A stretch of 64,000 nucleotides of DNA. Origin: Salminus brasiliensis. Its lineage: Eukaryota; Chordata; Actinopteri; Characiformes; Bryconidae. Shown here piece by piece: positions 1 to 64,000 of the stretch. The notes beneath the pieces were generated by a model. It saw only the letters and a list, made by a program, of their open reading frames with translations, ran no database searches and was not told where the DNA came from. The stretch spans positions 5,872,026-5,936,025 of the forward strand of contig NC_132881.1 of assembly GCF_030463535.1 (NCBI RefSeq). The letters run 5' to 3'. Numbering within the stretch: position 1 is the stretch's first letter; every line of letters starts with the position of its first letter. Both the position numbers and the translations under genes were made by a program.

Positions 1-2238
1 AGATGCATGGACTACTGGCCATCGCCCTGACCATGTATCCCATGCGTATTGATGAGAGCATCCACACACAGCTCAGAGAGAAATACGGAGACAAGATGCT
101 GCGCATGCAGAAAGGGTGAGACACATTTGCCATGCCCAGTGCACATTACTGAGGGAGAACTGTAGAAGGTACATTCCCAAGTTACACCCACTGGACAAAC
201 TTTGAACTGATCTGTATACTTTTGTGATTTGCCTCTGTTTGGGACAGAGATCTGCAGGTGTTTGAGGAGCTGTTCAGCTTTGCCTGTCCCAAGTTTCTGT
301 CCCCTGTTGTGCCCAACTATGACAATGTCCATCCCAACTACCACAAAGAGCCATTCCAGCAGCAGCTCAAAGTGTTCGCAGAGGAGGTCCAGCAGCAGGC
401 GCAGCTCTCCACCATCCGCAGGTGTGTGTCCATCACACTTTGTTTAAGATGTTGATATTTTCTCAGAAATGTTCAGTTAAATCCTGACCTTGTAGTTCTG
501 TCATGTAGATCTCATATGTTCAGAGGCTTTAGGGTTGAGTTGGTATTCCTTCCTCCTTTTGATTTTTCATTTGTCTTTTATTGCTATTATCTCTCTAAAT
601 CTGTTTGTGTCTCCTTCAGTTTTCTGAAGCTCTACACCACCATGCCTGTGGCTAAGCTGGCCGGCTTTTTGGACATGTCTGAGCAAGAGTTTCGGATTCA
701 GTTGCTTGTTTTCAAACACAAGATGAAGAACCTGGTATGGACCAGTGGCATCTCCGCCCTGGACGGAGAATTCCAGTCTGCGTCTGAGGTTGACTTCTAC
801 ATCGACAAGGTGCGTTTATGTGTAGAGATGGTTGTAAAGATAAATAAATGTGTAATAGCTCAACAGCTGAGGTTTTTTGGCCAGTGTTGCAGTTAGTGCA
901 TAGTGCTCACTCCCATCTCTCTTCAGGACATGATCCACATTGCAGACACCAAGGTAGCCCGTCGTTACGGAGACTTCTTCATCCGACAGATCCACAAGTT
1001 TGAAGAGGTAAGCAAGGCTTTTTTTCACATGCCTTTATTGACAACCTAACTAATATACACTGGTCAGACATAACATTGAAACCACTGACACGTGAAGTGA
1101 ATAACCATTTAGTGATCTTGTTCCAATGGCTTCTGTCAAGGGACATGAGATGCATATGCATCTTAGGCAGCAAGTGAACAGTCAGTTCTTGACGTTGGTG
1201 TGTTGAAGACAGGGAAAATGGAAAAGCATAAAAAATGTAGGACGCTTTGGCAAGAGCCCTGTTGTGACGTATTCTATATGACTAGATCAGAACGTCTCCA
1301 AAATATCAGGCAGGTCTTGTGGGGTGTATGTCTTGTGAAGTCCATACCTACATGGGTCAGAGCTGTTTTGGCAGCATAAGGGGGATCCCCACAGTATTAG
1401 GCAGGGGATTATAATGTTGTGGCTGATTAGTGTGGGTGGGTAGATGGATGTTTGAACATGTTCCAGCGGTGACTTGGCCTGCTGTGGAAATGTATGGACA
1501 CTTTTTGCATGCAGATGCAGCCGTTTGCAGGTGATTTGCACTCAATCCAATCTCTTTTGGAGATTTTAGGTCTTACAATGCTTTATTTTTATATTATATT
1601 TTAATATTATATATTTAAAAAAATCTTTTTTTTTCCCTGTAGCATTAAATTATATTCCTCAGAAAACGGAGATGTCTTGTTTTAATCTCTGATTATTTAC
1701 TAACCTGTGGTCTGAACTCAAAGAAGGGCTAGAGTACAGCATAACTGGTGGACAGTAAACTAATTGTAATTGATTGTAATTGATTTCCCTGACCATATCA
1801 AACACAACTCAACATGTATTTCAAAGACACATTTTGTTTTTCTGCAATTTTCTGACTTTGACTACGTCTGATTTTATGCTAGATGTAAAAGGATCAGCGG
1901 CAGAGAAAATTTAACCAGTAATATTTTACTGCCATCTCCAACCAGCCTCCAAATGCTCATTTTCCTCAGACGCTTTCTAATGCTGTGCTTCACCCTGAAC
2001 TAGATGTCCAGCACAGCTTTGTGTCCATAACAAGCACCAGCACTCATTTTCTGCAGTTTCTCACTGCAGTTCTGCTACATCCAGACGATGGTCTTTGCGG
2101 AACGTCATGTGTTTGGAATCGAGACCAGGCTTTGACTCATCTCATCTGTCTTTGTCGTTCCAGCTGAACCGCACCCTGAAGAAGATGACAGTATCTGCCT
2201 CCTCTAGCTCCACCAGCACCACGGCACGGGCCACATAA
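1..2238 (+). CDS. eif3l: Eukaryotic translation initiation factor 3 subunit L, C-terminal exons (partial)
   Basis: These are the last five coding exons of eIF3L, a PCI-domain subunit of the cytoplasmic eIF3 complex that helps recruit mRNA to the 40S ribosome. Exons read as 1-115, 248-421, 620-809, 927-1007 and 2164-2238; each join has an AG acceptor and GT donor and keeps one frame. The translation (about 210 residues; the family protein is about 560) carries highly conserved stretches such as [62 protein letters not shown] and [26 protein letters not shown]. The 5' part lies outside the window. After NRTLKKM the protein has a Ser/Thr-rich tail of about 16 residues ending ARAT, unlike the short end I recall for mammals. 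The last intron carries a transposon remnant. Identification is from remembered family sequence and is firm. Confidence 0.96.
1055..1433. mobile_element. Tc1-type non-autonomous element in last eif3l intron
   Basis: The two ends are imperfect inverted repeats: left CACTGGTCAGACATAACATT, right end reading CACACTAATCAGCCACAAC on the opposite strand, next to TA-rich flanks. The interior resembles the ends of the Tc1-like family whose decayed transposase lies at 46842-47215. No open frame survives, so it is an internally deleted derivative. Confidence 0.75.
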
Positions 2239-2660
2239 AGCCCATCACCTCATCAGCAGCGCCTCTGATACTCCTCCAGCCATCTGGACTTGGTTTCCTG
2301 GAGAGTCACAGAGTAGTAGTGATCATCATTAGGGTGACGGGTGGCCTTTGAACACTCTACCACTCAATGATGATCCATACCCTGTGAAGCTTTGGGTGAA
2401 ACAGGCCAGAAAGTCCAGCGGTCCAACTCTGACACTGACTAACTTATCAGGGGCAAACCCTTTTTTTTTTTCCCCCTCACAGATGAAGCAGATGTGGTCT
2501 CTGCCCGGCTCTTCTTCAACCAGAGGCCAGTCTGAGCCAGTTTGCGTGTGGCTTAATTCTCTATTCATGAACCAAACCGGGCCAATTGCATTCATCCTGA
2601 AGCTTTTTTTTATGTAGGTTTAAGAAGACGAATTAAAGTTGATGTGGTGAAAATACTGCT
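2239..2660 (+). other. eif3l: eif3l 3' UTR with poly(A) signal
   Basis: Non-coding sequence after the eif3l stop. An ATTAAA hexamer at 2632-2637, followed by a GT-rich stretch (GTTGATGTGGTG), is the likely cleavage signal. The end coordinate is an estimate. Small open frames here on both strands have no protein-like character. Confidence 0.7.
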
Positions 2661-3020
2661 TGATGTTTATTTCTCCAATTTTCTTTCGGAAAAATTTCAG
2701 GCTGCTTTTTATATACACACCAAGGATTGGGTTATACTTTGATGCAGTGGTGAGGAGCTGGTATTTGGGTCATTTTGGATCAAAGGTGCATTAAATTTCT
2801 TAGCAGTTAATGAGGTCTACAGAAGTCCTGCAGAGCTTCAACCTCATTGTTCAAACACTAGAGGTCACTACTTACCAACATCCTGTCAGCAGTGCTGAAG
2901 TGCCAGCTTACTGTACATCAGGCTTCTCCCAGGTCTAGCATAGGTTACATAGGTCTCATTGCTCTGTTGTCTATGAAGGCTCTTTTTCATGCGTACTGGA
3001 GCTGAAATATAGGTGTTGCA

Positions 3021-3168
3021 TATTACATTTATGGCATTTAGCTGACGCTCTTACCTTGTAAGTGGCTCTGGATAACTCTTATTACAGAGGTGGGTCAGTG
3101 TAGTGTTGGGAGTCTTGCCCAGGAGTCAAACCAACATGGTGTGGCAGGTAGTGCCACACCAACCAACA
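3021..3168 (-). mobile_element. tRNA-derived SINE fragment (GTAAGTCGCTCTGG tail family)
   Basis: It contains the tail ATTTATGGCATTTAGCTGACGC and the body seen again at 25405-25628, 25738-25865, 35671-35878 and 37128-37302. It is on the minus strand and diverged, lying between eif3l and dact. Confidence 0.7.
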
Positions 3169-3479
3169 TATTCATACATGTAGTTTGGAAGAAGGTTGTA
3201 TGTCCCATTTATTCACATTCTGCTCGTACATTTAATAATCATTTGAATAATATTAGTCATACTCAATAAAAACTGCTGGTCCGTCACTCCCAGTGTTCAT
3301 GATGGGTCAGGTCTGTCAAGAAAATCAGCACCATTGGTTTGTAGTGGGCAATCCAGTTTGAATGAATGTATGTGATTAAATAAATGGCGTGTAGATATTG
3401 CCATGAAGGGACCTGTGAAAGTGAATAGCACTGTGATGGTAATATATGCAAGTCTGGCAAAAAGCTGTTGCTGTAGCAT

Positions 3480-3665
3480 TAAAATCGATGGATCACTTTA
3501 TTGATCCCAGAGGGGGAAGGTCAGGCATTACAGCAGCAAACAACCAGTGAAAATAGCTTTAATACAGAGCAGATAGAAATACAAGCCTTTCTTATATACA
3601 GTGAAATGTGATAAAAAATATAGTATAGTTAAATATATATGAATAAATAAATCAGTGAGGGAGTG
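3480..3665. repeat. Dispersed fish repeat with 'CTTTATTGATCCCAGAGGGG' core
   Basis: The phrase at about 3496-3515 is the terminal part of a repeat very common in teleost genomes and followed here by AT-rich sequence. No coding remains are visible. Class is uncertain (LINE-related or SINE-like). Confidence 0.5.
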
Positions 3666-3767
3666 GTAAAGGTATGTTTATAAATATTAGTGTTATTAGT
3701 GGCTTTACTGCATTCTCATATTTACAGGCCGTTTTCCCTCATTGTGAGCTGTGAGTAGATTCAAAAA

Positions 3768-4235
3768 AGAGTCGATTCTTGATTCAAGGCGATTGAAAGA
3801 GCTAGAGAGTCGATTCCTGATTCACGGCGTTTGAGAGAGCTAGAGAGTCGATTCCTGATTCACGGCGTTTGAGAGAGCTAGAGAATCGATTCTTGTTTCA
3901 AGGCGTTTGAAAGAGCTAGAGAGTCGATTCCTGATTCAAGGCGTTTGAGAGAGTTAGAGAGTCGATTCCTGATTCACGGCGTTTGAAAGAGCTAGAGAGT
4001 CGAATCCTGATTCAAGGCGTTTGAGAGAGCTAGAGAGTCGAATCCTGATTCAAGGCGTTTGAGAGAGCTAGAGAGTCGATTCTTGATTCACGGCGTTTGA
4101 GAGAGCTAGAGAGTCGATTCTTGATTCAAGGCATTTGAGAGAGCTAGAGAGTCGATTCCTGATTCAAGGCGTTTGAGAGAGCTAGAGAGTCGATTCCTGA
4201 TTCACGGCGTTTGAGAGAGCTAGAGAGTCGATTCC
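3768..4235. repeat. 38-bp minisatellite, 12 full units, upstream of dact promoter
   Basis: The unit runs GAGTCGATTCCTGATTCA then CGGCGTTTGAGAGAGCTAGA. The GTCGA/ATCGA anchor recurs at 3771, 3809, 3847, 3885, 3923, 3961, 3999, 4037, 4075, 4113, 4151, 4189 and 4227, so every step is exactly 38 bases. Units differ only by scattered substitutions (ATTC/AATC, CGG/AGG). The array ends about 420 bases before the dact start codon. Confidence 0.95.
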
Positions 4236-4289
4236 ATGCGGATCATGTGATGTTTTGAGTTGGGCAGCCCGACTCACTCCTTTCCAGGC

Positions 4290-4654
4290 GACGGCACATC
4301 CCACACGACCGTCCAGGGAAATGTGGGTGTGGCCTCGACACACCCCACGTTAGTGTCCAGCGAAGTGTGGGCGGGGTTACGACTACAAACCAACGGCACA
4401 CCCAGTAGTAACGTTTAGGGGCGTTGCATGTGGGTGGAGCTTACCGCCACAGCTTGCCCTTCGCCTGGCCAATGACTATTCTGTGCTGGGTGTTGTGGGC
4501 GGGGCTCACGGTGAATGTAATCAGTGTCTCACACACGCACAGTGGTTTCGGCTGGAGTTCAGTGTTATAGGCTTCCAGAGAGCTGAGAGCTGAGAGCTGG
4601 GGCTGCTGGATGTGTCTCCTCGTCTCTGGATGATGTGAACTTTATCTTGAGAAA
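4290..4654 (+). promoter_or_regulatory. dact promoter and 5' UTR region with GC boxes and CCAAT box
   Basis: This block is GC- and CpG-rich compared with its surroundings. It has GGGCGGGG at 4369-4376 and 4497-4504, CACCC/GTGGG-type KLF/SP motifs around 4324-4350 and 4430, and GGCCAATG at 4467-4474 (CCAAT box). No clear TATA box is visible, which fits a GC-rich developmental promoter. The transcription start is not determinable, but GAGCTGAGAGCTGAGAGC at about 4578-4596 is probably in the 5' UTR. Confidence 0.65.
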
Positions 4655-7600
4655 ATGCTGAGCAGAAAAGTAGCCGGAGCCGAGCTGCTGAGCGCGGCTG
4701 CGGGGGTAGACCGCGGCCGGGTGGGGGAGAGGCTGCAGGCGGCGCTGGCCGGGCTGCAGGAGCTGCACCTTCTGAGGGAGAAGCAGAGCGACATGGTCCG
4801 CTGGGCGCTTCGGATGGACAAGGAGAAACCAGTCAGCTCTCCCCCTGTGAATACAGACCGAGACTCGGACACGAACAGCGAGGAGCAGCGGCTGGAGGCA
4901 ACACTTACTGCCCTTAAACAGCAACTGGTGAGGAAGAGCCCCTCATTTAGCTGGGTTTGTTGTTTTCTGAGTACACATAAATGCATGTAATGTTGTTCAG
5001 AGGGGCGTGAGGGGATAATAACACATAAATACACACTTTCCTGACATGATTTTTATGAGAAAGTGATGTTTGCTTTTTAATTCCGGTCCACCTTAAATCG
5101 CGCAGCAGTTACACTGTAGTGGCCTCAGAGGCGCTCCATTCAAACGACCGCGGTTTTTAAGGTGGAACTGAGAATTAGATCATTTTGATCACGTTGAGTT
5201 TTTTTAATCTGACACCAGTTCTGATACTCTGCTCAGGTTGTTTTTCGGTAACTGGAGATGGTGAAGGCTCATAAATCAATGTTCACTGTAGGGGGCTTGG
5301 GGGATGGGCCAGGTGGTGGGGGGGGGGGGTAGTTTCCGTCTCTGATGATTAACCCAGTTTAATGAGAATGGCCACATTGAGCTGACCCGGTTGGCCGCAC
5401 GGGTTTGACCTCTCAACGCCCCTTAGATGAGGCTTGAACCTTTTGTGCACTCCGGACATTAAGAGGAAGGACGCCCCCTTGGTTAAATTCCAGATTTCAA
5501 CCAATTCAGTTTTACTTGTGTAGCAGTTTTCCCAGAAATGAGGGTCCAGACCCCTGAGGAGCACATTAAACAACCACCGGACTGACCAGAGGCACCCAGA
5601 GGATACCAAGTGTCCTGTCTAGTGCACTAGGTAGGGAGTCAAGTGGAAGGCTTCCAGAGGGCATGTCCTGTTAGATGGGTTCAAGCATTAGGCATTAGGC
5701 CTAATGAGCATGTTTATGTATTAGTGTAATGCTTAGCTTTCAGAGGCATTAAATACTATGGATGCTGTTAATGGATCTAAGTGGAGATAAGGAACCGATA
5801 AGGAACCGACTACATACTACATCCAGATCCTGGGTTACTGAGAGCAGTAATTCAGTCATGCAGTAACTACTGGTGTTTATAGCCGAGATTAAACCTGCTA
5901 AAACACAGCTGGCTATAGTCAGTATGTGGCATCCAGGGGTTACGGTCGGATCACTCCGGTTCAATATTTGGCTTGGTCTTGTGTTGCCTTGTGTTTGAGG
6001 ACACAATGGCCAGTGGTTCTCTGCGGGGGAGATGAGTAAACCTACAGCACTGCAACCCCCCGGGCAATCCCTTGTCCTTGCTCGGTTAATGGTCAACTAC
6101 ACTCCCTCTTTCTTCTTTCCGTCTTTCCTTCCCCCTGAACGTCGTATAACTGCAGGAGACCTATGTCATTCATTAAAGATCTCTAAGCATCTGGTTCCAT
6201 TGTTTCCTCCTTTCACCAATAGACTGTTTAGGCCTAGATATGCAGTACTTTCAAAGTGGGGGTTTATGTCATTCATGACTGACCTAAGTTAGTAGACCAG
6301 GTGTCATCAGTTCTGGTCCAGCACTGTTTGGTGGTTTCCCTGCTGTAACACATGGTGTGTATGAGCAGGAGAACTGTGCTAGACCGGGGTGGCCAGTCCT
6401 GGTCCAGCAGGGCTGGATTTCTGCACAGTTAACTCCCCTATTAAATGCCAGGTTTGGTAGATCTGTTAGGGGAGCCGGGAAATCGGCAAACTGTGCTGGA
6501 ATCCGGAATCCAGCCTCCATTGCCCATCGCTGGTCTTGATGGTAACACCCCCATCCTATATTATAGTACCCTGGTTGTGGAATCCATAAGGAATCACAAG
6601 GCAGTGACCAACATGTATGTCTTTTGTCTGTAGACACGTCTCCGCAGGCAGGATGTCGGACTGAAGACACATCTGCAGCAGCTGGATCAGCAGATCAGCG
6701 AGCTCAAACTGGACGTGTGTAAAGCTTCTGCTGAACACTTGGAGAGTGACAGCAGACCAAGCTCAGGTGGGCACCAGGAGACACAAACATCACATGCAAG
6801 CACAGAGATCCACACTTCACACTTAATCTCCTCACTCTTGTAACCGGCCTATTTGTCTAATAGTCGTTACTGAATGTTAGGTCTCAATATTAACAAGCCT
6901 GGGGTCAAGAGGTTAAATGCAGAACTGGTTTACTCGCTGTTCCTAATGCTGGACTTTTCTTTCTTTAGGATTTTATGAGCTCAGTGATGGTGGTTTGGGC
7001 TCATTGTCCAATTCCTGCACATCTGTCTACAGTGAGTGCCTCTCCTCCTCGTCCCAAGCCAGCTTACTGCCACTCTCCTCGGGTCCCTCTGCTCCCCACA
7101 TTGTTCTCGGTCACGGTCAGGCTGATGTCTCACGCCGACGTTCCGCGGATGAGTCCACAGCTCAGTCAGATGCTCCACGAGGGCTGGGAGTGAGGCTGGG
7201 AAGCAGCGGAATACGTACAACTTCTGTCAGCTCAGAAAGAGCCAGACAGAGACCTGTCTCAACAGGTGAGTGTGTGCATGTGCCATGTGTTGAGCCTTTA
7301 ATCCAGTGGTATTCTATGCTGGTGTTTCCAAATCCAGTCTTCTGGGACACTCCCCCAGTCCTGTTATATGCTTTATCAGTTCCCATGGTACCTGGTACAG
7401 AGCAAAATGTGGATCGCCAGGAGGCCCATAAAGACTGGATTGGAAAATCTTCTTCTGTGTAATTACAGTATAACTGGAGTGTCGTTTTTTGTAGAAACTG
7501 GAAGTGTACTTGCAGCTTAGAAGTAATGGGGTACAAGAAATTTTGCCCCAAAAGATGGTTGGGCTAAAAGCTCAACCAATATGTCTTACTACTAGAGCTG

Positions 7601-10132
7601 TGTCCACGAACATTCGGCCAAAATGTGGGGCGTTAGAACCTTTGCCCAAAATCTCATCCAATATATCTTACTATTAGAGCTGTGTCCACAAACCTTTGGC
7701 TAAAATGTGGGGTGCCTGAATTTTTGCCCAAAGGCTCATCAATACGTTTCACTAATAGAGCTGTGTCTACAAACCTTTGGCCAAAATGTGGAGTGCCAGA
7801 ACTTTTGCCCTAAGGCTCATCAAATACATTTCACTACTAGAGCTGTGTCCACAAACTTTTGGCTAAAATGTGGAGTGCCAGAACTTTTGCCCTAAGGCTC
7901 ATCCAATACGTTTCACTACTAGAGCTGTGTCCACAAACTTTTGGCTAAAATGTGGGGTGCCTGAATTTTTGCCCAAAGGCTCATCCAATGCGTTTGGCTA
8001 GAGAAGAGAAGAGAATTTTGGTAAAAAAAATGTAAGGACACTTTTCAGTGCATTCCTATAGGAGTGTTTTGGCTGCAACAGTTTTGTTTGGACGCTTCCT
8101 GTCCAAATACTATTGCACCTATCCAAAAGCTGTATACAAGGCCTCATTTATGCTTATGCTGTGTGTAAAGTATAGTCAGTGCAGTCTTGCTCATTCTTTT
8201 TGTTTCTCGTCCAAAATTACAGGTGATCTTGACAGAGTAATCAGCCCTGGTTTTGGATACTGCAAGCCTGTTGAACCGAAGACCTCCACCTTTTGCAGAA
8301 ACCTCTGCAATCCCACTCTGGACCCCAAATATCAGAGCAACCTTGTGTCCCGTAATGGTGCTGAAGTATACCGCTACCCCAGCCCCCTGCACGCAGTGGC
8401 CCTGCAGAGTCCCATCTTCTCGCTCAGTGGAGATCAGGAAGCGTCTGTCGGCCCTGAAGCCCAAGAGAATCACACCGAAGTGGGACTTGCTGAGGAAAAT
8501 CTTCCCAAGCAGGACTTATCTGCTCCCAGACCTGTAGGCTACATTGTCAAACTGGTTCAGCGCAGTTCCAGCAGGATGAACCTCCAGCGAGAGATGAGTA
8601 CTGAAAAACTCCATATTTCCTGTAGTGATACCCAGAGTCATGGACTAGTTGGACCCAGAGCTCAAGAAGGGAACTATGCTGGACGTGTGAGTGTTCCTGA
8701 AGTGCAGGGTGTCCAACAGCAGAAAACGGTATACTCTGAGAACGCGGCAGAGGCCGGAAAATATTTACCACTGAGAAATAGCGGCCAGGAGCAAGTGAAC
8801 TTGATTAGGGATAGGTTAGAAGAATCCAGCCAGATGTGCCAGTTTCAGTATCCAGCAAGTGCAGCAAACCACAAAGCTCCTGTAGTGATGGGTGCTGTGA
8901 TCAAAGCCCGAGAGAAAGCTGAGGACAAAAAGCAGAGTGTTCAGTTTCCCCATAAAAATAACAATGACTTTAAGGGTGTATCCGTGGTCTCGAGGCCTTC
9001 GGAGAGCAGGTTTAGCCTGATCTCCAGCAATGACGAGAACAGGAGCAGTGATGGAGGTCATACTCGGACGGGGAACTCTGAATTTGTCCATGCACAGTTT
9101 GTGCCAGCAGGGTCGCAGAGGGTGAAGGTGCATCAAGAAGACAAGAAAACAAAAGCTGTGAAGCTTCGGAAGAGGAGTAATGAGAAACCTCTAGGCAGGA
9201 AGCACCAGCAGAAGCACTCCTCTCGAGAGCCGGAGAAGGACCGAGGGTGCGGGGTTAAAGCACGTGGAGATCGAGACTCCAAGCAGATCAGTGCAGAAAG
9301 AGAGAGGGCTGACGGTCGCCTTCCAGAGGCCCGGGTTCGATCTTGCTCAGAGTCCAGTCTTCTGGGAGCTGGCAATTCTTGTAGTGCTCATCTTCAGTCC
9401 AATCAGCCCCAGCAGAAGTCTAACAAGCTCCGCAAGGCCCAGTTACCAGATCTGGGCAACGCTTCCCAGTGCCAACTCCGAAAGAAACAGAACTCTCGAA
9501 AGTGGCCCTCTGCCTCCGAGATCCAGCTCCCCACTCACCCCGTGTCAACCCACTGCCAAAGGTCCAAGGAGGCACCTACCCACAGACTCCCACAGAAGCC
9601 AGGCATGCCACGAAGCGTTAGCATGAGACCCCACTCGGGTCATTGGGGTGGCCTTCCTCATCCACTCCAACCCACTCTCTCTTCTTCCTCCTACTTCAAC
9701 AGCATGAACTTCAGATACCCACCGGCGCCTCCTTCTACTCGCTACCCACCGAGGTGTGAGTCCGAGTTCTCAGAGTACTCGGCCGAGTGTGCCTCCCTGT
9801 TCCACTCCACCATCGCGGAGAGCAGCGAAGGAGAGCTGAGCGACTTCACAACCAACCGCTTCGGGGACAGCGAATCCAGCCAGGAGTCTCGGACCGCCTC
9901 CGACTCGGACAGCAGCCTGTCCCTTGACGAGGACGATGTTCTGGAAGAAGAGGAAGACGAAGGAGGTCTGGTGTGGGCTGAGGCAGCGGTAGGCCCAACA
10001 GCAGCTGGGCTTTCCCTGAAGCAGCATCCCCAACCTGAGCCGGTGGCATGCCGCATCAAGGCCTCCAGAGCTCTGAAGAAGAAGATCCGCCGCTTTCAAC
10101 CAGCTTCACTTAAAGTCATGACCTTGGTGTAG
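4655..10132 (+). CDS. dact: Dapper/Frodo family Wnt-signalling regulator (dact; paralogue not resolved), complete
   Basis: Dapper proteins bind Dishevelled and tune Wnt/beta-catenin and planar-polarity signalling in the cytoplasm. Exons 4655-4927, 6634-6766, 6969-7265 and 8223-10132 join in frame (phases 0, 1, 1) to 870 codons plus stop, with consensus splice sites throughout. Visible family features: an N-terminal helix ([14 protein letters not shown], about 29-42); a leucine zipper at about 80-118 ([26 protein letters not shown]); the signature [14 protein letters not shown] with [16 protein letters not shown] (about 131-165); [20 protein letters not shown] near 270-289; GYIVKLVQR; a basic middle; [16 protein letters not shown] near 750; an acidic run near 803-815; and C-terminal [10 protein letters not shown] with PDZ-ligand MTLV. 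The start ATG follows a GC-rich promoter. DACT1-3 as I recall them end MTTV, so MTLV may mark a dact3/dact4-type teleost paralogue. Family assignment is firm; paralogue is not. Confidence 0.94.
4928..6633 (+). other. dact intron 1
   Basis: Donor GTGAGG, acceptor TTTTGTCTGTAG. It holds a G-run near 5320-5330 and a weakly repeated phrase (GTCCTGGTCCAGCAG type) around 6310-6410. Open frames here are short and have no recognisable product. No strong repeat array is seen. Confidence 0.6.
7541..8005. repeat. 82-bp tandem repeat in dact intron 3, about five units
   Basis: The anchor AGAGCTGTGTCCAC recurs at 7594, 7676, 7757, 7839 and 7921, steps of 81-82 bases. Each unit also contains AAAATGTGGGGTGCC and TTTTGCCCAAAGGCTCATC. 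The open frame at 7707-7895 is produced by the repeat and is not a gene. Confidence 0.92.
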
Positions 10133-10765
10133 ACCTCCTGTCCAGATTGGGTCAACTGCTTGCAGTATTTTTTTTGTTTGTTTGTTTGTTTAGAGACTCT
10201 CAGGAGTGTTTCCCAAACCCTGGTCCTGGTGTACTCCTGGTGGATTTTCCCAGCACTATTAAACATGCACATTGATTCAGGAATTGCTTGTTAATTAGAG
10301 CAGAATCAGGGAAGACGCCAAAACGTGCAGTGCCACGATTAGGAAGCGTCCCTAATTGTGCAAATCCTTGAGAATGACTGATGCTATGTCCAGCATAATG
10401 TACAATTCTCACCTCAGCTGGTGTAACTCTACAGAACTCAGCACTGGACTCCTATCCATTTACCTTACAACCCAAAGACTATTGTGTTTGGCTTTTAAAT
10501 AAAAACAAAGGTCCTAAAAGTGAATGGGAATGTCTAAATGCAGAATGTACACTGTAATTATTTTTAGTATTATTTTTTGCATAGATCACCAAAACATTTC
10601 AGTTTTAATGGACTACGATCCTCCCTGTATTTTTTTTTTATTATTTTTTTTTTCTGTTCTTCAAAAGTCATTCTTTTGTGTAACTGTGTTTTGCACATTG
10701 ATTTCTAGCTATGCATCTTACTCTCTTTGCAAAATAAATGCTATTTAATATTCATAGTTTTGTCT
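10133..10765 (+). other. dact: dact 3' UTR with two poly(A) signals
   Basis: AATAAA occurs at 10498-10503 and again at 10733-10738, the second followed by T/GT-rich sequence (TTTTGTCTGTGG). T-rich tracts at 10169-10193 and 10628-10653 are typical of a 3' UTR. The second signal is the likelier main site. Confidence 0.6.
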
Positions 10766-10839
10766 GTGGTCTTCCATTGCCTCCTCGGCCTTCTGAAGAA
10801 CAGTGGCTGTTTTTACAAGCCAAGATTTTCTCCCATCCG

Positions 10840-11000
10840 ACTGAATTCATTTAATTCCAGTTCAATACAGCTTTTTTATACAGGTCACAAAGCAGCTTTA
10901 CAGAGATCCGGGTCCGAGCCGGTGGCAACAGTGGCAAGGAAAAAAAACTTGAAGAAACCTTGAGAGGAACCTAGATCCTCCTCTGGTCGACTAATAAGCA
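10840..11000. repeat. Dispersed teleost repeat (GTGGCAAGGAAAAA core)
   Basis: The phrases CAAAGCAGCTTTACAGAGATC, GGCAACAGTGGCAAGGAAAA and CTTGAGAGGAACCTAGA are a familiar high-copy fish repeat. It starts about 100 bases past the dact poly(A) site. Class not determined. Confidence 0.5.
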
Positions 11001-11240
11001 AAACAGGAAAAAACAACAACAAACAAAAAGTGAATTAAGAGAAAAGGTAAATGTGCCGTCAAGCCAAAAAGATGAAAACATGAGTGAGATGATAAAGTCC
11101 ATGCACGCATAGACCTGCAGCGAGGCCCTAGAGCAGGAATCCATCATTCATTCTGATTATAGACTCAGACTGCAGGTAATCTGATCCAAAATCATGCACT
11201 TAGTCTACACGCTACCCTGACCAATCACATCACTCGAGTC

Positions 11241-11378
11241 CAGTCAGAGACGTTCTAAATGAGGAGACCGGCCACTGGTAGAAATAAGAATGGGAGGTCA
11301 TGTAATGCTCATCATGGCGTCTGTTTACAGGTAGTCCCGCCTTTCAACAAAATGAGCCAATCAGCTTGCTGGTTACAC
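11241..11378 (+). repeat. Dispersed repeat R1, copy 1
   Basis: It runs from CAGTCAGAGACGTTCTAAAT to AATGAGCCAATCAGCTTGCTGG. The same order of phrases occurs directly at 11932-12098 and inverted at 16366-16528. Confidence 0.85.
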
Positions 11379-11931
11379 TGCCACCAATGTCATCAGTTAT
11401 TTTTTTATTTTTTTAATTAGTTATTAAATGGTTATTTGACCTTTAATTTCCAGTAGTTTAGTCTCTCCCCGTTCGTAAAGCTAGAGGCCCAATCTCGTAC
11501 CAGTGGAAATAACTGTCCAGCGGCGTTGCAACGATGGCTGCACAAGGACTTCAGTCCAGTCTAAATAAGAGGAGCAGCAGTGTGTTCCTGAGTTTTCGGG
11601 TGATGTTGGACGAGAGGACGAGGTCGCGTCCTGCAACTTTCCGAGGCACATGAGCTGGATGCCAGTCCCACCGCCGATAACATGAGGGTGAAACCTCTGG
11701 ATGAAAGTGCGCAGTAAAGACTGGTGGGAGAGAGTCGTGCTAAAGGGAGTCACAGACTTTTATTTGAGCTATATCCGTACGACACCAGCAACTTGATGAA
11801 AGATTGCCTTGCCCTCAAAGAACATACAGAAGAGCCTCTATGCCAGTGCGTGGCTGTTACTCTTCTAATTAACATACTATTTAAAAGATGACCCACCTTT
11901 AGTTGGATAGAAATTGTGTTCAGAATGGCCT
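11379..11931. other. Segment between direct R1 copies
   Basis: GC-richer than the flanks, with broken open frames only on the minus strand (11481-11753, 11750-12058). It may be transposon interior, but no family motif is recognisable. Confidence 0.3.
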
Positions 11932-12098
11932 CAGTAGTCAGAGACGTTCTAAATGAGAAGCCCGGACACTGGTTGAAATATGAAATATGAATGGGAGGTC
12001 TTGTAACGCTCAACATGTGCGTCTGTTTACACACATAACGTTTAACAAAATGAGCCAATCAGCTTGCTGGTTATGCCGCAAGTGGAGAAACACCCCCC
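11932..12098 (+). repeat. Dispersed repeat R1, copy 2
   Basis: It shares AGAGACGTTCTAAATGAG, GAATGGGAGGTCTTGTAACG, CGTCTGTTTAC and AATGAGCCAATCAGCTTGC with copy 1. It extends further (CAAGTGGAGAAACACCCCCC), matching the inverted copy at 16366-16528. Confidence 0.87.
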
Positions 12099-13050
12099 AC
12101 TAGTCTATTTTGATTGAGGTGTATACGGCCTATTGAGAATTTAAGTGCATTTAAGTAGGAAAAGATTTAAACCCTTAAACTTTAGATCCATTAAACTGAA
12201 TTATCGTTTATTACAAATTGAATCAGAGATTCACACAATATTACAATAAAAGATTTGACAAATAATGAATATACTGTTGATTGCCGGGCCAGAGGAAGTG
12301 ACATCACTGAGAGTGTTTTTTTAACAAATGTAAGAGTTGACCTGAACATTGGGACTAGCATAAGATATATTTTTAATTAGTAAAATCATATAATTTACAT
12401 AGATATTCTCTGCAACTGACTTCCTAACTGTTAATAGACTCAACACAAAAATCCTAAAAATTAGACTTTACTATTTCATGTCAAATTCAAGGTGAATGTC
12501 TGAATCAGGAGGTGAAGACAGTCAATAATGTGTGTGATGGGAGTCATTTAGTTATTTATTTGTGTACAATTTGTGCCTAAAGGATGCAGCAAGCATTATT
12601 AATAGTGCAAATTTAATGTAATGTGTATTTTCAATAAAGATTTTATTGGAAGACGCATGTACACTGTATGTGGACGTGTTCGATTCCGATTGAGCTATTA
12701 GTTGGATTCCTAACGGACGATCAGGTTGCATGTAAACGTGGCTAATGAGACACTATTGGAGGCAGTGAACATGTATATTTATGGCCTCTTTTACTGCTGT
12801 ATACAGCACTGAAGGGCTCAACCCGTGCAATAGTTTATCTTGCAGACAATTAACCCACATAAGATGAGCAGTTGATGAGGTTTCTAAGGCCATTTGCACT
12901 GAATGACCTTGCAGGCAGATGCATTATGTGTGCGAGAAGAGCAATAAAACACACCCATATGTAAGAGACGAGGTGTGAACAAGCCAGAGTACGTTGTAAA
13001 GTTGCACCTTAAGCCCTATTCAGATTGGATTATTTTATCACGTCTTTGCA
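12099..13050. other. AT-rich non-coding stretch
   Basis: No gene, array or recognisable element except a short transposon-end-like phrase around 12660-12745 (GGATTCCTAACGGACGATCAGG, CATGTAAACGTGG). It directly precedes the dact-tail segment. Confidence 0.4.
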
Positions 13051-13077
13051 CGTCAGCTCAGCGATAAAACTTTCCAG

Positions 13078-13119
13078 CGCTTTCAGCCAGCTTCGCTAAA
13101 GGTCATGACACTGGTGTAG
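13078..13119 (+). CDS. Orphan copy of the dact C-terminal 13 codons plus stop; candidate terminal micro-exon
   Basis: The 42 bases encode [13 protein letters not shown] and a TAG stop, identical in protein to the end of dact at 10091-10132. The two DNA copies differ at six bases (CAA/CAG, TCA/TCG, CTT/CTA, AAA/AAG, ACC/ACA, TTG/CTG), all synonymous. The copy follows ACTTTCCAG, a plausible splice acceptor, which would start an exon in phase 0; in dact only exon 1 ends in that phase. No other dact sequence is seen within about 2 kb upstream, and similarity fades within about 10 bases past the stop. It could be an alternative last exon, the tail of an otherwise lost tandem duplicate, or an exon of an unmapped gene. 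The similarity itself is certain; that it is used is inference. Confidence 0.55.
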   Translation, partial: RFQPASLKVMTLV

Positions 13120-13181
13120 AGCTCCAGTCTACTTTACATAGTTTTCATTTTATATATATATAAAAATATTTCTCATTTGAC

Positions 13182-13523
13182 CCCATTTGACCCAGTTTGG
13201 AAGGCCAATTATCTAATTCCCATTCATGTAAACTCCCCTAGTCTCCAACATTAGGAGGGTAAAGACTAGCACATGTCTCCTCCAACACATGTGAAGCCAG
13301 ACCTCCTTTTTTCAAACTGGCAGTTTGGCAGAAAGCCCGGCTCCCCAGCTCCGATACTGACCACATTTGGTGCTGACCAACATCACACTAGGAGTGATGT
13401 TGGGAGGAAGGGCCATCTACCCACCCCTAGGAGAGCAAGGCCAATTGTGCTCTCCCAGACTCTGGCTGCTGATGGCGAGATCGTAGAGGCAGTGGTTTAG
13501 TCCACTGGACCACTCGGAGCCCC
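13182..13523 (-). mobile_element. tRNA-headed SINE (GAGTGGTCCAGTGG head)
   Basis: Read on the minus strand it starts GGGGCTCCGAGTGGTCCAGT, whose TGGTCCAGTGG fits a pol III A box. It continues with GAGAGCACAATTGGCCTTGC and ends near AATTGGCCTTCCAAACTGGG. The same body recurs at 45195-45545, 47331-47590 and 48780-49075. The open frame at 13273-13500 is a by-product. Confidence 0.8.
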
Positions 13524-13684
13524 TACATTACATAGCTGGCCATATTCAAAAGCCTCTGGACGTACCTCTGTCCTGTAAGTTTGAATACTGTACTTTCTCT
13601 GCTCTAATGCTGCATTGGGTTTACCTCGGAAGTCAGATGTTACAGTTCTAGTTCACCACAACTGGTTTGACAATCATTTACTGG

Positions 13685-13990
13685 AGTTTTATGGTGAGTC
13701 TAACCAAAATATGTCCTATCCTGGTCAGTGTTTTTAGCATTGCCCCAGGTTAGTGTTGTTAGCCTTGTCCCAGGTTAGCACTGTTAGCTATGCAAGTTGA
13801 TAAGAACACATTATACGGTATTTTGCGCATCCAAACATCATGAGTACAACTGATTTAATGAGACTCACAGATAGAAGTGCTAATAAACTGTGGAATACTA
13901 CTACAGCCTTTACTACTGCTGATGATGTGCGGTGCGGCCATCTTGGATTCTGAACTCCGGGTTGGTGAGGCATCCCAGCTGGGATTTCCA
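13685..13990 (-). repeat. Inverted-repeat arm, partner of 15075-15320
   Basis: On the minus strand this reads CCTCACCAACCCGGAGTTCA, then AATCCAAGATGGCCGC, TTAGCACTTCTATCTGTG and GGACATATTTTGGTTAGA. The same order appears on the + strand at 15075-15320, where its last part has expanded into the 85-bp array. Confidence 0.8.
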
Positions 13991-14069
13991 AGAACTTCTC
14001 TGAGTGGTAAGTTCTCTCTCCTCCTGCTAACACAGTTCATAGTATTATAGAATGAAGTACTCTCACATA

Positions 14070-14565
14070 CACTACATGTCCAAATGTTTGTGGACATCCC
14101 TTCCAATGAATGCATTCAGCTACTTTAAGTTGCACCCATTTCCAACACTGATGTGCAAATGCACACACAGACAGCTTGTCTAGTCCTTGTAGAGAAGTAC
14201 TGCCAGTAGAATAGGACTCCCTGGAGCAGATAATCATGGACACATTGGCGCCATGCCTTATTCCAGGTGTGGGCTAGATGGGTATAAAGCCACCCAGCAT
14301 TGAGCGGTGGGGCGGAGAAATGATGGTGCTCCGTCCAGTAGTTTTGGGATAAGTTCGGGATGAGGTGGGGTGATGATCGTCCAACATCCTGACCTCACTA
14401 ACACTCACAGCAATGCTCCTCCTCCAAGATCTAGTAGAAAGTCTTCTTCTCTGGATGGTAGAGATAGTTACTCCAACAAAAGCAGCATAAACGCTCTTTA
14501 ATATCTCTGATTTAAGAAGAAACAAGGAATGAGCAGGTGTCCCAATACTTTCTGTTCATATAGTG
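14070..14565 (+). mobile_element. MITE with CACTAYATG...TTTGTGGACA termini, copy 1
   Basis: The left end CACTACATGTCCAAATGTTT and the right end, reading CACTATATGAACAGAAAGTA on the other strand, form terminal inverted repeats with a shared GGACACC. Related copies lie at 19764-20210 and 54599-55030. This is a Tc1/mariner-type non-autonomous element common in fish; it lies in the loop between the inverted arms. Confidence 0.8.
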
Positions 14566-15074
14566 AAGCTGTTAAAATCCCTGCAGTGTCACCGAGGTTG
14601 GAATGGGCTTTGAGCACTGTATTTGATCAACAGGCCTGTTTATACACACAGGTGGTGGCCACATGATCCCTGGGGTTCCTTTTTATCTCAGTCAGACGGG
14701 GTTTTAGGGGGCTTAAGTCCATGACACACCGTCTCGGGATTTCATCAACTTTTACTTACAAGCTGTGGCTCGGCATGATTCCATCCACATGAATACAAGC
14801 AGTGCAGTATAATCTGGGTGCTGCGTTTAAAGGATTACTTCATTCCAAACACCAAATGGTAATTAAACAAACCCAGTGGAAAACCTTTGTGGCCAGAGGT
14901 TTGCAGACACCTGCTTATCCAAAGTTCATTGTGAAATTGAAGGTTTTACAGGGACTTGTTTGCCCTTTCCTGCAACGACAGCCTCTACTCCCCTGTGAAA
15001 GCTGTACGCTAGTGCTGTGTTTCATTTGACTCAGGGTGTCGAATGTTTCCAATTCCAAATTTCAACTGAACGTT

Positions 15075-15320
15075 TGTGTGGTTTCCTTTTTGGCAAGTCG
15101 TGAGAGCCTCACCAACCCCTAGTTCAAAATCCAAGCTGGCCGCTCCGCACATCAACGGTAGTAAAACCAGTAGTATTATACAGTTTTTTAGCACTTCTAT
15201 CTGTTTGTGTCTTAAAATTAAATCAGACACACAGTACTGTTTTCATAGGACAACGCTAACAGTGCTAACCTGGGGCATAAACAGTGGGACATCATTCAGT
15301 TAGATTTACCATAAAAAAAC
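15075..15320 (+). repeat. Inverted-repeat arm, partner of 13685-13990
   Basis: It carries CCTCACCAACCCCTAGTTCA, AATCCAAGCTGGCCGC and TTAGCACTTCTATCTGT, in inverse order to the partner arm about 1.1 kb away. Its 3' part is the founding unit of the neighbouring tandem array. Confidence 0.8.
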
Positions 15321-16262
15321 AATTCTAATCTGAGACAATGCTAACAGTGCTAATCTGAGGCATAAAAAGTGGGACATAATTCGGTTAGATTTGCCATAAA
15401 AGAACAATGCTAATCTGGGACAATGCTAACAGTGCTAATCTGAGGCATAAACAGTGGGACATATTTTGGTAGATTCCCTATAAAAGAACAATGCTAATCT
15501 GGGACAATGCTAACAGTGCTAACCTGAGGCATAAACAGTGGGACATATTTTGGTCAGATTCCCTATAAAAGAACAATGCTAATCTGGGACAATGCTAACA
15601 ATGCTAACCTGAGGCATAAAAAGTGGGACATATTTTGGCTAGATTCGCCATAAAAGAACAATGCTAATCTGGGACAATGCTAACAGTGCTAACCTGAGGC
15701 ATAAAAAGTGGGACATATTTTGGCTAGATTCGCCATAAAAGAACAATGCTAATCTGGGACAATGCTAACAGTGCTAACCTGAGGCATAAAAAGTGGGACA
15801 TATTTTGGTTAGATTCCCTATAAAAGAACAATGCTAATCTGGGACAATGCTAACAATGCTAACCTGAGGCATAAAAAGTGGGACATATTTTGGCTAGATT
15901 CGCCATAAAAGAACAATGCTAATCTGGGACAATACTAACCTGGGGCATAAAAAGTGGGACACTATTCGGGTAGATTTACCATAACAGAACAATGCTAATC
16001 TGGGACAATGCTAACAATGCTAACCTGGGGCATAAAAAGTGGGACATATTTTGGTCAGACTCCCCATAAAATCTGGGATAATGCTAACAGTGCTAATCTG
16101 AGGCATAAAAGTGGGACATAATTCGGTTAGATTTGCCATAAAAGAACAATGCTAATCTGGGACAATGCTAACAGTGCTAACCTGAGGCATAACAATTGGG
16201 ACATATTTTGGTCAGATTCCCTATAAAAGAACAATGCTAATCTGGGACAATGCCACCAATTT
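15247..16262. repeat. 85-bp tandem array, about 12 units
   Basis: The anchor GACAATGCTAACAGTGCTAAC recurs about every 84-86 bases (15249, 15334, 15419, 15503, 15588, 15672, 15758, 15843, 15928, later 16160 and 16246). Units also share GAGGCATAAAAAGTGGGACA and CCATAAAAGAACAATGCTAA. Two units near 15928-16075 are shortened. It is non-coding. Confidence 0.95.
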
Positions 16263-16365
16263 ATGCCCTTGTGAACTGATTGTAGCGTTTGTCTTAATAA
16301 AGCACAAAATATGTGATTTTATTGGCTTGTTCGGGCTACCGCGCTAGCGCAGATCTCCACATCAA

Positions 16366-16528
16366 GGGGGTGTTTCTCCACTTGCAGCATAACCAGCAAG
16401 CTGATTGGCTAATTTTATTGAAAGACGGGACTTTATCCGTAAACAGACGCCATGTTGAGCGTTACAAGACCTCTCTTTCACATTTCAACCAGTGTCCAGG
16501 CTTCTCATTTAGAACGTCTCTGAGTGTG
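16366..16528 (-). repeat. Dispersed repeat R1, copy 3 (inverted)
   Basis: GGGGGTGTTTCTCCACTTGC, AACCAGCAAGCTGATTGGCT and TTCTCATTTAGAACGTCTCT are the reverse complement of copy 2, phrase for phrase. Confidence 0.87.
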
Positions 16529-16539
16529 GTGGCCTTTCC

Positions 16540-17580
16540 CTCATGAGTGACCACTCCAGAGTGTCCCGCTCTACTAGCAGGGCTTTTCCATGGAGATAGA
16601 ACGCATGTGTCAGTAATCAGCGTACCTTAAAGTAGCTAAAAGGAATGTCTGGAGTGCATTTAGACACATAGTATAATATATAGTGTATGCTAACTTGTGC
16701 CTGCCAGCTGTTTTCGTTACTAGCATACTCGTTTTCGTTACTAGCAGGCAGCTTGCAGGTAGCCTGGACAGTCGAATTATAACGGTACCTATAGGGACAG
16801 CGTGTTTCAAATATGTGTCTGTCTTTATTTCTAGCGAATCAAGCAGCTGTAGGATGGTGAGGAGGCGGGATTAAGTGTGAACGACCGAACAAGAGTAGTG
16901 CCACCCAGTTTCGGCAGTTAGAACTGCTCTGGGTCCAGATGCCATTGCTGAACTTGCTTGTCAAGACTAATTCTCTATGGTCGCCTAGACATATAGCTTC
17001 TGAAAAACAAGACGAGCTCCCGCCGTGCCTGAGTGACCACGAATGCTAAACTCGCAGGGCATCTTTCATGCTCTGTGAAGTGGCACGCTGATTCCGACTG
17101 GTCATACGCAGTTTCTGTTGTGGCTCTGCCCCGTCTGGCTTGCTGCGCCCTCTGACCTCAATGAGGAACGGGATTAAGCCTTGATAGAAACAGCCGGAAT
17201 TTTCAGAAAGAAAAGAAATGGGCTGGGAGGGGACGGGAGAGAGGGAAGGAGGGGGCAAGGAGGGGCCAGCTGTGTTTCTTTGAAGCTCAGTTAAGGCCAA
17301 CAGCCCTGACCTTGGGCTTGTGTTCACCTCCACCAGCTGTCTGGCCGGATCATCTCACACATCCCTTCACAATGGAACAAATTACCAAGGGTCGGGATCG
17401 CCACTGCATGTCCTTGCAGTGTCCTTTCGACTAGAGCTTACAACAAGCCGAGATCCAGTATCGATATTGGACCAGTACTTGCAGAAAATACCACAAAGAA
17501 AAAATCCAGTCGGACTGTATAACATCTTTCTCCTGAAATATCACTTCTGGAGTTCCTTGTAGCGGAACACAACTAAGACT
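16540..17580. other. Largely non-repetitive intergenic sequence
   Basis: A short duplicated phrase GTTTTCGTTACTAGCA occurs at about 16711 and 16730. The block at 17040-17335 is comparatively GC-rich and shows no repeat or coding character, so it is a possible conserved non-coding element. Open frames here look random. Confidence 0.35.
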
Positions 17581-17639
17581 AATGTTGGTTGACTGGTAAC
17601 AGCAGTAGTCAAACGTTCTTAATGTTATCCTCAAAAAAA

Positions 17640-18417
17640 AGTCCCAAAAAGGCCCAGTTTGGGTCAATCAGCACCAGCAAGGCACAGATCTACCAGCTTC
17701 TGGAACACCACTGTCCACCATGGACTGAGAGGCCGCCATCCAAGAACGAAGCCCTGCTTCAGTCATGACTAGTTTGCAGCTGATCAAACTGACAAAGAAA
17801 ATACCTTCCAGAGAAAGAAATATGACCACATGAGGCAAAGATTACGTTGCTTGGCCATAATGAGTGGAGGTATGTTTGGAGAAGTAATTCAACCTCAAGG
17901 CATTCAAACCCAGGAACACTGTACTAACTGTTAAGCATGGTGGTGGGTGCATCATGCTCTGGGCCTGTTTTGCTGCCAGTGGAACTGCTACATTGCACAA
18001 AGTGGATGAAATAATGAAGAGAAAGGACTTCCTCTGAATTCTTATCTTTAGCATAACCTCAAACCATCAGCCAGAGGGTTCAAATTGGACACAACTGACC
18101 GTCCCAGCAAGACAATCAGACGACCCCAAACACACATCAGAGGTGGCTGTAGAATGGAGACAGCAGGCTAACATTAAACTTTTGGAATGGCCTTCCCAAA
18201 GTTCAGACCTCAACCCTATTGAAAACATGTGGACTGTGCTTAAAGGTCAGGCTCGTGCCAGAAAAACAACCAATTTAATTAAACTCCAAGAGTAGTGGTG
18301 AAATATCCATCCAGAAGCTTGCTGGTGGCTTTCAAACACATCTGGTCAAGGTACAACTGGGTGGAATCACCTAAAGCAGTGGTGAGTGTCTGTAAACTTT
18401 TGACTACAACTGTAGGT
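17640..18417 (+). pseudogene. Tc1-like transposase pseudogene
   Basis: In shifting frames the + strand encodes typical Tc1 DDE-family phrases: KHGGGCIMLWACFAASGT near 17934, DPKHTSEVAVEWRQQ near 18125, and SDLNPIENMWTVLK near 18209. Stops and frame breaks prevent a full protein; for example, the run after LIKLQE ends in a stop. The right end TGTAAACTTTTGACTACAAC at about 18390-18412 resembles a Tc1 terminus. Confidence 0.88.
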
Positions 18418-18984
18418 CTATTTTAGACTTAGATTCTGCTATGGTGCCAGAAGAACCCTTCTTCTTGGAAATAGGGGAAGAGGGAGGAGGATTTGGGGCC
18501 CACCCTCTAGGCCAAATTAGTTTGAAAGTTCGCCCGAGTGCAGAGGGAGAGCGAGAGAGGCTCAGAGCAGTGCTCATTTCTGAAGCTCCACAGGAGGCCT
18601 AGCGTACTGCAGGATTACTACGGCCATAAGGGATCTCATTACATCGATTATGGCTTAAGGTTTTCAGCTACACACATACACACACTAGAACTGATGACCC
18701 ACCCAGCTTCAGCTGGCCTGTATGAGGGGCTTTAAGTACTATCCACATGGGTTCATTCATTGATCTGTTTTTTTTTCGATTATCTGAAGTGATTCTGCAC
18801 TGGTGGACGGCGTGGGGTTAAAAAATGGATTGGTAAATAATGGAACAGCTAAAGTGGATTATTTGGCCAATTTGTAGCATCTAAAACATGATATATGCAA
18901 TATCATATCTCATTTTCAAAGGACTTCTGTGGATGCAGGTTTTAATTGCAGCCAAGCAGAAGGTCAGCTTAGGTAACTAATTAC

Positions 18985-19480
18985 CCGTTTGAGGACGGAA
19001 TCCAACTGATTAAACAAGTGGAATCAGGTCTGGACCAGCTTGAGTGGAATGAAAATCTGCAGCCACACCAGATCTTTATGGACTTGGTGACCCCTGCGTC
19101 AGGCACTGACGGCCTTGGAGCCATCCCATGTTGTGTGGTATTTTTCTTTAGTGCGTCTGTCCTCAGTATGTTCCTCAGTGTGGACAGATGCTCAGTGCAG
19201 AATACACAGAGATCCTGCAAGACAACCTGAGAGAACCTAAAGCCTGAGAGAAACCTCACCTTTCAATAGGACAATGATCTCCAAACAACACAGGAGTGGC
19301 TGAACAACAAACAGGTGAATGTTCTACTAAGTCCAGATCTCAATCTAACTGAGAATTTGTGGTGCTAGGTCCACAAACATCCTCCAACCAACCTGAACAA
19401 GCTGGAGCACATCTGCCAGGAGGAACGAGTGACAACCACTCTCAAACAGCGAGCAAAACTGGTAGAAGCTCTCTACTCCT
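18985..19480 (+). pseudogene. Second Tc1-like transposase fragment
   Basis: TTTCAATAGGACAATGATCTC corresponds to the FQ.DND motif with a stop in it, followed by a TQEWLNNKQVNVL-like stretch, SPDLNLTENLW and a LNKLEHICQEE-like end. It is broken and truncated. Confidence 0.75.
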
Positions 19481-19763
19481 ATAGTGATTCCACCTGGAGT
19501 TCAGGTTGCTTCTGCCTTGAGCGGGAAGACCAGAACCCCTATGATAAGTGGAGCTACGACTGAGAGAGATAAAGGTAGGCGACAGGGTATTAGTGGGGGG
19601 CAGAAAACTTTGTTGGAAACAAGGCAGAAATGGAATTTATGGGACGTTAGATTGGGATTGGAGGGGTTTCCGGCATGTTCCTCCTCCCAAAAGTCAGTTA
19701 CTTCACAACTCCACTTGGCTTGGTTTTGTCTGGAATGATCAGTGTAAGTGTCATTTGCAATCC

Positions 19764-20210
19764 AGGCCAAATGTTTGTGGACACCCCTTCAAATTAATGC
19801 ATTCAGCTACTTTAAGTTGCATCCATTGCTGACACACACACAGCATGTCTAGTCCTTGCAGAGATGTACTGTCAGTAGAAAAGGACTCTCTGGAGCAGAT
19901 TAACACGTCAGGCGTGGGCAAGAGGGGTGTAAAGCTCTCTGGAATGATGGTGCCTCCAGCATTGAGCTGTGGGGCATTGGTGGAACTGTGTTGTCTGGAA
20001 TGATGGTTGGTGCTCCACCCAATACTTTTGGCATGACTTCAATTATTGCAAACAAATCCTCACCACAATGCTCCTGAATGTAGTAGAAAGCCTTCCCTGG
20101 ACAGTAGAGACAGTTACTCCAAGAAAAGCAGGACAAAGTCTTTTAATATCCTCGATTTTGGTAGAAGCAATAAATAAATAGGTGTCCCAATACTTCTGTC
20201 CAGATAGTGT
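19764..20210 (+). mobile_element. MITE, copy 2 of the 14070 family
   Basis: CCAAATGTTTGTGGACACCC, ATTCAGCTACTTTAAGTTGC and CATGTCTAGTCCTTGCAGAG match copy 1 in the same order. It ends GGTGTCCCAATACTTCTGTC-CAGATAGTGT. Confidence 0.8.
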
Positions 20211-20269
20211 ATGTAAGTACGGATAGTATATGCAATAATGATTCATTTTAATAAGTAATAATGTATTAT

Positions 20270-21470
20270 TACCATCAGTCCTGGTCCTTGCCCTTGACTG
20301 AATACACTCCCCCTGCAGTAAATGAACCAAAGCCTTCTGTGATAATTAATCATACAGTGTTAGCGTGCCAGACTACAGCAAAGGGAACAGCGAGAAGCCT
20401 AAAGCAACAATGGCCCCCCTGCAGACTGGTACTAATTGAAAGCCGGGGAAGGTGAGGTCACAGCACTAGAGAAAAGAAGGAGAGAGTGATGAGGGGGGAA
20501 GGAAGGAAGAGCTCTAGGGTTTCCATTTAAAAATGAGGTAATCCCCATCCCGGGCCTAGCCCCGAACAAACGACAGCCCGCTATGGCTGTGTCACAAATC
20601 ACTGAGTTTTCACTCTTCTCAAACAATGATGTCCCAGACAGCAAACATGTCTTCCAGGTACTCTCACTGTGTTGCTCTGCATGTGGCTTCTTTCCATTCA
20701 CTTTAACTACCATGTGGCCTTACATTCAGTGTACATTGGATCAGTGGTCTGCTCTTGGTTCTTCGCTGGTTCTCGGACGAGGAGCTTTTTATCTTTAGTT
20801 AATTTTGTCTTGTGAGGGCCCACTTTTGGTTCCCCAGAGAGCGTTTCAATGAATTGTTCTGCTGATGGGTCGGGAGTGAAAAAATATGTTTTAAATATTT
20901 TAATAAACATCCAGGTAATGTAACGGTTTTATACTGACTAAGAGCTTTGTCCAAAGCAAGACACTGTTTGTAAGGAGCAGTAGGGATTTATTAATGCACA
21001 GGCTAATGTAAGCCTACACTCACAGGCTTACTGCAATACTTCAGGGCCACCGATTAGCCATTTTCGTCAGATTGTCACGGTTACTCAGATATCTAATTTC
21101 TTTGGCCCATGTGTCTCTCTCTCCACATCACATCAGTGTAATGTTGGCTGGCACGGGTGTCTGCTGGCCGATGCAACAGAGCTGGGTACCCATCACTTTC
21201 CTTTCACTTTTATCTCCACAGATTTATTAATGACAGCCTTCCTCTGGGATACCATAGCAACCGCCTAGTAACCCCTTAGCAGCAATCTGGGATCAACGTT
21301 TAAATGGGCTCAGGAAACAATCAAGGACGCCTAGGGGTCTTCGGACCCCACTTTCAGAATCATGGCAGTCCAGGACTTATTTTGGACCAGATTCTGTGGA
21401 CATTTAGAGGACGCTGCAACGCCTGCATGCACATACTTGTGGACTACTGGCTAACTGGGAAAGGTAGGAT
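20270..21470. other. Non-repetitive intergenic block with a SINE fragment and a candidate X-box
   Basis: 20290-20700 shows no repeat or coding signature. 21118-21190 matches the body of the GAGTGGTCC-head SINE (CACATCAGTGTAATGTTGGCTGG). GATACCATAGCAAC at 21248-21261 resembles an RFX X-box. Function is unknown. Confidence 0.35.
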
Positions 21471-21475
21471 GTTAC

Positions 21476-21477
<2 letters not shown>

Positions 21478-21523
<46 letters not shown>

Positions 21524-21534
21524 TGTGTGTTTGT
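21478..21534. repeat. (GT)n microsatellite
   Basis: An uninterrupted GT run with one TATG interruption near its end. Short (CA)n runs follow at about 21641-21666 and 21713-21728. Open frames across these are artefacts. Confidence 0.95.
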
Positions 21535-22066
21535 GGAAAAGAGAGTGCGAAGTGGGAGGTGGGTTTAACATGTTGGAGAGTAAAAGCTCAGGAAGCTCAT
21601 TCACACCCTGATGTGAAAAGCTTTAGGCAGCCACCCCAATGCACACACACACACACACACACACACAATGGAGAGTCAGTAGACCTTTAATTAATACAGG
21701 AAAGAGGACAAACACACACACACACACAAACAAACAGACAAATAAACAAACATGAGCATCCACCCACACGCAGAACTGGTCATCCCCTCCTCTGTGATAC
21801 TGTGTAGATTACAGATCTGCTCTACATGCTGTCGAACCAGCAGAGTCTTTCACTAATCCTGTGTTCAGTAACATTCGCTTGGCAAACCACAGAAACAACA
21901 GCCTAACACTACAGAGAGCTGCAGGGTCGTTCCACTCCAGCTCACCTATATAAGACCTATAGATTCACCTCATGCAGTTAAAAATACTATTTAAGATACA
22001 GTGTAGCAATGTAACTTTAGAAAATCCACAACTAAAATGATTCAACTAAAATGTGACACACTTTAA

Positions 22067-22685
22067 AAAACATATTTTACCTTAGAGACCATGTTAAACT
22101 TGACATGGCTCTTCAAATATAGCATTCAGAAATGAATAATTGATATATTAGCTAGAAATGTGGAAACAATACACAGAAATGATTCAGAAAAGATTAAAAG
22201 AATCATTTTAAAGATGGAATAAATCTTTAATTCTGAATTTAACAAAAAAAAAAACTTTATAAATATGGAACCATTCAAATATTCAAGTAAAGACTTCCTG
22301 CTAATCTGCAAATTATTAATTTCTGAATGCAACATTTGAAGAGCCACATGAAGTTTAACTGAGGTAAAACATATATTTTTATATATAAATATTTTAATAT
22401 ATAAAGCACATTAACCCCACGTTTTCTCAACATTTCCAATAAGTACATTAGTTCTATGTTAATAATGTAGATTTATTAATTGCATGATATTTTTATCTCA
22501 AATTTTGATTTACTCCATCTTTAAGGTGAATCTTTTAGTCAATTTTTAGAATAATCTTTTATGTACTGTTTCCACATTTCTAGAAAATCTGTGAATTATT
22601 AATTTCAGTATGCAATATTAGAAAGATTGAAGGAAGAGGTTAACATAGTTTCTGGAGTAAAATATATAGTTTTGGAGGTATGATC
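22067..22685. repeat. AT-rich foldback element
   Basis: The left arm (about 22067-22225) is an imperfect inverted copy of the right arm (about 22505-22685): compare AGCTAGAAATGTGGAAACA at left with TGTTTCCACATTTCTAG at right, and AAAGATGGAATAAA with TTTACTCCATCTTT. A further partial right-arm copy at 22311-22374 pairs with 22070-22143 (TGGCTCTTCAAAT / ATTTGAAGAGCCA). The 73-codon minus frame inside (22126-22347) is low-complexity. Confidence 0.8.
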
Positions 22686-22689
22686 TTCA

Positions 22690-23610
22690 AAATTCTTAAC
22701 TAGGAAAACTTTTTGTTGTGATATTTAAAGTTAAATTGTTAATTTTTAAAATTGTTAAACTGTATCAAACACTTAACATCAAACATTTAACAAATGTTTG
22801 ATGTCCAGCAGGTTAATTAATAAAATTGATTAACTAACATTTCTATGTAAATAAAGCTTAACAGCCTGAAAATGCTTGATTTGTGGTTAAGTTGCCAAAA
22901 TAATTGTAGATGTTGCAGTAATAACAGTTCTAATAATAAAAATAGAAAGTCTGTGATAATAAATGGAATCCTTATTAGCTCATTAGCATTTCAGGTGAGT
23001 GGTAAGCTGGGCCTTTAGCTCAGCCAACCAGCTTCAGTGCCATACAGCTGGAGAGCTGCTATACAACCCCCCCCCCCATTCTGTGGAAGAGAATTACAGG
23101 CTGGCTAAGTTAGGCGTAGCTGTGTAATGATCTGGCATAACTTTTGTGGCTCGTGCTTTTGGTCTTTTAGCGCTCTGTCTGGGTGCCATTGAGGAAATCC
23201 GCACGCTCGGTACTGTACAGTGAGGGGGAGGGACGGCATTTTCCCTGCTTCTGGGTGCTGTACAATAGAAATAGGGACGGGAATGAAAAGCTCTAAGCTC
23301 ATGAATATGAACAGAGCTAGAGGACGGAGCAAACTTCCCTGGGTTTAAGAAGAAGGAGTTGGAGGTGAGATGTCTGGACAGAGTAGTCTGTGGAGTGGGA
23401 GGACACAGTCAGGACACAAATGTTTAAAATGTGGGTTTTGTGAGTTTTTTGTTCTCTGTGAACTTCTGGCCTTCTGTGTACACTGTGTGTGGTGGTGATT
23501 GTGGGGGGTTCTTTCCTACTGGTGCCTAATCCCCTTTTTCAGCCTGTGTTTACACCACATTGTCCATGGAGCCACTCCACACTGTGGTTAGGTTCAACTG
23601 AGTACACATA
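22690..23610. other. AT-rich intergenic sequence
   Basis: No gene or repeat array is seen up to a C-run at about 23067-23078 and a GC-richer part near 23220-23340. A (CA)n run follows at about 23617-23656. Confidence 0.4.
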
Positions 23611-23769
23611 GAGAACACACACACACACACACACACACACATACGCGCACACACACATACAGACACTAAGGGTGTAAAACTGCATAGACTGAGGAATCTT
23701 CATGAGTAGAACCAATTTTACGTACGTTGGAAAACAGGGGGGGGGGTCAGCTTTGCTCACTGTCTGGGG

Positions 23770-24290
23770 GTGTTCTTCACTCACTCTTTCTGGTAGATGT
23801 GCTCCAGGTTGTGCAGGTTGGTTAGATGATGCTTGTAGACCTCAGTTCTCAAATAGTGCCACAGATTCTCAATGGGTCTTTGACTTGGTCATTGTGGTGG
23901 TTCTCCCAAGCTTTAGCTTTTAAGCAGACTGACCATCCATGCTGTGATCCATCCTGTAGATGGATCCAGAACCTGTAAAAAGCAGACTTTTTGTCACATT
24001 CAACCACAAAAATGTATCCCACATTTAACAGTGTCACTGAGAAGCTTTCAGGCAATCTCCAGGTATGCTTTCTTTCAGTAAGCCATCCTCCCATACAGGC
24101 CAGTTGTTTGACCATCTCCCTCCAGTCTCAGCAGTATACTGAGCTCTGTAGCTTCTTTCAAGTGATTGTTGGCCTCTCTGTAGCTTCCCTCACCCTCAGG
24201 ATGGCCTTGTCTAGGCAGTGCCTGGGTGGTATGATGCAGCTTCCTCAATTTCCTCACAGTTGATCCCACACTGCTCACTGCGAAAACCCA
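23770..24290 (-). pseudogene. Tc1-like transposase pseudogene (minus strand)
   Basis: On the minus strand the translation contains TVRKLRKLHHTTQALPRQG-like N-terminal helix-turn-helix remnants, LSILLRLEGDGQTTGLYGRM, KKAYLEIA with stops, and farther on DQVKDPLRICGTI corresponding to the DPIENLWH-type end. Several stops and frameshifts are present. Confidence 0.8.
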
Positions 24291-24299
24291 AACACCTGG

Positions 24300-25335
24300 T
24301 TATTATTCTGCAGCCTCTTCCTGTCTTGTGCATGTCTGTAACTAATTTTCGTTAGAGCTCTTTGGGATCTATTTTCACAGCCTTCCTTCAGATTTACAGT
24401 CTTGACAATTATACTGAAATTAAGGGGGTCTGTATCCAGATAAGTGTAAGCCAGCTGTGTTCTAGTTAGGCCAGTTAGCCACATGAGGCTGTGTGTTACA
24501 ATGATTTCATCTTGCGTCTCGCGGTGGGAAACCCGTAGTAAATCACAGCCTCTTGTAGCAGACTTCTTCAGAGTGCTTTAGAGGAGACTGATTATACGAT
24601 ACATGCAGAACATGCTTCAGAAAGTTTGAAAGTTACCACCTAATGTTCCCCTTATCTGTCCCAGTCCACTACAACTACTCTTTACCTTAAAATTTAACTG
24701 GTAAAATAATTCAGATAGCTAATTTATGCCAGACAGCAATGTGGGCCAGCCTAGAACAAGCAGTTTCGCTTACTGACTGGCTAAGTGAGTGAATGACGAA
24801 CCTTGCGTGATGGTCTACATTTTGCCACAAAGCTAACAAGTATCTGAGCTGCTGAGAGGAGATGTAATCTTAGGTATGGGGTCTCCTGGCTGGAAATATT
24901 AGTGTAAAGGGAAGCGGTGCGAAGATTAGCAGCAGTCTAAGTCCTTAGTGATAGCATGAAGACTCTTGGTAGCATCACTATCCAAGGCATAATAAGCAAG
25001 CTGGTGGCTGGTCTCGGCCAGCATTGCCACCCCTCGCATTAGCATCAAGACGGGGGTGTTAGCATCGCTATTGCAACGTTAGCACCACGACTTTGCCCAG
25101 GCATTGGCACCACGGCATTAGCATTACTACCGTGTGAACCTCCAGCCTCACCCAGCATTGCTACAGCAGAGTTAGCATTTTTCATGAGTAAAATATTATA
25201 AATAATGACGGTAGGGATTTGTTTTTCATGAAACATTTGAAATATTGATCCACAAGAGGTCAAATATTGCTCACATGAGTAGCAGGAGGTTTATCATCTG
25301 AGTTTCCCAAATATTGTGAGGAGACAACAGATAAC
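24300..25335. other. Intergenic sequence without recognised features
   Basis: A run of short GCATTAGCA/TTAGCATC-type phrases occurs around 24960-25180 (loosely repeated GCATTGCCACC, GTTAGCATC, GCATTGGCACC). Otherwise I see nothing. Confidence 0.35.
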
Positions 25336-25339
25336 ATCT

Positions 25340-25628
25340 CTATCTGCCACTAAGCTACCACACCATGTGGGAGACTGGGGTTCGATTCCCAGTCTGGGTG
25401 ACTATTTACATTTACATTTATGGCATTTAGCTGACGCTGTTATCCAGAGCGACTTACAAGGTCACTCGTATTACAGAGGTGGGCCAATGTAGTGTCAGGA
25501 ATCTTGCCCAATGACTCTTATTGGTGTAGCACAGCATAGTCACCCAGACTGGGAATCAAACCCCAGTCTCCCACATGGTGTGGTAGCTCAGTGGCAGGTA
25601 GTGGTGTTATCTGTTGCGCCACACCAAC
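25340..25628 (-). mobile_element. SINE with inverted head copy (palindromic pair)
   Basis: The minus-strand SINE covers about 25405-25628 (tail TTTACATTTATGGCATTTAG, head region CACCCAGACTGGGAATCAAA). Just before it, 25345-25403 is an inverted copy of the head (CACCATGTGGGAGACTGGGG, GATTCCCAGTCTGGGTGA). The two heads could pair as a hairpin of about 55 bases. Confidence 0.75.
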
Positions 25629-25657
25629 CACCAAAAACAGCCTAGCAGGTTATAACA

Positions 25658-25729
25658 TGGAGATGCAGGGGATTGAACCCTGGACCTCATACATGCAAAG
25701 CATGCGCTCTACCACTGAGCTACATCCCT
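25658..25729 (-). tRNA. tRNA-Ala (anticodon UGC)
   Basis: The minus strand reads as a 72-base cloverleaf: acceptor AGGGATG/CATCTCC, D arm GCTC-AGTGGTA-GAGC, anticodon arm CATGC-TTTGCAT-GTATG with anticodon TGC, T arm CAGGG-TTCAATC-CCCTG, discriminator A. A- and B-box sequences (TAGCTCAGTGG, GGTTCAATCCC) are intact. The T stem pair A-T keeps base pairing where the usual tRNA-Ala, as I recall it, has C-G. Base 1 is A opposite C (usually G-C), a mismatch. A run of five T follows about 20 bases downstream on the minus strand (AAAAA at 25633-25637), suitable as a pol III terminator. It is flanked by SINE copies, so it may be an active gene or a mildly decayed one. Confidence 0.88.
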
Positions 25730-25737
25730 TCTCCTAC

Positions 25738-25865
25738 ACTATGCTGCGCTACACCAATAAGAGTCCTTGGGCCAGACTCTTAACACTACATTGGTCCACC
25801 TTTGTAATGCGAATAACCTTGTAAGTCGCTCTGGATAAGAGCGTCAGCTAAATACCATAAATGAG
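25738..25865 (+). mobile_element. SINE tail copy (+)
   Basis: GCTACACCAATAAGAGTCCT, TTGGGCCAGACTC, CATTGGTCCACC and TTGTAAGTCGCTCTGGATAA are the forward version of the minus copy on the other side of the tRNA. It ends AAATACCATAAATGAG. Confidence 0.78.
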
Positions 25866-26990
25866 AAGGAAAGTTAAATCTTTGTTGAATTCTACATCAG
25901 CGATACAGGACATCACTAAAGTGCCTTAGTGTTTTCATGCCATTAGTGTGGGTGATACTTAACTGCATAGTGTGTATTTTCTAATGTTAACTCAACCCTG
26001 TTACTTATTTAAGCAAAAATGGCACCCACAATCCTGGAATCACCCATCCACTCACTGATGGGGTTCTGGGACAACACTAGGGTGGGATACTTTGCTCATA
26101 AACAGAGAGAAAGAGAGAGCAAAGGCTATGTTTGGCTACTTGTAGAAGCTACAAGCATCCGGTGTGAAAACACATCAGATTCGAACCACATTCATAAACT
26201 ACTCCAGCCTTTCAGCTAATAACCACATGCTGGTAGCTGATAGCCTAAACACATTAATCCAATTAGGGCAAAGAAGAAAAACAAACTGATGCATTCCAGC
26301 TGGCCGAGGCATTCCAACACACGAGAGCGCGAGAGTGCGTGCCTTCGCGTTTGTGTGCGGATGGAGAGTTCTGTCACATTTGCACGACAGTGCACCCATG
26401 CCTTGGACATATGCTCCTTTGAGGCTAGCATCTGGTTTGTCGCTGAAGCACATGAATGAGTTCCACTCAGGCCGACAGTTCAGGAGGGGTTGGTTTCATC
26501 AGGTCCCTAAAGCTCTTAGTGCTGGACAGGAAGCCCTCCCTGACCAGCAGATGTTTCTCCCTGCTTTAGATTCTCTTTACGAATCTCACAGGAAATGGCT
26601 TAAGCCACCTGCCTGATTCACATGCCAATGATTAACTCAAAGAAGGGATTAGAGATTAGCTAAGGAACCCACCGCTGTAATCTCTGTTAAATCTGTGGCT
26701 ACTGTGCGAAAGCTGAAAACATGTGAAAGCTGGACATAAAGCTTCTAAAAGCTCTTTTCCAGCGATGGAGGACCTGCTGTATTACCTTCTGCATAAAAGC
26801 TACATCTGAATGAGTGGGGAAATGTTCTGAACAGTAGGTACTACACAGTACTAAAGCTAATCTCCTCTATAATGTGAAGTGGACATTAAACATAGCACGA
26901 GAGCCAGTAACCTCATATATAGTATACGCTACAGATAGCACGATAGCCAGTTAACTTAGTATAGTATACACTACAAGGCCTAAAACCAAT
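25866..26990. other. Intergenic sequence
   Basis: Nothing recognised. Open frames at 26019-26219, 26199-26453 and 26335-26616 overlap on both strands and lack protein-like composition. Confidence 0.35.
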
Positions 26991-27009
26991 GGGTAGCTCA
27001 TTAAAGCTT

Positions 27010-28700
27010 TAAAAAGAGGACCCTGGGGACATACGGGCATCCTCCACTGGGGTTAGGATGTTGTGGCCCAGGGGCTTTAAGTAGGTATAAGTTGTTAAAC
27101 CATAGCAATGTGTATGTGTGAGGGTGGGCTGCATGTAAATACCTACAAAAACATGCTGCTACGTTAATTTAGGTAACTTGGGTATCAGTTAAAGACTATT
27201 TTAAGGTTACTTTAACAGATACTCTTGACCAAGACCAGTAAAGAAACGCCTAAATGACCAAATAAACCCCTTTCAGTTTTTAATTTTTATAACAATATAA
27301 AATGACATAAATAAAATAAAGCCAGCAACAAAGGGTTTTTCCTCTCGTTCCTTCTGTCAAGCAATTTGACCGATGGTTGTGTAGATGCATGTACAAGTAG
27401 GGCAGTATTTGTGGAGCAAGGGTGGGATTTAAAGAGAAGCGTTTAAAGGTGTAAAAGTCTGTACACTAAATTTCGCAATATAACGCAACTTAAAATTAGA
27501 TCCGGACAAGAGGACATGTCCAGAAAAAAGAGGACATCTTCTTGCTAGAGGAGAAAATGATAGGACATTCCCAGTTTGACAGAAACTAACATTATGAAGT
27601 AACTTTCCCCAAACTAATATCAATCAACCAATAAAATACAATACAGTAAAAATATTGAAACCAATTGATAATCACACTGATTAATCATATTTAATGAATG
27701 TGTTTCAAACTGAAGAACTGGGACATTAATTTAAACATATAAAATAGAACATTTTCTGAATTTACTCTGATAATAAAAAAAAATCTATTATGAACTTGCA
27801 TTTGTTTTTGAAATATGCTGAACATACGCAAAAATCCTGAATTCAATTGCGGGAATAAATAAATTAAAGCTTTCCAAGGAACGTCCAGAAATCTTGACCA
27901 GACAATCAAAAAAACAAAAGTCGTAAAGTGAACTTTAAGGCTACCTGAAGTTAACAAGATATCCAGTGTTCTTCAAATAAATAAACAAGCTAAACATGTG
28001 CAGCTAACCTACTCTTTACTCTCTACTAATTAGTATTCTGAACAGTTCCTCAGTACGATGAACCATTATGACAACATGATAGCCAATGACCTTGTAGTCA
28101 TAGCCCTTGATATTTTAATATGCCACACAATACGTATTACCAGCTAGCTCACTGTTAGCATATGATTGAGTTTTATCTTGTATTGAGGTTTAAAGATGGC
28201 TGCCTCAGGACACTGGGGACACTTATGTGCCTACAGTGGTTAGGATGTTGTGGCCGAGGGGCTTAAAGTAGGCCTCAGTTGCAGAACCTAGTGCTACATT
28301 ATTACGTTAATGTATACTCATTTACCAGGACCAGCAATTGAACGTTCTGAGAACCAAGAGTTGTAACATTCAGAACGTTCACGTAACGTTCACATAACGT
28401 TCTACTAACGAAAAATTTCTTGCTGGGCTGCCTGAAGCAAACAGGATACCTAAACAAGCTAAACATTTGAAGCTAACCTACTCTTAGCACTAATGAGTAT
28501 TCTGGACAGTCTAATGAACGCTTATGGCACCATGATAGCTCATGAATTTCTAACATTCAGTTAGTTTTTGATCTCAACTGAAATGTAGATAAAACCTAAA
28601 GGTAACATCATAGCCCTTGACCTATATTACCAGCTAGCTCACTGTTAGCATGTGATTAGGTTTTATCTCACATTGAGTTTTAAAGATTGCTGCCTCACAG
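27010..28700. repeat. Locally duplicated segments (three-part imperfect direct repeat)
   Basis: AAGCTAAACATGTGCAGCTA... at about 27986 recurs at 28456; CAGCTAGCTCACTGTTAGCA at 28141 recurs at 28632; GGTTAGGATGTTGTGGCC with GGGGCTT-AAGTAGG occurs at 27052 and 28238. Spacing is about 470-490 bases for the first two pairs. The stretch between 27270 and 27980 is AT-rich and featureless. Confidence 0.7.
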
Positions 28701-29880
28701 TTTCTTCTGGGAGCAGATAAGGGCCAGCTCCTCTGGAGGTCAGAGAGTGTTGGTCTAGTGTTGGTCACATCAAAGGCTGTGCTGAGGAACAGATGGTCCT
28801 TCCTGTCCATCAAAACCCAGAAGGGCCTTAAGATAACGGCTAAACAGATAACCAGAACTTCAGTATCTGCTAGAGCTACTACCCTCCAAAGTCCTTAATT
28901 GTCCACACCAAGTCATTAATAGTCCATATGGCCTTGCTTCAGGGAAGATCTTTCAGGATATCCTCAGGATATACACCAGGATGTCCATCCAGTCCAAAAT
29001 ACCTCCACCTGGGTAAACCGAGGTGTCTTCTCTGCTGGGCAGGAAAGTTTTAACAGGGGGAATTTCTTGGGTGCCACTTTTGCAGATTTAGCATTCAACA
29101 TCTACAGTGTTACTCAGGTGCCATAGTGAAGCATGCCTGATGATTATTTTCTTCAGATCACACGACTGCCCTGAAGAAATCCATCTTCTCCTTAATAAAT
29201 GTGGTTTATTTTGGTGGGGTTTATTTTGCCCCCAACGCTCCATCTCTTCTGAGTGCAAATTTCGTATTACTTTGAAGTCTTAGCGCCGGCCACTTCCCAG
29301 GGCGGCCTTTACTTTATTGAAGTTTCAACACTTCAGGTTGCATCCACAACACTGCTCCAGCCAGCATCCTCAGCCTCAGCAGGGGGTGCCTTTTTATCTT
29401 TCCGGAGCACGGCCGCCTCAATCAGACACCTCTTTCTCCACCCTTTCTTTATCACCTCGTTCACTTGTGAGTACTTTCGCTCGAGTGTTGGGCCGTAAAG
29501 TCATCGGCAATGCAGGCACAGAGACAACTAAAGAGAGGCCTGATGGACTGTGAAGCCTGTGAGCTGTGAAAAACACCTCGCTTGCGTCACTTCTGTTCTA
29601 AAGTTTGCCGAAATTGACACAGTCCTCTCATTATCCCAAATGTAGATGATCAGCTAATGCTTGCCTGCTGTCTGAGGTTTGCTTCTTGAGGTTTGTACTG
29701 AAGCTACACTGTTACTGTTGCTCATAAGGAGTGGAAGCTTACGCCCACAATTGTCGTGTTAGTTATTCAACAAAATCGTTATTATCTGCATTATCTATTA
29801 TCTGTTCCAACAGAGAAACATATGGGAAAATGTAGGCCTCAAAATCACTGACACGCTGTTTTCTAGCTGTTCCATGTACT
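28700..29880. other. Intergenic sequence
   Basis: Nothing recognised. The overlapping + frames at 29253-29553 are Ser/Pro-rich shadows without codon or motif support. Confidence 0.35.
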
Positions 29881-29899
29881 TTTCCTTATGTTTGTTGAT

Positions 29900-30421
29900 A
29901 ATAGTATGTCACATAGTTTCAGAAACCAATGCAATCACATCATCTATAAACACCAGTGACTCGTCCGCTGATAGCCATACATGCCCATGCCATAATAGTG
30001 CCTCCACCATGTTTAACAGAAGGTGTGGTATGGCTTGTGGTCTTGAGTGTTACCAGTGGTTTGAGATAAAGCCTCTCTGTTTATGCTCATGTTGGCGTTT
30101 CTTGATTATAGACTTTGACAATGACATGCCTATACCTCCCTGAGAGTGTTCTTGACTAGACTAGATGCTGTGCAGGGGCGTTTTTTTTTTATGTTTACTC
30201 AGGGAGGGATTTGACAATCATCTAGTTGACTTCCATGGTCTTCCAGTGTTGTTCCAGTGCTTCTTTTGGTGTTGCCGAGCTCTCTAGTGTTTTACTTTTG
30301 TTTTAAAAATGTGTAATTATTGATTTGGTATAGTTCTGCTCAATTTCCAATAGGTTAAGGTGGTGTAAAGAAGCAAAAATTTAAACAACATGTGTCCAAA
30401 TACTTATGAACCTGGTTGTAT
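29900..30421 (-). pseudogene. Tc1-like element remnant (minus strand)
   Basis: CCATAATAGTGCCTCCACCATG at about 29989 is the reverse of a HGGGTIM-type transposase motif. The right end, reading ACAACCAGGTTCATAAGTAT on the minus strand, is typical of Tc1-like ends in fish. Only short decayed coding remains. Confidence 0.6.
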
Positions 30422-30659
30422 CTATTATTTCTCATTATAAGAATACTGTAAGATGACTTAACCTATTTTAAGACATTTCTGTGTTTCTCATTTTAGTCAT
30501 TTTATCGGGTTTCATTCTTATCTGCCAATGGAAGAAAACATTTGATCCAACAAATTTTTTATTTTTATACTTTAAAATAATTATAGCTGTAGAATACATA
30601 GAACATATATAAAACTGTAGAAATAACACTCGAACAAAGTAATTATATTAAATATATTG

Positions 30660-31250
30660 ACTAGATTCAGTCAGAGCTTTCATTGCTCAAGCTACAGAGC
30701 CTCATACCTTCAGCGCAAAGCCAAAGCAGAAACGTGTCTTGGCTGAGTGACCGCATCTGGGGTGAATTCAATTTGGCTGAGCTTTCTCAATGCGCTGTGG
30801 TGGGAAGAAGTAGCAAAGTCATTTAAGGTCAATTCTGTTCCTGTGTGAAATGAGAAGGCTCAAAGCACCCTGCCTTCCAAAAGCGCAGGCCTTTTCCAAA
30901 GACGCTGGGGGATACCCAATTAAATCGTAATCAGGAGAGGCGCTAGGTGGGGCTTGTTATAATGGAACCAATCCTAATCCCTGGGGTCGTAAGCAGCTTC
31001 CCGGTGCTGATGAGTCTCAAAGGATGGCCCGGTGCTTGGCTTCCACCTCCCTTTCCAAAACTGGGGCAGGTCCCAACTCGCAGGCAAGAGACCACGCTCG
31101 TGAAGGAAAACTCCCGCTTCCTCCATTAACTCGCTTCTCCAAAACAATACTACTGGTGACAAGGAGATAGCAGGAGAACTGTTGAGAGAGAGGAAGAGTG
31201 AGAGAGAGAGAGGGGATTAGAGGGAGATTGAGACAGGGAGAGAGAGAGTG
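30660..31250. other. Non-repetitive block, candidate regulatory DNA
   Basis: There is no repeat family and no coding structure. It contains homeodomain/OTX-like words (CCAATTAAATCGTAATC at about 30916, CCTAATCCCTGGGG at about 30971) and ends in a (GA)n-rich stretch. The 30947-31162 frames on both strands look like shadows. Confidence 0.25.
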
Positions 31251-31619
31251 GGTGGGCTAATTGAGTTAAAAGCAACAGAAACATGTTGGAAAGCAATACT
31301 GGGGAAATGTCAAAGACTGCAGGCCACAGGCATCTCCAGTGTTCGGGAGGGGGTGTAAAAAGGTTGGGTTCATTTGGAAATTACAGACCTTTCCTACTAG
31401 GAAGTGTTTGTGCAAGTTCTTCATTCCATACCATACACAACAGTTCAGGACCCAAATTTACTCCAAATTGCTTGATGTTGTCAATTAATCTATAAAATAA
31501 TTGTGTCTTGTAAAAAGTTTCTGTGTTTAATACAGTCAACATTTGGAGCCAGATATCCAGACCCAGATTAAGACTAAGTCCTGCCACTCATAGCAAAAAG
31601 CCCAAGGCTCAAGGGTTAT

Positions 31620-32410
31620 ATAGTCAATGCAATGGCTCTACAATCTCCAAACACTTTATTAGAAAGACTGCACTAGTACAGGGTAGGTCCTCCCTTTGCT
31701 TTCAAAACAAGATGTTGAAAACAGTCCTTTGAGATTCTGGTCTATTGAGGCATGATTGCATCACATGTTTCCTGGAGATGTTTCAGGAGCACTTTCATAC
31801 TAGGAATCTTGCCATTTTACCACATCCCAAAGGTGTTCCAGATCCGCGACTGGGGAGATCACTGAAAAACACCAAACTCATTGTCAAGTTCCTGAATCCA
31901 GTTTGAGACGCCTTTGGCTTTGTGACATGCTGGAGGTAGCCGTTAGAAGATGTGTTTGCTGTGGTCATGAAGCGATGAACATGGTCAGCAGCAGTACTCA
32001 AACAGGCTGTGGCGTTCAAGCAATGATTGATTGGTGTTAACGAGCCCAAAGTGGGCCAAGAAAACATTCCTTACACCATTTACACCACCTCCATCAACCT
32101 GGACTGTTGACAGAGGGCAGGTTGAGTCCATGGATTCATGGTGCTGGTGCCAAATTCTGACCCTACTATCTGTGGGTTCCTCAGCAGAAATGGAGATTCA
32201 TCAGACCAGTCTTCTACTGTCCAGTTCTGGTGAGCCTGTGGTGAGACTGCAGCCTCAGCTTTCTGTTCTTGGCCGACAGAACTGGAATCTGACGTGGTCT
32301 TCTGCTGTTTGATGTGTTGGATGTGTTTGGCATTTTGGGATCCATTTCTGCTCACCACACTTGTATAGAGTGTTTATCTGTCAGCAGAACTGTCATTTCC
32401 AATTCCCACA
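31620..32410 (-). pseudogene. Tc1-like transposase pseudogene (minus strand)
   Basis: The minus strand contains MFSWPTLGSLTPINHCLN, then ADHVHRFMTTANTSSNGYLQ and a decayed NEF/WNTFG-type end, corresponding to the second half of a DD34E Tc1 transposase. Stops interrupt it at both ends. The 90-codon frame at 31795-32067 is a fragment. Confidence 0.8.
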
Positions 32411-32419
32411 CGGGAGCTA

Positions 32420-33280
32420 GGACGTCCCCTGTAACACAATGCCGCTAGTGCTGGGAATGTGCAGGTAAATGGTCTTGCCTGTCTTATATATGACTATAAA
32501 GGACATAAATCTGCCAATATCCTGCAAGGATGTCCACCAAAACGTCTGCTAAGCTATAAAACAACTTATTAAAAACTTCCACTCTACCCAAGTCTAGATG
32601 TCTGTGATCCCTGGATAGCCTCCAAGTGGGTTGATTGAAGTTTGGACTCCTCAACAGCAGCTGAAGACCCATCCAGAACTGTTGTGTTGGCACAGACGGC
32701 TCCGACACCAGCAACAGGATACAACTTCCTTCACACTCACTCAAAAACACCCTAACACTCTCTATAGTGGGCTGAACCCTCAGTCAGCTGGAGAGGTCAA
32801 AAGTCCAAGAAGGGTCTCACATGAGGCCTGTGGAATTGTCCGTCTGAGCAATACTGTGGGATCCTCTATGAAACTTAATACAGAAGTGAGAGTGCTGAAG
32901 GATACCTCTAACAGGTGATGAGCGACACACTCAGAAGAGCGCCAAGCTATTCAAACCCTTCGCCGTAATTTACGGGTGCTAGAGAGAAGGTTTCCATCTG
33001 CTGAGACACAAGGCAAAGGAATGGATTCTAAACTAGGATGGAAAACATGGCAATAGGGCTCCTCAAAAAGGGTCCTTTGGAGTCATGTCATAGAAGAACC
33101 TCATTTGGACGGATAGATTGGCCACCACTTTACACCTTGGGCAAGGCTCCTACTGCTACATTGCTTTGGATGAAAGCTTGAGCCAAATACTATAAATGTA
33201 TAGTAGGGGTAGTGTGGGGGTTACGCTGCTGCCTTCCAGATTGGGGTCCAATATCCCTACTCTGGCAAAAATTCCGCACC
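32420..33280. other. Intergenic sequence
   Basis: Nothing recognised; the frame at 32631-32918 has no family features. Confidence 0.3.
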
Positions 33281-34706
33281 CTGTTTACACCTGGTCTCTG
33301 CATGTGACTAGTATCTGGATTATATCCTGATAAGATTTTAGCTACATGCCCCAGATAACAGGCCCATGTGGGGCCTGTATGGTTAGCCCAACTATGACCC
33401 GAAACGATTGGTCAATGGGTTACATGTTGGCCCCACATATGGATGCCCACCAGGGTCAATGATGAGACCTGGAGTTATTACACTGCACATGGGGCCTAGA
33501 TGGGACCCATATGAGATTAAGATGGGCTCTAACGATGGAGACCACTTGGGAAACCTAAGTGGGTCCCAGTAACAATACATGTACAAACCCACTCTAAGTC
33601 CATGCCTACCTGGAACCTACCTAGCCCATGTTCCAGATCCAGTGACTCCTTGTCAAATTCCGTTAGGAGATGGTACATTGAGATTTCAGGGCATTCGCAC
33701 TGGGTAAGCAAATGTGCCTCCATCGCAACCAGTTGTTTATCTGTTTGGTGTCTTCCTGTGCTGTGTTGAAGATGGTGGCTGTCTCAAAATATGCAATTTT
33801 ACATTCCCTGATGCAAGCTTTTACATGCTGTAGTCATTCATGATTATCTTCCTCTGCAGACACGGATCACATGCTCAGCGTTCAAGACGTTTCATTGTAC
33901 TGGGAGGGGTTTTGATTTACGCTGCTATAACGTGGCTCAAATGTGTCGCTGACCATCTCCTGAACTGGTTTGAGTGATGGGATTTGAATCTGGTTTAAAT
34001 GAGTCTTAGTTTTAAGAAGCTCGGCCTTATCCAGACATAATCCGGATACTGAAGACGCATGAAGTAACCAGGTGTAAACAGACTCCTGGCATTAAAATGT
34101 GTGAATCGGTGATCGGATCTTGTTCGGATTTCACTCGTCTGCATGAAAAGCCAAGTGTAAACATCCCCAAGACGCATTAAGACCGGATTACCATTGTATC
34201 ACTAAAACCACTTTCGGAGGTGGTCGGAGACGGATCTCGCCCACATTTATAAGAAGTGTAAACGCATGAATGTGTTTCCAGTGATCGGATTTCTTCAGGC
34301 AAGTGGAAATACGCATGTAACATGCATAACATGTAACGAGTAATAACTCCCTCGCTGTCTCCTGCTGTGTGCGTGTGCGCTAATGCTTATCTACCGGTAC
34401 GTGAGCGCAGTATTATCACATTTTCTGACCGAGCCTGTACGGATTTTATGGGACTGCAATGACTGACTATTGTTCCTCTGTGTTGTAGAACCCCATTGTT
34501 CCTCTTAACTGCTTACAGTCTCCCAGAGCAGGACAATTTTGATGAGAAACCGCTGAAACGGAAATGAGAGATCTGATCACACTGGAGATGCGTTTTAGTG
34601 TTGTGAAGTGAAGTGAAGTGTAAACAGAATCCGGTCAAAGTAAATCCAGATAGTCTCATACTCGCATACAAAGCGCATGTTAACGCCAGGTGTAAACAGG
34701 CCTTGG
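33281..34706. mobile_element. Nested MITEs with TGTTTACACCTGG termini
   Basis: CTGTTTACACCTGG with CTGGATTATATCC at 33288-33330 is mirrored by ATAATCCGGATACTGAAGAC and CCAGGTGTAAACAG ending at about 34082, and again by ATCCAGATAGTCTC and CCAGGTGTAAACAGG ending at 34703. These are terminal inverted repeats of one or two related elements. Confidence 0.65.
33355..33650. repeat. Dispersed repeat (CATGTTGGCCCCACATATGGATGCCCA core), copy 1
   Basis: GGCCCCACATATGGATGCCC, CACTGCACATGGGGCCTAGATG and GGGTCCCAGTAACAA recur in order at 44625-44925. It lies inside the TGTTTACACC element, so it inserted later. Confidence 0.8.
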
Positions 34707-34709
34707 GAA

Positions 34710-35660
34710 AGACTCCTAACTCTACATTCTCCTACCTCCACAGTGGGATTAAACTGTACGCTACTCTGTAGAAGTGTAAATAGGTGGTTAAACCATCCTA
34801 ACGGCCACATAAAGCCATAAACGGTATCAGGGTCACATTTGCGTTTGAAGATATATCTTTAGTGTCCGATTCACCTGTCATTACTGGCTCATAAATTCTG
34901 ACAGAGATGGCATTTTTCAGATACTTTGCTCTGGTCATAAATCCCATAAGGCATTGCCATTAGCACAGTGTTGACATGGGGCATGTGATGCTGACGGATG
35001 GGGCTTCGAGCGTGACACAAAGCAACAGTTGGGCCAGTTGAGAAACTATAGGCAGAAGGGGTGAACGGTAGCTCTGCTGTAAAAGACCCACTTCTGGCTT
35101 CTTTAGAGGATCGCTGTATACCTGTATACTAAGGAACCTGTATATTTAAGGACTAGGCCACATCATTGTCCCCTAAATGTTACTGATGCATATAAAAGGC
35201 TGACCTGCAGAATTCCTCAGTGGGCCTTAACAAAAACACACAGGGCAACCCCCCCTCTTCATGTCCTCAGAACTACCCCCCACATTATCATGCTATAATC
35301 TCTGCTCTTATATGCTAAAGTGGCCCAGACGGGACCTATATTTATGACCTCTGTGATAAAGGAAGCAGCTGTGAAAGGGGACTGATTGTATATTGTGAGG
35401 AGAAAAGATCTACAATGCTGATACTTGAACAAACACTTTGTGAAGACCAGGTCAAACTCTGGAGCAGAAATGTTGCTTGTGTTTAAGCAAGTATTTCATC
35501 CCCCTGACATGGTGGTCTGCTGTTAGAAGCTGTTCTGTGACATAAAGTTCTGATTAAAAAAGAGGCCTTTGAGGGATCCACAGAGTGAAGGTTCACCAGT
35601 CCACCACATGGAGAGCTCTGCGTTCAACTGGTCTGCATTGGGGGGTCAATGGAAGGAACT
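34710..35660. other. Intergenic sequence
   Basis: No gene or repeat recognised by eye. Confidence 0.3.
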
Positions 35661-35670
35661 CTGAGCACTA

Positions 35671-35878
35671 CATTTATGACGCTCTTATCCAGAGCGACTT
35701 ACAAGGTTACTCATATTACAGAGGTGGACCAATGTAGTGTCAGGAGTCTTGCCCAAGGACTCTTATTGGTGTAGCGCTGCATAGTCACCCAGGCCGGGAA
35801 TCGAACCCCAGTCTCCAACATGATGTGGGAGCTCAGTGGCTGGCAGCGGTGTTATCTGTTGCGCCACACCAACCACCA
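35671..35878 (-). mobile_element. SINE (GTAAGTCGCTCTGG tail family), minus strand
   Basis: ACATTTATGACGCTCTTATC, CAGAGCGACTTACAAGG, AGGAGTCTTGCCCAAGGACT and TAGTCACCCAGGCCGGGAAT match the family at 25405-25628. Confidence 0.8.
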
Positions 35879-36054
35879 ATGCCGATTCACAGATGCCGTG
35901 TACATTTACATTTATGGCCACTACATGTGGCGCAAATCTACCACTGGTCATTATTCAAGAAGGCCTATCTAAAGAGTGAAGTATGAAAAACTAAGTAGCA
36001 TGGGACAGACCTCACTTTTCAGCAGGACTCTGTTGACTAGTTATTCGGATGCAT

Positions 36055-36545
36055 ATACAAAAGAGACCACCCTACACGATCAGTTCCTTTGGTTTCACTA
36101 TTTATAGGCAATGTGTTTTGGGAAATGAACAACATTTGGACCTAAATTTCCCCTAAATTCCAAATATAAATATTGATATTTAGAGCATTTATTTGCAGAA
36201 ATGATAACTGCCCAAACACAACTGCTCAAATAATGCAAATAAATTATAATAATTATAATGTAAAGAAGTTATTATTCAGATTTGAACAACACAGTACTAA
36301 TATTTGAACTTTGAGAGCACTCAGAAATCACTATATTGTGAAATAACTGGTGAAATAACCTTGTCTGCCAATCACAGCTCTCATGTCTTGGCCGGCTCTC
36401 CACTAGTCTTTATGCCATTCATAGTCTGTAGATTCAGCTTGGTTTTATGAAATGTCTGGAATAAAACGTCTGCCAGACACGTAGAGATGCAAATTAAAAA
36501 TAATAATAATAATAAAGTGGTCTCTTATTTTTTCCAGAGCTGTAT
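36055..36545. mobile_element. MITE with AAGAGACCAC termini
   Basis: The left end has AAAAGAGACCACCCTACACG. The right end, reading on the minus strand GCTCTGGAAAAAATAAGAGA then CCACT, is its inverted partner. The interior words (AATCACAGCTCTCATGTCTT, CTAGTCTTTATGCCATTC) are typical of this common fish element. No coding capacity. Confidence 0.75.
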
Positions 36546-37127
36546 TTCTGCCTATTTCACTGTCTTTGCATCTGTTTACCAGACATTTTAGCAACCATTA
36601 CATCTAGCCCCTCGATCAGTTACAGTTAACCTCATTTATCCTCTTGAGAGCCACGAAAAAGGTTTTGATATCCAGAATTTTTTGGATTATTTAAGTATTG
36701 TGTTTTAAAAATGTCCTTGTTGTTTATTTGTTAGCATATGTCTCTTGTAGTGGACATCACAACTTACTTGAGCTCCAAATGTATAGGTCATGTAATGGTA
36801 TAAAATTCACTTTAATGCCATAAACATTAAAATCTGTTAGATGAAGGAAACACAGCTGAACATTAAAATGCTTCCTTCAGAGATCAGCACCTCCCGCTGG
36901 TTGGTGTGTCCTATTTTTGCTCATTTGGAGTAGCCAAAAAGTGTAGCCTCTCGTCTTGGTGCTTGTGGCCAGTGGTGTCCTGCAAAGTATTTTCCTCCAC
37001 AACAAGGTTAAATAGAGAGAAATAAATCAGCAGGGTCAATGGTTTGCCAAGTCAGGCTTCTAACTGACATGTGTCCTGCATGTGAGTGTATGTAAATAAA
37101 TCAAATAAGAAGGGAAGGGAAGAGGCT

Positions 37128-37302
37128 GGGGTTCGATTCCAGAACCCCAGTCAGTCCGGTCTGGGTGACTTTGCTGTGCTACACCAATAAGAGTCCTTGG
37201 GCAAGACTCCTAACACTTCATTGGCCCACCTCTGTAATATGAGTTACCCTGGAAGTCGCTCTGGAAAAGTGCATCAGCTAAATGCCGTAAATGTAAATGT
37301 GT
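37128..37302 (+). mobile_element. SINE (GTAAGTCGCTCTGG tail family), plus strand
   Basis: GGGGTTCGATTCCAGAACCC (B-box-like head), GTCTGGGTGACTTTGCTGTG, AATAAGAGTCCTTGGGCAAG, GAAGTCGCTCTGG and the tail AAATGCCGTAAATGTAAATG are present in order. Confidence 0.85.
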
Positions 37303-38315
37303 GGTGCAACCTGTTCAGATGTAGTAATGCAAAATTTTGAACGGATGCACAGCTGGTGCAACTGAGCCCAGAGCTCTAGCTTACGCATTGCTTTTTGAGC
37401 CATAATGCACGGTGGCTGTCCAAGTTCTTAGAAAGCTGATAGGTCCTCCTCTGACCTTTCAACTTTGGGCTCTACAGTCTAGCCCACGTCCACCTCATCT
37501 CCTGACAGCTCCACCCCTGACTTCTACCACTTCCACAATTCTGAGTACCACATTTGGCTCCTTAAAAGTCAAAAGAACTGGTAAACACATGTAAACATCG
37601 TAGGACAAGTACAGGTTCTCCAAAACATTAGGTCCAAGAACCATTGGGAAACTTCATTTTCCAGTGTTAACAGAACTGATCCAGATAAATACCTTTTCAT
37701 GGATGTCCTGCATCGACGCCCTCGTGAAATTCTTCAACCTATGAACCAGTAAACACTCTAATTAAACCGGTTAAAGTCCTCTCATATAGATGACTCTCCT
37801 ATATGACTGCGTGTCTTATAGAATGAGGCTCTTTGCGGATCGTTGTAAATCACTGAGCGTATGGCTCTCCTTCACTTGCGTTTATGACCAAAGAGTTGGC
37901 GATTAAAGTGAGAGTGGCTTGGCCTCAATACAGCCAAACCTGTCTGTTCAGTCACTTCTTTTGTTAAGACTGGAAATCCCTGAGGCTGTGCGGGTCGGGG
38001 ATTTGCACATGAAGGCCCCAGTGGAAAGGAAAGGAAGGGTGGGCCAGTCTTTGAAGTGACCAGAGCATTGGTGGGGGAATCACCTACATTCCAGATGGTT
38101 GAAGATGGAAGCATATTCTGCCAAGAAAACCAATTTCATGGACATTTCTGCCGTTCCCAATTCTGGAAGCCTAAAGCGTCCTCTGCATATGGTCTTATAC
38201 AAACGTTTGGGCACCTATTTCTTAATTGTAGCAATTATTAAAATTTATATATTTATGAAATTTTATATAAATAAAATAATATTCTGAACAGATTTTAAAA
38301 CACACACATTTGTTC
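37303..38315. other. Intergenic sequence
   Basis: No features recognised; it becomes AT-rich after 38230. Confidence 0.3.
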
Positions 38316-38319
38316 TGTC

Positions 38320-38910
38320 TAGTTGGATTTTTTTGCCTCTAGTTTTGACAGTTTTAGATCGAGGGACTGTAATGACCATTTCAAAAGCTACAGCTTGTGT
38401 CTTCGTAGGTTGTCCATGGTGGTTCTGAGACATGCTTTGGATGATTATCCTGTTGCAGAGGCCATCCCCTGTTCAGCTTCAGTTTTTCACACAGATGGTT
38501 TGCCATTTGTATTCAGGATTTGCTGCTATTTTGTGGAATCCATTCGTTCTTCCATCTGTGCAGTGTTGTCAATGCCACTGGAAGCAACGCAACTCCCACA
38601 CTTCACAGTTGGCAAGGTATGCTTTTCATTAAAAGCAGTTTCTTTTTCTCCAAATGTTCCTTTGGTGCTGATTGTCGACAAACAGTCTCAGTTTAACTTC
38701 ATCGGTCCACAGCACTTGTTTCCAGGACTCATCTGGCTTCTATAGAAGTTCTGTGGCCGAACGTCAAACACACGTTTATGGTATGGTCACAGTTAACGTT
38801 TCCTTTATATGATTCCACCATAAAGTGTATGTTTGTGCAAACAGTGCTGTACAGTGGAATGATGCACCACCCTCTTGGCTTTGACGCTGGACTGGGTTAC
38901 TTGGGTCTAA
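38320..38910 (-). pseudogene. Tc1-like transposase pseudogene (minus strand)
   Basis: The minus strand encodes VLWTDEVKLRLF and RNIWRKK near 38640-38720 (the first catalytic Asp region) and QQDNHPKHVSE near 38430-38460 (the second). Stops and frameshifts lie between them. The 140-codon + frame at 38323-38745 is antisense to this and is not a gene. Confidence 0.82.
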
Positions 38911-38989
38911 TATATATAGTTTTATTAGATTTATTAGATTATTAGATTTTTTATTTAAGTTGTGGTGGAGATCTGACACATTTCAGACC

Positions 38990-39835
38990 AGGGTTATGCA
39001 GAAATACCGAAATCAGTCCACAGTGGACTGTTCAGCAAACATTTCATTAGAGCATGAGCAAGACTTTTGTCCTTGCTAAGCTAAAGGTGGATGGAAAATC
39101 CCCATAATTTAGGCTTAGTTGTGGAGTTTTTAATATAGTTTATGAGTAGTAACAAGCTTTTCTTTCAATATTGTGGGAAAGCGCATATTTCAAACCCACC
39201 AGAGATGCCATGATGAGTAATCCAGACAGAAGAGGAGAACAGTTGACAAGCAGCAACAGCATCTGTCAAGACGGCAGGCCATCTGTAGAGCAGGCACACA
39301 CAGATTCAGATAACGCTTTACTGTAGCGCAGAGATAAAACACATCAGGGGGCGGCAAATGTTACCAGGATCCACATCCCGTCCTATCAGTTTAGATCAGG
39401 TATGCTATTATGTTAGAAAGTAGGCTGAGGCGTGACTATCAGCGTTATTAGCTCATACTGTAGAACTGCTATAATCCAAACCCACTTGCTCTTACCTCAT
39501 TTTTCAGCTGCATGGTGTTGTGATGATTATATATCCTTTTAAATGCTCTTTACTGGAAATACAAGAAGATTAAAACATAGTTAATGTACTACAGAAGGTT
39601 CTTCAGAAGATAAGTAACAATAAAAAATAATAAAAACATTATATAAAATAAAATGTTATAAACATACACAAAATAAACAATATACATAAATCAATATGTT
39701 GTATAAATAAACAGTATAGTTGCCAAAAAATTATAACACCATATATATAACACTTTTATATATTTTATATATAATATATATATATTTTTATAATATTATA
39801 AAAATATTTTATATAAAATTATAGAACATTATATA
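38990..39835. other. AT-rich intergenic sequence
   Basis: Nothing coding. It is strongly AT-biased from 39590 (many ATATAAA words). Confidence 0.35.
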
Positions 39836-39839
39836 TTGT

Positions 39840-39925
39840 CGATGTCAAATAAAAAATCTCACAGCAACTTTCCAGGAAATTTTGTTCCATATTGTCATTT
39901 TGAAGAATTTCTATTGGTCTATCCA
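39840..39925 (+). repeat. Dispersed repeat (TTTCTATTGGTC family), copy 1
   Basis: GTCATTTTGAAGAATTTCTA-TTGGTCTATCCAT recurs at 50390-50540 (TTTTGGAGCATTTCTATTGG) and inverted at 41110-41240 (CCAATAGGAATGCTCCAAAA). Confidence 0.6.
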
Positions 39926-39987
39926 TCCATTTAGATCACAAGTATATCAAATATATATATAAAAAAATACAAAAAATGAAAGAAAAA

Positions 39988-39992
<5 letters not shown>

Positions 39993-40058
<66 letters not shown>
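39993..40058. repeat. (TA)n microsatellite
   Basis: A pure TA dinucleotide run of about 66 bases; further shorter TA runs are at about 40305-40340. The 93-codon minus frame crossing it is an artefact. Confidence 0.97.
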
Positions 40059-40061
<3 letters not shown>

Positions 40062-40074
40062 ACCTACAAGTAAG

Positions 40075-40260
40075 AAGGGATTCACTTAAATACCAGCAAA
40101 TTCTGGAGGCAAACACCTCCACACCATCTGTAAACAAGCTGAAGACAAAAAGAGTATGACTTCTACAGCAGGATAATGATAACCCCGCAAATGAACACAC
40201 CTCAAAATCCACAATGGTCTACCTCAAGAGCTGCAAGCTGAAGGTTTCCCTTCAGTGCAC
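40075..40260 (+). pseudogene. Tc1-like transposase fragment
   Basis: TACAGCAGGATAATGATAAC gives QQDND, followed by a TSKSTMVYLKSCKLKV-like stretch; upstream KYQQILEANTSTPSVNKLK corresponds to the family's REILEEN.LPS segment. Only this portion remains, next to the TA array. Confidence 0.7.
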
Positions 40261-40344
40261 AGACATATAATTATCTAACATAAACATGACATATTATACA
40301 TTATAATATATATATATACACAGTATATATATATATATATAAAG

Positions 40345-41100
40345 ATCGATTTTTTTTTTGTTCGGGTGTTTTTCGTGACTTTAAGGCTTGTGTAATTCCT
40401 GCTTTATTGCCTGGTGAAATTCACAGGAGGCTTTCCCCTCAGTCCTGCACTAAACTGTTTGCCTCAGCTAATGTCGGGTCTCGCCCCATAATCACTCGCT
40501 GCCGTTCTGAAAACACACTGCAGCTGAGATAGCATTTAGTCAGTTTTGCTACATTAAATCAAATCTCCCCAAGCAGCAGATGCAGAGTCGACGGTTGTAT
40601 GTTCACGCAACTAGCGGTAGCATAAACACCCTAAACACGGCTCGGGTGGAGACGGTAGTGCTTCAGCGCGCTGAGTCTCTCCATCGTCATTTGCAGAAGC
40701 TAATGTTAGGAGGATTAGAGTTCATACTGTATATACTTAGCATTTGCCCACACACACACAAGTAGCATTCATTTTCCCATGAAACTCAAAGTAAACAGTA
40801 ATCCTCAGAGATGGTGGTGGGGTGGCGTCAAATCGTCTGCTCTGAGCTTCTCCTGGCAGCAGGCCACTCCTTGTTCACCTGTGCACACAGGTGCCAGCCT
40901 GATGAGGACAGACACCAACAGCAAACAAACGGGGGAAAGACAGGAAACACTGCGGCCACCTTAGAGCGTATCCGTGAGGATGGGCATTAACTGCAAACAG
41001 GTGGCCCAGTAGCGCATGCTATCTGTTCAGACAGAGTATAGTGTATTGCCTTTAACTGAAACGGTCAGAGAAACTGAGATCATTGATTAATATGGACAGC
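40345..41100. other. Intergenic sequence
   Basis: Nothing recognised; the short + frames at 40580-40964 have no support. Confidence 0.3.
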
Positions 41101-41109
41101 CTGTGGCAA

Positions 41110-41240
41110 CTTCTTGTATCTCCATTTTTGCCACTTTTGACAGTGGTGTCAGAATTTCATGATGCTGGCCAATAGGAATGCTCCAAAATGACTGGGAATC
41201 AGACCTTTTGACCTTGACTTCCATTGAAAGCTATGAAGGT
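41110..41240 (-). repeat. Dispersed repeat (TTTCTATTGGTC family), inverted copy
   Basis: CTTGTATCTCCATTTTTGCC and GGCCAATAGGAATGCTCCAA are the reverse complement of phrases at 50390-50540. Confidence 0.6.
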
Positions 41241-41486
41241 CTTTTTTTATGACTGTAACGTTGCCTATTTGGGGGGTACAAGGTTTGTTGTGTGACATTG
41301 ATGAAATGAATGTGTTCTCTATTACCATACAGTCTATGCAAAACGGGTTGTTAAAGTACTGGTAACGATAGAGAAACCCTTCTCGGAGCTATACAGAACC
41401 ACCTTTTAAAAAAATACATCTACAGAAGGTTTTCCACCAAGGCCAGGAGCGTCTTTACCCAGTCAGAGCTCTGTTTATGCATGCTA

Positions 41487-41990
41487 CGGGCCCTATTGTA
41501 GTGTGTCCATACAACAGGAAAAGTATGCCATGCACTGCTCAAAGCGCACAAAAGTCATGTACTAAGTCTCTTAATTAATTATGGGTGTGTTTTGGGCATA
41601 ACGTGCAGTAATAAACCAATCAGCGCGTCACTCGCCGTTCCCTTTAAGAGCCAGGTGCGGTCTGATTTATACGAGCGTCGGGCTGCACGCGCCTGTTTTG
41701 ACAATTCACTGCCAAGATAGCAACGAACGTCTGACTGTTGACGTCTGCCTAGGCTGTTTTCAGTCAGTGGAGCATCCTGTGTTTTCCATTACCCAGATAG
41801 CAACACGCCAGAAATGTACCTGAACACCCCTCATATCGAGACCACCGTGCTCATCTGCGTAGATATATTCACAGGCACCATTGGATTTAAACTATGCAGG
41901 TGGACAGCGTGAAAACAGACTGTTGGCGGGGTGTAAGATAGCAATAGCATTGCGACGCGCCTTGTGCAGAGTGTATGATAGAGCCCTAAG
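41487..41990. mobile_element. hAT-like MITE
   Basis: The left end GGGCCCTATTGTAGTGTGTC and the right end, reading TTAGGGCTCTATCATACACT on the minus strand, form inverted termini. The interior is relatively GC-rich (CAATCAGCGCGTCACTCGCC) without an open frame. Assignment to hAT rests on the GGGCYCTAT terminus only. Confidence 0.6.
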
Positions 41991-41999
41991 GGTTCACTG

Positions 42000-43685
42000 A
42001 TTTCTATGTAGAACCATTGAAGAACCCCTAGTCATTTAGATAGCAGGGGTGCACTTCTATCTAAACATCTGTCTGCAATTTCTAACAGAGACAGCACTGT
42101 TCCAGACCCACAGCACGAGACTGTTGTGTGCACTGGTCTGCAGCCGTGAGACATAATCACCACATGGATCTCAGAGTCAGACTCACAACAACATCTTTTA
42201 GAAGACCAGTCTCTTGACTCTGAGCCACAGGGTTGGGTTAATCATAAGCTCATTCCTGTGCTATCTTGTTTCTACTACAGGCAATATGATGATATCCTTA
42301 TCGACATAGATGATGTCATGGTATGCTTTTCTAGGAGTATCATGGGAATATGATATTTTATGTTTCCAAATAGATTCTTCTTCTTTTTGTTGATGATTAT
42401 TATGATCACAAAGCAGTGGGGAACCCTCAGGGCCTTCTAGACCTTCAGAAAAGGCTTACTATTTCCTGAGATCTGCATTTTTGACTTCAGACCAACAGAA
42501 TCTTGTTATTCATGGCATACAGACACAGGCCAAGCCAAGCTCACCCACTGATTAGGCCTTCAGAAGCCGGACTGAAGTTTAACCATCAACATAATAAGGA
42601 ACTGACAGAGGAACCAACCAGTCGTGTTTTGATGGTTGGACCAATTTTGTGACAAATGTCACTGTAGGCCTCCTAAAGTCCTATATCCTTCACTGGCTGG
42701 AAATGAACAGTATGAACAGTAATCTAGCCACACTAAAAACTGCTGGGTTGTTTCTTCTACCCAAACTCTGAGTTGAGCCTGTTGGGTCCTTTTACTGGGA
42801 TATGTCCACAATGCTGGATAGTTTTGGGGTACTTTTATGTAGCTCAGCTGCTGGATACTGACTGTGGTCAATAAAAAGCCAGCTAATAGGTTAACTATCA
42901 GCATTGAATTTGAACTATATAGGGATTAAGGATTTGCATTGACCAAAACACAAGGCAAAACACAGACAAAAACCAGTCAAAAATATTAGATTTGAAAAAT
43001 TGAGATTTGAGATCAGATTTCATTACAAAACTGATACAAAGGCAGCTGTAAATGAAAGGGATTCGCTCCTTCTGTGTAAAGCAAACTGTTACAGCTAGTG
43101 CTCCAAAAGTGTCACCTCCTACTATAACAGACTGTAAGCAGCTTTTGAGTCATGGGGTTTTCAGTGGACTCTTCACTCTCTGCTCAGGATTTGCAGGCGC
43201 TGGAGAGCCAGAAGGTCAGTAGGATTTTCCTGGGGAAGGTGATCTGACTAGGTTGATCCTGAAGAGCTCAGTTAGCAGTAAACAATACATGAACACTGCC
43301 GTTAAACAGTATTTAGCAGCAAACGTTGACTGAAACAATAGGTGATTAACAGAGAGTAATACCTTTATTGTAGTTGGCTAACATTGGCCTGCCAGCGGAA
43401 GGTACTTAGCTAACCAAGCAAAGTTGTTTAGACTAGCTCAGTAAACTGTTAAATACAGTACACTGTGAAACCTGATGAGCTAACTCAAATGGTTTGAGGA
43501 AACCAATGGGGGTACCCAGTATATGGCAGTATATACATGGTGCCAGGAGCCAATGGGAAGGGTGTGAGTTCTGTTCCTCAAGGCTGCCCAGCCCACACAT
43601 AAGGCACACCCTAAAGGTCACCCACCATATGTCATCAAGACAACCTAATTAGTTGCATCAGTTACATTAACCTAATTATTCCACT
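42000..43685. other. Intergenic sequence with a possible reverse-transcriptase scrap
   Basis: 42282-42350 translates as QYDDILIDIDDVMVCFSRS, reminiscent of the (Y)IDD motif of Gypsy reverse transcriptases, but it is only about 23 codons. Nothing else is recognised. Confidence 0.3.
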
Positions 43686-43689
43686 GAGA

Positions 43690-44235
43690 CATTCACTATG
43701 GGGTATACAGAGGGGGTGTGCCAATTGAATGATGTGCGAGTGTGTAGGGGGTCGGTTTAGTCCTTGTGTGCTGAGGAGTCTGATGGCCTGGGGGCAAAGC
43801 TGTTGCAGATTCTGTTGCTCTGGATGCTCTGCTACGTTCTGCGGAATGGTTGGAGGTGTCCAAAATGCTGGTGGCTTTGGGGTTTGATGGAATGGAGAGC
43901 TGGGAGGGGGAGATGAGCTCTCCTAAGTCTTGCAGGATGTTAAGAAACTCCTGGGCTTTCCTGGCTAAGGAACCGGTGTTGAGGGACCAGGGAGGTTCTC
44001 CACAGATCTTGGTGCTCTTAACAATCTCCTGATTGGTTGGTTCTGCCCCAGTTCGTTAGCCGCTTGGAGGGGGAGATGACCTCTTCTCAGTCTTGCAGGA
44101 AGTCGAGAAACTCCTGGGCTTTCTTGGCTAAGGAGCCTGTGTTGAGGGACCAGGGAGGTTCTCCACAGATCTTGGTGCTCTTAACAATCTCCTGATTGGT
44201 TGGTTCTTCCCCAATTCGTTATCCGCTGGACCTCC
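43690..44235. repeat. Dispersed fish repeat with internal 163-bp tandem duplication
   Basis: GAGGAGTCTGATGGCCTGGG at about 43773 is a familiar teleost repeat phrase. Within it, 43903-44065 is repeated as 44066-44228 (GGGGGAGATGA, GAAACTCCTGGGCTTTC, GGGACCAGGGAGGTTCTCCA, CAATCTCCTGATTGG), offset 163 bases. Confidence 0.85.
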
Positions 44236-44620
44236 CCTCCACTGGCGCCCCGTACTGGTCCCTGTAGCTCCTGCAGTCCATCTGAAAGGTGTGTTATTGG
44301 CTGATTTTGAAATCTCTCTTTCATAAACATATTACATATTCTTCAATTGCAGTAATACACATTCTCAGCTTTGCTGGGAACAGCGCTCAGAGACAGCAGA
44401 ATCAGAGCAGACAAAGAGATAATCCCTATGAGATCTGTGTGCTTTAATCCTGCAATATCCAGGCAAGGAATGGAAGTGGCCTAATGCTGCAGATCTTGTT
44501 CTCACTTAGTGGAGGCTTTGTAGACATGACTGAAACCATGATATCTATCAACGCTGTGTTTTAGCTTGCATGTATGGTTTAAATGGTTTGTACAGAAATG
44601 AATGGAACTGACTTCCCATA
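44236..44620. other. Intergenic sequence
   Basis: No features seen. Confidence 0.3.
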
Positions 44621-44624
44621 TAAC

Positions 44625-44925
44625 ATGCCCAAGTGAGGCCTGTATGAATGGCCCATGGGTCCATGGGTTCCATGTTGGCCCCACATATGGATGCCCAACA
44701 GGTCAGTGATGAGACCAGGAGGGGTTAAACATGGGCCCTGTTTGAGTTGTACACTGCACATGGGGCCTAGATGGGATCCATGTAGACTGTAAAGATGGTG
44801 CCTGTTTGGAAGCCCAATTGGGTCCCAGCAACAACATCTGTACAAACCCACTAAGAGCCCATGCCCACCTGTAACCCACATAGCCCATGTTCCACCCATG
44901 TGAGCCTCACATGAGCATGTTGACT
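44625..44925. repeat. Dispersed repeat (CATGTTGGCCCCACATATGG core), copy 2
   Basis: Same order of phrases as 33355-33650, with GTTGGCCCCACATATGGATG, CACATGGGGCCTAGATGGGA and GGGTCCCAGCAACAACA. The 106-codon minus frame at 44579-44899 is read from this repeat. Confidence 0.8.
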
Positions 44926-45014
44926 GGGTTTATACACAGATCACACATTTGAGGTCAGGACTTTGGTCATTATATGGTTGAAACACACAAACACAGGTTA
45001 TGCTAAAGACATTT

Positions 45015-45180
45015 TCCCCAAAGCCCCAGAGCATGATGCTCCCACCACCATGCTTTACAGTTAGTACAGTGTTCTTGAATTGAACAACTCACCTTAACAC
45101 CTACAAACCTCTTTGTCTCATCTAACCGTGAAATTGTCCTCGAGAAGGCTTTTTCGGTCCATAAGTTCAGCTGCAAACTT
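45015..45180 (-). pseudogene. Tc1-like transposase fragment (minus strand)
   Basis: AGAGCATGATGCTCCCACCA-CCATGCTTTACAG is the reverse complement of the KHGGGSIMLW motif. About 150 further bases are compatible with the upstream part (WTEKAFSRTISR-like). Confidence 0.7.
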
Positions 45181-45194
45181 TAGTTGAGTGAGTT

Positions 45195-45545
45195 CTGAAG
45201 ACCACTGGTTCGAATCTTGGGTCATGCTGCTTGCCATCAGAGTGAGCGCAACTGGCCTTGCTCTCTCAGCGATGGGTTGATGGCACTTTCTCCTCACATC
45301 ATTCCCAGTGTGATGTTGGTCAGTCCTGTAGGCTGTCTGTTAGCTGTTGTATCAGAGCTTTCCTCTGAGCGTGTTGGCTACCTAGTGATGCTGCATCAGT
45401 AGCCGTTTGAAAGGATGTAGTGGCTGGTTTGTGTGTCGGAGGAATTCACATGTGTTGCTAGTGATAGAGGGAGTTCACATGAATGGAGATTGGGTAATCA
45501 GCCTTCCAATTCGGGTAGAAAAATGGGGTGAATAAATTATTAGGT
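45195..45545 (+). mobile_element. tRNA-headed SINE, plus strand
   Basis: GGTTCGAATCTTGGGTCATG (B box), CAACTGGCCTTGCTCTCTCA, CAGTGTGATGTTGGTCAG, GGAGGAATTCACATGTGTTG and a tail GAAAAATGGGGTGAATAAAT match the minus copy at 13182-13523. Confidence 0.82.
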
Positions 45546-46650
45546 CCATATCATGATATGGGACTTTGCACTGAGGCCTTTTAAACCCTGAAGCAACAAG
45601 GAGTTCAGGATCTCCTTACTCCCTGCAAAGTGTTCTACTAAGATCCATGGCAACCTACAATGGGCTTTTCCAGTCTATATTGTTCAAAGAGGCAATACAC
45701 ACACAGCTAAGAGCTGCTGTGGGCTTCCTGTGTAAATGCTTGTTGAATGGCAGTAAATCGTGGGCTCCTGAATGGCTTGATTTATATTAAGGCAATAACT
45801 TTTGCCTTCCAATTCAGATCTCTGCGCTTGATTTGATGGGTCAGTATTTCTCAAGTGCTAAGCTGTGCTTTAGCCAGCAATGCACTAGCACAGTATTTGC
45901 ATGGCTCTAAATAATAGGCACACTAGGTGTTCATCTTGAGTCAAAAGTTAGAGTCCCTCGTAATGGTTTAAGTGGATTTGGTCACCAGGAAAGGGGGTTG
46001 TATTTATAGCAGCTGGCTAAGAGAAGGCCTTTATGTAGGTATGCTAATCCTGCCTGGTGTTGCATGTTTCTGCCTGCCAAGGGCTAGCTCTGCCCTGACA
46101 GGATTGCAAAGGCATGATAGCGGCTAAGTGTGAAAGGTAGTGAACCCTGAAGCCCAGAGCTGCCAGCCTACAATGCCACTGTGCTACCTTAATAAGGGCC
46201 AATTCACACGTCAACATGAGGGCAGTTTTGAGTCATGCTGAAGAGCAGGCTAAATAAACATGTGGTCAATTATGAGAGGCTGTCCATGCTAACTGATTAG
46301 CATGACAAACATTTGTTTTAATTCCAGTCTATACTGGGGTGCTTATGTGGTTTCTTTGTCCTTAGCTAAATTTGTAATTAGAAGTGGATACACAGTTGAG
46401 TTGTACCCCTGACTACTTATTACTTAGTTAGCTTATTATTTATTAGCCCAGTCTACTAAGTTATTAGGAGTGTCTCAGCTCAGATTAAGCATGATATGGG
46501 ACAACATATCATATCAGAGGTCAGTCCTAAAGGCCCAGTATCATATGGCCAACAAATGTTACAAATGGGCCTCTAGGATAAAAAACAAACAAGGAAACAA
46601 ACACTCCCTACAACTTTGGTAAACTGCATGCCATCAAAACAGCTGACTCT
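45546..46650. other. Intergenic sequence
   Basis: Nothing recognised. 46655-46745 has GGTTCTTC/GAAACCTCTTGG words of the fish 'GGTTCTT' MITE family. Confidence 0.3.
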
Positions 46651-46841
46651 ACACTGGTAAAAGTATAAGAATGTTGAGGAACTTATGGAGGTTCTTCAAT
46701 ATGAAACTGTGGAGAAACCTCTTGGGGTTTTTAGAAGAAGGTATTTGGCACCAAGACTGGCCATGCATCCCATAGGTAAGCAGCACTCAGGTACATGGCC
46801 ATCCAAGTGATGTAACAGGACTTATCAAACCAGGCGACCTT

Positions 46842-47215
46842 CTTCCATCACTCCAAGGTCCAGTCCAGCAGCTTTTGTGCCCATTGTAGGCACTTCTGAC
46901 AGTGGACAGGGGTTAGCATGGGCATCCTGACTGGTCGCATCCTGACTGGTCGCATCCTGACTGGATGCACTCTGTGTTGTGATACTTTGTGATACTTTCT
47001 TCTGTAACCATCACTAAACATTTTGGAGACTCGCGCCACAGTAGCTTTTTTTGTCGGTTCCACACAGATGGGATAGCCTTTGTTGTCCTCACATATTGAT
47101 GAGCCTTGGGTGCCCAACACCTTGTTGCCCTTTTTTTTATCAGACCACTATTGATAGTTAACCACCATAGCTGACCAGGCTTTCTGCTTTGGAGATGCAC
47201 CAACTCTTTTTCTGG
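46842..47215 (-). pseudogene. Tc1-like transposase pseudogene (minus strand)
   Basis: The minus strand reads VRMPMLTPVHCQKCLQWAQK then LLDWTLE, a stop, WKKVAWFDKS, and upstream KKATVARVSKMFSDGYRRK, the DNA-binding and early catalytic part of a Tc1 transposase. A 15-base in-frame block (GCATCCTGACTGGTC, about 46922-46966) is repeated nearly three times. Stops and shifts elsewhere. Confidence 0.85.
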
Positions 47216-47330
47216 CCATAACAATTTGCCCATTGTCAAAGTCGCTTAAGTCTTTTCGTCTGCCCGTTTCTCCTGCATCCAACATATTGACTACGAGGAA
47301 CCAACAGTTCGGTCTAGTATACATCCCGGA

Positions 47331-47590
47331 AGGGGCTCTGAGTGGTCTAGTGGACTAAGGTGCTGCCACCATGACAAGAGGATTGAATGGTGTGAATCCC
47401 GGGTCATGCTACCTGCCATCAGCTGCCAGAACTAGAGAGAGCACGATTGGCCTTGCTCTCTTTAGATAGGTAGATGGCCCTCTCTGTCCCTCCCCACATC
47501 ACTTCAGTGTGATGCGGGCTGGCACAGGCATCTGCTGGGCTGTTTTTCCAGCCCAGTTTCCATAGCTGGACTGTAAGGACTGGAGAGTGA
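47331..47590 (+). mobile_element. tRNA-headed SINE, plus strand, 3'-truncated
   Basis: GGGGCTCTGAGTGGTCTAGT gives an A-box-like TGGTCTAGTGG; GTGAATCCCGGGTCATGC, GAGAGCACGATTGGCCTTGC and TCAGTGTGATGCGGGCTGGC follow in family order. Confidence 0.85.
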
Positions 47591-47984
47591 AATGTACATT
47601 TGTAGACATTAAAACCTGAAGTACATTTCTAGGCTTCTGTGAAACAAGTCCTTTGCATTCCAGCACTCATTTATATGACAACATAAGCATGATCACCCCC
47701 ATGTGCTGTTTCAGCCTCATGATATCAGCTTGCCATGTTCTTCAGGGCTCATTAAGCTAGCAACACAGCCACGCTCATCTCATCTATGCTCAAAACTGCG
47801 ACTGAAGTGTGTGTGTGAGTGTGTGCGTGTGAGGTGCGTTGTTTATCAGTCTGCCCCACACTGAGGTGCAAAGGGCAAACACAGGCTTTTTCCAGCACCC
47901 CCAGCGGCCTGGCCAGGAGGCCTGCAGGTTAGCACATAACTGAAATGAAGGAACTGTAAATGTTCACTCACCCCCTACATTGAA

Positions 47985-48063
47985 CACACACACACACACA
48001 CACACCAGCATTCATAAACACACACACACACACACACACACCAGCATTCATAAACACACACAA
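47985..48063. repeat. (CA)n microsatellite pair with CACCAGCATTCATAAACA spacers
   Basis: Three CA tracts are separated by two copies of CCAGCATTCATAAA, so the array is a compound repeat. The minus frame through it is an artefact. Confidence 0.93.
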
Positions 48064-48549
48064 GATATTTATATGTGTAATGTTTAAAGGCCTCATTCAG
48101 ACACACTTGCTCTCTCACCCAGACCCCTACATACATACATACATACATTCTCAAACTATAGGCTTTGAATACACAGGCCATTCATGTGCTTACTGACAAG
48201 TGGGTAAGTAAATATTGCTGGTGGGATTCTGCTGACAACCATATGAACTACATTTGTGTTGCAGTCATGGCAACCCCTGGTACCTATCACCACCACTATG
48301 TAGAAACCTAAGCCTGTAGGTTTCTCCACAATGGACCCTTTCACACCAAAGTACAAGTGAATGACTTTCTAAACACCTCAGCCATTGAGTTCTGTGGAAG
48401 TGTGAAGCTTTGGTGGAACAATTGGTGGAGCTCTTGTTTAAAGAGTGCTTCACTGGGATGCACACGTGCATACTTGGCAAAAAAGTCCCACTAAACAGGA
48501 CGTGACACCCGTTAGCATGAATGGTCGAATACAAATTACATTTTTTCTA

Positions 48550-48768
48550 CTTTATTAAACTACACTTTAAGCAAAAAGGGTTCCGTACAGTACTGAAAAG
48601 GTTCTTTGGTGCTATAGAGAGTCTTTTTAAGTAGTGTCCATCTACAAATACATATACACCAATACAAAGAACCCAAATGCTTCTTTGTGGTGGAATGGTT
48701 CTACGGTTCTGTATAGAAGTCTTGCATTGAGGAAAGAACCCTTGAAGAACACTTTTATTATTAGTGTA
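48550..48768. mobile_element. 'GGTTCTT' MITE
   Basis: TACACTTTAAGCAAAAAGGG near the left end and AGAACACTTTTATTATTAGT-GTAG at the right are imperfect inverted ends. The interior has repeated GGTTCTTTGG/AAAGAACCC words. Related scraps are at about 46655-46745 and 49165-49245. Confidence 0.55.
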
Positions 48769-48779
48769 GGTTTCCTATG

Positions 48780-49075
48780 GCCCGGGGGTCGCAAGTTTAA
48801 ATCCAGAGCCATACCGCTTTGCCATCAGCAGCCGGAGCCAGAGAGAGCACAATTAGCTGTGGTCTCTCAGGGTGGGTAACTGGTGCTCTGTACCCTTGTC
48901 CTTCTTAAGCAATGTTGGCCGGCACAGGCGTCTGTTAGCTGGTGTGGCGAAGCTGGGGACTCTATCACTTTTCTCAGAGCATGTCGGCTGGCCGGCAGTG
49001 GTGCATCTGCGGCAGGCTATGCATGTATGGAAGGAGACGTACCCTCCTAGCGGCGAGAGCATTGCTAGTGCTAGG
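48780..49075 (+). mobile_element. tRNA-headed SINE, plus strand
   Basis: CCGGGGGTCGCAAGTTTAAAT (degenerate B box), GCCATCAGCAGCCGGAGCCA, GAGAGCACAATTAGCTGTGG, GCAATGTTGGCCGGCACAGG and GGAGACGTACCCTCCTAGCG match the family body. Confidence 0.8.
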
Positions 49076-49425
49076 GGTAGGTTTTATGCTTCTATAAAGC
49101 ACCATGTTTGTCAGAGAGAAGAAAAAAATAGTAAAATACTTTCCACCAGTTGAAGGTTTTTCAAATCTTTGCAATCAAACGTGGTTCTTCTATGGCATTG
49201 CTCAAAGAACCCCTTAAAGCTCCTTTATTTTTAAGAGCGTAAACAGAATCAGTATCATGAGCAAGTCGGATGACTGGACACTGTTTGAGACACGGACACA
49301 TCAGAAGCTACACATCCACTGTTATCTAACCTGTTGGCTGTATTGTTAACTGTGCTGCTCAGCTGCTGTACTAAAGTTACCCCTCCCGTGCAAACAGTAG
49401 TCATGCTTCATGTGTTTTGCTTTAG

Positions 49426-49512
49426 TGAACATCCTCCATTCGTTCCGGAAGGGCAAGGTGGATACACCACTGCCTGGGGGAAGAGCTTTGTGAGAGAGAA
49501 TAAAGGGCTTAT
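49426..49512 (+). CDS. Candidate orphan coding exon (29 codons), product unknown
   Basis: The segment is flanked by a strong acceptor (TTCATGTGTTTTGCTTTAG) and donor (AT|GTGAGTGA). It is 87 bases, open in the phase where one base completes a codon, and ends in the same phase, so it is a symmetric exon. The peptide starts EHPPFVPEGQ and continues GGYTTAWGKSFVRENKGL: varied and hydrophilic with aromatic residues, unlike the low-complexity frames around it. I do not recognise the family. No partner exon is identified, so it may be an exon of a gene with very long introns, a decayed exon, or chance. Confidence 0.3.
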
Positions 49513-49519
49513 GTGAGTG

Positions 49520-50385
49520 ATTACATATTCAGTGCTGTCTGATTGTGATTACAGCCTTTCTTTTAGCAAGCATGTGAGAACTCAAGCCTGAGCCTCTTTC
49601 TCACACTGTACCACAACTCATTACCGAGAAAGCCATGATGAGTAATAGAACTGTTAGTAATTATGGTTAGCTAGAACCCTGAACCATTCAAACAGTTTCG
49701 TGTCAGACATAAAATTGTCCATCTGGCTTTTATTTGTTCAGGACTTTTGGAAAAATTTCAAACATAAAACTTCCACCTCAACTTTTGGAATCGATGGATA
49801 AATTCATGAATTCATAAATTCATTTTTCACAGTTTTTTGTACAGTATGTGTCGTCTGCTGTCTGAGATCTTGATGAAACTAAGCTAAGGTCAGTTTGATA
49901 ATTCAGCTGGTCAGCCAGCATCGCCAAAGGGAACGACCTGCATGAGCAAACATGACAAGCTTGAGCATGCGGGTTGATGGGCACAACCAACATAACTAGC
50001 TGATGAAGCAGCATGACCAGATTAATTTACTTTATTTAAGTAAATTAATTTCATTTAATGGAGATTAATTAAGAACTTGGCACAGTGTGAGGCATGTATG
50101 TGATGATTTAACCATGTGGTGTAGTCCTAAGTGTTGAATGTTAGCTACATTAGCCTTAACCTAAGGAATAAAACATCCAGGCATCCAAGTAACGCATCCA
50201 GGTTTATTTTCACCCAAAAGGGAGCGCGGTGGTTCGGACGACAAGGGAAGTGACTTGTGTTTGCTCTCTCCCATAAGCAGAATTACTCGTTATCTGGCTT
50301 AAAGCAATGTTTACTGAAGGCCTGACACTCAATCCCACACAATGCAGCTCTGGTCAGCAGGTTCAACAACACAACAGAGAAGGAC
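49520..50385. other. Intergenic sequence
   Basis: No gene or repeat array recognised. Confidence 0.3.
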
Positions 50386-50389
50386 TTAC

Positions 50390-50540
50390 AAAAAACCACA
50401 ATGGCTTTTATTCCAAGTCGTTTTGGAGCATTTCTATTGGTCCATTCATCATGAAATCATGACACAATGTGAAGAACAACCCCCAGATTTAGATGACATC
50501 AAAAAGTGAAAAACGGTAAAAATGGAGATACAAGGTTTTT
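50390..50540 (+). repeat. Dispersed repeat (TTTCTATTGGTC family), copy 3
   Basis: TCGTTTTGGAGCATTTCTATTGG and TGGAGATACAAGGTTTTTGT correspond to the inverted copy at 41110-41240. Confidence 0.6.
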
Positions 50541-52559
50541 GTGTGACAGCAATGATGTCACACAGGTTCTCGCTCCCTCTTCCTCTTTCTCTACAAATGA
50601 CTCCCAAGGGCCTTCACATCCAATCTCACAGCATGTATGAGTCATCCTTGACCCCCATGCCACTTCAAACCTCTCCTGGTTTACAGGGTCCAGGCAGGAG
50701 GGACACGGCAGGAAAAAGCAAAGACGTCTTTATTCCTTCCTGTGATTTAACGTGCCCCGAGGACTCTGAGCCACTAGACACCCATCCAGAGGTCACTCAC
50801 CTTGACCTTTGCTTTTTTTTTTTTAAAGGCAGCAAAGCAGAAGTCTCGCTGGTGTTGAAAAGCAGCCGGTGTCAGTGTAACAGGAGCACCACGGAGGATC
50901 CTTTAACCTTCTTCTGAACCTTGACCATGTTTTTGTGTGTAGTTTGCCCTCTGCCGTGTGGTGCTGAATGGACTGAGGTGGGGGGATGTCACATTCTGGT
51001 GATACTATAGCATGTTAACATGCACTAGAGCTCGTCTGTACAAAAATACATACCACACTATTGCAGTCTGGTCTGTATATGACTTGTGGGTTATACGTGG
51101 GGAGCTTATAGGCCCCATTCAGCCATGTTTATCTTTCAAGGGTTCCTTCGTAAAGGCAGATTTACAAAGGTAAGGTAAACCCTTGCTATTTGGAGTGTGG
51201 TGTGTACTTCGTAGTACAGGCTGGTAGGAAAGCTCATAGTGCCTAAAGAAAAACCCTAAGTAATCTGCTTATCTCCAGATCAATAATGTGAAGATCAGTG
51301 TTGCGATACTGATAACAAAATCACATGATTAGCGGCTATGTTGCTGGTTTTACACCAGCGACAAGGCATTTTATCTGATCCCGAGTTATGACACTGCCCC
51401 TGTCTGTCATCACCTTTAGTATTTCCTTATTGTCTCTCTCTAACACCTTATTTATCTGGTGCAGCAAAACAGCCCTCACACCTTACCTGCTGAAGTTCAA
51501 CACCTAAGCTAGAGAAATACTTAAATACTCATTGGCAGACACATGATCCAGCACCCAATTGGTATGCCGGTTCTAGACTTCCTCAGAAATGACGCTACGC
51601 TACGTGTATGCAAGGCGCAATACACACAAAAACAATAGGGGGCGCGCAGGTACTCAACAGCATCATCTGTGTGATGTGTCCTTGTCGCTACACAGTGACT
51701 AGCATGTTTGTTAGAGATCAGTATCATTTCGAGGTTGAAGTGGAAGCCTGATCAGTGTTCCCTGGTGTGCCCTCTAGTGAAAGCTTCTAATAGCACGTGT
51801 AGCACATAGGCAGGTATGTGAAGTCCATGTGAACTCATGGCCAAACAGCAAGTGTATCTCTAGCCTTAGGCTGTTTTCACACTGAACGGGGTACACACTG
51901 CACTCGCAACAGTGGAAGCTGCTCTTTGTAGCGAGGGAGGGTCTTGCGTATGGGTACTGGCTTATTTTAGAGGCCAAACATCTAGATAACCAGCTTGGGC
52001 TGACACCTGCTTCCATCCTGAACCTTTTCTTGACCATAGTTTTTTATAGACTGGTATCGTACAGCTCTTTGTGTTCAGAAGCAGGTAAACCCAGCCTATC
52101 CTCCATGTTCTCCACTGCTCTCCAGAATCAACCACGGCACAATTCCAGATCTGCCACATCGAAATTCATGCGTCAATTTTGCGTCAGTCCAATTCGACAT
52201 TCGCAGAGAAGAAGGGAAAATGGGACAGCATTTGGGGAGTTCTCAGGGGTGGGATAGTGAGGTAACAGACTTCATGGTAATGGCTCTGTCTCAGAGTGAT
52301 GGAAGAGATCTAGCCATAGAGTTTGACTCCATACCTTAAATGCTGTCATTTCCCTGTACAACACCCTGTTATCTAGAACAATGACCAAAAAGTGATGTTT
52401 CAGGGAAGCAGCAAAACAGGGGCAGAATGTCTCCATGCCCCCCTCTTTCCAGCTCTGTCTTTGTGCCTCTCGTTTTAATGGTGACTGGGATCAATGAAGT
52501 CATAAAGTCTCATGGGTAAAGTATTATTGAGCAAACACAAATAAAGATGACCTTCTCCT

Positions 52560-52560
<1 letters not shown>
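50541..52560. other. Intergenic sequence with one long but unsupported frame
   Basis: A 131-codon + frame at 50522-50917 begins inside the repeat and has no recognisable motif. The part after a poly-T/AAAG acceptor-like site at about 50829 could be a small exon (SKAEVSLVLKSSRCQCN), but support is weak. 51860-52260 has mixed frames only. Confidence 0.25.
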
Positions 52561-52561
<1 letters not shown>

Positions 52562-52596
<35 letters not shown>

Positions 52597-52615
52597 ATTG
52601 GGGGGGGGGGGGGGG
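52562..52615. repeat. (GT)n followed by a 16-G run
   Basis: GT dinucleotides at about 52562-52594, then 16 consecutive G at 52600-52615. Confidence 0.95.
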
Positions 52616-52684
52616 ATTGCTGGTGGGTGAACACTAGTATTTCCCCTTTTGCTCTCACCTCTTTAACTGTTCTCCATATCTGGT

Positions 52685-52930
52685 TCACTTTAATACCACC
52701 TGCCTGATATCGACCACAACAGTGCTGACCCACAACAAGGCATGGACTCCACAAGACCTATGAAGGTGTCCTGTGGTATCTGGCACCAAGACGTTAGCAG
52801 CAGATCCTTTAAGCTCTGTAAGTTGTAAGGTGGGGCCTCCATGGATCAGATCAGTGAGCCTCATTGGTTCTTGGGCCACTGCATGCCGGTGACACCTCAC
52901 AAGACCTGCCTGATGTTATGGAGATGGATG
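52685..52930 (-). mobile_element. Tc1-type remnant (minus strand), partner of 54110-54415
   Basis: ACCACCTGCCTGATAT, GGTGTCCTGTGGTATCTGGC and ACCAAGACGTTAGCAGCAGA are reverse complements of phrases at 54110-54415. The terminal AAAACCACCTGCCTAATATT-type words belong to a Tc1-like family frequent in fish. Confidence 0.75.
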
Positions 52931-53360
52931 TTCTGACCCAGTCATGGAGCTATTTTTTTAATATATATATATATGGGGGGAGATGTGAACAGGACAAAAA
53001 CATGTCAGCTCTGAAAATGAGGTTTGTTTACCACAGGGTGGGATAGCAGCTGTTTCTAAAAACCAGGACCTCCTAATATGTGCATGATGTCGACTACAGA
53101 AGGACCACACCGCTTCAGAGACCTATAAATCTTGCAGAATTTAATTAAACTGAATTGAGAGTGAGAGAGAGACATGCAGACAGACAGACATGCTAAGTCC
53201 CTTGGGGTTAAAACCTATACCCTACATGCTGCAAAGAGCCAGTGGGAGTTTAATTAAACAGAGGACTGTTAACACAGCCTGTGTTATTAACACAGCATGA
53301 ACGGTACCGATCACTGTCTGGCTATTTTAAAGATGTTCAATGCTCATAACACGTAACAGT
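52931..53360. other. Intergenic sequence
   Basis: Short (TA)n at about 52962-52973 and a GA-rich stretch at 53158-53180; nothing else seen. Confidence 0.3.
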
Positions 53361-53364
53361 GGTC

Positions 53365-53445
53365 AGTACCTACCAAAAGAGGCCCAAAGAAAGACAGCCA
53401 GTGGATATAGGTGCTCAAGGCTCATCGATGTGATATATGGAGGCC
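53365..53445 (+). repeat. Short copy of the same Tc1-type element
   Basis: GTGGTCAGTACCTACCAAAA and AAGGCTCATCGATGTGATAT-ATGGAGGCCTCACC recur almost exactly at 54174-54280. Confidence 0.8.
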
Positions 53446-54109
53446 TCACCAAACAACATTAGCCTTAAGGTTAATATCGCTGGTGTGGTTCTCCCAAAGC
53501 TCAAACCCAAACCCATGTGGGTTTGCCATGGTTGTGTTTGCTTCTTCAGTTTAGCACTGGAGCTATGAGGCTGAAGAAGCTAGCAAGTAAAGGAAGCTTA
53601 TGCTTTACCAATTAGCATGATGCTAACTGCATGCTGAGCTGTTCAGTAATCTTTAACAGACTAGCCTATGTGTTATCTAGCGTAGTTAAAAACAGCAGAA
53701 ACAGCCATCTTGAATCCTCACTGTTTGTAGATGAACAGATCCGTAGATGAACAGGCCCATGTCTCCCAGTCTGTGCCGTCTGTGTACACTCCAGCCCATC
53801 CCTGTAAAACAAGCATTGTCTGTGTGTGCAGATTTATGGGCCACAAAGCTGTAAAGCAGCCGAGCAACTTTAACCTGCTCTGCACCTTCCTGCCTTTACG
53901 GCTCTGTCTGCTCATCACACACCAGACAGGCATGGTGGCCGTACACGTCTGCTGTCATGTCTGTCTCCTAACAAGAACCTCTCTGACTCTTGTTTTCTCC
54001 TCATGCTCTTATGGAGATCTACTTTTTAAGTCCTAGTTCCTCTCCATGTTCCTTTCCATGTGTCCTTTCCCTTACAGACTTGGGGGACAAGGGCCAGATT
54101 CTGATGTCT

Positions 54110-54415
54110 AGACTATAGGGTCAGAACACCTCCAAAACATCAGACAGGTCCTTTGAGGTGTTCACCTTATGCAGTGGTCAGTACCTACCAAAAGCACTTC
54201 AAGGAAAGACATCCAATGGACTGGTGACAGAATCATAGGTGCCCAAGGCTCATCGATGTGATATATGGAGGCCTCACCTCACAGCCTACAAACTTAAAGG
54301 ATCTGCTGCTAACGTCTTGGTGCCAGATACCACAGGACACCTTCAGAGGTTTCAGAACTGTTTTGGAGGCATGAAAGGAACCTACACAATATTAGGCAGG
54401 TGGTTTTAATGGAAT
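54110..54415 (+). mobile_element. Tc1-type remnant (plus strand)
   Basis: GTGGTCAGTACCTACCAAAA, GGTGCCCAAGGCTCATCGAT, GGATCTGCTGCTAACGTCTT, GGTGCCAGATACCACAGGAC and ATTAGGCAGGTGGTTTTAAT appear in order. The final phrase is the terminal repeat. Confidence 0.78.
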
Positions 54416-54435
54416 GGCTGGTTGATATGTGTGTA

Positions 54436-54474
<39 letters not shown>

Positions 54475-54598
54475 ACTGACCTCAGAAGAACCTTCCAGGA
54501 ATATGCATGTACGCCCTTTGCTGTTAGATTAGGGCTGATCTGCAGGTGGATCATAAGTACACAGAGTTGACAGAACAGAGCATTCAGCTTCCAAGGTA

Positions 54599-55030
54599 CA
54601 CTACATGGACAAAAGTATTGGGACACCTACACATTACACCTAAATCCATAGATATGGATATGGCGTTGCCCCCGTTTGCAGCTCTAACAGCAGGTTTGGA
54701 GCTCTGCAGTTATTGAGTCAGCAGAGCACTGGAGACTGTTATGCACTATGCGCTGAGCTCAGCACTCGGCCCTGACCCGGCTCTGTAACTTTACGTGGTC
54801 TGACACTTGGTGGCTGAGTTGCTGTGGTTCCTAAATGCTTTGTGGTGTGCAGTACCGCACTGGAAATCAGTTCTCTGTAGAACCACCCTATCTGTCACTA
54901 ATGTGTGGAAAGGCAGACTGCATGGCTAGGCACTTGATGTTATACATCTGTGGGAATTGGACTAAATAAAACACCTGAGTTCAGTGATTAAGATACATTA
55001 AGTGTCCCAATACTTTATTTGATACCCTTG
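54599..55030 (-). mobile_element. MITE, copy 3 of the 14070 family (inverted)
   Basis: It begins CACTACATGGACAAAAGTATTGGG, the inverse of the right end of copies 1 and 2, and ends AGTGTCCCAATACTTTATTT. The two ends are inverted repeats. Confidence 0.75.
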
Positions 55031-55315
55031 TGATACATCTATATTTTGTAGAATAGAAAGGGAATAAAGCCCTGTGATGATGATGATGATGACAATGATG
55101 ATGATCTACATTAGGTTATGAACTAAGATCAAGGAGCAGGTCAAAGATTTAGAGTAAGATTTTTGGGCCAGCGCAGGTCTTAAGTGTACCAACGTCCACC
55201 AAACACTCAAATACAAAGAGCGTACAGTTCTGGTCAATGGTAACTGAAGGAGATCAACAGGAAGTCTTTAGTGTGTCCAGAACACCACTACACCACTACA
55301 AATTGGCGGAACCCC

Positions 55316-56797
55316 AAAGCAGTGCACACCCCAGAACCCTAAATGTAGTGAAAAGGGCATTTTGTAGGTCATTTAGTAGTGGTGGAACCTCAGAGTAGTG
55401 TACTATGTAGTGAAAATGGCATTTTGTAGGCCATTTAGTAGTGGAGGAACCTCAAAGTAGTGCACTATGTAGTGAAAGGGGCATTTTGTAGGTCATTTAG
55501 TAGTGGAGGAACCTCAAAATAGTGCACTATGTAGTGAAAGGGGCATTTTGTAGGTCATTTAGTAGTGGTGGAACCTCAAAGTTGTGCACTACGTAGTGAA
55601 AAGGGCATTTTGTAGACCATTTAGTAGTGGAGGAACCTCAAAGTAGTGCACTATGTAGTGAAAGGGGCATTTTGTAGGTCATTTAGTAGTGGTGGAACCT
55701 CAGAGTAGTGCACTATGTAATGAAAAGGGCATTTTGTAGGTCATTTAGTAGTGGAGGAACCTCAAAGTAGTGCACTATGTCGTGAAAAGGGCATTTTGTA
55801 GGTCATTTAGTAGTGGAGGAACCTCAAAGTAGTGCACTATGTAGTGAAAAGGGCATTTTGTAGGTCATTTAGTAGTGGAGGAACCTCAGAGTAGTGCACT
55901 ATGTAGTGAAAAGGGCATTTTGTAGGTCATTTAGTAGTGGAGGAACCTCAGAGTAGTGCACTATGTCGTGAAAAGGGCATTTTGTAGGTCATTTAGTAGT
56001 GGAGGAACCTCAGAGTAGTGCGCTATGTCGTGAAAAGGGCATTTTGTAGGCCATTTAGTAGTGGAGGAACCTCAGAGTAGTGCGCTATGTAGTGAAAAGG
56101 GCATTTTGTAGGCCGTTTAGTAGTGGAGGAACCTCAGAGTAGTGCACTATGTAGTGAAAAGGGCAGTTTGTAGGCCATTTAGTAGTGGAGGAACCTCAGA
56201 GTAGTGCACTATGTCGTGAAAAGGGCATTTTGTAGGTCATTTAGTAGTGGTGGAACCTCAAAGTAGTGCACTATGTAGTGAAAAGGGCATTTTGTAGGCT
56301 ATTTAGTAGTGGTGGAACCTCAGAGTAGTGCACTATGTAGTGAAAAGGGCAGTTTGTAGGTCATTTAGTAGTGGAGGAACCTCAGAGTAGTGCACTATGT
56401 AGTGAAAAGGGCAGTTTGTAGGCCATTTAGTAGTGGAGGAACCTCAGAGTAGTGCACTATGTCGTGAAAAGGGCATTTTGTAGGTCATTTAGTAGTGGAG
56501 GAACCTCAGAGTAGTGCACTATGTCGTGAAAAGGGCATTTTGTAGGTCATTTAGTAGTGGTGGAACCTCAAAGTAGTGCACTATGTAGTGAAAAGGGCAT
56601 TTTGTAGGCTATTTAGTAGTGGTGGAACCTCAGAGTAGTGCACTATGTAGTGAAAAGGGCAGTTTGTAGGTCATTTAGTAGTGGAGGAACCTCAGAGTAA
56701 TGCGCTATGTAGTGAAAAGGGCATTTTGTAGGTCATTTAGTAGTGGAGGAACCTCAGAGTAGTGCGCTATGTAGTGAAAAGGGCATTTTGTAGGCCC
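55316..56797. repeat. 62-bp minisatellite, 24 units in perfect register
   Basis: Each unit reads approximately AGTAGTGCACTATGTAGTGA, AAAGGGCATTTTGTAGGTCA, TTTAGTAGTGGAGGAACCTC, AG. The GGGCATTTTG anchor runs from 55355 to 56781, which is exactly 23 steps of 62. Variation is limited to single bases (GGTCA/GGCCA, GCAT/GCAG, GTAG/GTCG, AAAG/AGAG); some variants recur in alternating blocks. Confidence 0.97.
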
Positions 56798-56799
56798 TA

Positions 56800-57300
56800 C
56801 AAAATAGTAAATAGTGAAAAGAGCACAATTTTGGACAATTTTTGTTTTTTCTGTCTCTCTGTAGAATGAGGACCAGAAGATGTGACCTTAAGAGTGTGGA
56901 AGTACTGCCCTCTACAGGACAAGCATGAAGCTACACAACTGTGACAACTGTTCTGTGTATTTGGTGAATAATGTTGCTTTTTTAAGTAACTGACTGTTTT
57001 TCTATGGTTAACAATGATGGGTATGTAGAACAGTAATAGGTAGGCTGTTCACCTGCCTTCAACACTCTAACTGAACTGAAGCTGTGCTAGATTATCAAGA
57101 AACACCCATGGCGTGTGATCAACTGGGCAGGCCTAGGCTGACCCACTAGGTCACACATTGATTGGTAGATCAGAGCTGTTACCATTGATGTTCATTGAGC
57201 TGTTCATATACAGTACGATTGGCTGTGTGTTAAATGCCTGCTGCTCATAGACAGAAAGACATGGAGTTTGTGGATGCTGTAGAACATAAAGGAGTGTTTA
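56800..57300. other. Sequence after the minisatellite
   Basis: A strong acceptor-like tract (TTTTCTGTCTCTCTGTAG at 56846-56864) is followed by AATGAGGACCAGAAGATGTGA, a possible six-codon terminal exon end. This is too short to call. Confidence 0.2.
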
Positions 57301-57304
57301 ATAA

Positions 57305-58230
57305 GCTAAAGTGGGAGGAGTTTCTATGGTGTGCTGTAGGGGGATGGATAATGAACCCACCATAAATGATAAGGCTAGTTCTGTCAGACGTATTGGTAGG
57401 CTTACTGGTGTATATTGTTGTGGGGGAAGAAAGGTTTTTTCTTTTTTTTTTTTTTTTTTCTTTTTTTAAAAACCTTGTCTTATGGCACCTGAACCAGCTT
57501 AAAGATGCAGTTGTTGGTGTCAGATCTTTGATGTATATTAAACAACCATGTCCCTTAAACCTTATAAATGGAAGTAGGTGTTCATAGTAAGTGACAAACA
57601 ACCCAGACGCTCCATGTTAAGAAGAAGCAGAACTTCCAGTGTGTGTATTTCAGATGATTTTCTAGAAGAATGGGAGGAGCTTTCATACAACTCCTTCAGG
57701 CTGTTGGTTCTGAATCAACCGTGAGCGATGAAACTAGTTCTAACATACTTACAGCTGCTGAACGGAGGGCTGTTATGAACGTGGGTCTTGGTTTATTGGT
57801 CCAAATTTAACTCTGCTCTGTGTGGTTGCAGGTTTGGGGCATTGCTGGCCCGATGTGGGTGCTCTGTTATTTCAGGTCTGCCAGAAAGTGAGAAGGTCTT
57901 CCTCTGAGAGTACTGCAGTGTTGCAGTAAGAGGGTGTTTAATATTAAGTACAAGATGATGAGGTGCTTGTTTCAGGGTTTGCTTCTGTGGGCTGTTTTTT
58001 TCTATATTTAGTAGAAACTCTCTTTTTTTTTTTCCACACTCAAAGTTGAGCCAGAAGTTGAAAACATATTTTTAAAATTCACCACCATCAAGAACGTTGT
58101 GTATGATGTCACATTAGTGGGAGGAGTTTAGATGGATTTCACGCATCAGATAATGAATCTACCATAAATGAGAAAACTAGTTCCAGCATACTTACAGCTT
58201 CTCATCACAGCATGGTTATAAGTTTGGGCT
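57305..58230. repeat. Three degenerate copies of a long repeat module
   Basis: GTGGGAGGAGTTT plus ACCATAAATGATAAGGCTAG at 57311-57395 is echoed at 57669-57766 (ATGGGAGGAGCTTTC, GAAACTAGTTCTAACATACT) and 58118-58210 (GTGGGAGGAGTTTAG, GAAAACTAGTTCCAGCATAC). The modules are about 360-450 bases apart. Confidence 0.6.
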
Positions 58231-58599
58231 TTGTCGTCCCAAATTTACCTTGTTTCACTTTCCACCCAGTGTTGGGGAGCAGGCTGGAGGAGTCTCTGAT
58301 CCACTGTGGTCCTGAGATGCTTCAGGCTTGACTGAGAGTGACAGCTCTGTCTCTGACAGTCTGAGTGAGGGGCTTTCACCTGAAACCTTGCCCAGACTGC
58401 AGCAGTAAATAGTGAGCTCATGATGTTTAATTTCTTATTAGTCTATATTTGCTTATTGTTTTATTTTTTTTGTGTAACTTAAAAAAAAAAAAAAAAAAAA
58501 GGGAATTCTGGGACGCTGAGTTTTGACTTATTCTGCTGTTCTAGTGTTCTCGTCCGCGGTGAAGAAAAACTTATATATTAAGTTATTTTTCCAATCCAC

Positions 58600-58860
58600 C
58601 ACCATCGAGAACACCGCTCACATCCCAAGGTTTAAAAGTGATCATTGACTTTGCTGGAATCTCATTGGTTAGTTATCTAATTAATATGCAAATGAGCACT
58701 CTGGGAGTTTGTTGTACAAATCTCCCCATAGACCCCCATTATAATGGGTTCTCCCTCTCAATACACACATAAGGTCTCTCGCCCTCTCTCTCTCTCCCTG
58801 TTCGAGCGGTGTTATATGGGGGTGAGCTGGAGTTGAGCCGAGACTCAGCAGCTCATCATA
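58600..58860. promoter_or_regulatory. Candidate regulatory block with octamer and homeodomain sites
   Basis: ATTGG (inverted CCAAT) at about 58665, TAATTAAT at 58678-58685 and ATGCAAAT (octamer) at 58686-58693 lie within 30 bases. They are followed by CCCCATAGACCCCCATTATA and a CT-rich tract. No gene start is identified nearby, so the role is inference. Confidence 0.25.
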
Positions 58861-59488
58861 GGAACTGCAGTGGAGATGTTCCTGACTGGAGGACTCTCAG
58901 GATGCTCTCTCTCCACACTTTGGAAGGAGGACTGGACAGCTGGAAGGAGGACTCTCACACTCTGATCTGTTAGAACAGCAGTTTAATCACACACACACTT
59001 TCTCTACAGTCTTTCAGCCTCTGTCTCTTCATCACGTTTCAGGAAGGGATGCAGTCCAGGAGCCAGAAGTCCAGTCAAAACAATCTGGAAAAGGGTGGTC
59101 TGTTGTTTTTAACACTGGTTCCACTGCAGAGTTTCAGCCTTTTGAAGAAACATTAACGTGGTTTTCTTGGCATCAGGGGGTCATGGCCTGGAACATTTGG
59201 GAGACAAAACATTCTCAGTGTTAAAAACAGATATTGGACGAAATTGAGACAGTCTTATTATATAAACTAAGTCTCACAGAGTCTTGTTTGTTAGCAGCTT
59301 ATCGTTTTATCTCACTGTGCATTGATTGGCTAATGCGTTAGTTAGGGGCTACTAATAGCTTGTGACTAGGGTAGTCCTTCCTTTAGACCAGCCTTTCCTT
59401 TAGGCCTTATGAGAAGCTCAGCTGTTGGATGTTGGATTGTCTGGACATAAAATCAATTTTTTTACTGATGACAATGTGGGAACAATTC

Positions 59489-60240
59489 AGGGGGCTATCT
59501 TGCAGCATTAACCATCGCGGGGCTACCTACAGTACCAGCATTAACCATCAGACGGCTACATGCAGTACCAGCATTAACCATCAGACGGCTACCTGCAGTA
59601 CCAGCATTAACCAGCAGACGGCTACCTGCAGTACCAGCATTAACCATCAGGGGGCTACCTTGCAGCATTAACCATCAGGGGGGCTATCTGCAGGACCAGC
59701 ATTAACCATCAGACGGCTACCTACAGTACCAGCATTAACCATCAGGGGGCTACCTTGCAGCATTAACCATCAAATGGCTACATGCAGTACCAGCATTAAC
59801 CATCAGGGGGTTACCTTGCAGCATTAACCATCAGGGGGGCTACCTTGCAGCATTAACCATCAAATGGCTACATGCAGTACCAGCATTAACCATCAGGGGG
59901 CTACCTTGCAGCATTAACCATCAGGGGGGCTATCTGCAGGACCAGCATTAACCGTCAGACGGCTACACGCAGTACCAGCATTAACCATCAGGGGGCTACC
60001 TGCAGTACCAGCATTAACCATCAGGGGGCTACCTTGCAGCATTAACCATCAGACGGCTACACGCAGTACCAGCATTAACCATCAGGGGGCTACCTGCAGT
60101 ACCAGCATTAACCATCAGGGGGCTATCTTGCAGCATTAACCATCAGACGGCTACACGCAGTACCAGCATTAACCATCAGGGGGCTATCTTGCAGCATTAA
60201 CCATCAGGGGGCTACCTGCAGTACCAGCATTAACCACCAA
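59489..60240. repeat. Mixed 28/33-bp minisatellite, 24 units
   Basis: CATTAACC occurs 24 times. Long units contain GCAGTACCAGCATTAACC; short units contain TTGCAGCATTAACC, which lacks 5 bases between two CAG words. Long and short units alternate irregularly, with GACGG, GGGGG and AATGG variants after CATCA. The 80-codon frame at 59429-59671 with NHQTATCSTSI repeats is read from this array. Confidence 0.95.
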
Positions 60241-61312
60241 GTGTATTTATACATATTACAGGCCTTTTAACAACTCTCGAGATCATTTCCGGAGGTTGTG
60301 AGGATCATATAATGTTAGTGTAGTAAATAATAGTCGACACAGGCCCTCCAACCTGATCTTTAAACACCAGCTTTCACTTCAGTGTGGAGCTCCAGTCTCA
60401 CAGCTGAAGCTAATCCTCACTAAGTAGTGTGTGAAAGTCTTTAGCATGAGGCTTAACACTGAAGGTTAGTGCTAAAACAGGTCAATTCATTGGCTTCACC
60501 GACAACGTTCTGTATTTTACTTTAGATTTGACTAATATCACATCATCATTATCATCATCATCATCAGTCTCATAAGAGCAGTGTTTGCTAGTAACTCACC
60601 TGATCTTGCTGCCTGTCTCTCCACTTCCCTTTGTCTGGAGTTGCTGGGCTGCCATCTTGTGCTTAAAGACGATGTTGCTCAATCTGCTGCTCCTCCTTAA
60701 ACTAAATCAGGTGGACGTTTGATTATAGCTGTGTTTCTGACCATTTATTTACATTCTGGTTGGGAATATTTAAGGGGCGTGGATGTGAAGTTTAGCATAG
60801 GAAGTTTAGTATGTTAACAAGGTGCGGCCTTCTGACAACAGGAGTGTCCTGTTTTGGTCCTCAAAGGCTTAAACTGTAAATGTTCAAACCCAGAAGCTTC
60901 TTTCATCACTTTCAAAATATTACATGTGAAATACAAGGATGGGGAACCCTGTCCCCTTATTTTGGTGCCTCTTGGAGATGAAATCTGTCTTAACCAACTG
61001 AGAGTCCTGTGTGTATTTTGTGAAGCATGTGGACGGTGTCCTTTTGGAGTATTAAATAAGACTGAGGGCGAGTAACTACTTAGCTTGGATGTTTTAAGGT
61101 GTGGATAAAAGCTAATATATTGAGGCCACAAATTAATATTTTGAGACCAAGAGATAATATAATAAGGCAACAAAAACGGTTATAGATTGTATTTTGCAGC
61201 CGAGGCCTCCATAGTTGACTCCTACAGTGAGTGGCTCCATTGTTTTCCTTATGCTGTAAGGGGTCCACTTGTCCTACTACATGGAAGGGTCAGGTCACTG
61301 CAAATCAATACA
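60241..61312. other. Intergenic sequence
   Basis: (ATC)n at about 60540-60568. The minus frame at 60814-61173 has no family features. Confidence 0.35.
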
Positions 61313-61589
61313 AAGGTATTCTCACTGACCTTGGTCCTACGATTAAAGATCCTTATCCTGATGGGAGTGGTCTTCGTCCAGGACGACAGGGCCCCTGCTC
61401 ACAAGGCTTGAAAGGGTCACAGAATGGATTGACTGGTAGGGAAACCTTATGCTATGGTATTCACACCAGATCTTAACCCCCTTGAACAGTTGTTGGAGGA
61501 ATGGTGTTTGATCCTTCCAGTACATTTCCTAAGACTTGTAGAGCGCATTCAGAAGAGGCACTGCAGCTAACAAACTATCCAACACTTTT
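61313..61589 (+). pseudogene. Tc1-like transposase fragment, duplicate A
   Basis: It contains a FVQDDRAPAHKA-like catalytic stretch and a decayed PDLNPLEQL region. It is nearly identical to 62263-62588 but lacks about 49 bases before TGGAGGAATGGTGTTTGATC. Confidence 0.8.
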
Positions 61590-61839
61590 ATGTTACTCTA
61601 GTATGGACCACGCTCTGGGACGCGAACTCAGAAGACTTTGGGGCTGGAGTTCGGGGCAGCTTTGTGGTAGGTGCGTGCACGAAAGGTGAGGAGGAGGAGT
61701 TCAGGTCAACCCCACTTTTCTCTTTGGACACTTTAGGCCAGATTTACCTTGTCATTAAGAGGAAAACAGCATTGCTGTAACATGTTTGCTTACTCAGAAT
61801 GAACAAGGATACCCAATGTTTTATCATCCGTGTCGTATC

Positions 61840-62200
61840 ATCTCTGAGGCACGGACTGACGCAAGACCTCTGAAGGTGTCCTGGTACGTGGGACCACATC
61901 ATGGACCACTTCAGTGAGCCTAGGAAGACCATGACCCTGCCACTGGTCCACCGGTTGTGCTTTTTTGGAGCACTTTTGGTAGGTACTGACCGCTACATAG
62001 CAGGAACCTCCCAGGTCTTGTAATATTTTGGAGATGTTCTGGAGATATTCTGTCCCAGTTGTCTAGCCATTACAACTTGGCCCTTGTCAAAGGGGCTCAG
62101 ATTCCTATGCTTGCCCTTTTTTCCTGTAGCCAACACATAAACTCCATTAATTGACAGGCTGTTCCCTTGTTGTCTACAATGTGTCCCATCCAAAAAGAGA
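61840..62200 (-). mobile_element. Tc1-type remnant (minus strand) between duplicates A and B
   Basis: ACCTCTGAAGGTGTCCTGGT, TTTTGGTAGGTACTGACC and CTAGCCATTACAACTTGGCC are the inverse of the family at 54110-54415. The minus frame contains MARQLGQNISRTSPKYYKTW. Confidence 0.7.
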
Positions 62201-62262
62201 TCTGATTAGTGCTGGTCCTATGGTCACTCTCCACGCTACAGTTCAGTAACGATAAACTAATT

Positions 62263-62588
62263 AAGGTATTCTCACTGACCTTAGTCCTACGATTAAAGAT
62301 CCTTATCCTGATAGGAGTGGTCTTCGTCCAGGACGACAGGGCCCCTGCTCACAAGGCTTGAAAGGGTCACAGAATGGATTGACTGGTAGGGAAACCTTAT
62401 GCTATGGTATTCACACCAGATCTTAACCTCCTTGAACAGTTGTGGGAGTTTTTGGACTCCATCATCATTAGAACATCAATTGAGGAATATCTGTTGGAGG
62501 AATGGTGTTTGATCCTTCCAGTACATTTCCTAAGACCTAGAACGCATTCAGAAGAGGCACTGCAGCTAACAAACTATCCAACACTTTT
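62263..62588 (+). pseudogene. Tc1-like transposase fragment, duplicate B
   Basis: It carries the same FVQDDRAPAHKA-like segment and PDLNLLEQLWEFLDS, followed by EEYLLEEWCLI. It is the longer version of duplicate A. Stops break the reading frame after AHKA. Confidence 0.8.
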
Positions 62589-62599
62589 CAACACGATAA

Positions 62600-63495
62600 A
62601 CTAATTAAGTGTATCTAAATGGTTGATATCCAATAAACGGACATAAAATGTTTCTAATAAAGTGGCGACTGTTCAAAATTTGAGCCATGTCCATCCATGC
62701 CTTCGGTGTTCCAGAAGATTGCGCATTTTATTGACTATTTCATTAATCATTTCACTCATACATAACAATAAATGGCAGTGCGGGTTCAATATTTGTTCAT
62801 ACATTGTATTTCTTTTATGATGTTCAGTACATTGATTTAATGTACCAGATGTGCAGTGGAAGTCAATGAGATGAGGGTAGATAGCATTGCTTAAACAAAT
62901 CAGTAATGGAAAAGAAATAGTTAGGAATATTTTGATTTAGATTCTTTTCTTTTTTTTTGGAGCCAGAGGGAATTCAGAGTTTGAGTAAAAATATGGAAGC
63001 TTACGGAATGCGCCGTCGCGAGTGGTGAGAGAGTCAGGCATAAAGACATACCAACATACAAGCATACATACTGTACACTAAAACATCTACATTCAACTCC
63101 TTGTAAATGTAACAGCTCACGTTGAGGAGCAAGCCCAACTGGTTGTGTGTTTGGACTTAAGACTTTAACAAGAAATGATAGGAAATGATATGTCTGCTTT
63201 ATAAACTGGATGGGGATAACCGGATAACTAAGACGTGGGAAGACAGAAGAGAATCATAAGGGATAGAAACCAAGCACAAGAGACTTGGACATGCTGCAAC
63301 ATGTACTGAAAATGTAAGTAAATGTAAGTAAATGTAAAACCCTTTGAAAATACCTATATTTCTGCATTGATGACTAATTAAATGTGGTCTAATCTTTATC
63401 TAAGCCACAATTTAAGACAAACACAATCTATCTAACCTAAGGACACTCATACCGTTTTCTGTTTATGTTTTATTAACCACTGTAAGTAAACACCA
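62600..63495. other. Intergenic sequence
   Basis: AT-rich; nothing recognised apart from a small AGTAAATGTA triplication at about 63315-63337. Confidence 0.35.
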
Positions 63496-63497
63496 AA

Positions 63498-63976
63498 AGT
63501 GCAGGCTAGAAAAAGTAAGTGAACCAGTGTTAATGAATTGTCTAATTGGCAAAAGCTGTTATGATTAAGTATGGGTTTCACAGGTGCTTTGGCCATTAAA
63601 TAATTGCACAAAAAACCTGATTACTCACATGGTTAATGGTAATGATCCTGTTCTTCATGAGAGATTCATGAGATGGAAAAAAGACTTGGCTGTAATGCAT
63701 GGTTAGACAAACTGCCTACAAATGGGACAAAAATGTAGGACTGTTGCTACTCTCTCTAGGAGTGGCCGTCCTGTTATGATCATATCAACAATGGGCAATC
63801 CTGAAAGAGATGAGAAAGAATCTATGGTTCAAAAGACATACGACTTTACAAACTTCAAAAAATTGGATGACGATTAAAAAAACAAGAATGGTATCATGAA
63901 AGGATACCACATATTAAGCTACTGCACAAAAACAAACAAACCTTCTTAAGTTCACTTACTTTTTCTAGCCTGCACT
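63498..63976. mobile_element. Tc1-type MITE with perfect 27-bp inverted ends
   Basis: The left end at 63498-63524 (AGTGCAGGCTAGAAAAAGTA then AGTGAAC) is exactly reverse-complemented at 63950-63976. Length is about 479 bases. The interior has traces of transposase-like sequence but no open frame. Confidence 0.9.
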
Positions 63977-64000
63977 GAGAATGTGTAGTCACTTAAATAA

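Follow-up and report, generated by a model that had tools for sequence, protein, structure and literature searches.

The dact2 gene and the second copy of its 3' end

The window analysed here is the whole stretch of 64 kb, and all coordinates are positions within it. On its forward strand lies a gene of the Dapper family (PF15268), whose four exons encode in our gene model an 870-residue protein. The coding part of exon 1 (4655-4927, PF15268 match) comprises 91 codons, ends in phase 0 and has the donor CTG/GTGAGG; exon 2 (6634-6766) and the long exon 3 (6969-7265, 297 bp) both end in phase 1 and were placed by a PF15268 search of the assembly together with the gene model, as was exon 4 including the stop codon (8223-10132), which reached an E value of 8.7e-148 in that search. 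Upstream of the gene there is an exon with a match to PF10255 (Paf67) at 615-830, probably part of a gene that we take to be eif3l, and self-blast revealed tandem arrays just 5' of dact2 (3768-4235, spacing 38 or 76 bp) and in its intron 3 (7566-7995, units of ~82 bp).

We assigned the gene to dact2 on its membership in the Dapper family, its four exons, its long exon 3 and its presence as a single copy. A long exon 3 is given as a Dact2 trait in PMC4236578, where at most one Dact2 per species is reported; the length of exon 3 and the single occurrence thus fit the Dact2 type of that paper. The same source describes smoc2 as always lying near dact2 in teleosts; no SMOC-type Pfam domain was detected in six frames of 10133-40135, the only part of the window scanned for this synteny, which is therefore unconfirmed. 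According to PMC4236578, the leucine zipper lies in a conserved segment that begins at the end of exon 1, takes in exon 2 and reaches into exon 3; the zipper region of Dact1 is both necessary and sufficient for dimerization (PMC4236578, PMC3141656).

The end of dact2 is found a second time ~3 kb downstream, in the same orientation. Positions 13078-13119 agree with 10091-10132 in 36 of 42 bases, and the six differences are all silent, the 13 residues and the stop codon being identical; this direct comparison bears out exactly the coordinates, frame, peptide with stop and silent differences reported in the initial annotation. The local alignment obtained by blastn within the window extends over 52 bp (44/52 identical, E 3e-11) and pairs the last 13 codons, the stop and 10 nt of dact2 (10091-10142, forward strand) with the duplicate at 13078-13129 (forward strand), which was also recognised by translation and by a genome-wide pattern. 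After the stop codon 8 of 10 nt are identical, and the similarity then falls to background level. The upstream edge is sharp and lies at a CGC codon: in 10-base bins counted from this codon, 9, 9, 8, 8 and 8 of 10 positions agree, against 4/10 in the bin directly before it and at most 5/10 in each later bin. Upstream of the copy its reading frame is open for 26 further codons only, which are not dact2-like, and the match of the copy itself to PF15268 (positions 801-817, 16.1 bits, E 3.3) is below the cut-off.

A search of the assembly for other dact-tail copies had also been proposed. With the degenerate 35-base pattern TTYCARCCNGCNWSNYTNAARGTNATGACNYTNGT and up to two mismatches allowed, matches in the 1.07-Gb assembly were found at the gene and at the copy, two places in all, and no third tail of this kind turned up; the reversed pattern, used as a control, was found at none. 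Viral contigs gave no exact match to a tail pattern limited to TCN for serine and to CTN for the first leucine.

Origin of the copy and the surrounding DNA

The PF15268 search of the assembly, in which 55 of 58 candidates were scored, returned 18 stretches at E values up to 10. Four of them belong to the window gene (C4) and four to a dact1-like gene (C10); two dact3-like genes account for three stretches on C16 and one on C13, and loci on C19 and C1, taken for dact4 and dact4r and having no MTxV tail in the fetched stretches, account for two each; the others were one weak match on C8 and the copy itself. Paralogues were named by sequence features and PMC4236578 and not by a tree, and one dact2-type gene was present among the scored candidates. 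The other three PDZ-tailed genes, dact1-like and the two dact3-like ones, end in RFRSGSLKLMTTV, RFRTGSLKVMTTV and RFRSGSLKVMTTV; their tails read RFR[ST]GSLK[VL]MTTV and differ at 4 or 5 of 13 residues from those of gene and copy, which have QPAS and MTLV in common, and another dact gene was thus discarded as the source. Since only the window gene has the same 13 residues, the origin of the copy from dact2 can be regarded as established, in line with the duplicate of the dact C-terminus named in the initial annotation.

The tail of dact2 (10120-10132) reads MTLV where that of gnathostome Dact1, 2 and 3 is given as K-L/V-MTTV (PMC4236578), so that the penultimate residue of the PDZ ligand is altered in gene and copy alike. 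In this lineage the leucine is thus probably a derived state, and because the copy has it as well, the duplication is probably younger than the change from MTTV to MTLV. Translated frames were scanned for a second tail (last eight residues plus stop, up to three substitutions, a setting that a more decayed copy would escape) in the 9.5-9.8 kb that follow the tails of the dact1-like gene and the two dact3-like genes, and none was found (0/3); a single three-mismatch match, in L022 on the other strand, was taken as chance. As far as this motif scan sees, the dact genes of this genome do not commonly have a duplicated tail, and a family-wide feature was discarded as an explanation.

When the full dact2 protein was compared with the window by tblastn, the four exons and the tail (14/17 over 13066-13116, E 0.005) were recovered, and the rest of the matches had E values of 0.75 or worse (0.23 when 1-4600 alone was searched). 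The suggestion that the copy is the last exon of a second dact copy is accordingly left unproven, no dact2 remnant besides the tail being found in the window. Pfam searches in six frames of 10133-40135 (E up to 0.05), which exons without a Pfam domain would escape, gave transposases only, namely a DDE_3 match near 18.1 kb and a second one that stayed under its cut-off; taken with the tblastn result, this places the copy where no other gene is recognised. The DDE_3 remnant (18128-18286) is presumably Tc1/mariner-like.

Pieces of a dispersed repeat begin 57 nt after the stop codon of the copy (13177-13524, forward strand); 13177-13237 and 13373-13452 match 45.5-45.2 kb and others match 47.3-48.9 kb, all on the other strand. 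That the copy itself is a high-copy repeat was not supported, as its pattern occurs at two places only and no other match over the block was present in a 124-kb sample; a 121-bp query matched itself alone, in a search so insensitive that it also missed the gene tail at 85%. Inverted-repeat ends of a small transposon, of at least 16 nt, were absent from 12400-14200, and no Rfam family was detected at the copy at gathering thresholds. The pair 11242-11375 and 11936-12073, considered as a yardstick for local duplication and then dropped, proved to be part of a dispersed repeat of ~140-160 bp with three copies 82-85% alike (11241-11381, 11936-12097 and 16366-16526), as the inverted third copy shows. 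Self-blast also displayed a tandem array with units of ~85 bp at 15248-16260, 2 kb downstream of the copy, and another with units of ~62 bp, 92-96% alike, at 55343-56796; a tRNA gene or tRNA-like element at 25658-25729 (reverse strand) lies near an UnaL2 LINE 3' element at 25808-25861 (forward strand), both by Rfam.

Silent differences and splicing signals

The initial annotation had argued that random changes would mostly alter the protein, which is true: six random substitutions in 42 bases would all be silent with P ~1e-4 (8e-5 to 4e-4, by transition bias). This null is however the wrong one, since the branch leading to the gene accepts silent changes only; if the gene is constrained and the copy neutral, and the differences number six in total, the peptide is left unchanged with P ~0.003 (0.0023 to 0.0049 over eight settings). 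These P values are post hoc, the copy having been singled out for looking silent-only, and the evidence for selection on its peptide, past or present, is moderate. Duplication from dact stood, the selection proposed along with it was reduced to a hint, and the copy may have been under coding descent or peptide selection during part of its history. At synonymous sites the divergence is high (6 of 10.2, JC dS 1.16), which would agree with an old copy that selection has maintained; had the duplicate run past the stop at this silent-site divergence, the 8/10 identity seen there would have a P of 0.037. The small size of the block and the similar identity after the stop argue for a discrete duplicate and not for an old one kept by its codons alone. 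In the same segment the dact3-like genes on C13 and C16 show 6 base differences, 4 of which leave the encoded residue as it is; the other 2 share one codon and its residue is replaced.

Splice sites were scored with an untrained position-weight model, and the scores that follow are to be read as approximate. The proposed acceptor ACTTTCCAG (13069-13077, forward strand), which had been called plausible and of phase 0, does precede the copy and its phase fits exon 1, but it is weak (-3.6), 37% of the AGs in the window being as good. Two acceptors upstream both score 1.8, one with the exon start at 13062 and the other, in phase 0, at 13057 (13038-13056, forward strand; 6% of the AGs in the window as good). 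For comparison, scores of 2.7 to 5.8 were obtained for the three real dact2 acceptors, and of 6.9 and 7.7 for the two scored dact1-like ones; the donor of exon 1 is in the top 0.3% of window GTs. One yUnAy motif was found in 12981-13078, the branch-like TTTAT, with its A at 13037, 20 nt upstream of 13057; both 13057 and 13062 lie between this motif and 13078. The spliceosome scans from the branch motif, and would reach 13057 and 13062 before 13078. A further AG lies within the copy (exon start 13087, score 1.3), but its use would remove the first residues.

Only one of the three dact2 donors, that of exon 1, matches the phase of the copy; splicing of exon 2 or 3 to 13078 was discarded, as it would read another peptide, out of frame. 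Exon 1 joined to the copy at 13078 gives 104 residues in the gene model, in agreement with the size first predicted, and 111 when joined at 13057, the 21 nt so added not being dact2-like. Cryptic donors in exon 4, which would give a near-whole protein with a new 3' UTR, are possible and unsupported, the best in phase 0 scoring 2.8-2.9 (8686, 9988 and 9970) vs 5.2-8.5 for the real ones. A TATAAA, which is a weaker variant of the poly(A) signal, is located at 13159, 40 nt after the stop of the copy, and a short 3' UTR may end near it; the first AATAAA after the copy, at 13882, is in a repeated stretch. An isoform made of exon 1 and the copy would lose most of the leucine zipper, given that the zipper segment continues through exon 2 into exon 3 (PMC4236578). 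In the parts of the literature covered, no description of a duplicated dact2 tail or of such an isoform was found, which is not a claim of its absence from print.

Readings of the duplicated tail

The explanation that we prefer, tentatively and with considerable doubt, is that the copy is a short partial duplicate of dact2 and, most likely, a fragment without use. Of the dact2 3' end, 52 bp (13 codons, the stop and 10 nt) were copied ~3 kb downstream into DNA without a recognised gene, and the six changes would have arisen partly in the constrained gene, where silent ones alone survive, and partly in the free copy; the latter would not be spliced into any mRNA, and the silent-only pattern would be luck, noticed for being silent-only. 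This is favoured by the small block with its sharp 5' edge, by the identity after the stop (8/10), close to that of the codons (36/42), by the weak acceptor at 13078 with two better AGs upstream, by the repeat 57 nt after the stop and the AATAAA at 13882 in a repeat, and by the lack of any other dact2 remnant above chance in the window and of a doubled tail, by motif scan, in 9.5-9.8 kb behind the other three PDZ-tailed dact genes (0/3). Against it stand the six silent differences out of six (P 0.0023 to 0.0049), the intact stop and 13 residues, the start of the block, which directly follows an AG and fits the phase of exon 1, and the TATAAA at 13159. The copy is like a partial pseudogene, being short, isolated, among dispersed repeats and without other dact2 exons, and unlike a neutral one in that all its changes are silent (P ~0.003). 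Its 13 residues and stop are those of its own dact2 tail, the C-terminal PDZ ligand (motif 11g in PMC4236578), from which it differs by having no attached protein, the 26 open codons upstream not being dact2-like.

It is less probable, and in our opinion unlikely, that the copy serves as an alternative last exon, exon 1 of dact2 being spliced to it at 13078 or, with the stronger signal, at 13057. The product, of 104 or 111 residues, would consist of the N-terminal segment, the start of the leucine zipper and the PDZ ligand MTLV, without exons 2, 3 and most of 4; such a mini-Dact2 could be a rival of full-length Dact2 in binding to the PDZ domains of Dishevelled, with its peptide maintained by purifying selection. 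Such use would account for a peptide and stop that survive six silent changes (P ~0.003 if the copy is neutral), and agrees with the sharp edge right after an AG, the phase 0 shared with exon 1 and its strong donor, the branch-like motif 20 nt upstream of the 13057 acceptor and the TATAAA at 13159; however, 13078 has a weak acceptor, a start at 13057 would bring in 21 nt without resemblance to dact2, the copy is in phase with only one of three dact2 donors, the isoform would lack most of the leucine zipper, and a longer 3' UTR would be largely repeat DNA. The duplicate itself is genuine and unusual; it may or may not be used as an exon, and we know of no transcript of it. Somewhat more doubtful still is the fuller proposal in which the copy is conserved as an alternative last exon and yields a competitor isoform of 104 to 111 residues, its ligand peptide kept while its codons drifted; if the copy is spliced, a Wnt/PCP regulator would gain a mini-isoform with the Dishevelled ligand and without the other binding regions, that is, a natural competitor.

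In its arrangement the copy resembles tandem duplicated exon substitution events, among which C-terminal cases are enriched (77/236; PMC9741552), in having a homologous C-terminal segment downstream, in the same neighbourhood and orientation. Unlike those events, which are described as giving distinct homologous regions (PMC9741552), it encodes an identical peptide, and it corresponds to only the final 42 coding bases of an exon 1,910 bases long.

We consider it improbable that the copy is what is left of a second dact2 that was once complete (or of a dact2 3' half), whose silent changes would date from its time as a working gene, all but the tail having then been deleted too recently for decay. 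The high silent divergence (6 changes at about 10 synonymous sites, JC dS 1.16) without any replaced residue would suit such a relic, as would the dact3-like genes on C13 and C16, which also have 6 differences here, 4 in silent codons and 2 in one replaced codon; but a single dact2-type gene came out of the assembly search (55/58 candidates scored), at most one Dact2 per species is reported in PMC4236578, and exons 1-3 and the rest of exon 4 have no remnant above chance in the window. A role at the DNA or RNA level outside translation (a regulatory site or an exonic-enhancer-like motif) would fit the continuation of similarity beyond the stop codon, but is very improbable, as codon differences that are silent only are not predicted by DNA-level constraint and no Rfam family is present at the copy at gathering thresholds. 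The probability left after these four readings goes to things that we have not thought of.

If the copy is an unused fragment, as we prefer, it serves as a warning: when the null takes account of the constraint on the parent gene, a constrained coding tail copied with silent changes only becomes less surprising by a factor of ~8 to 27, the naive and the constrained null being compared at the same transition bias.
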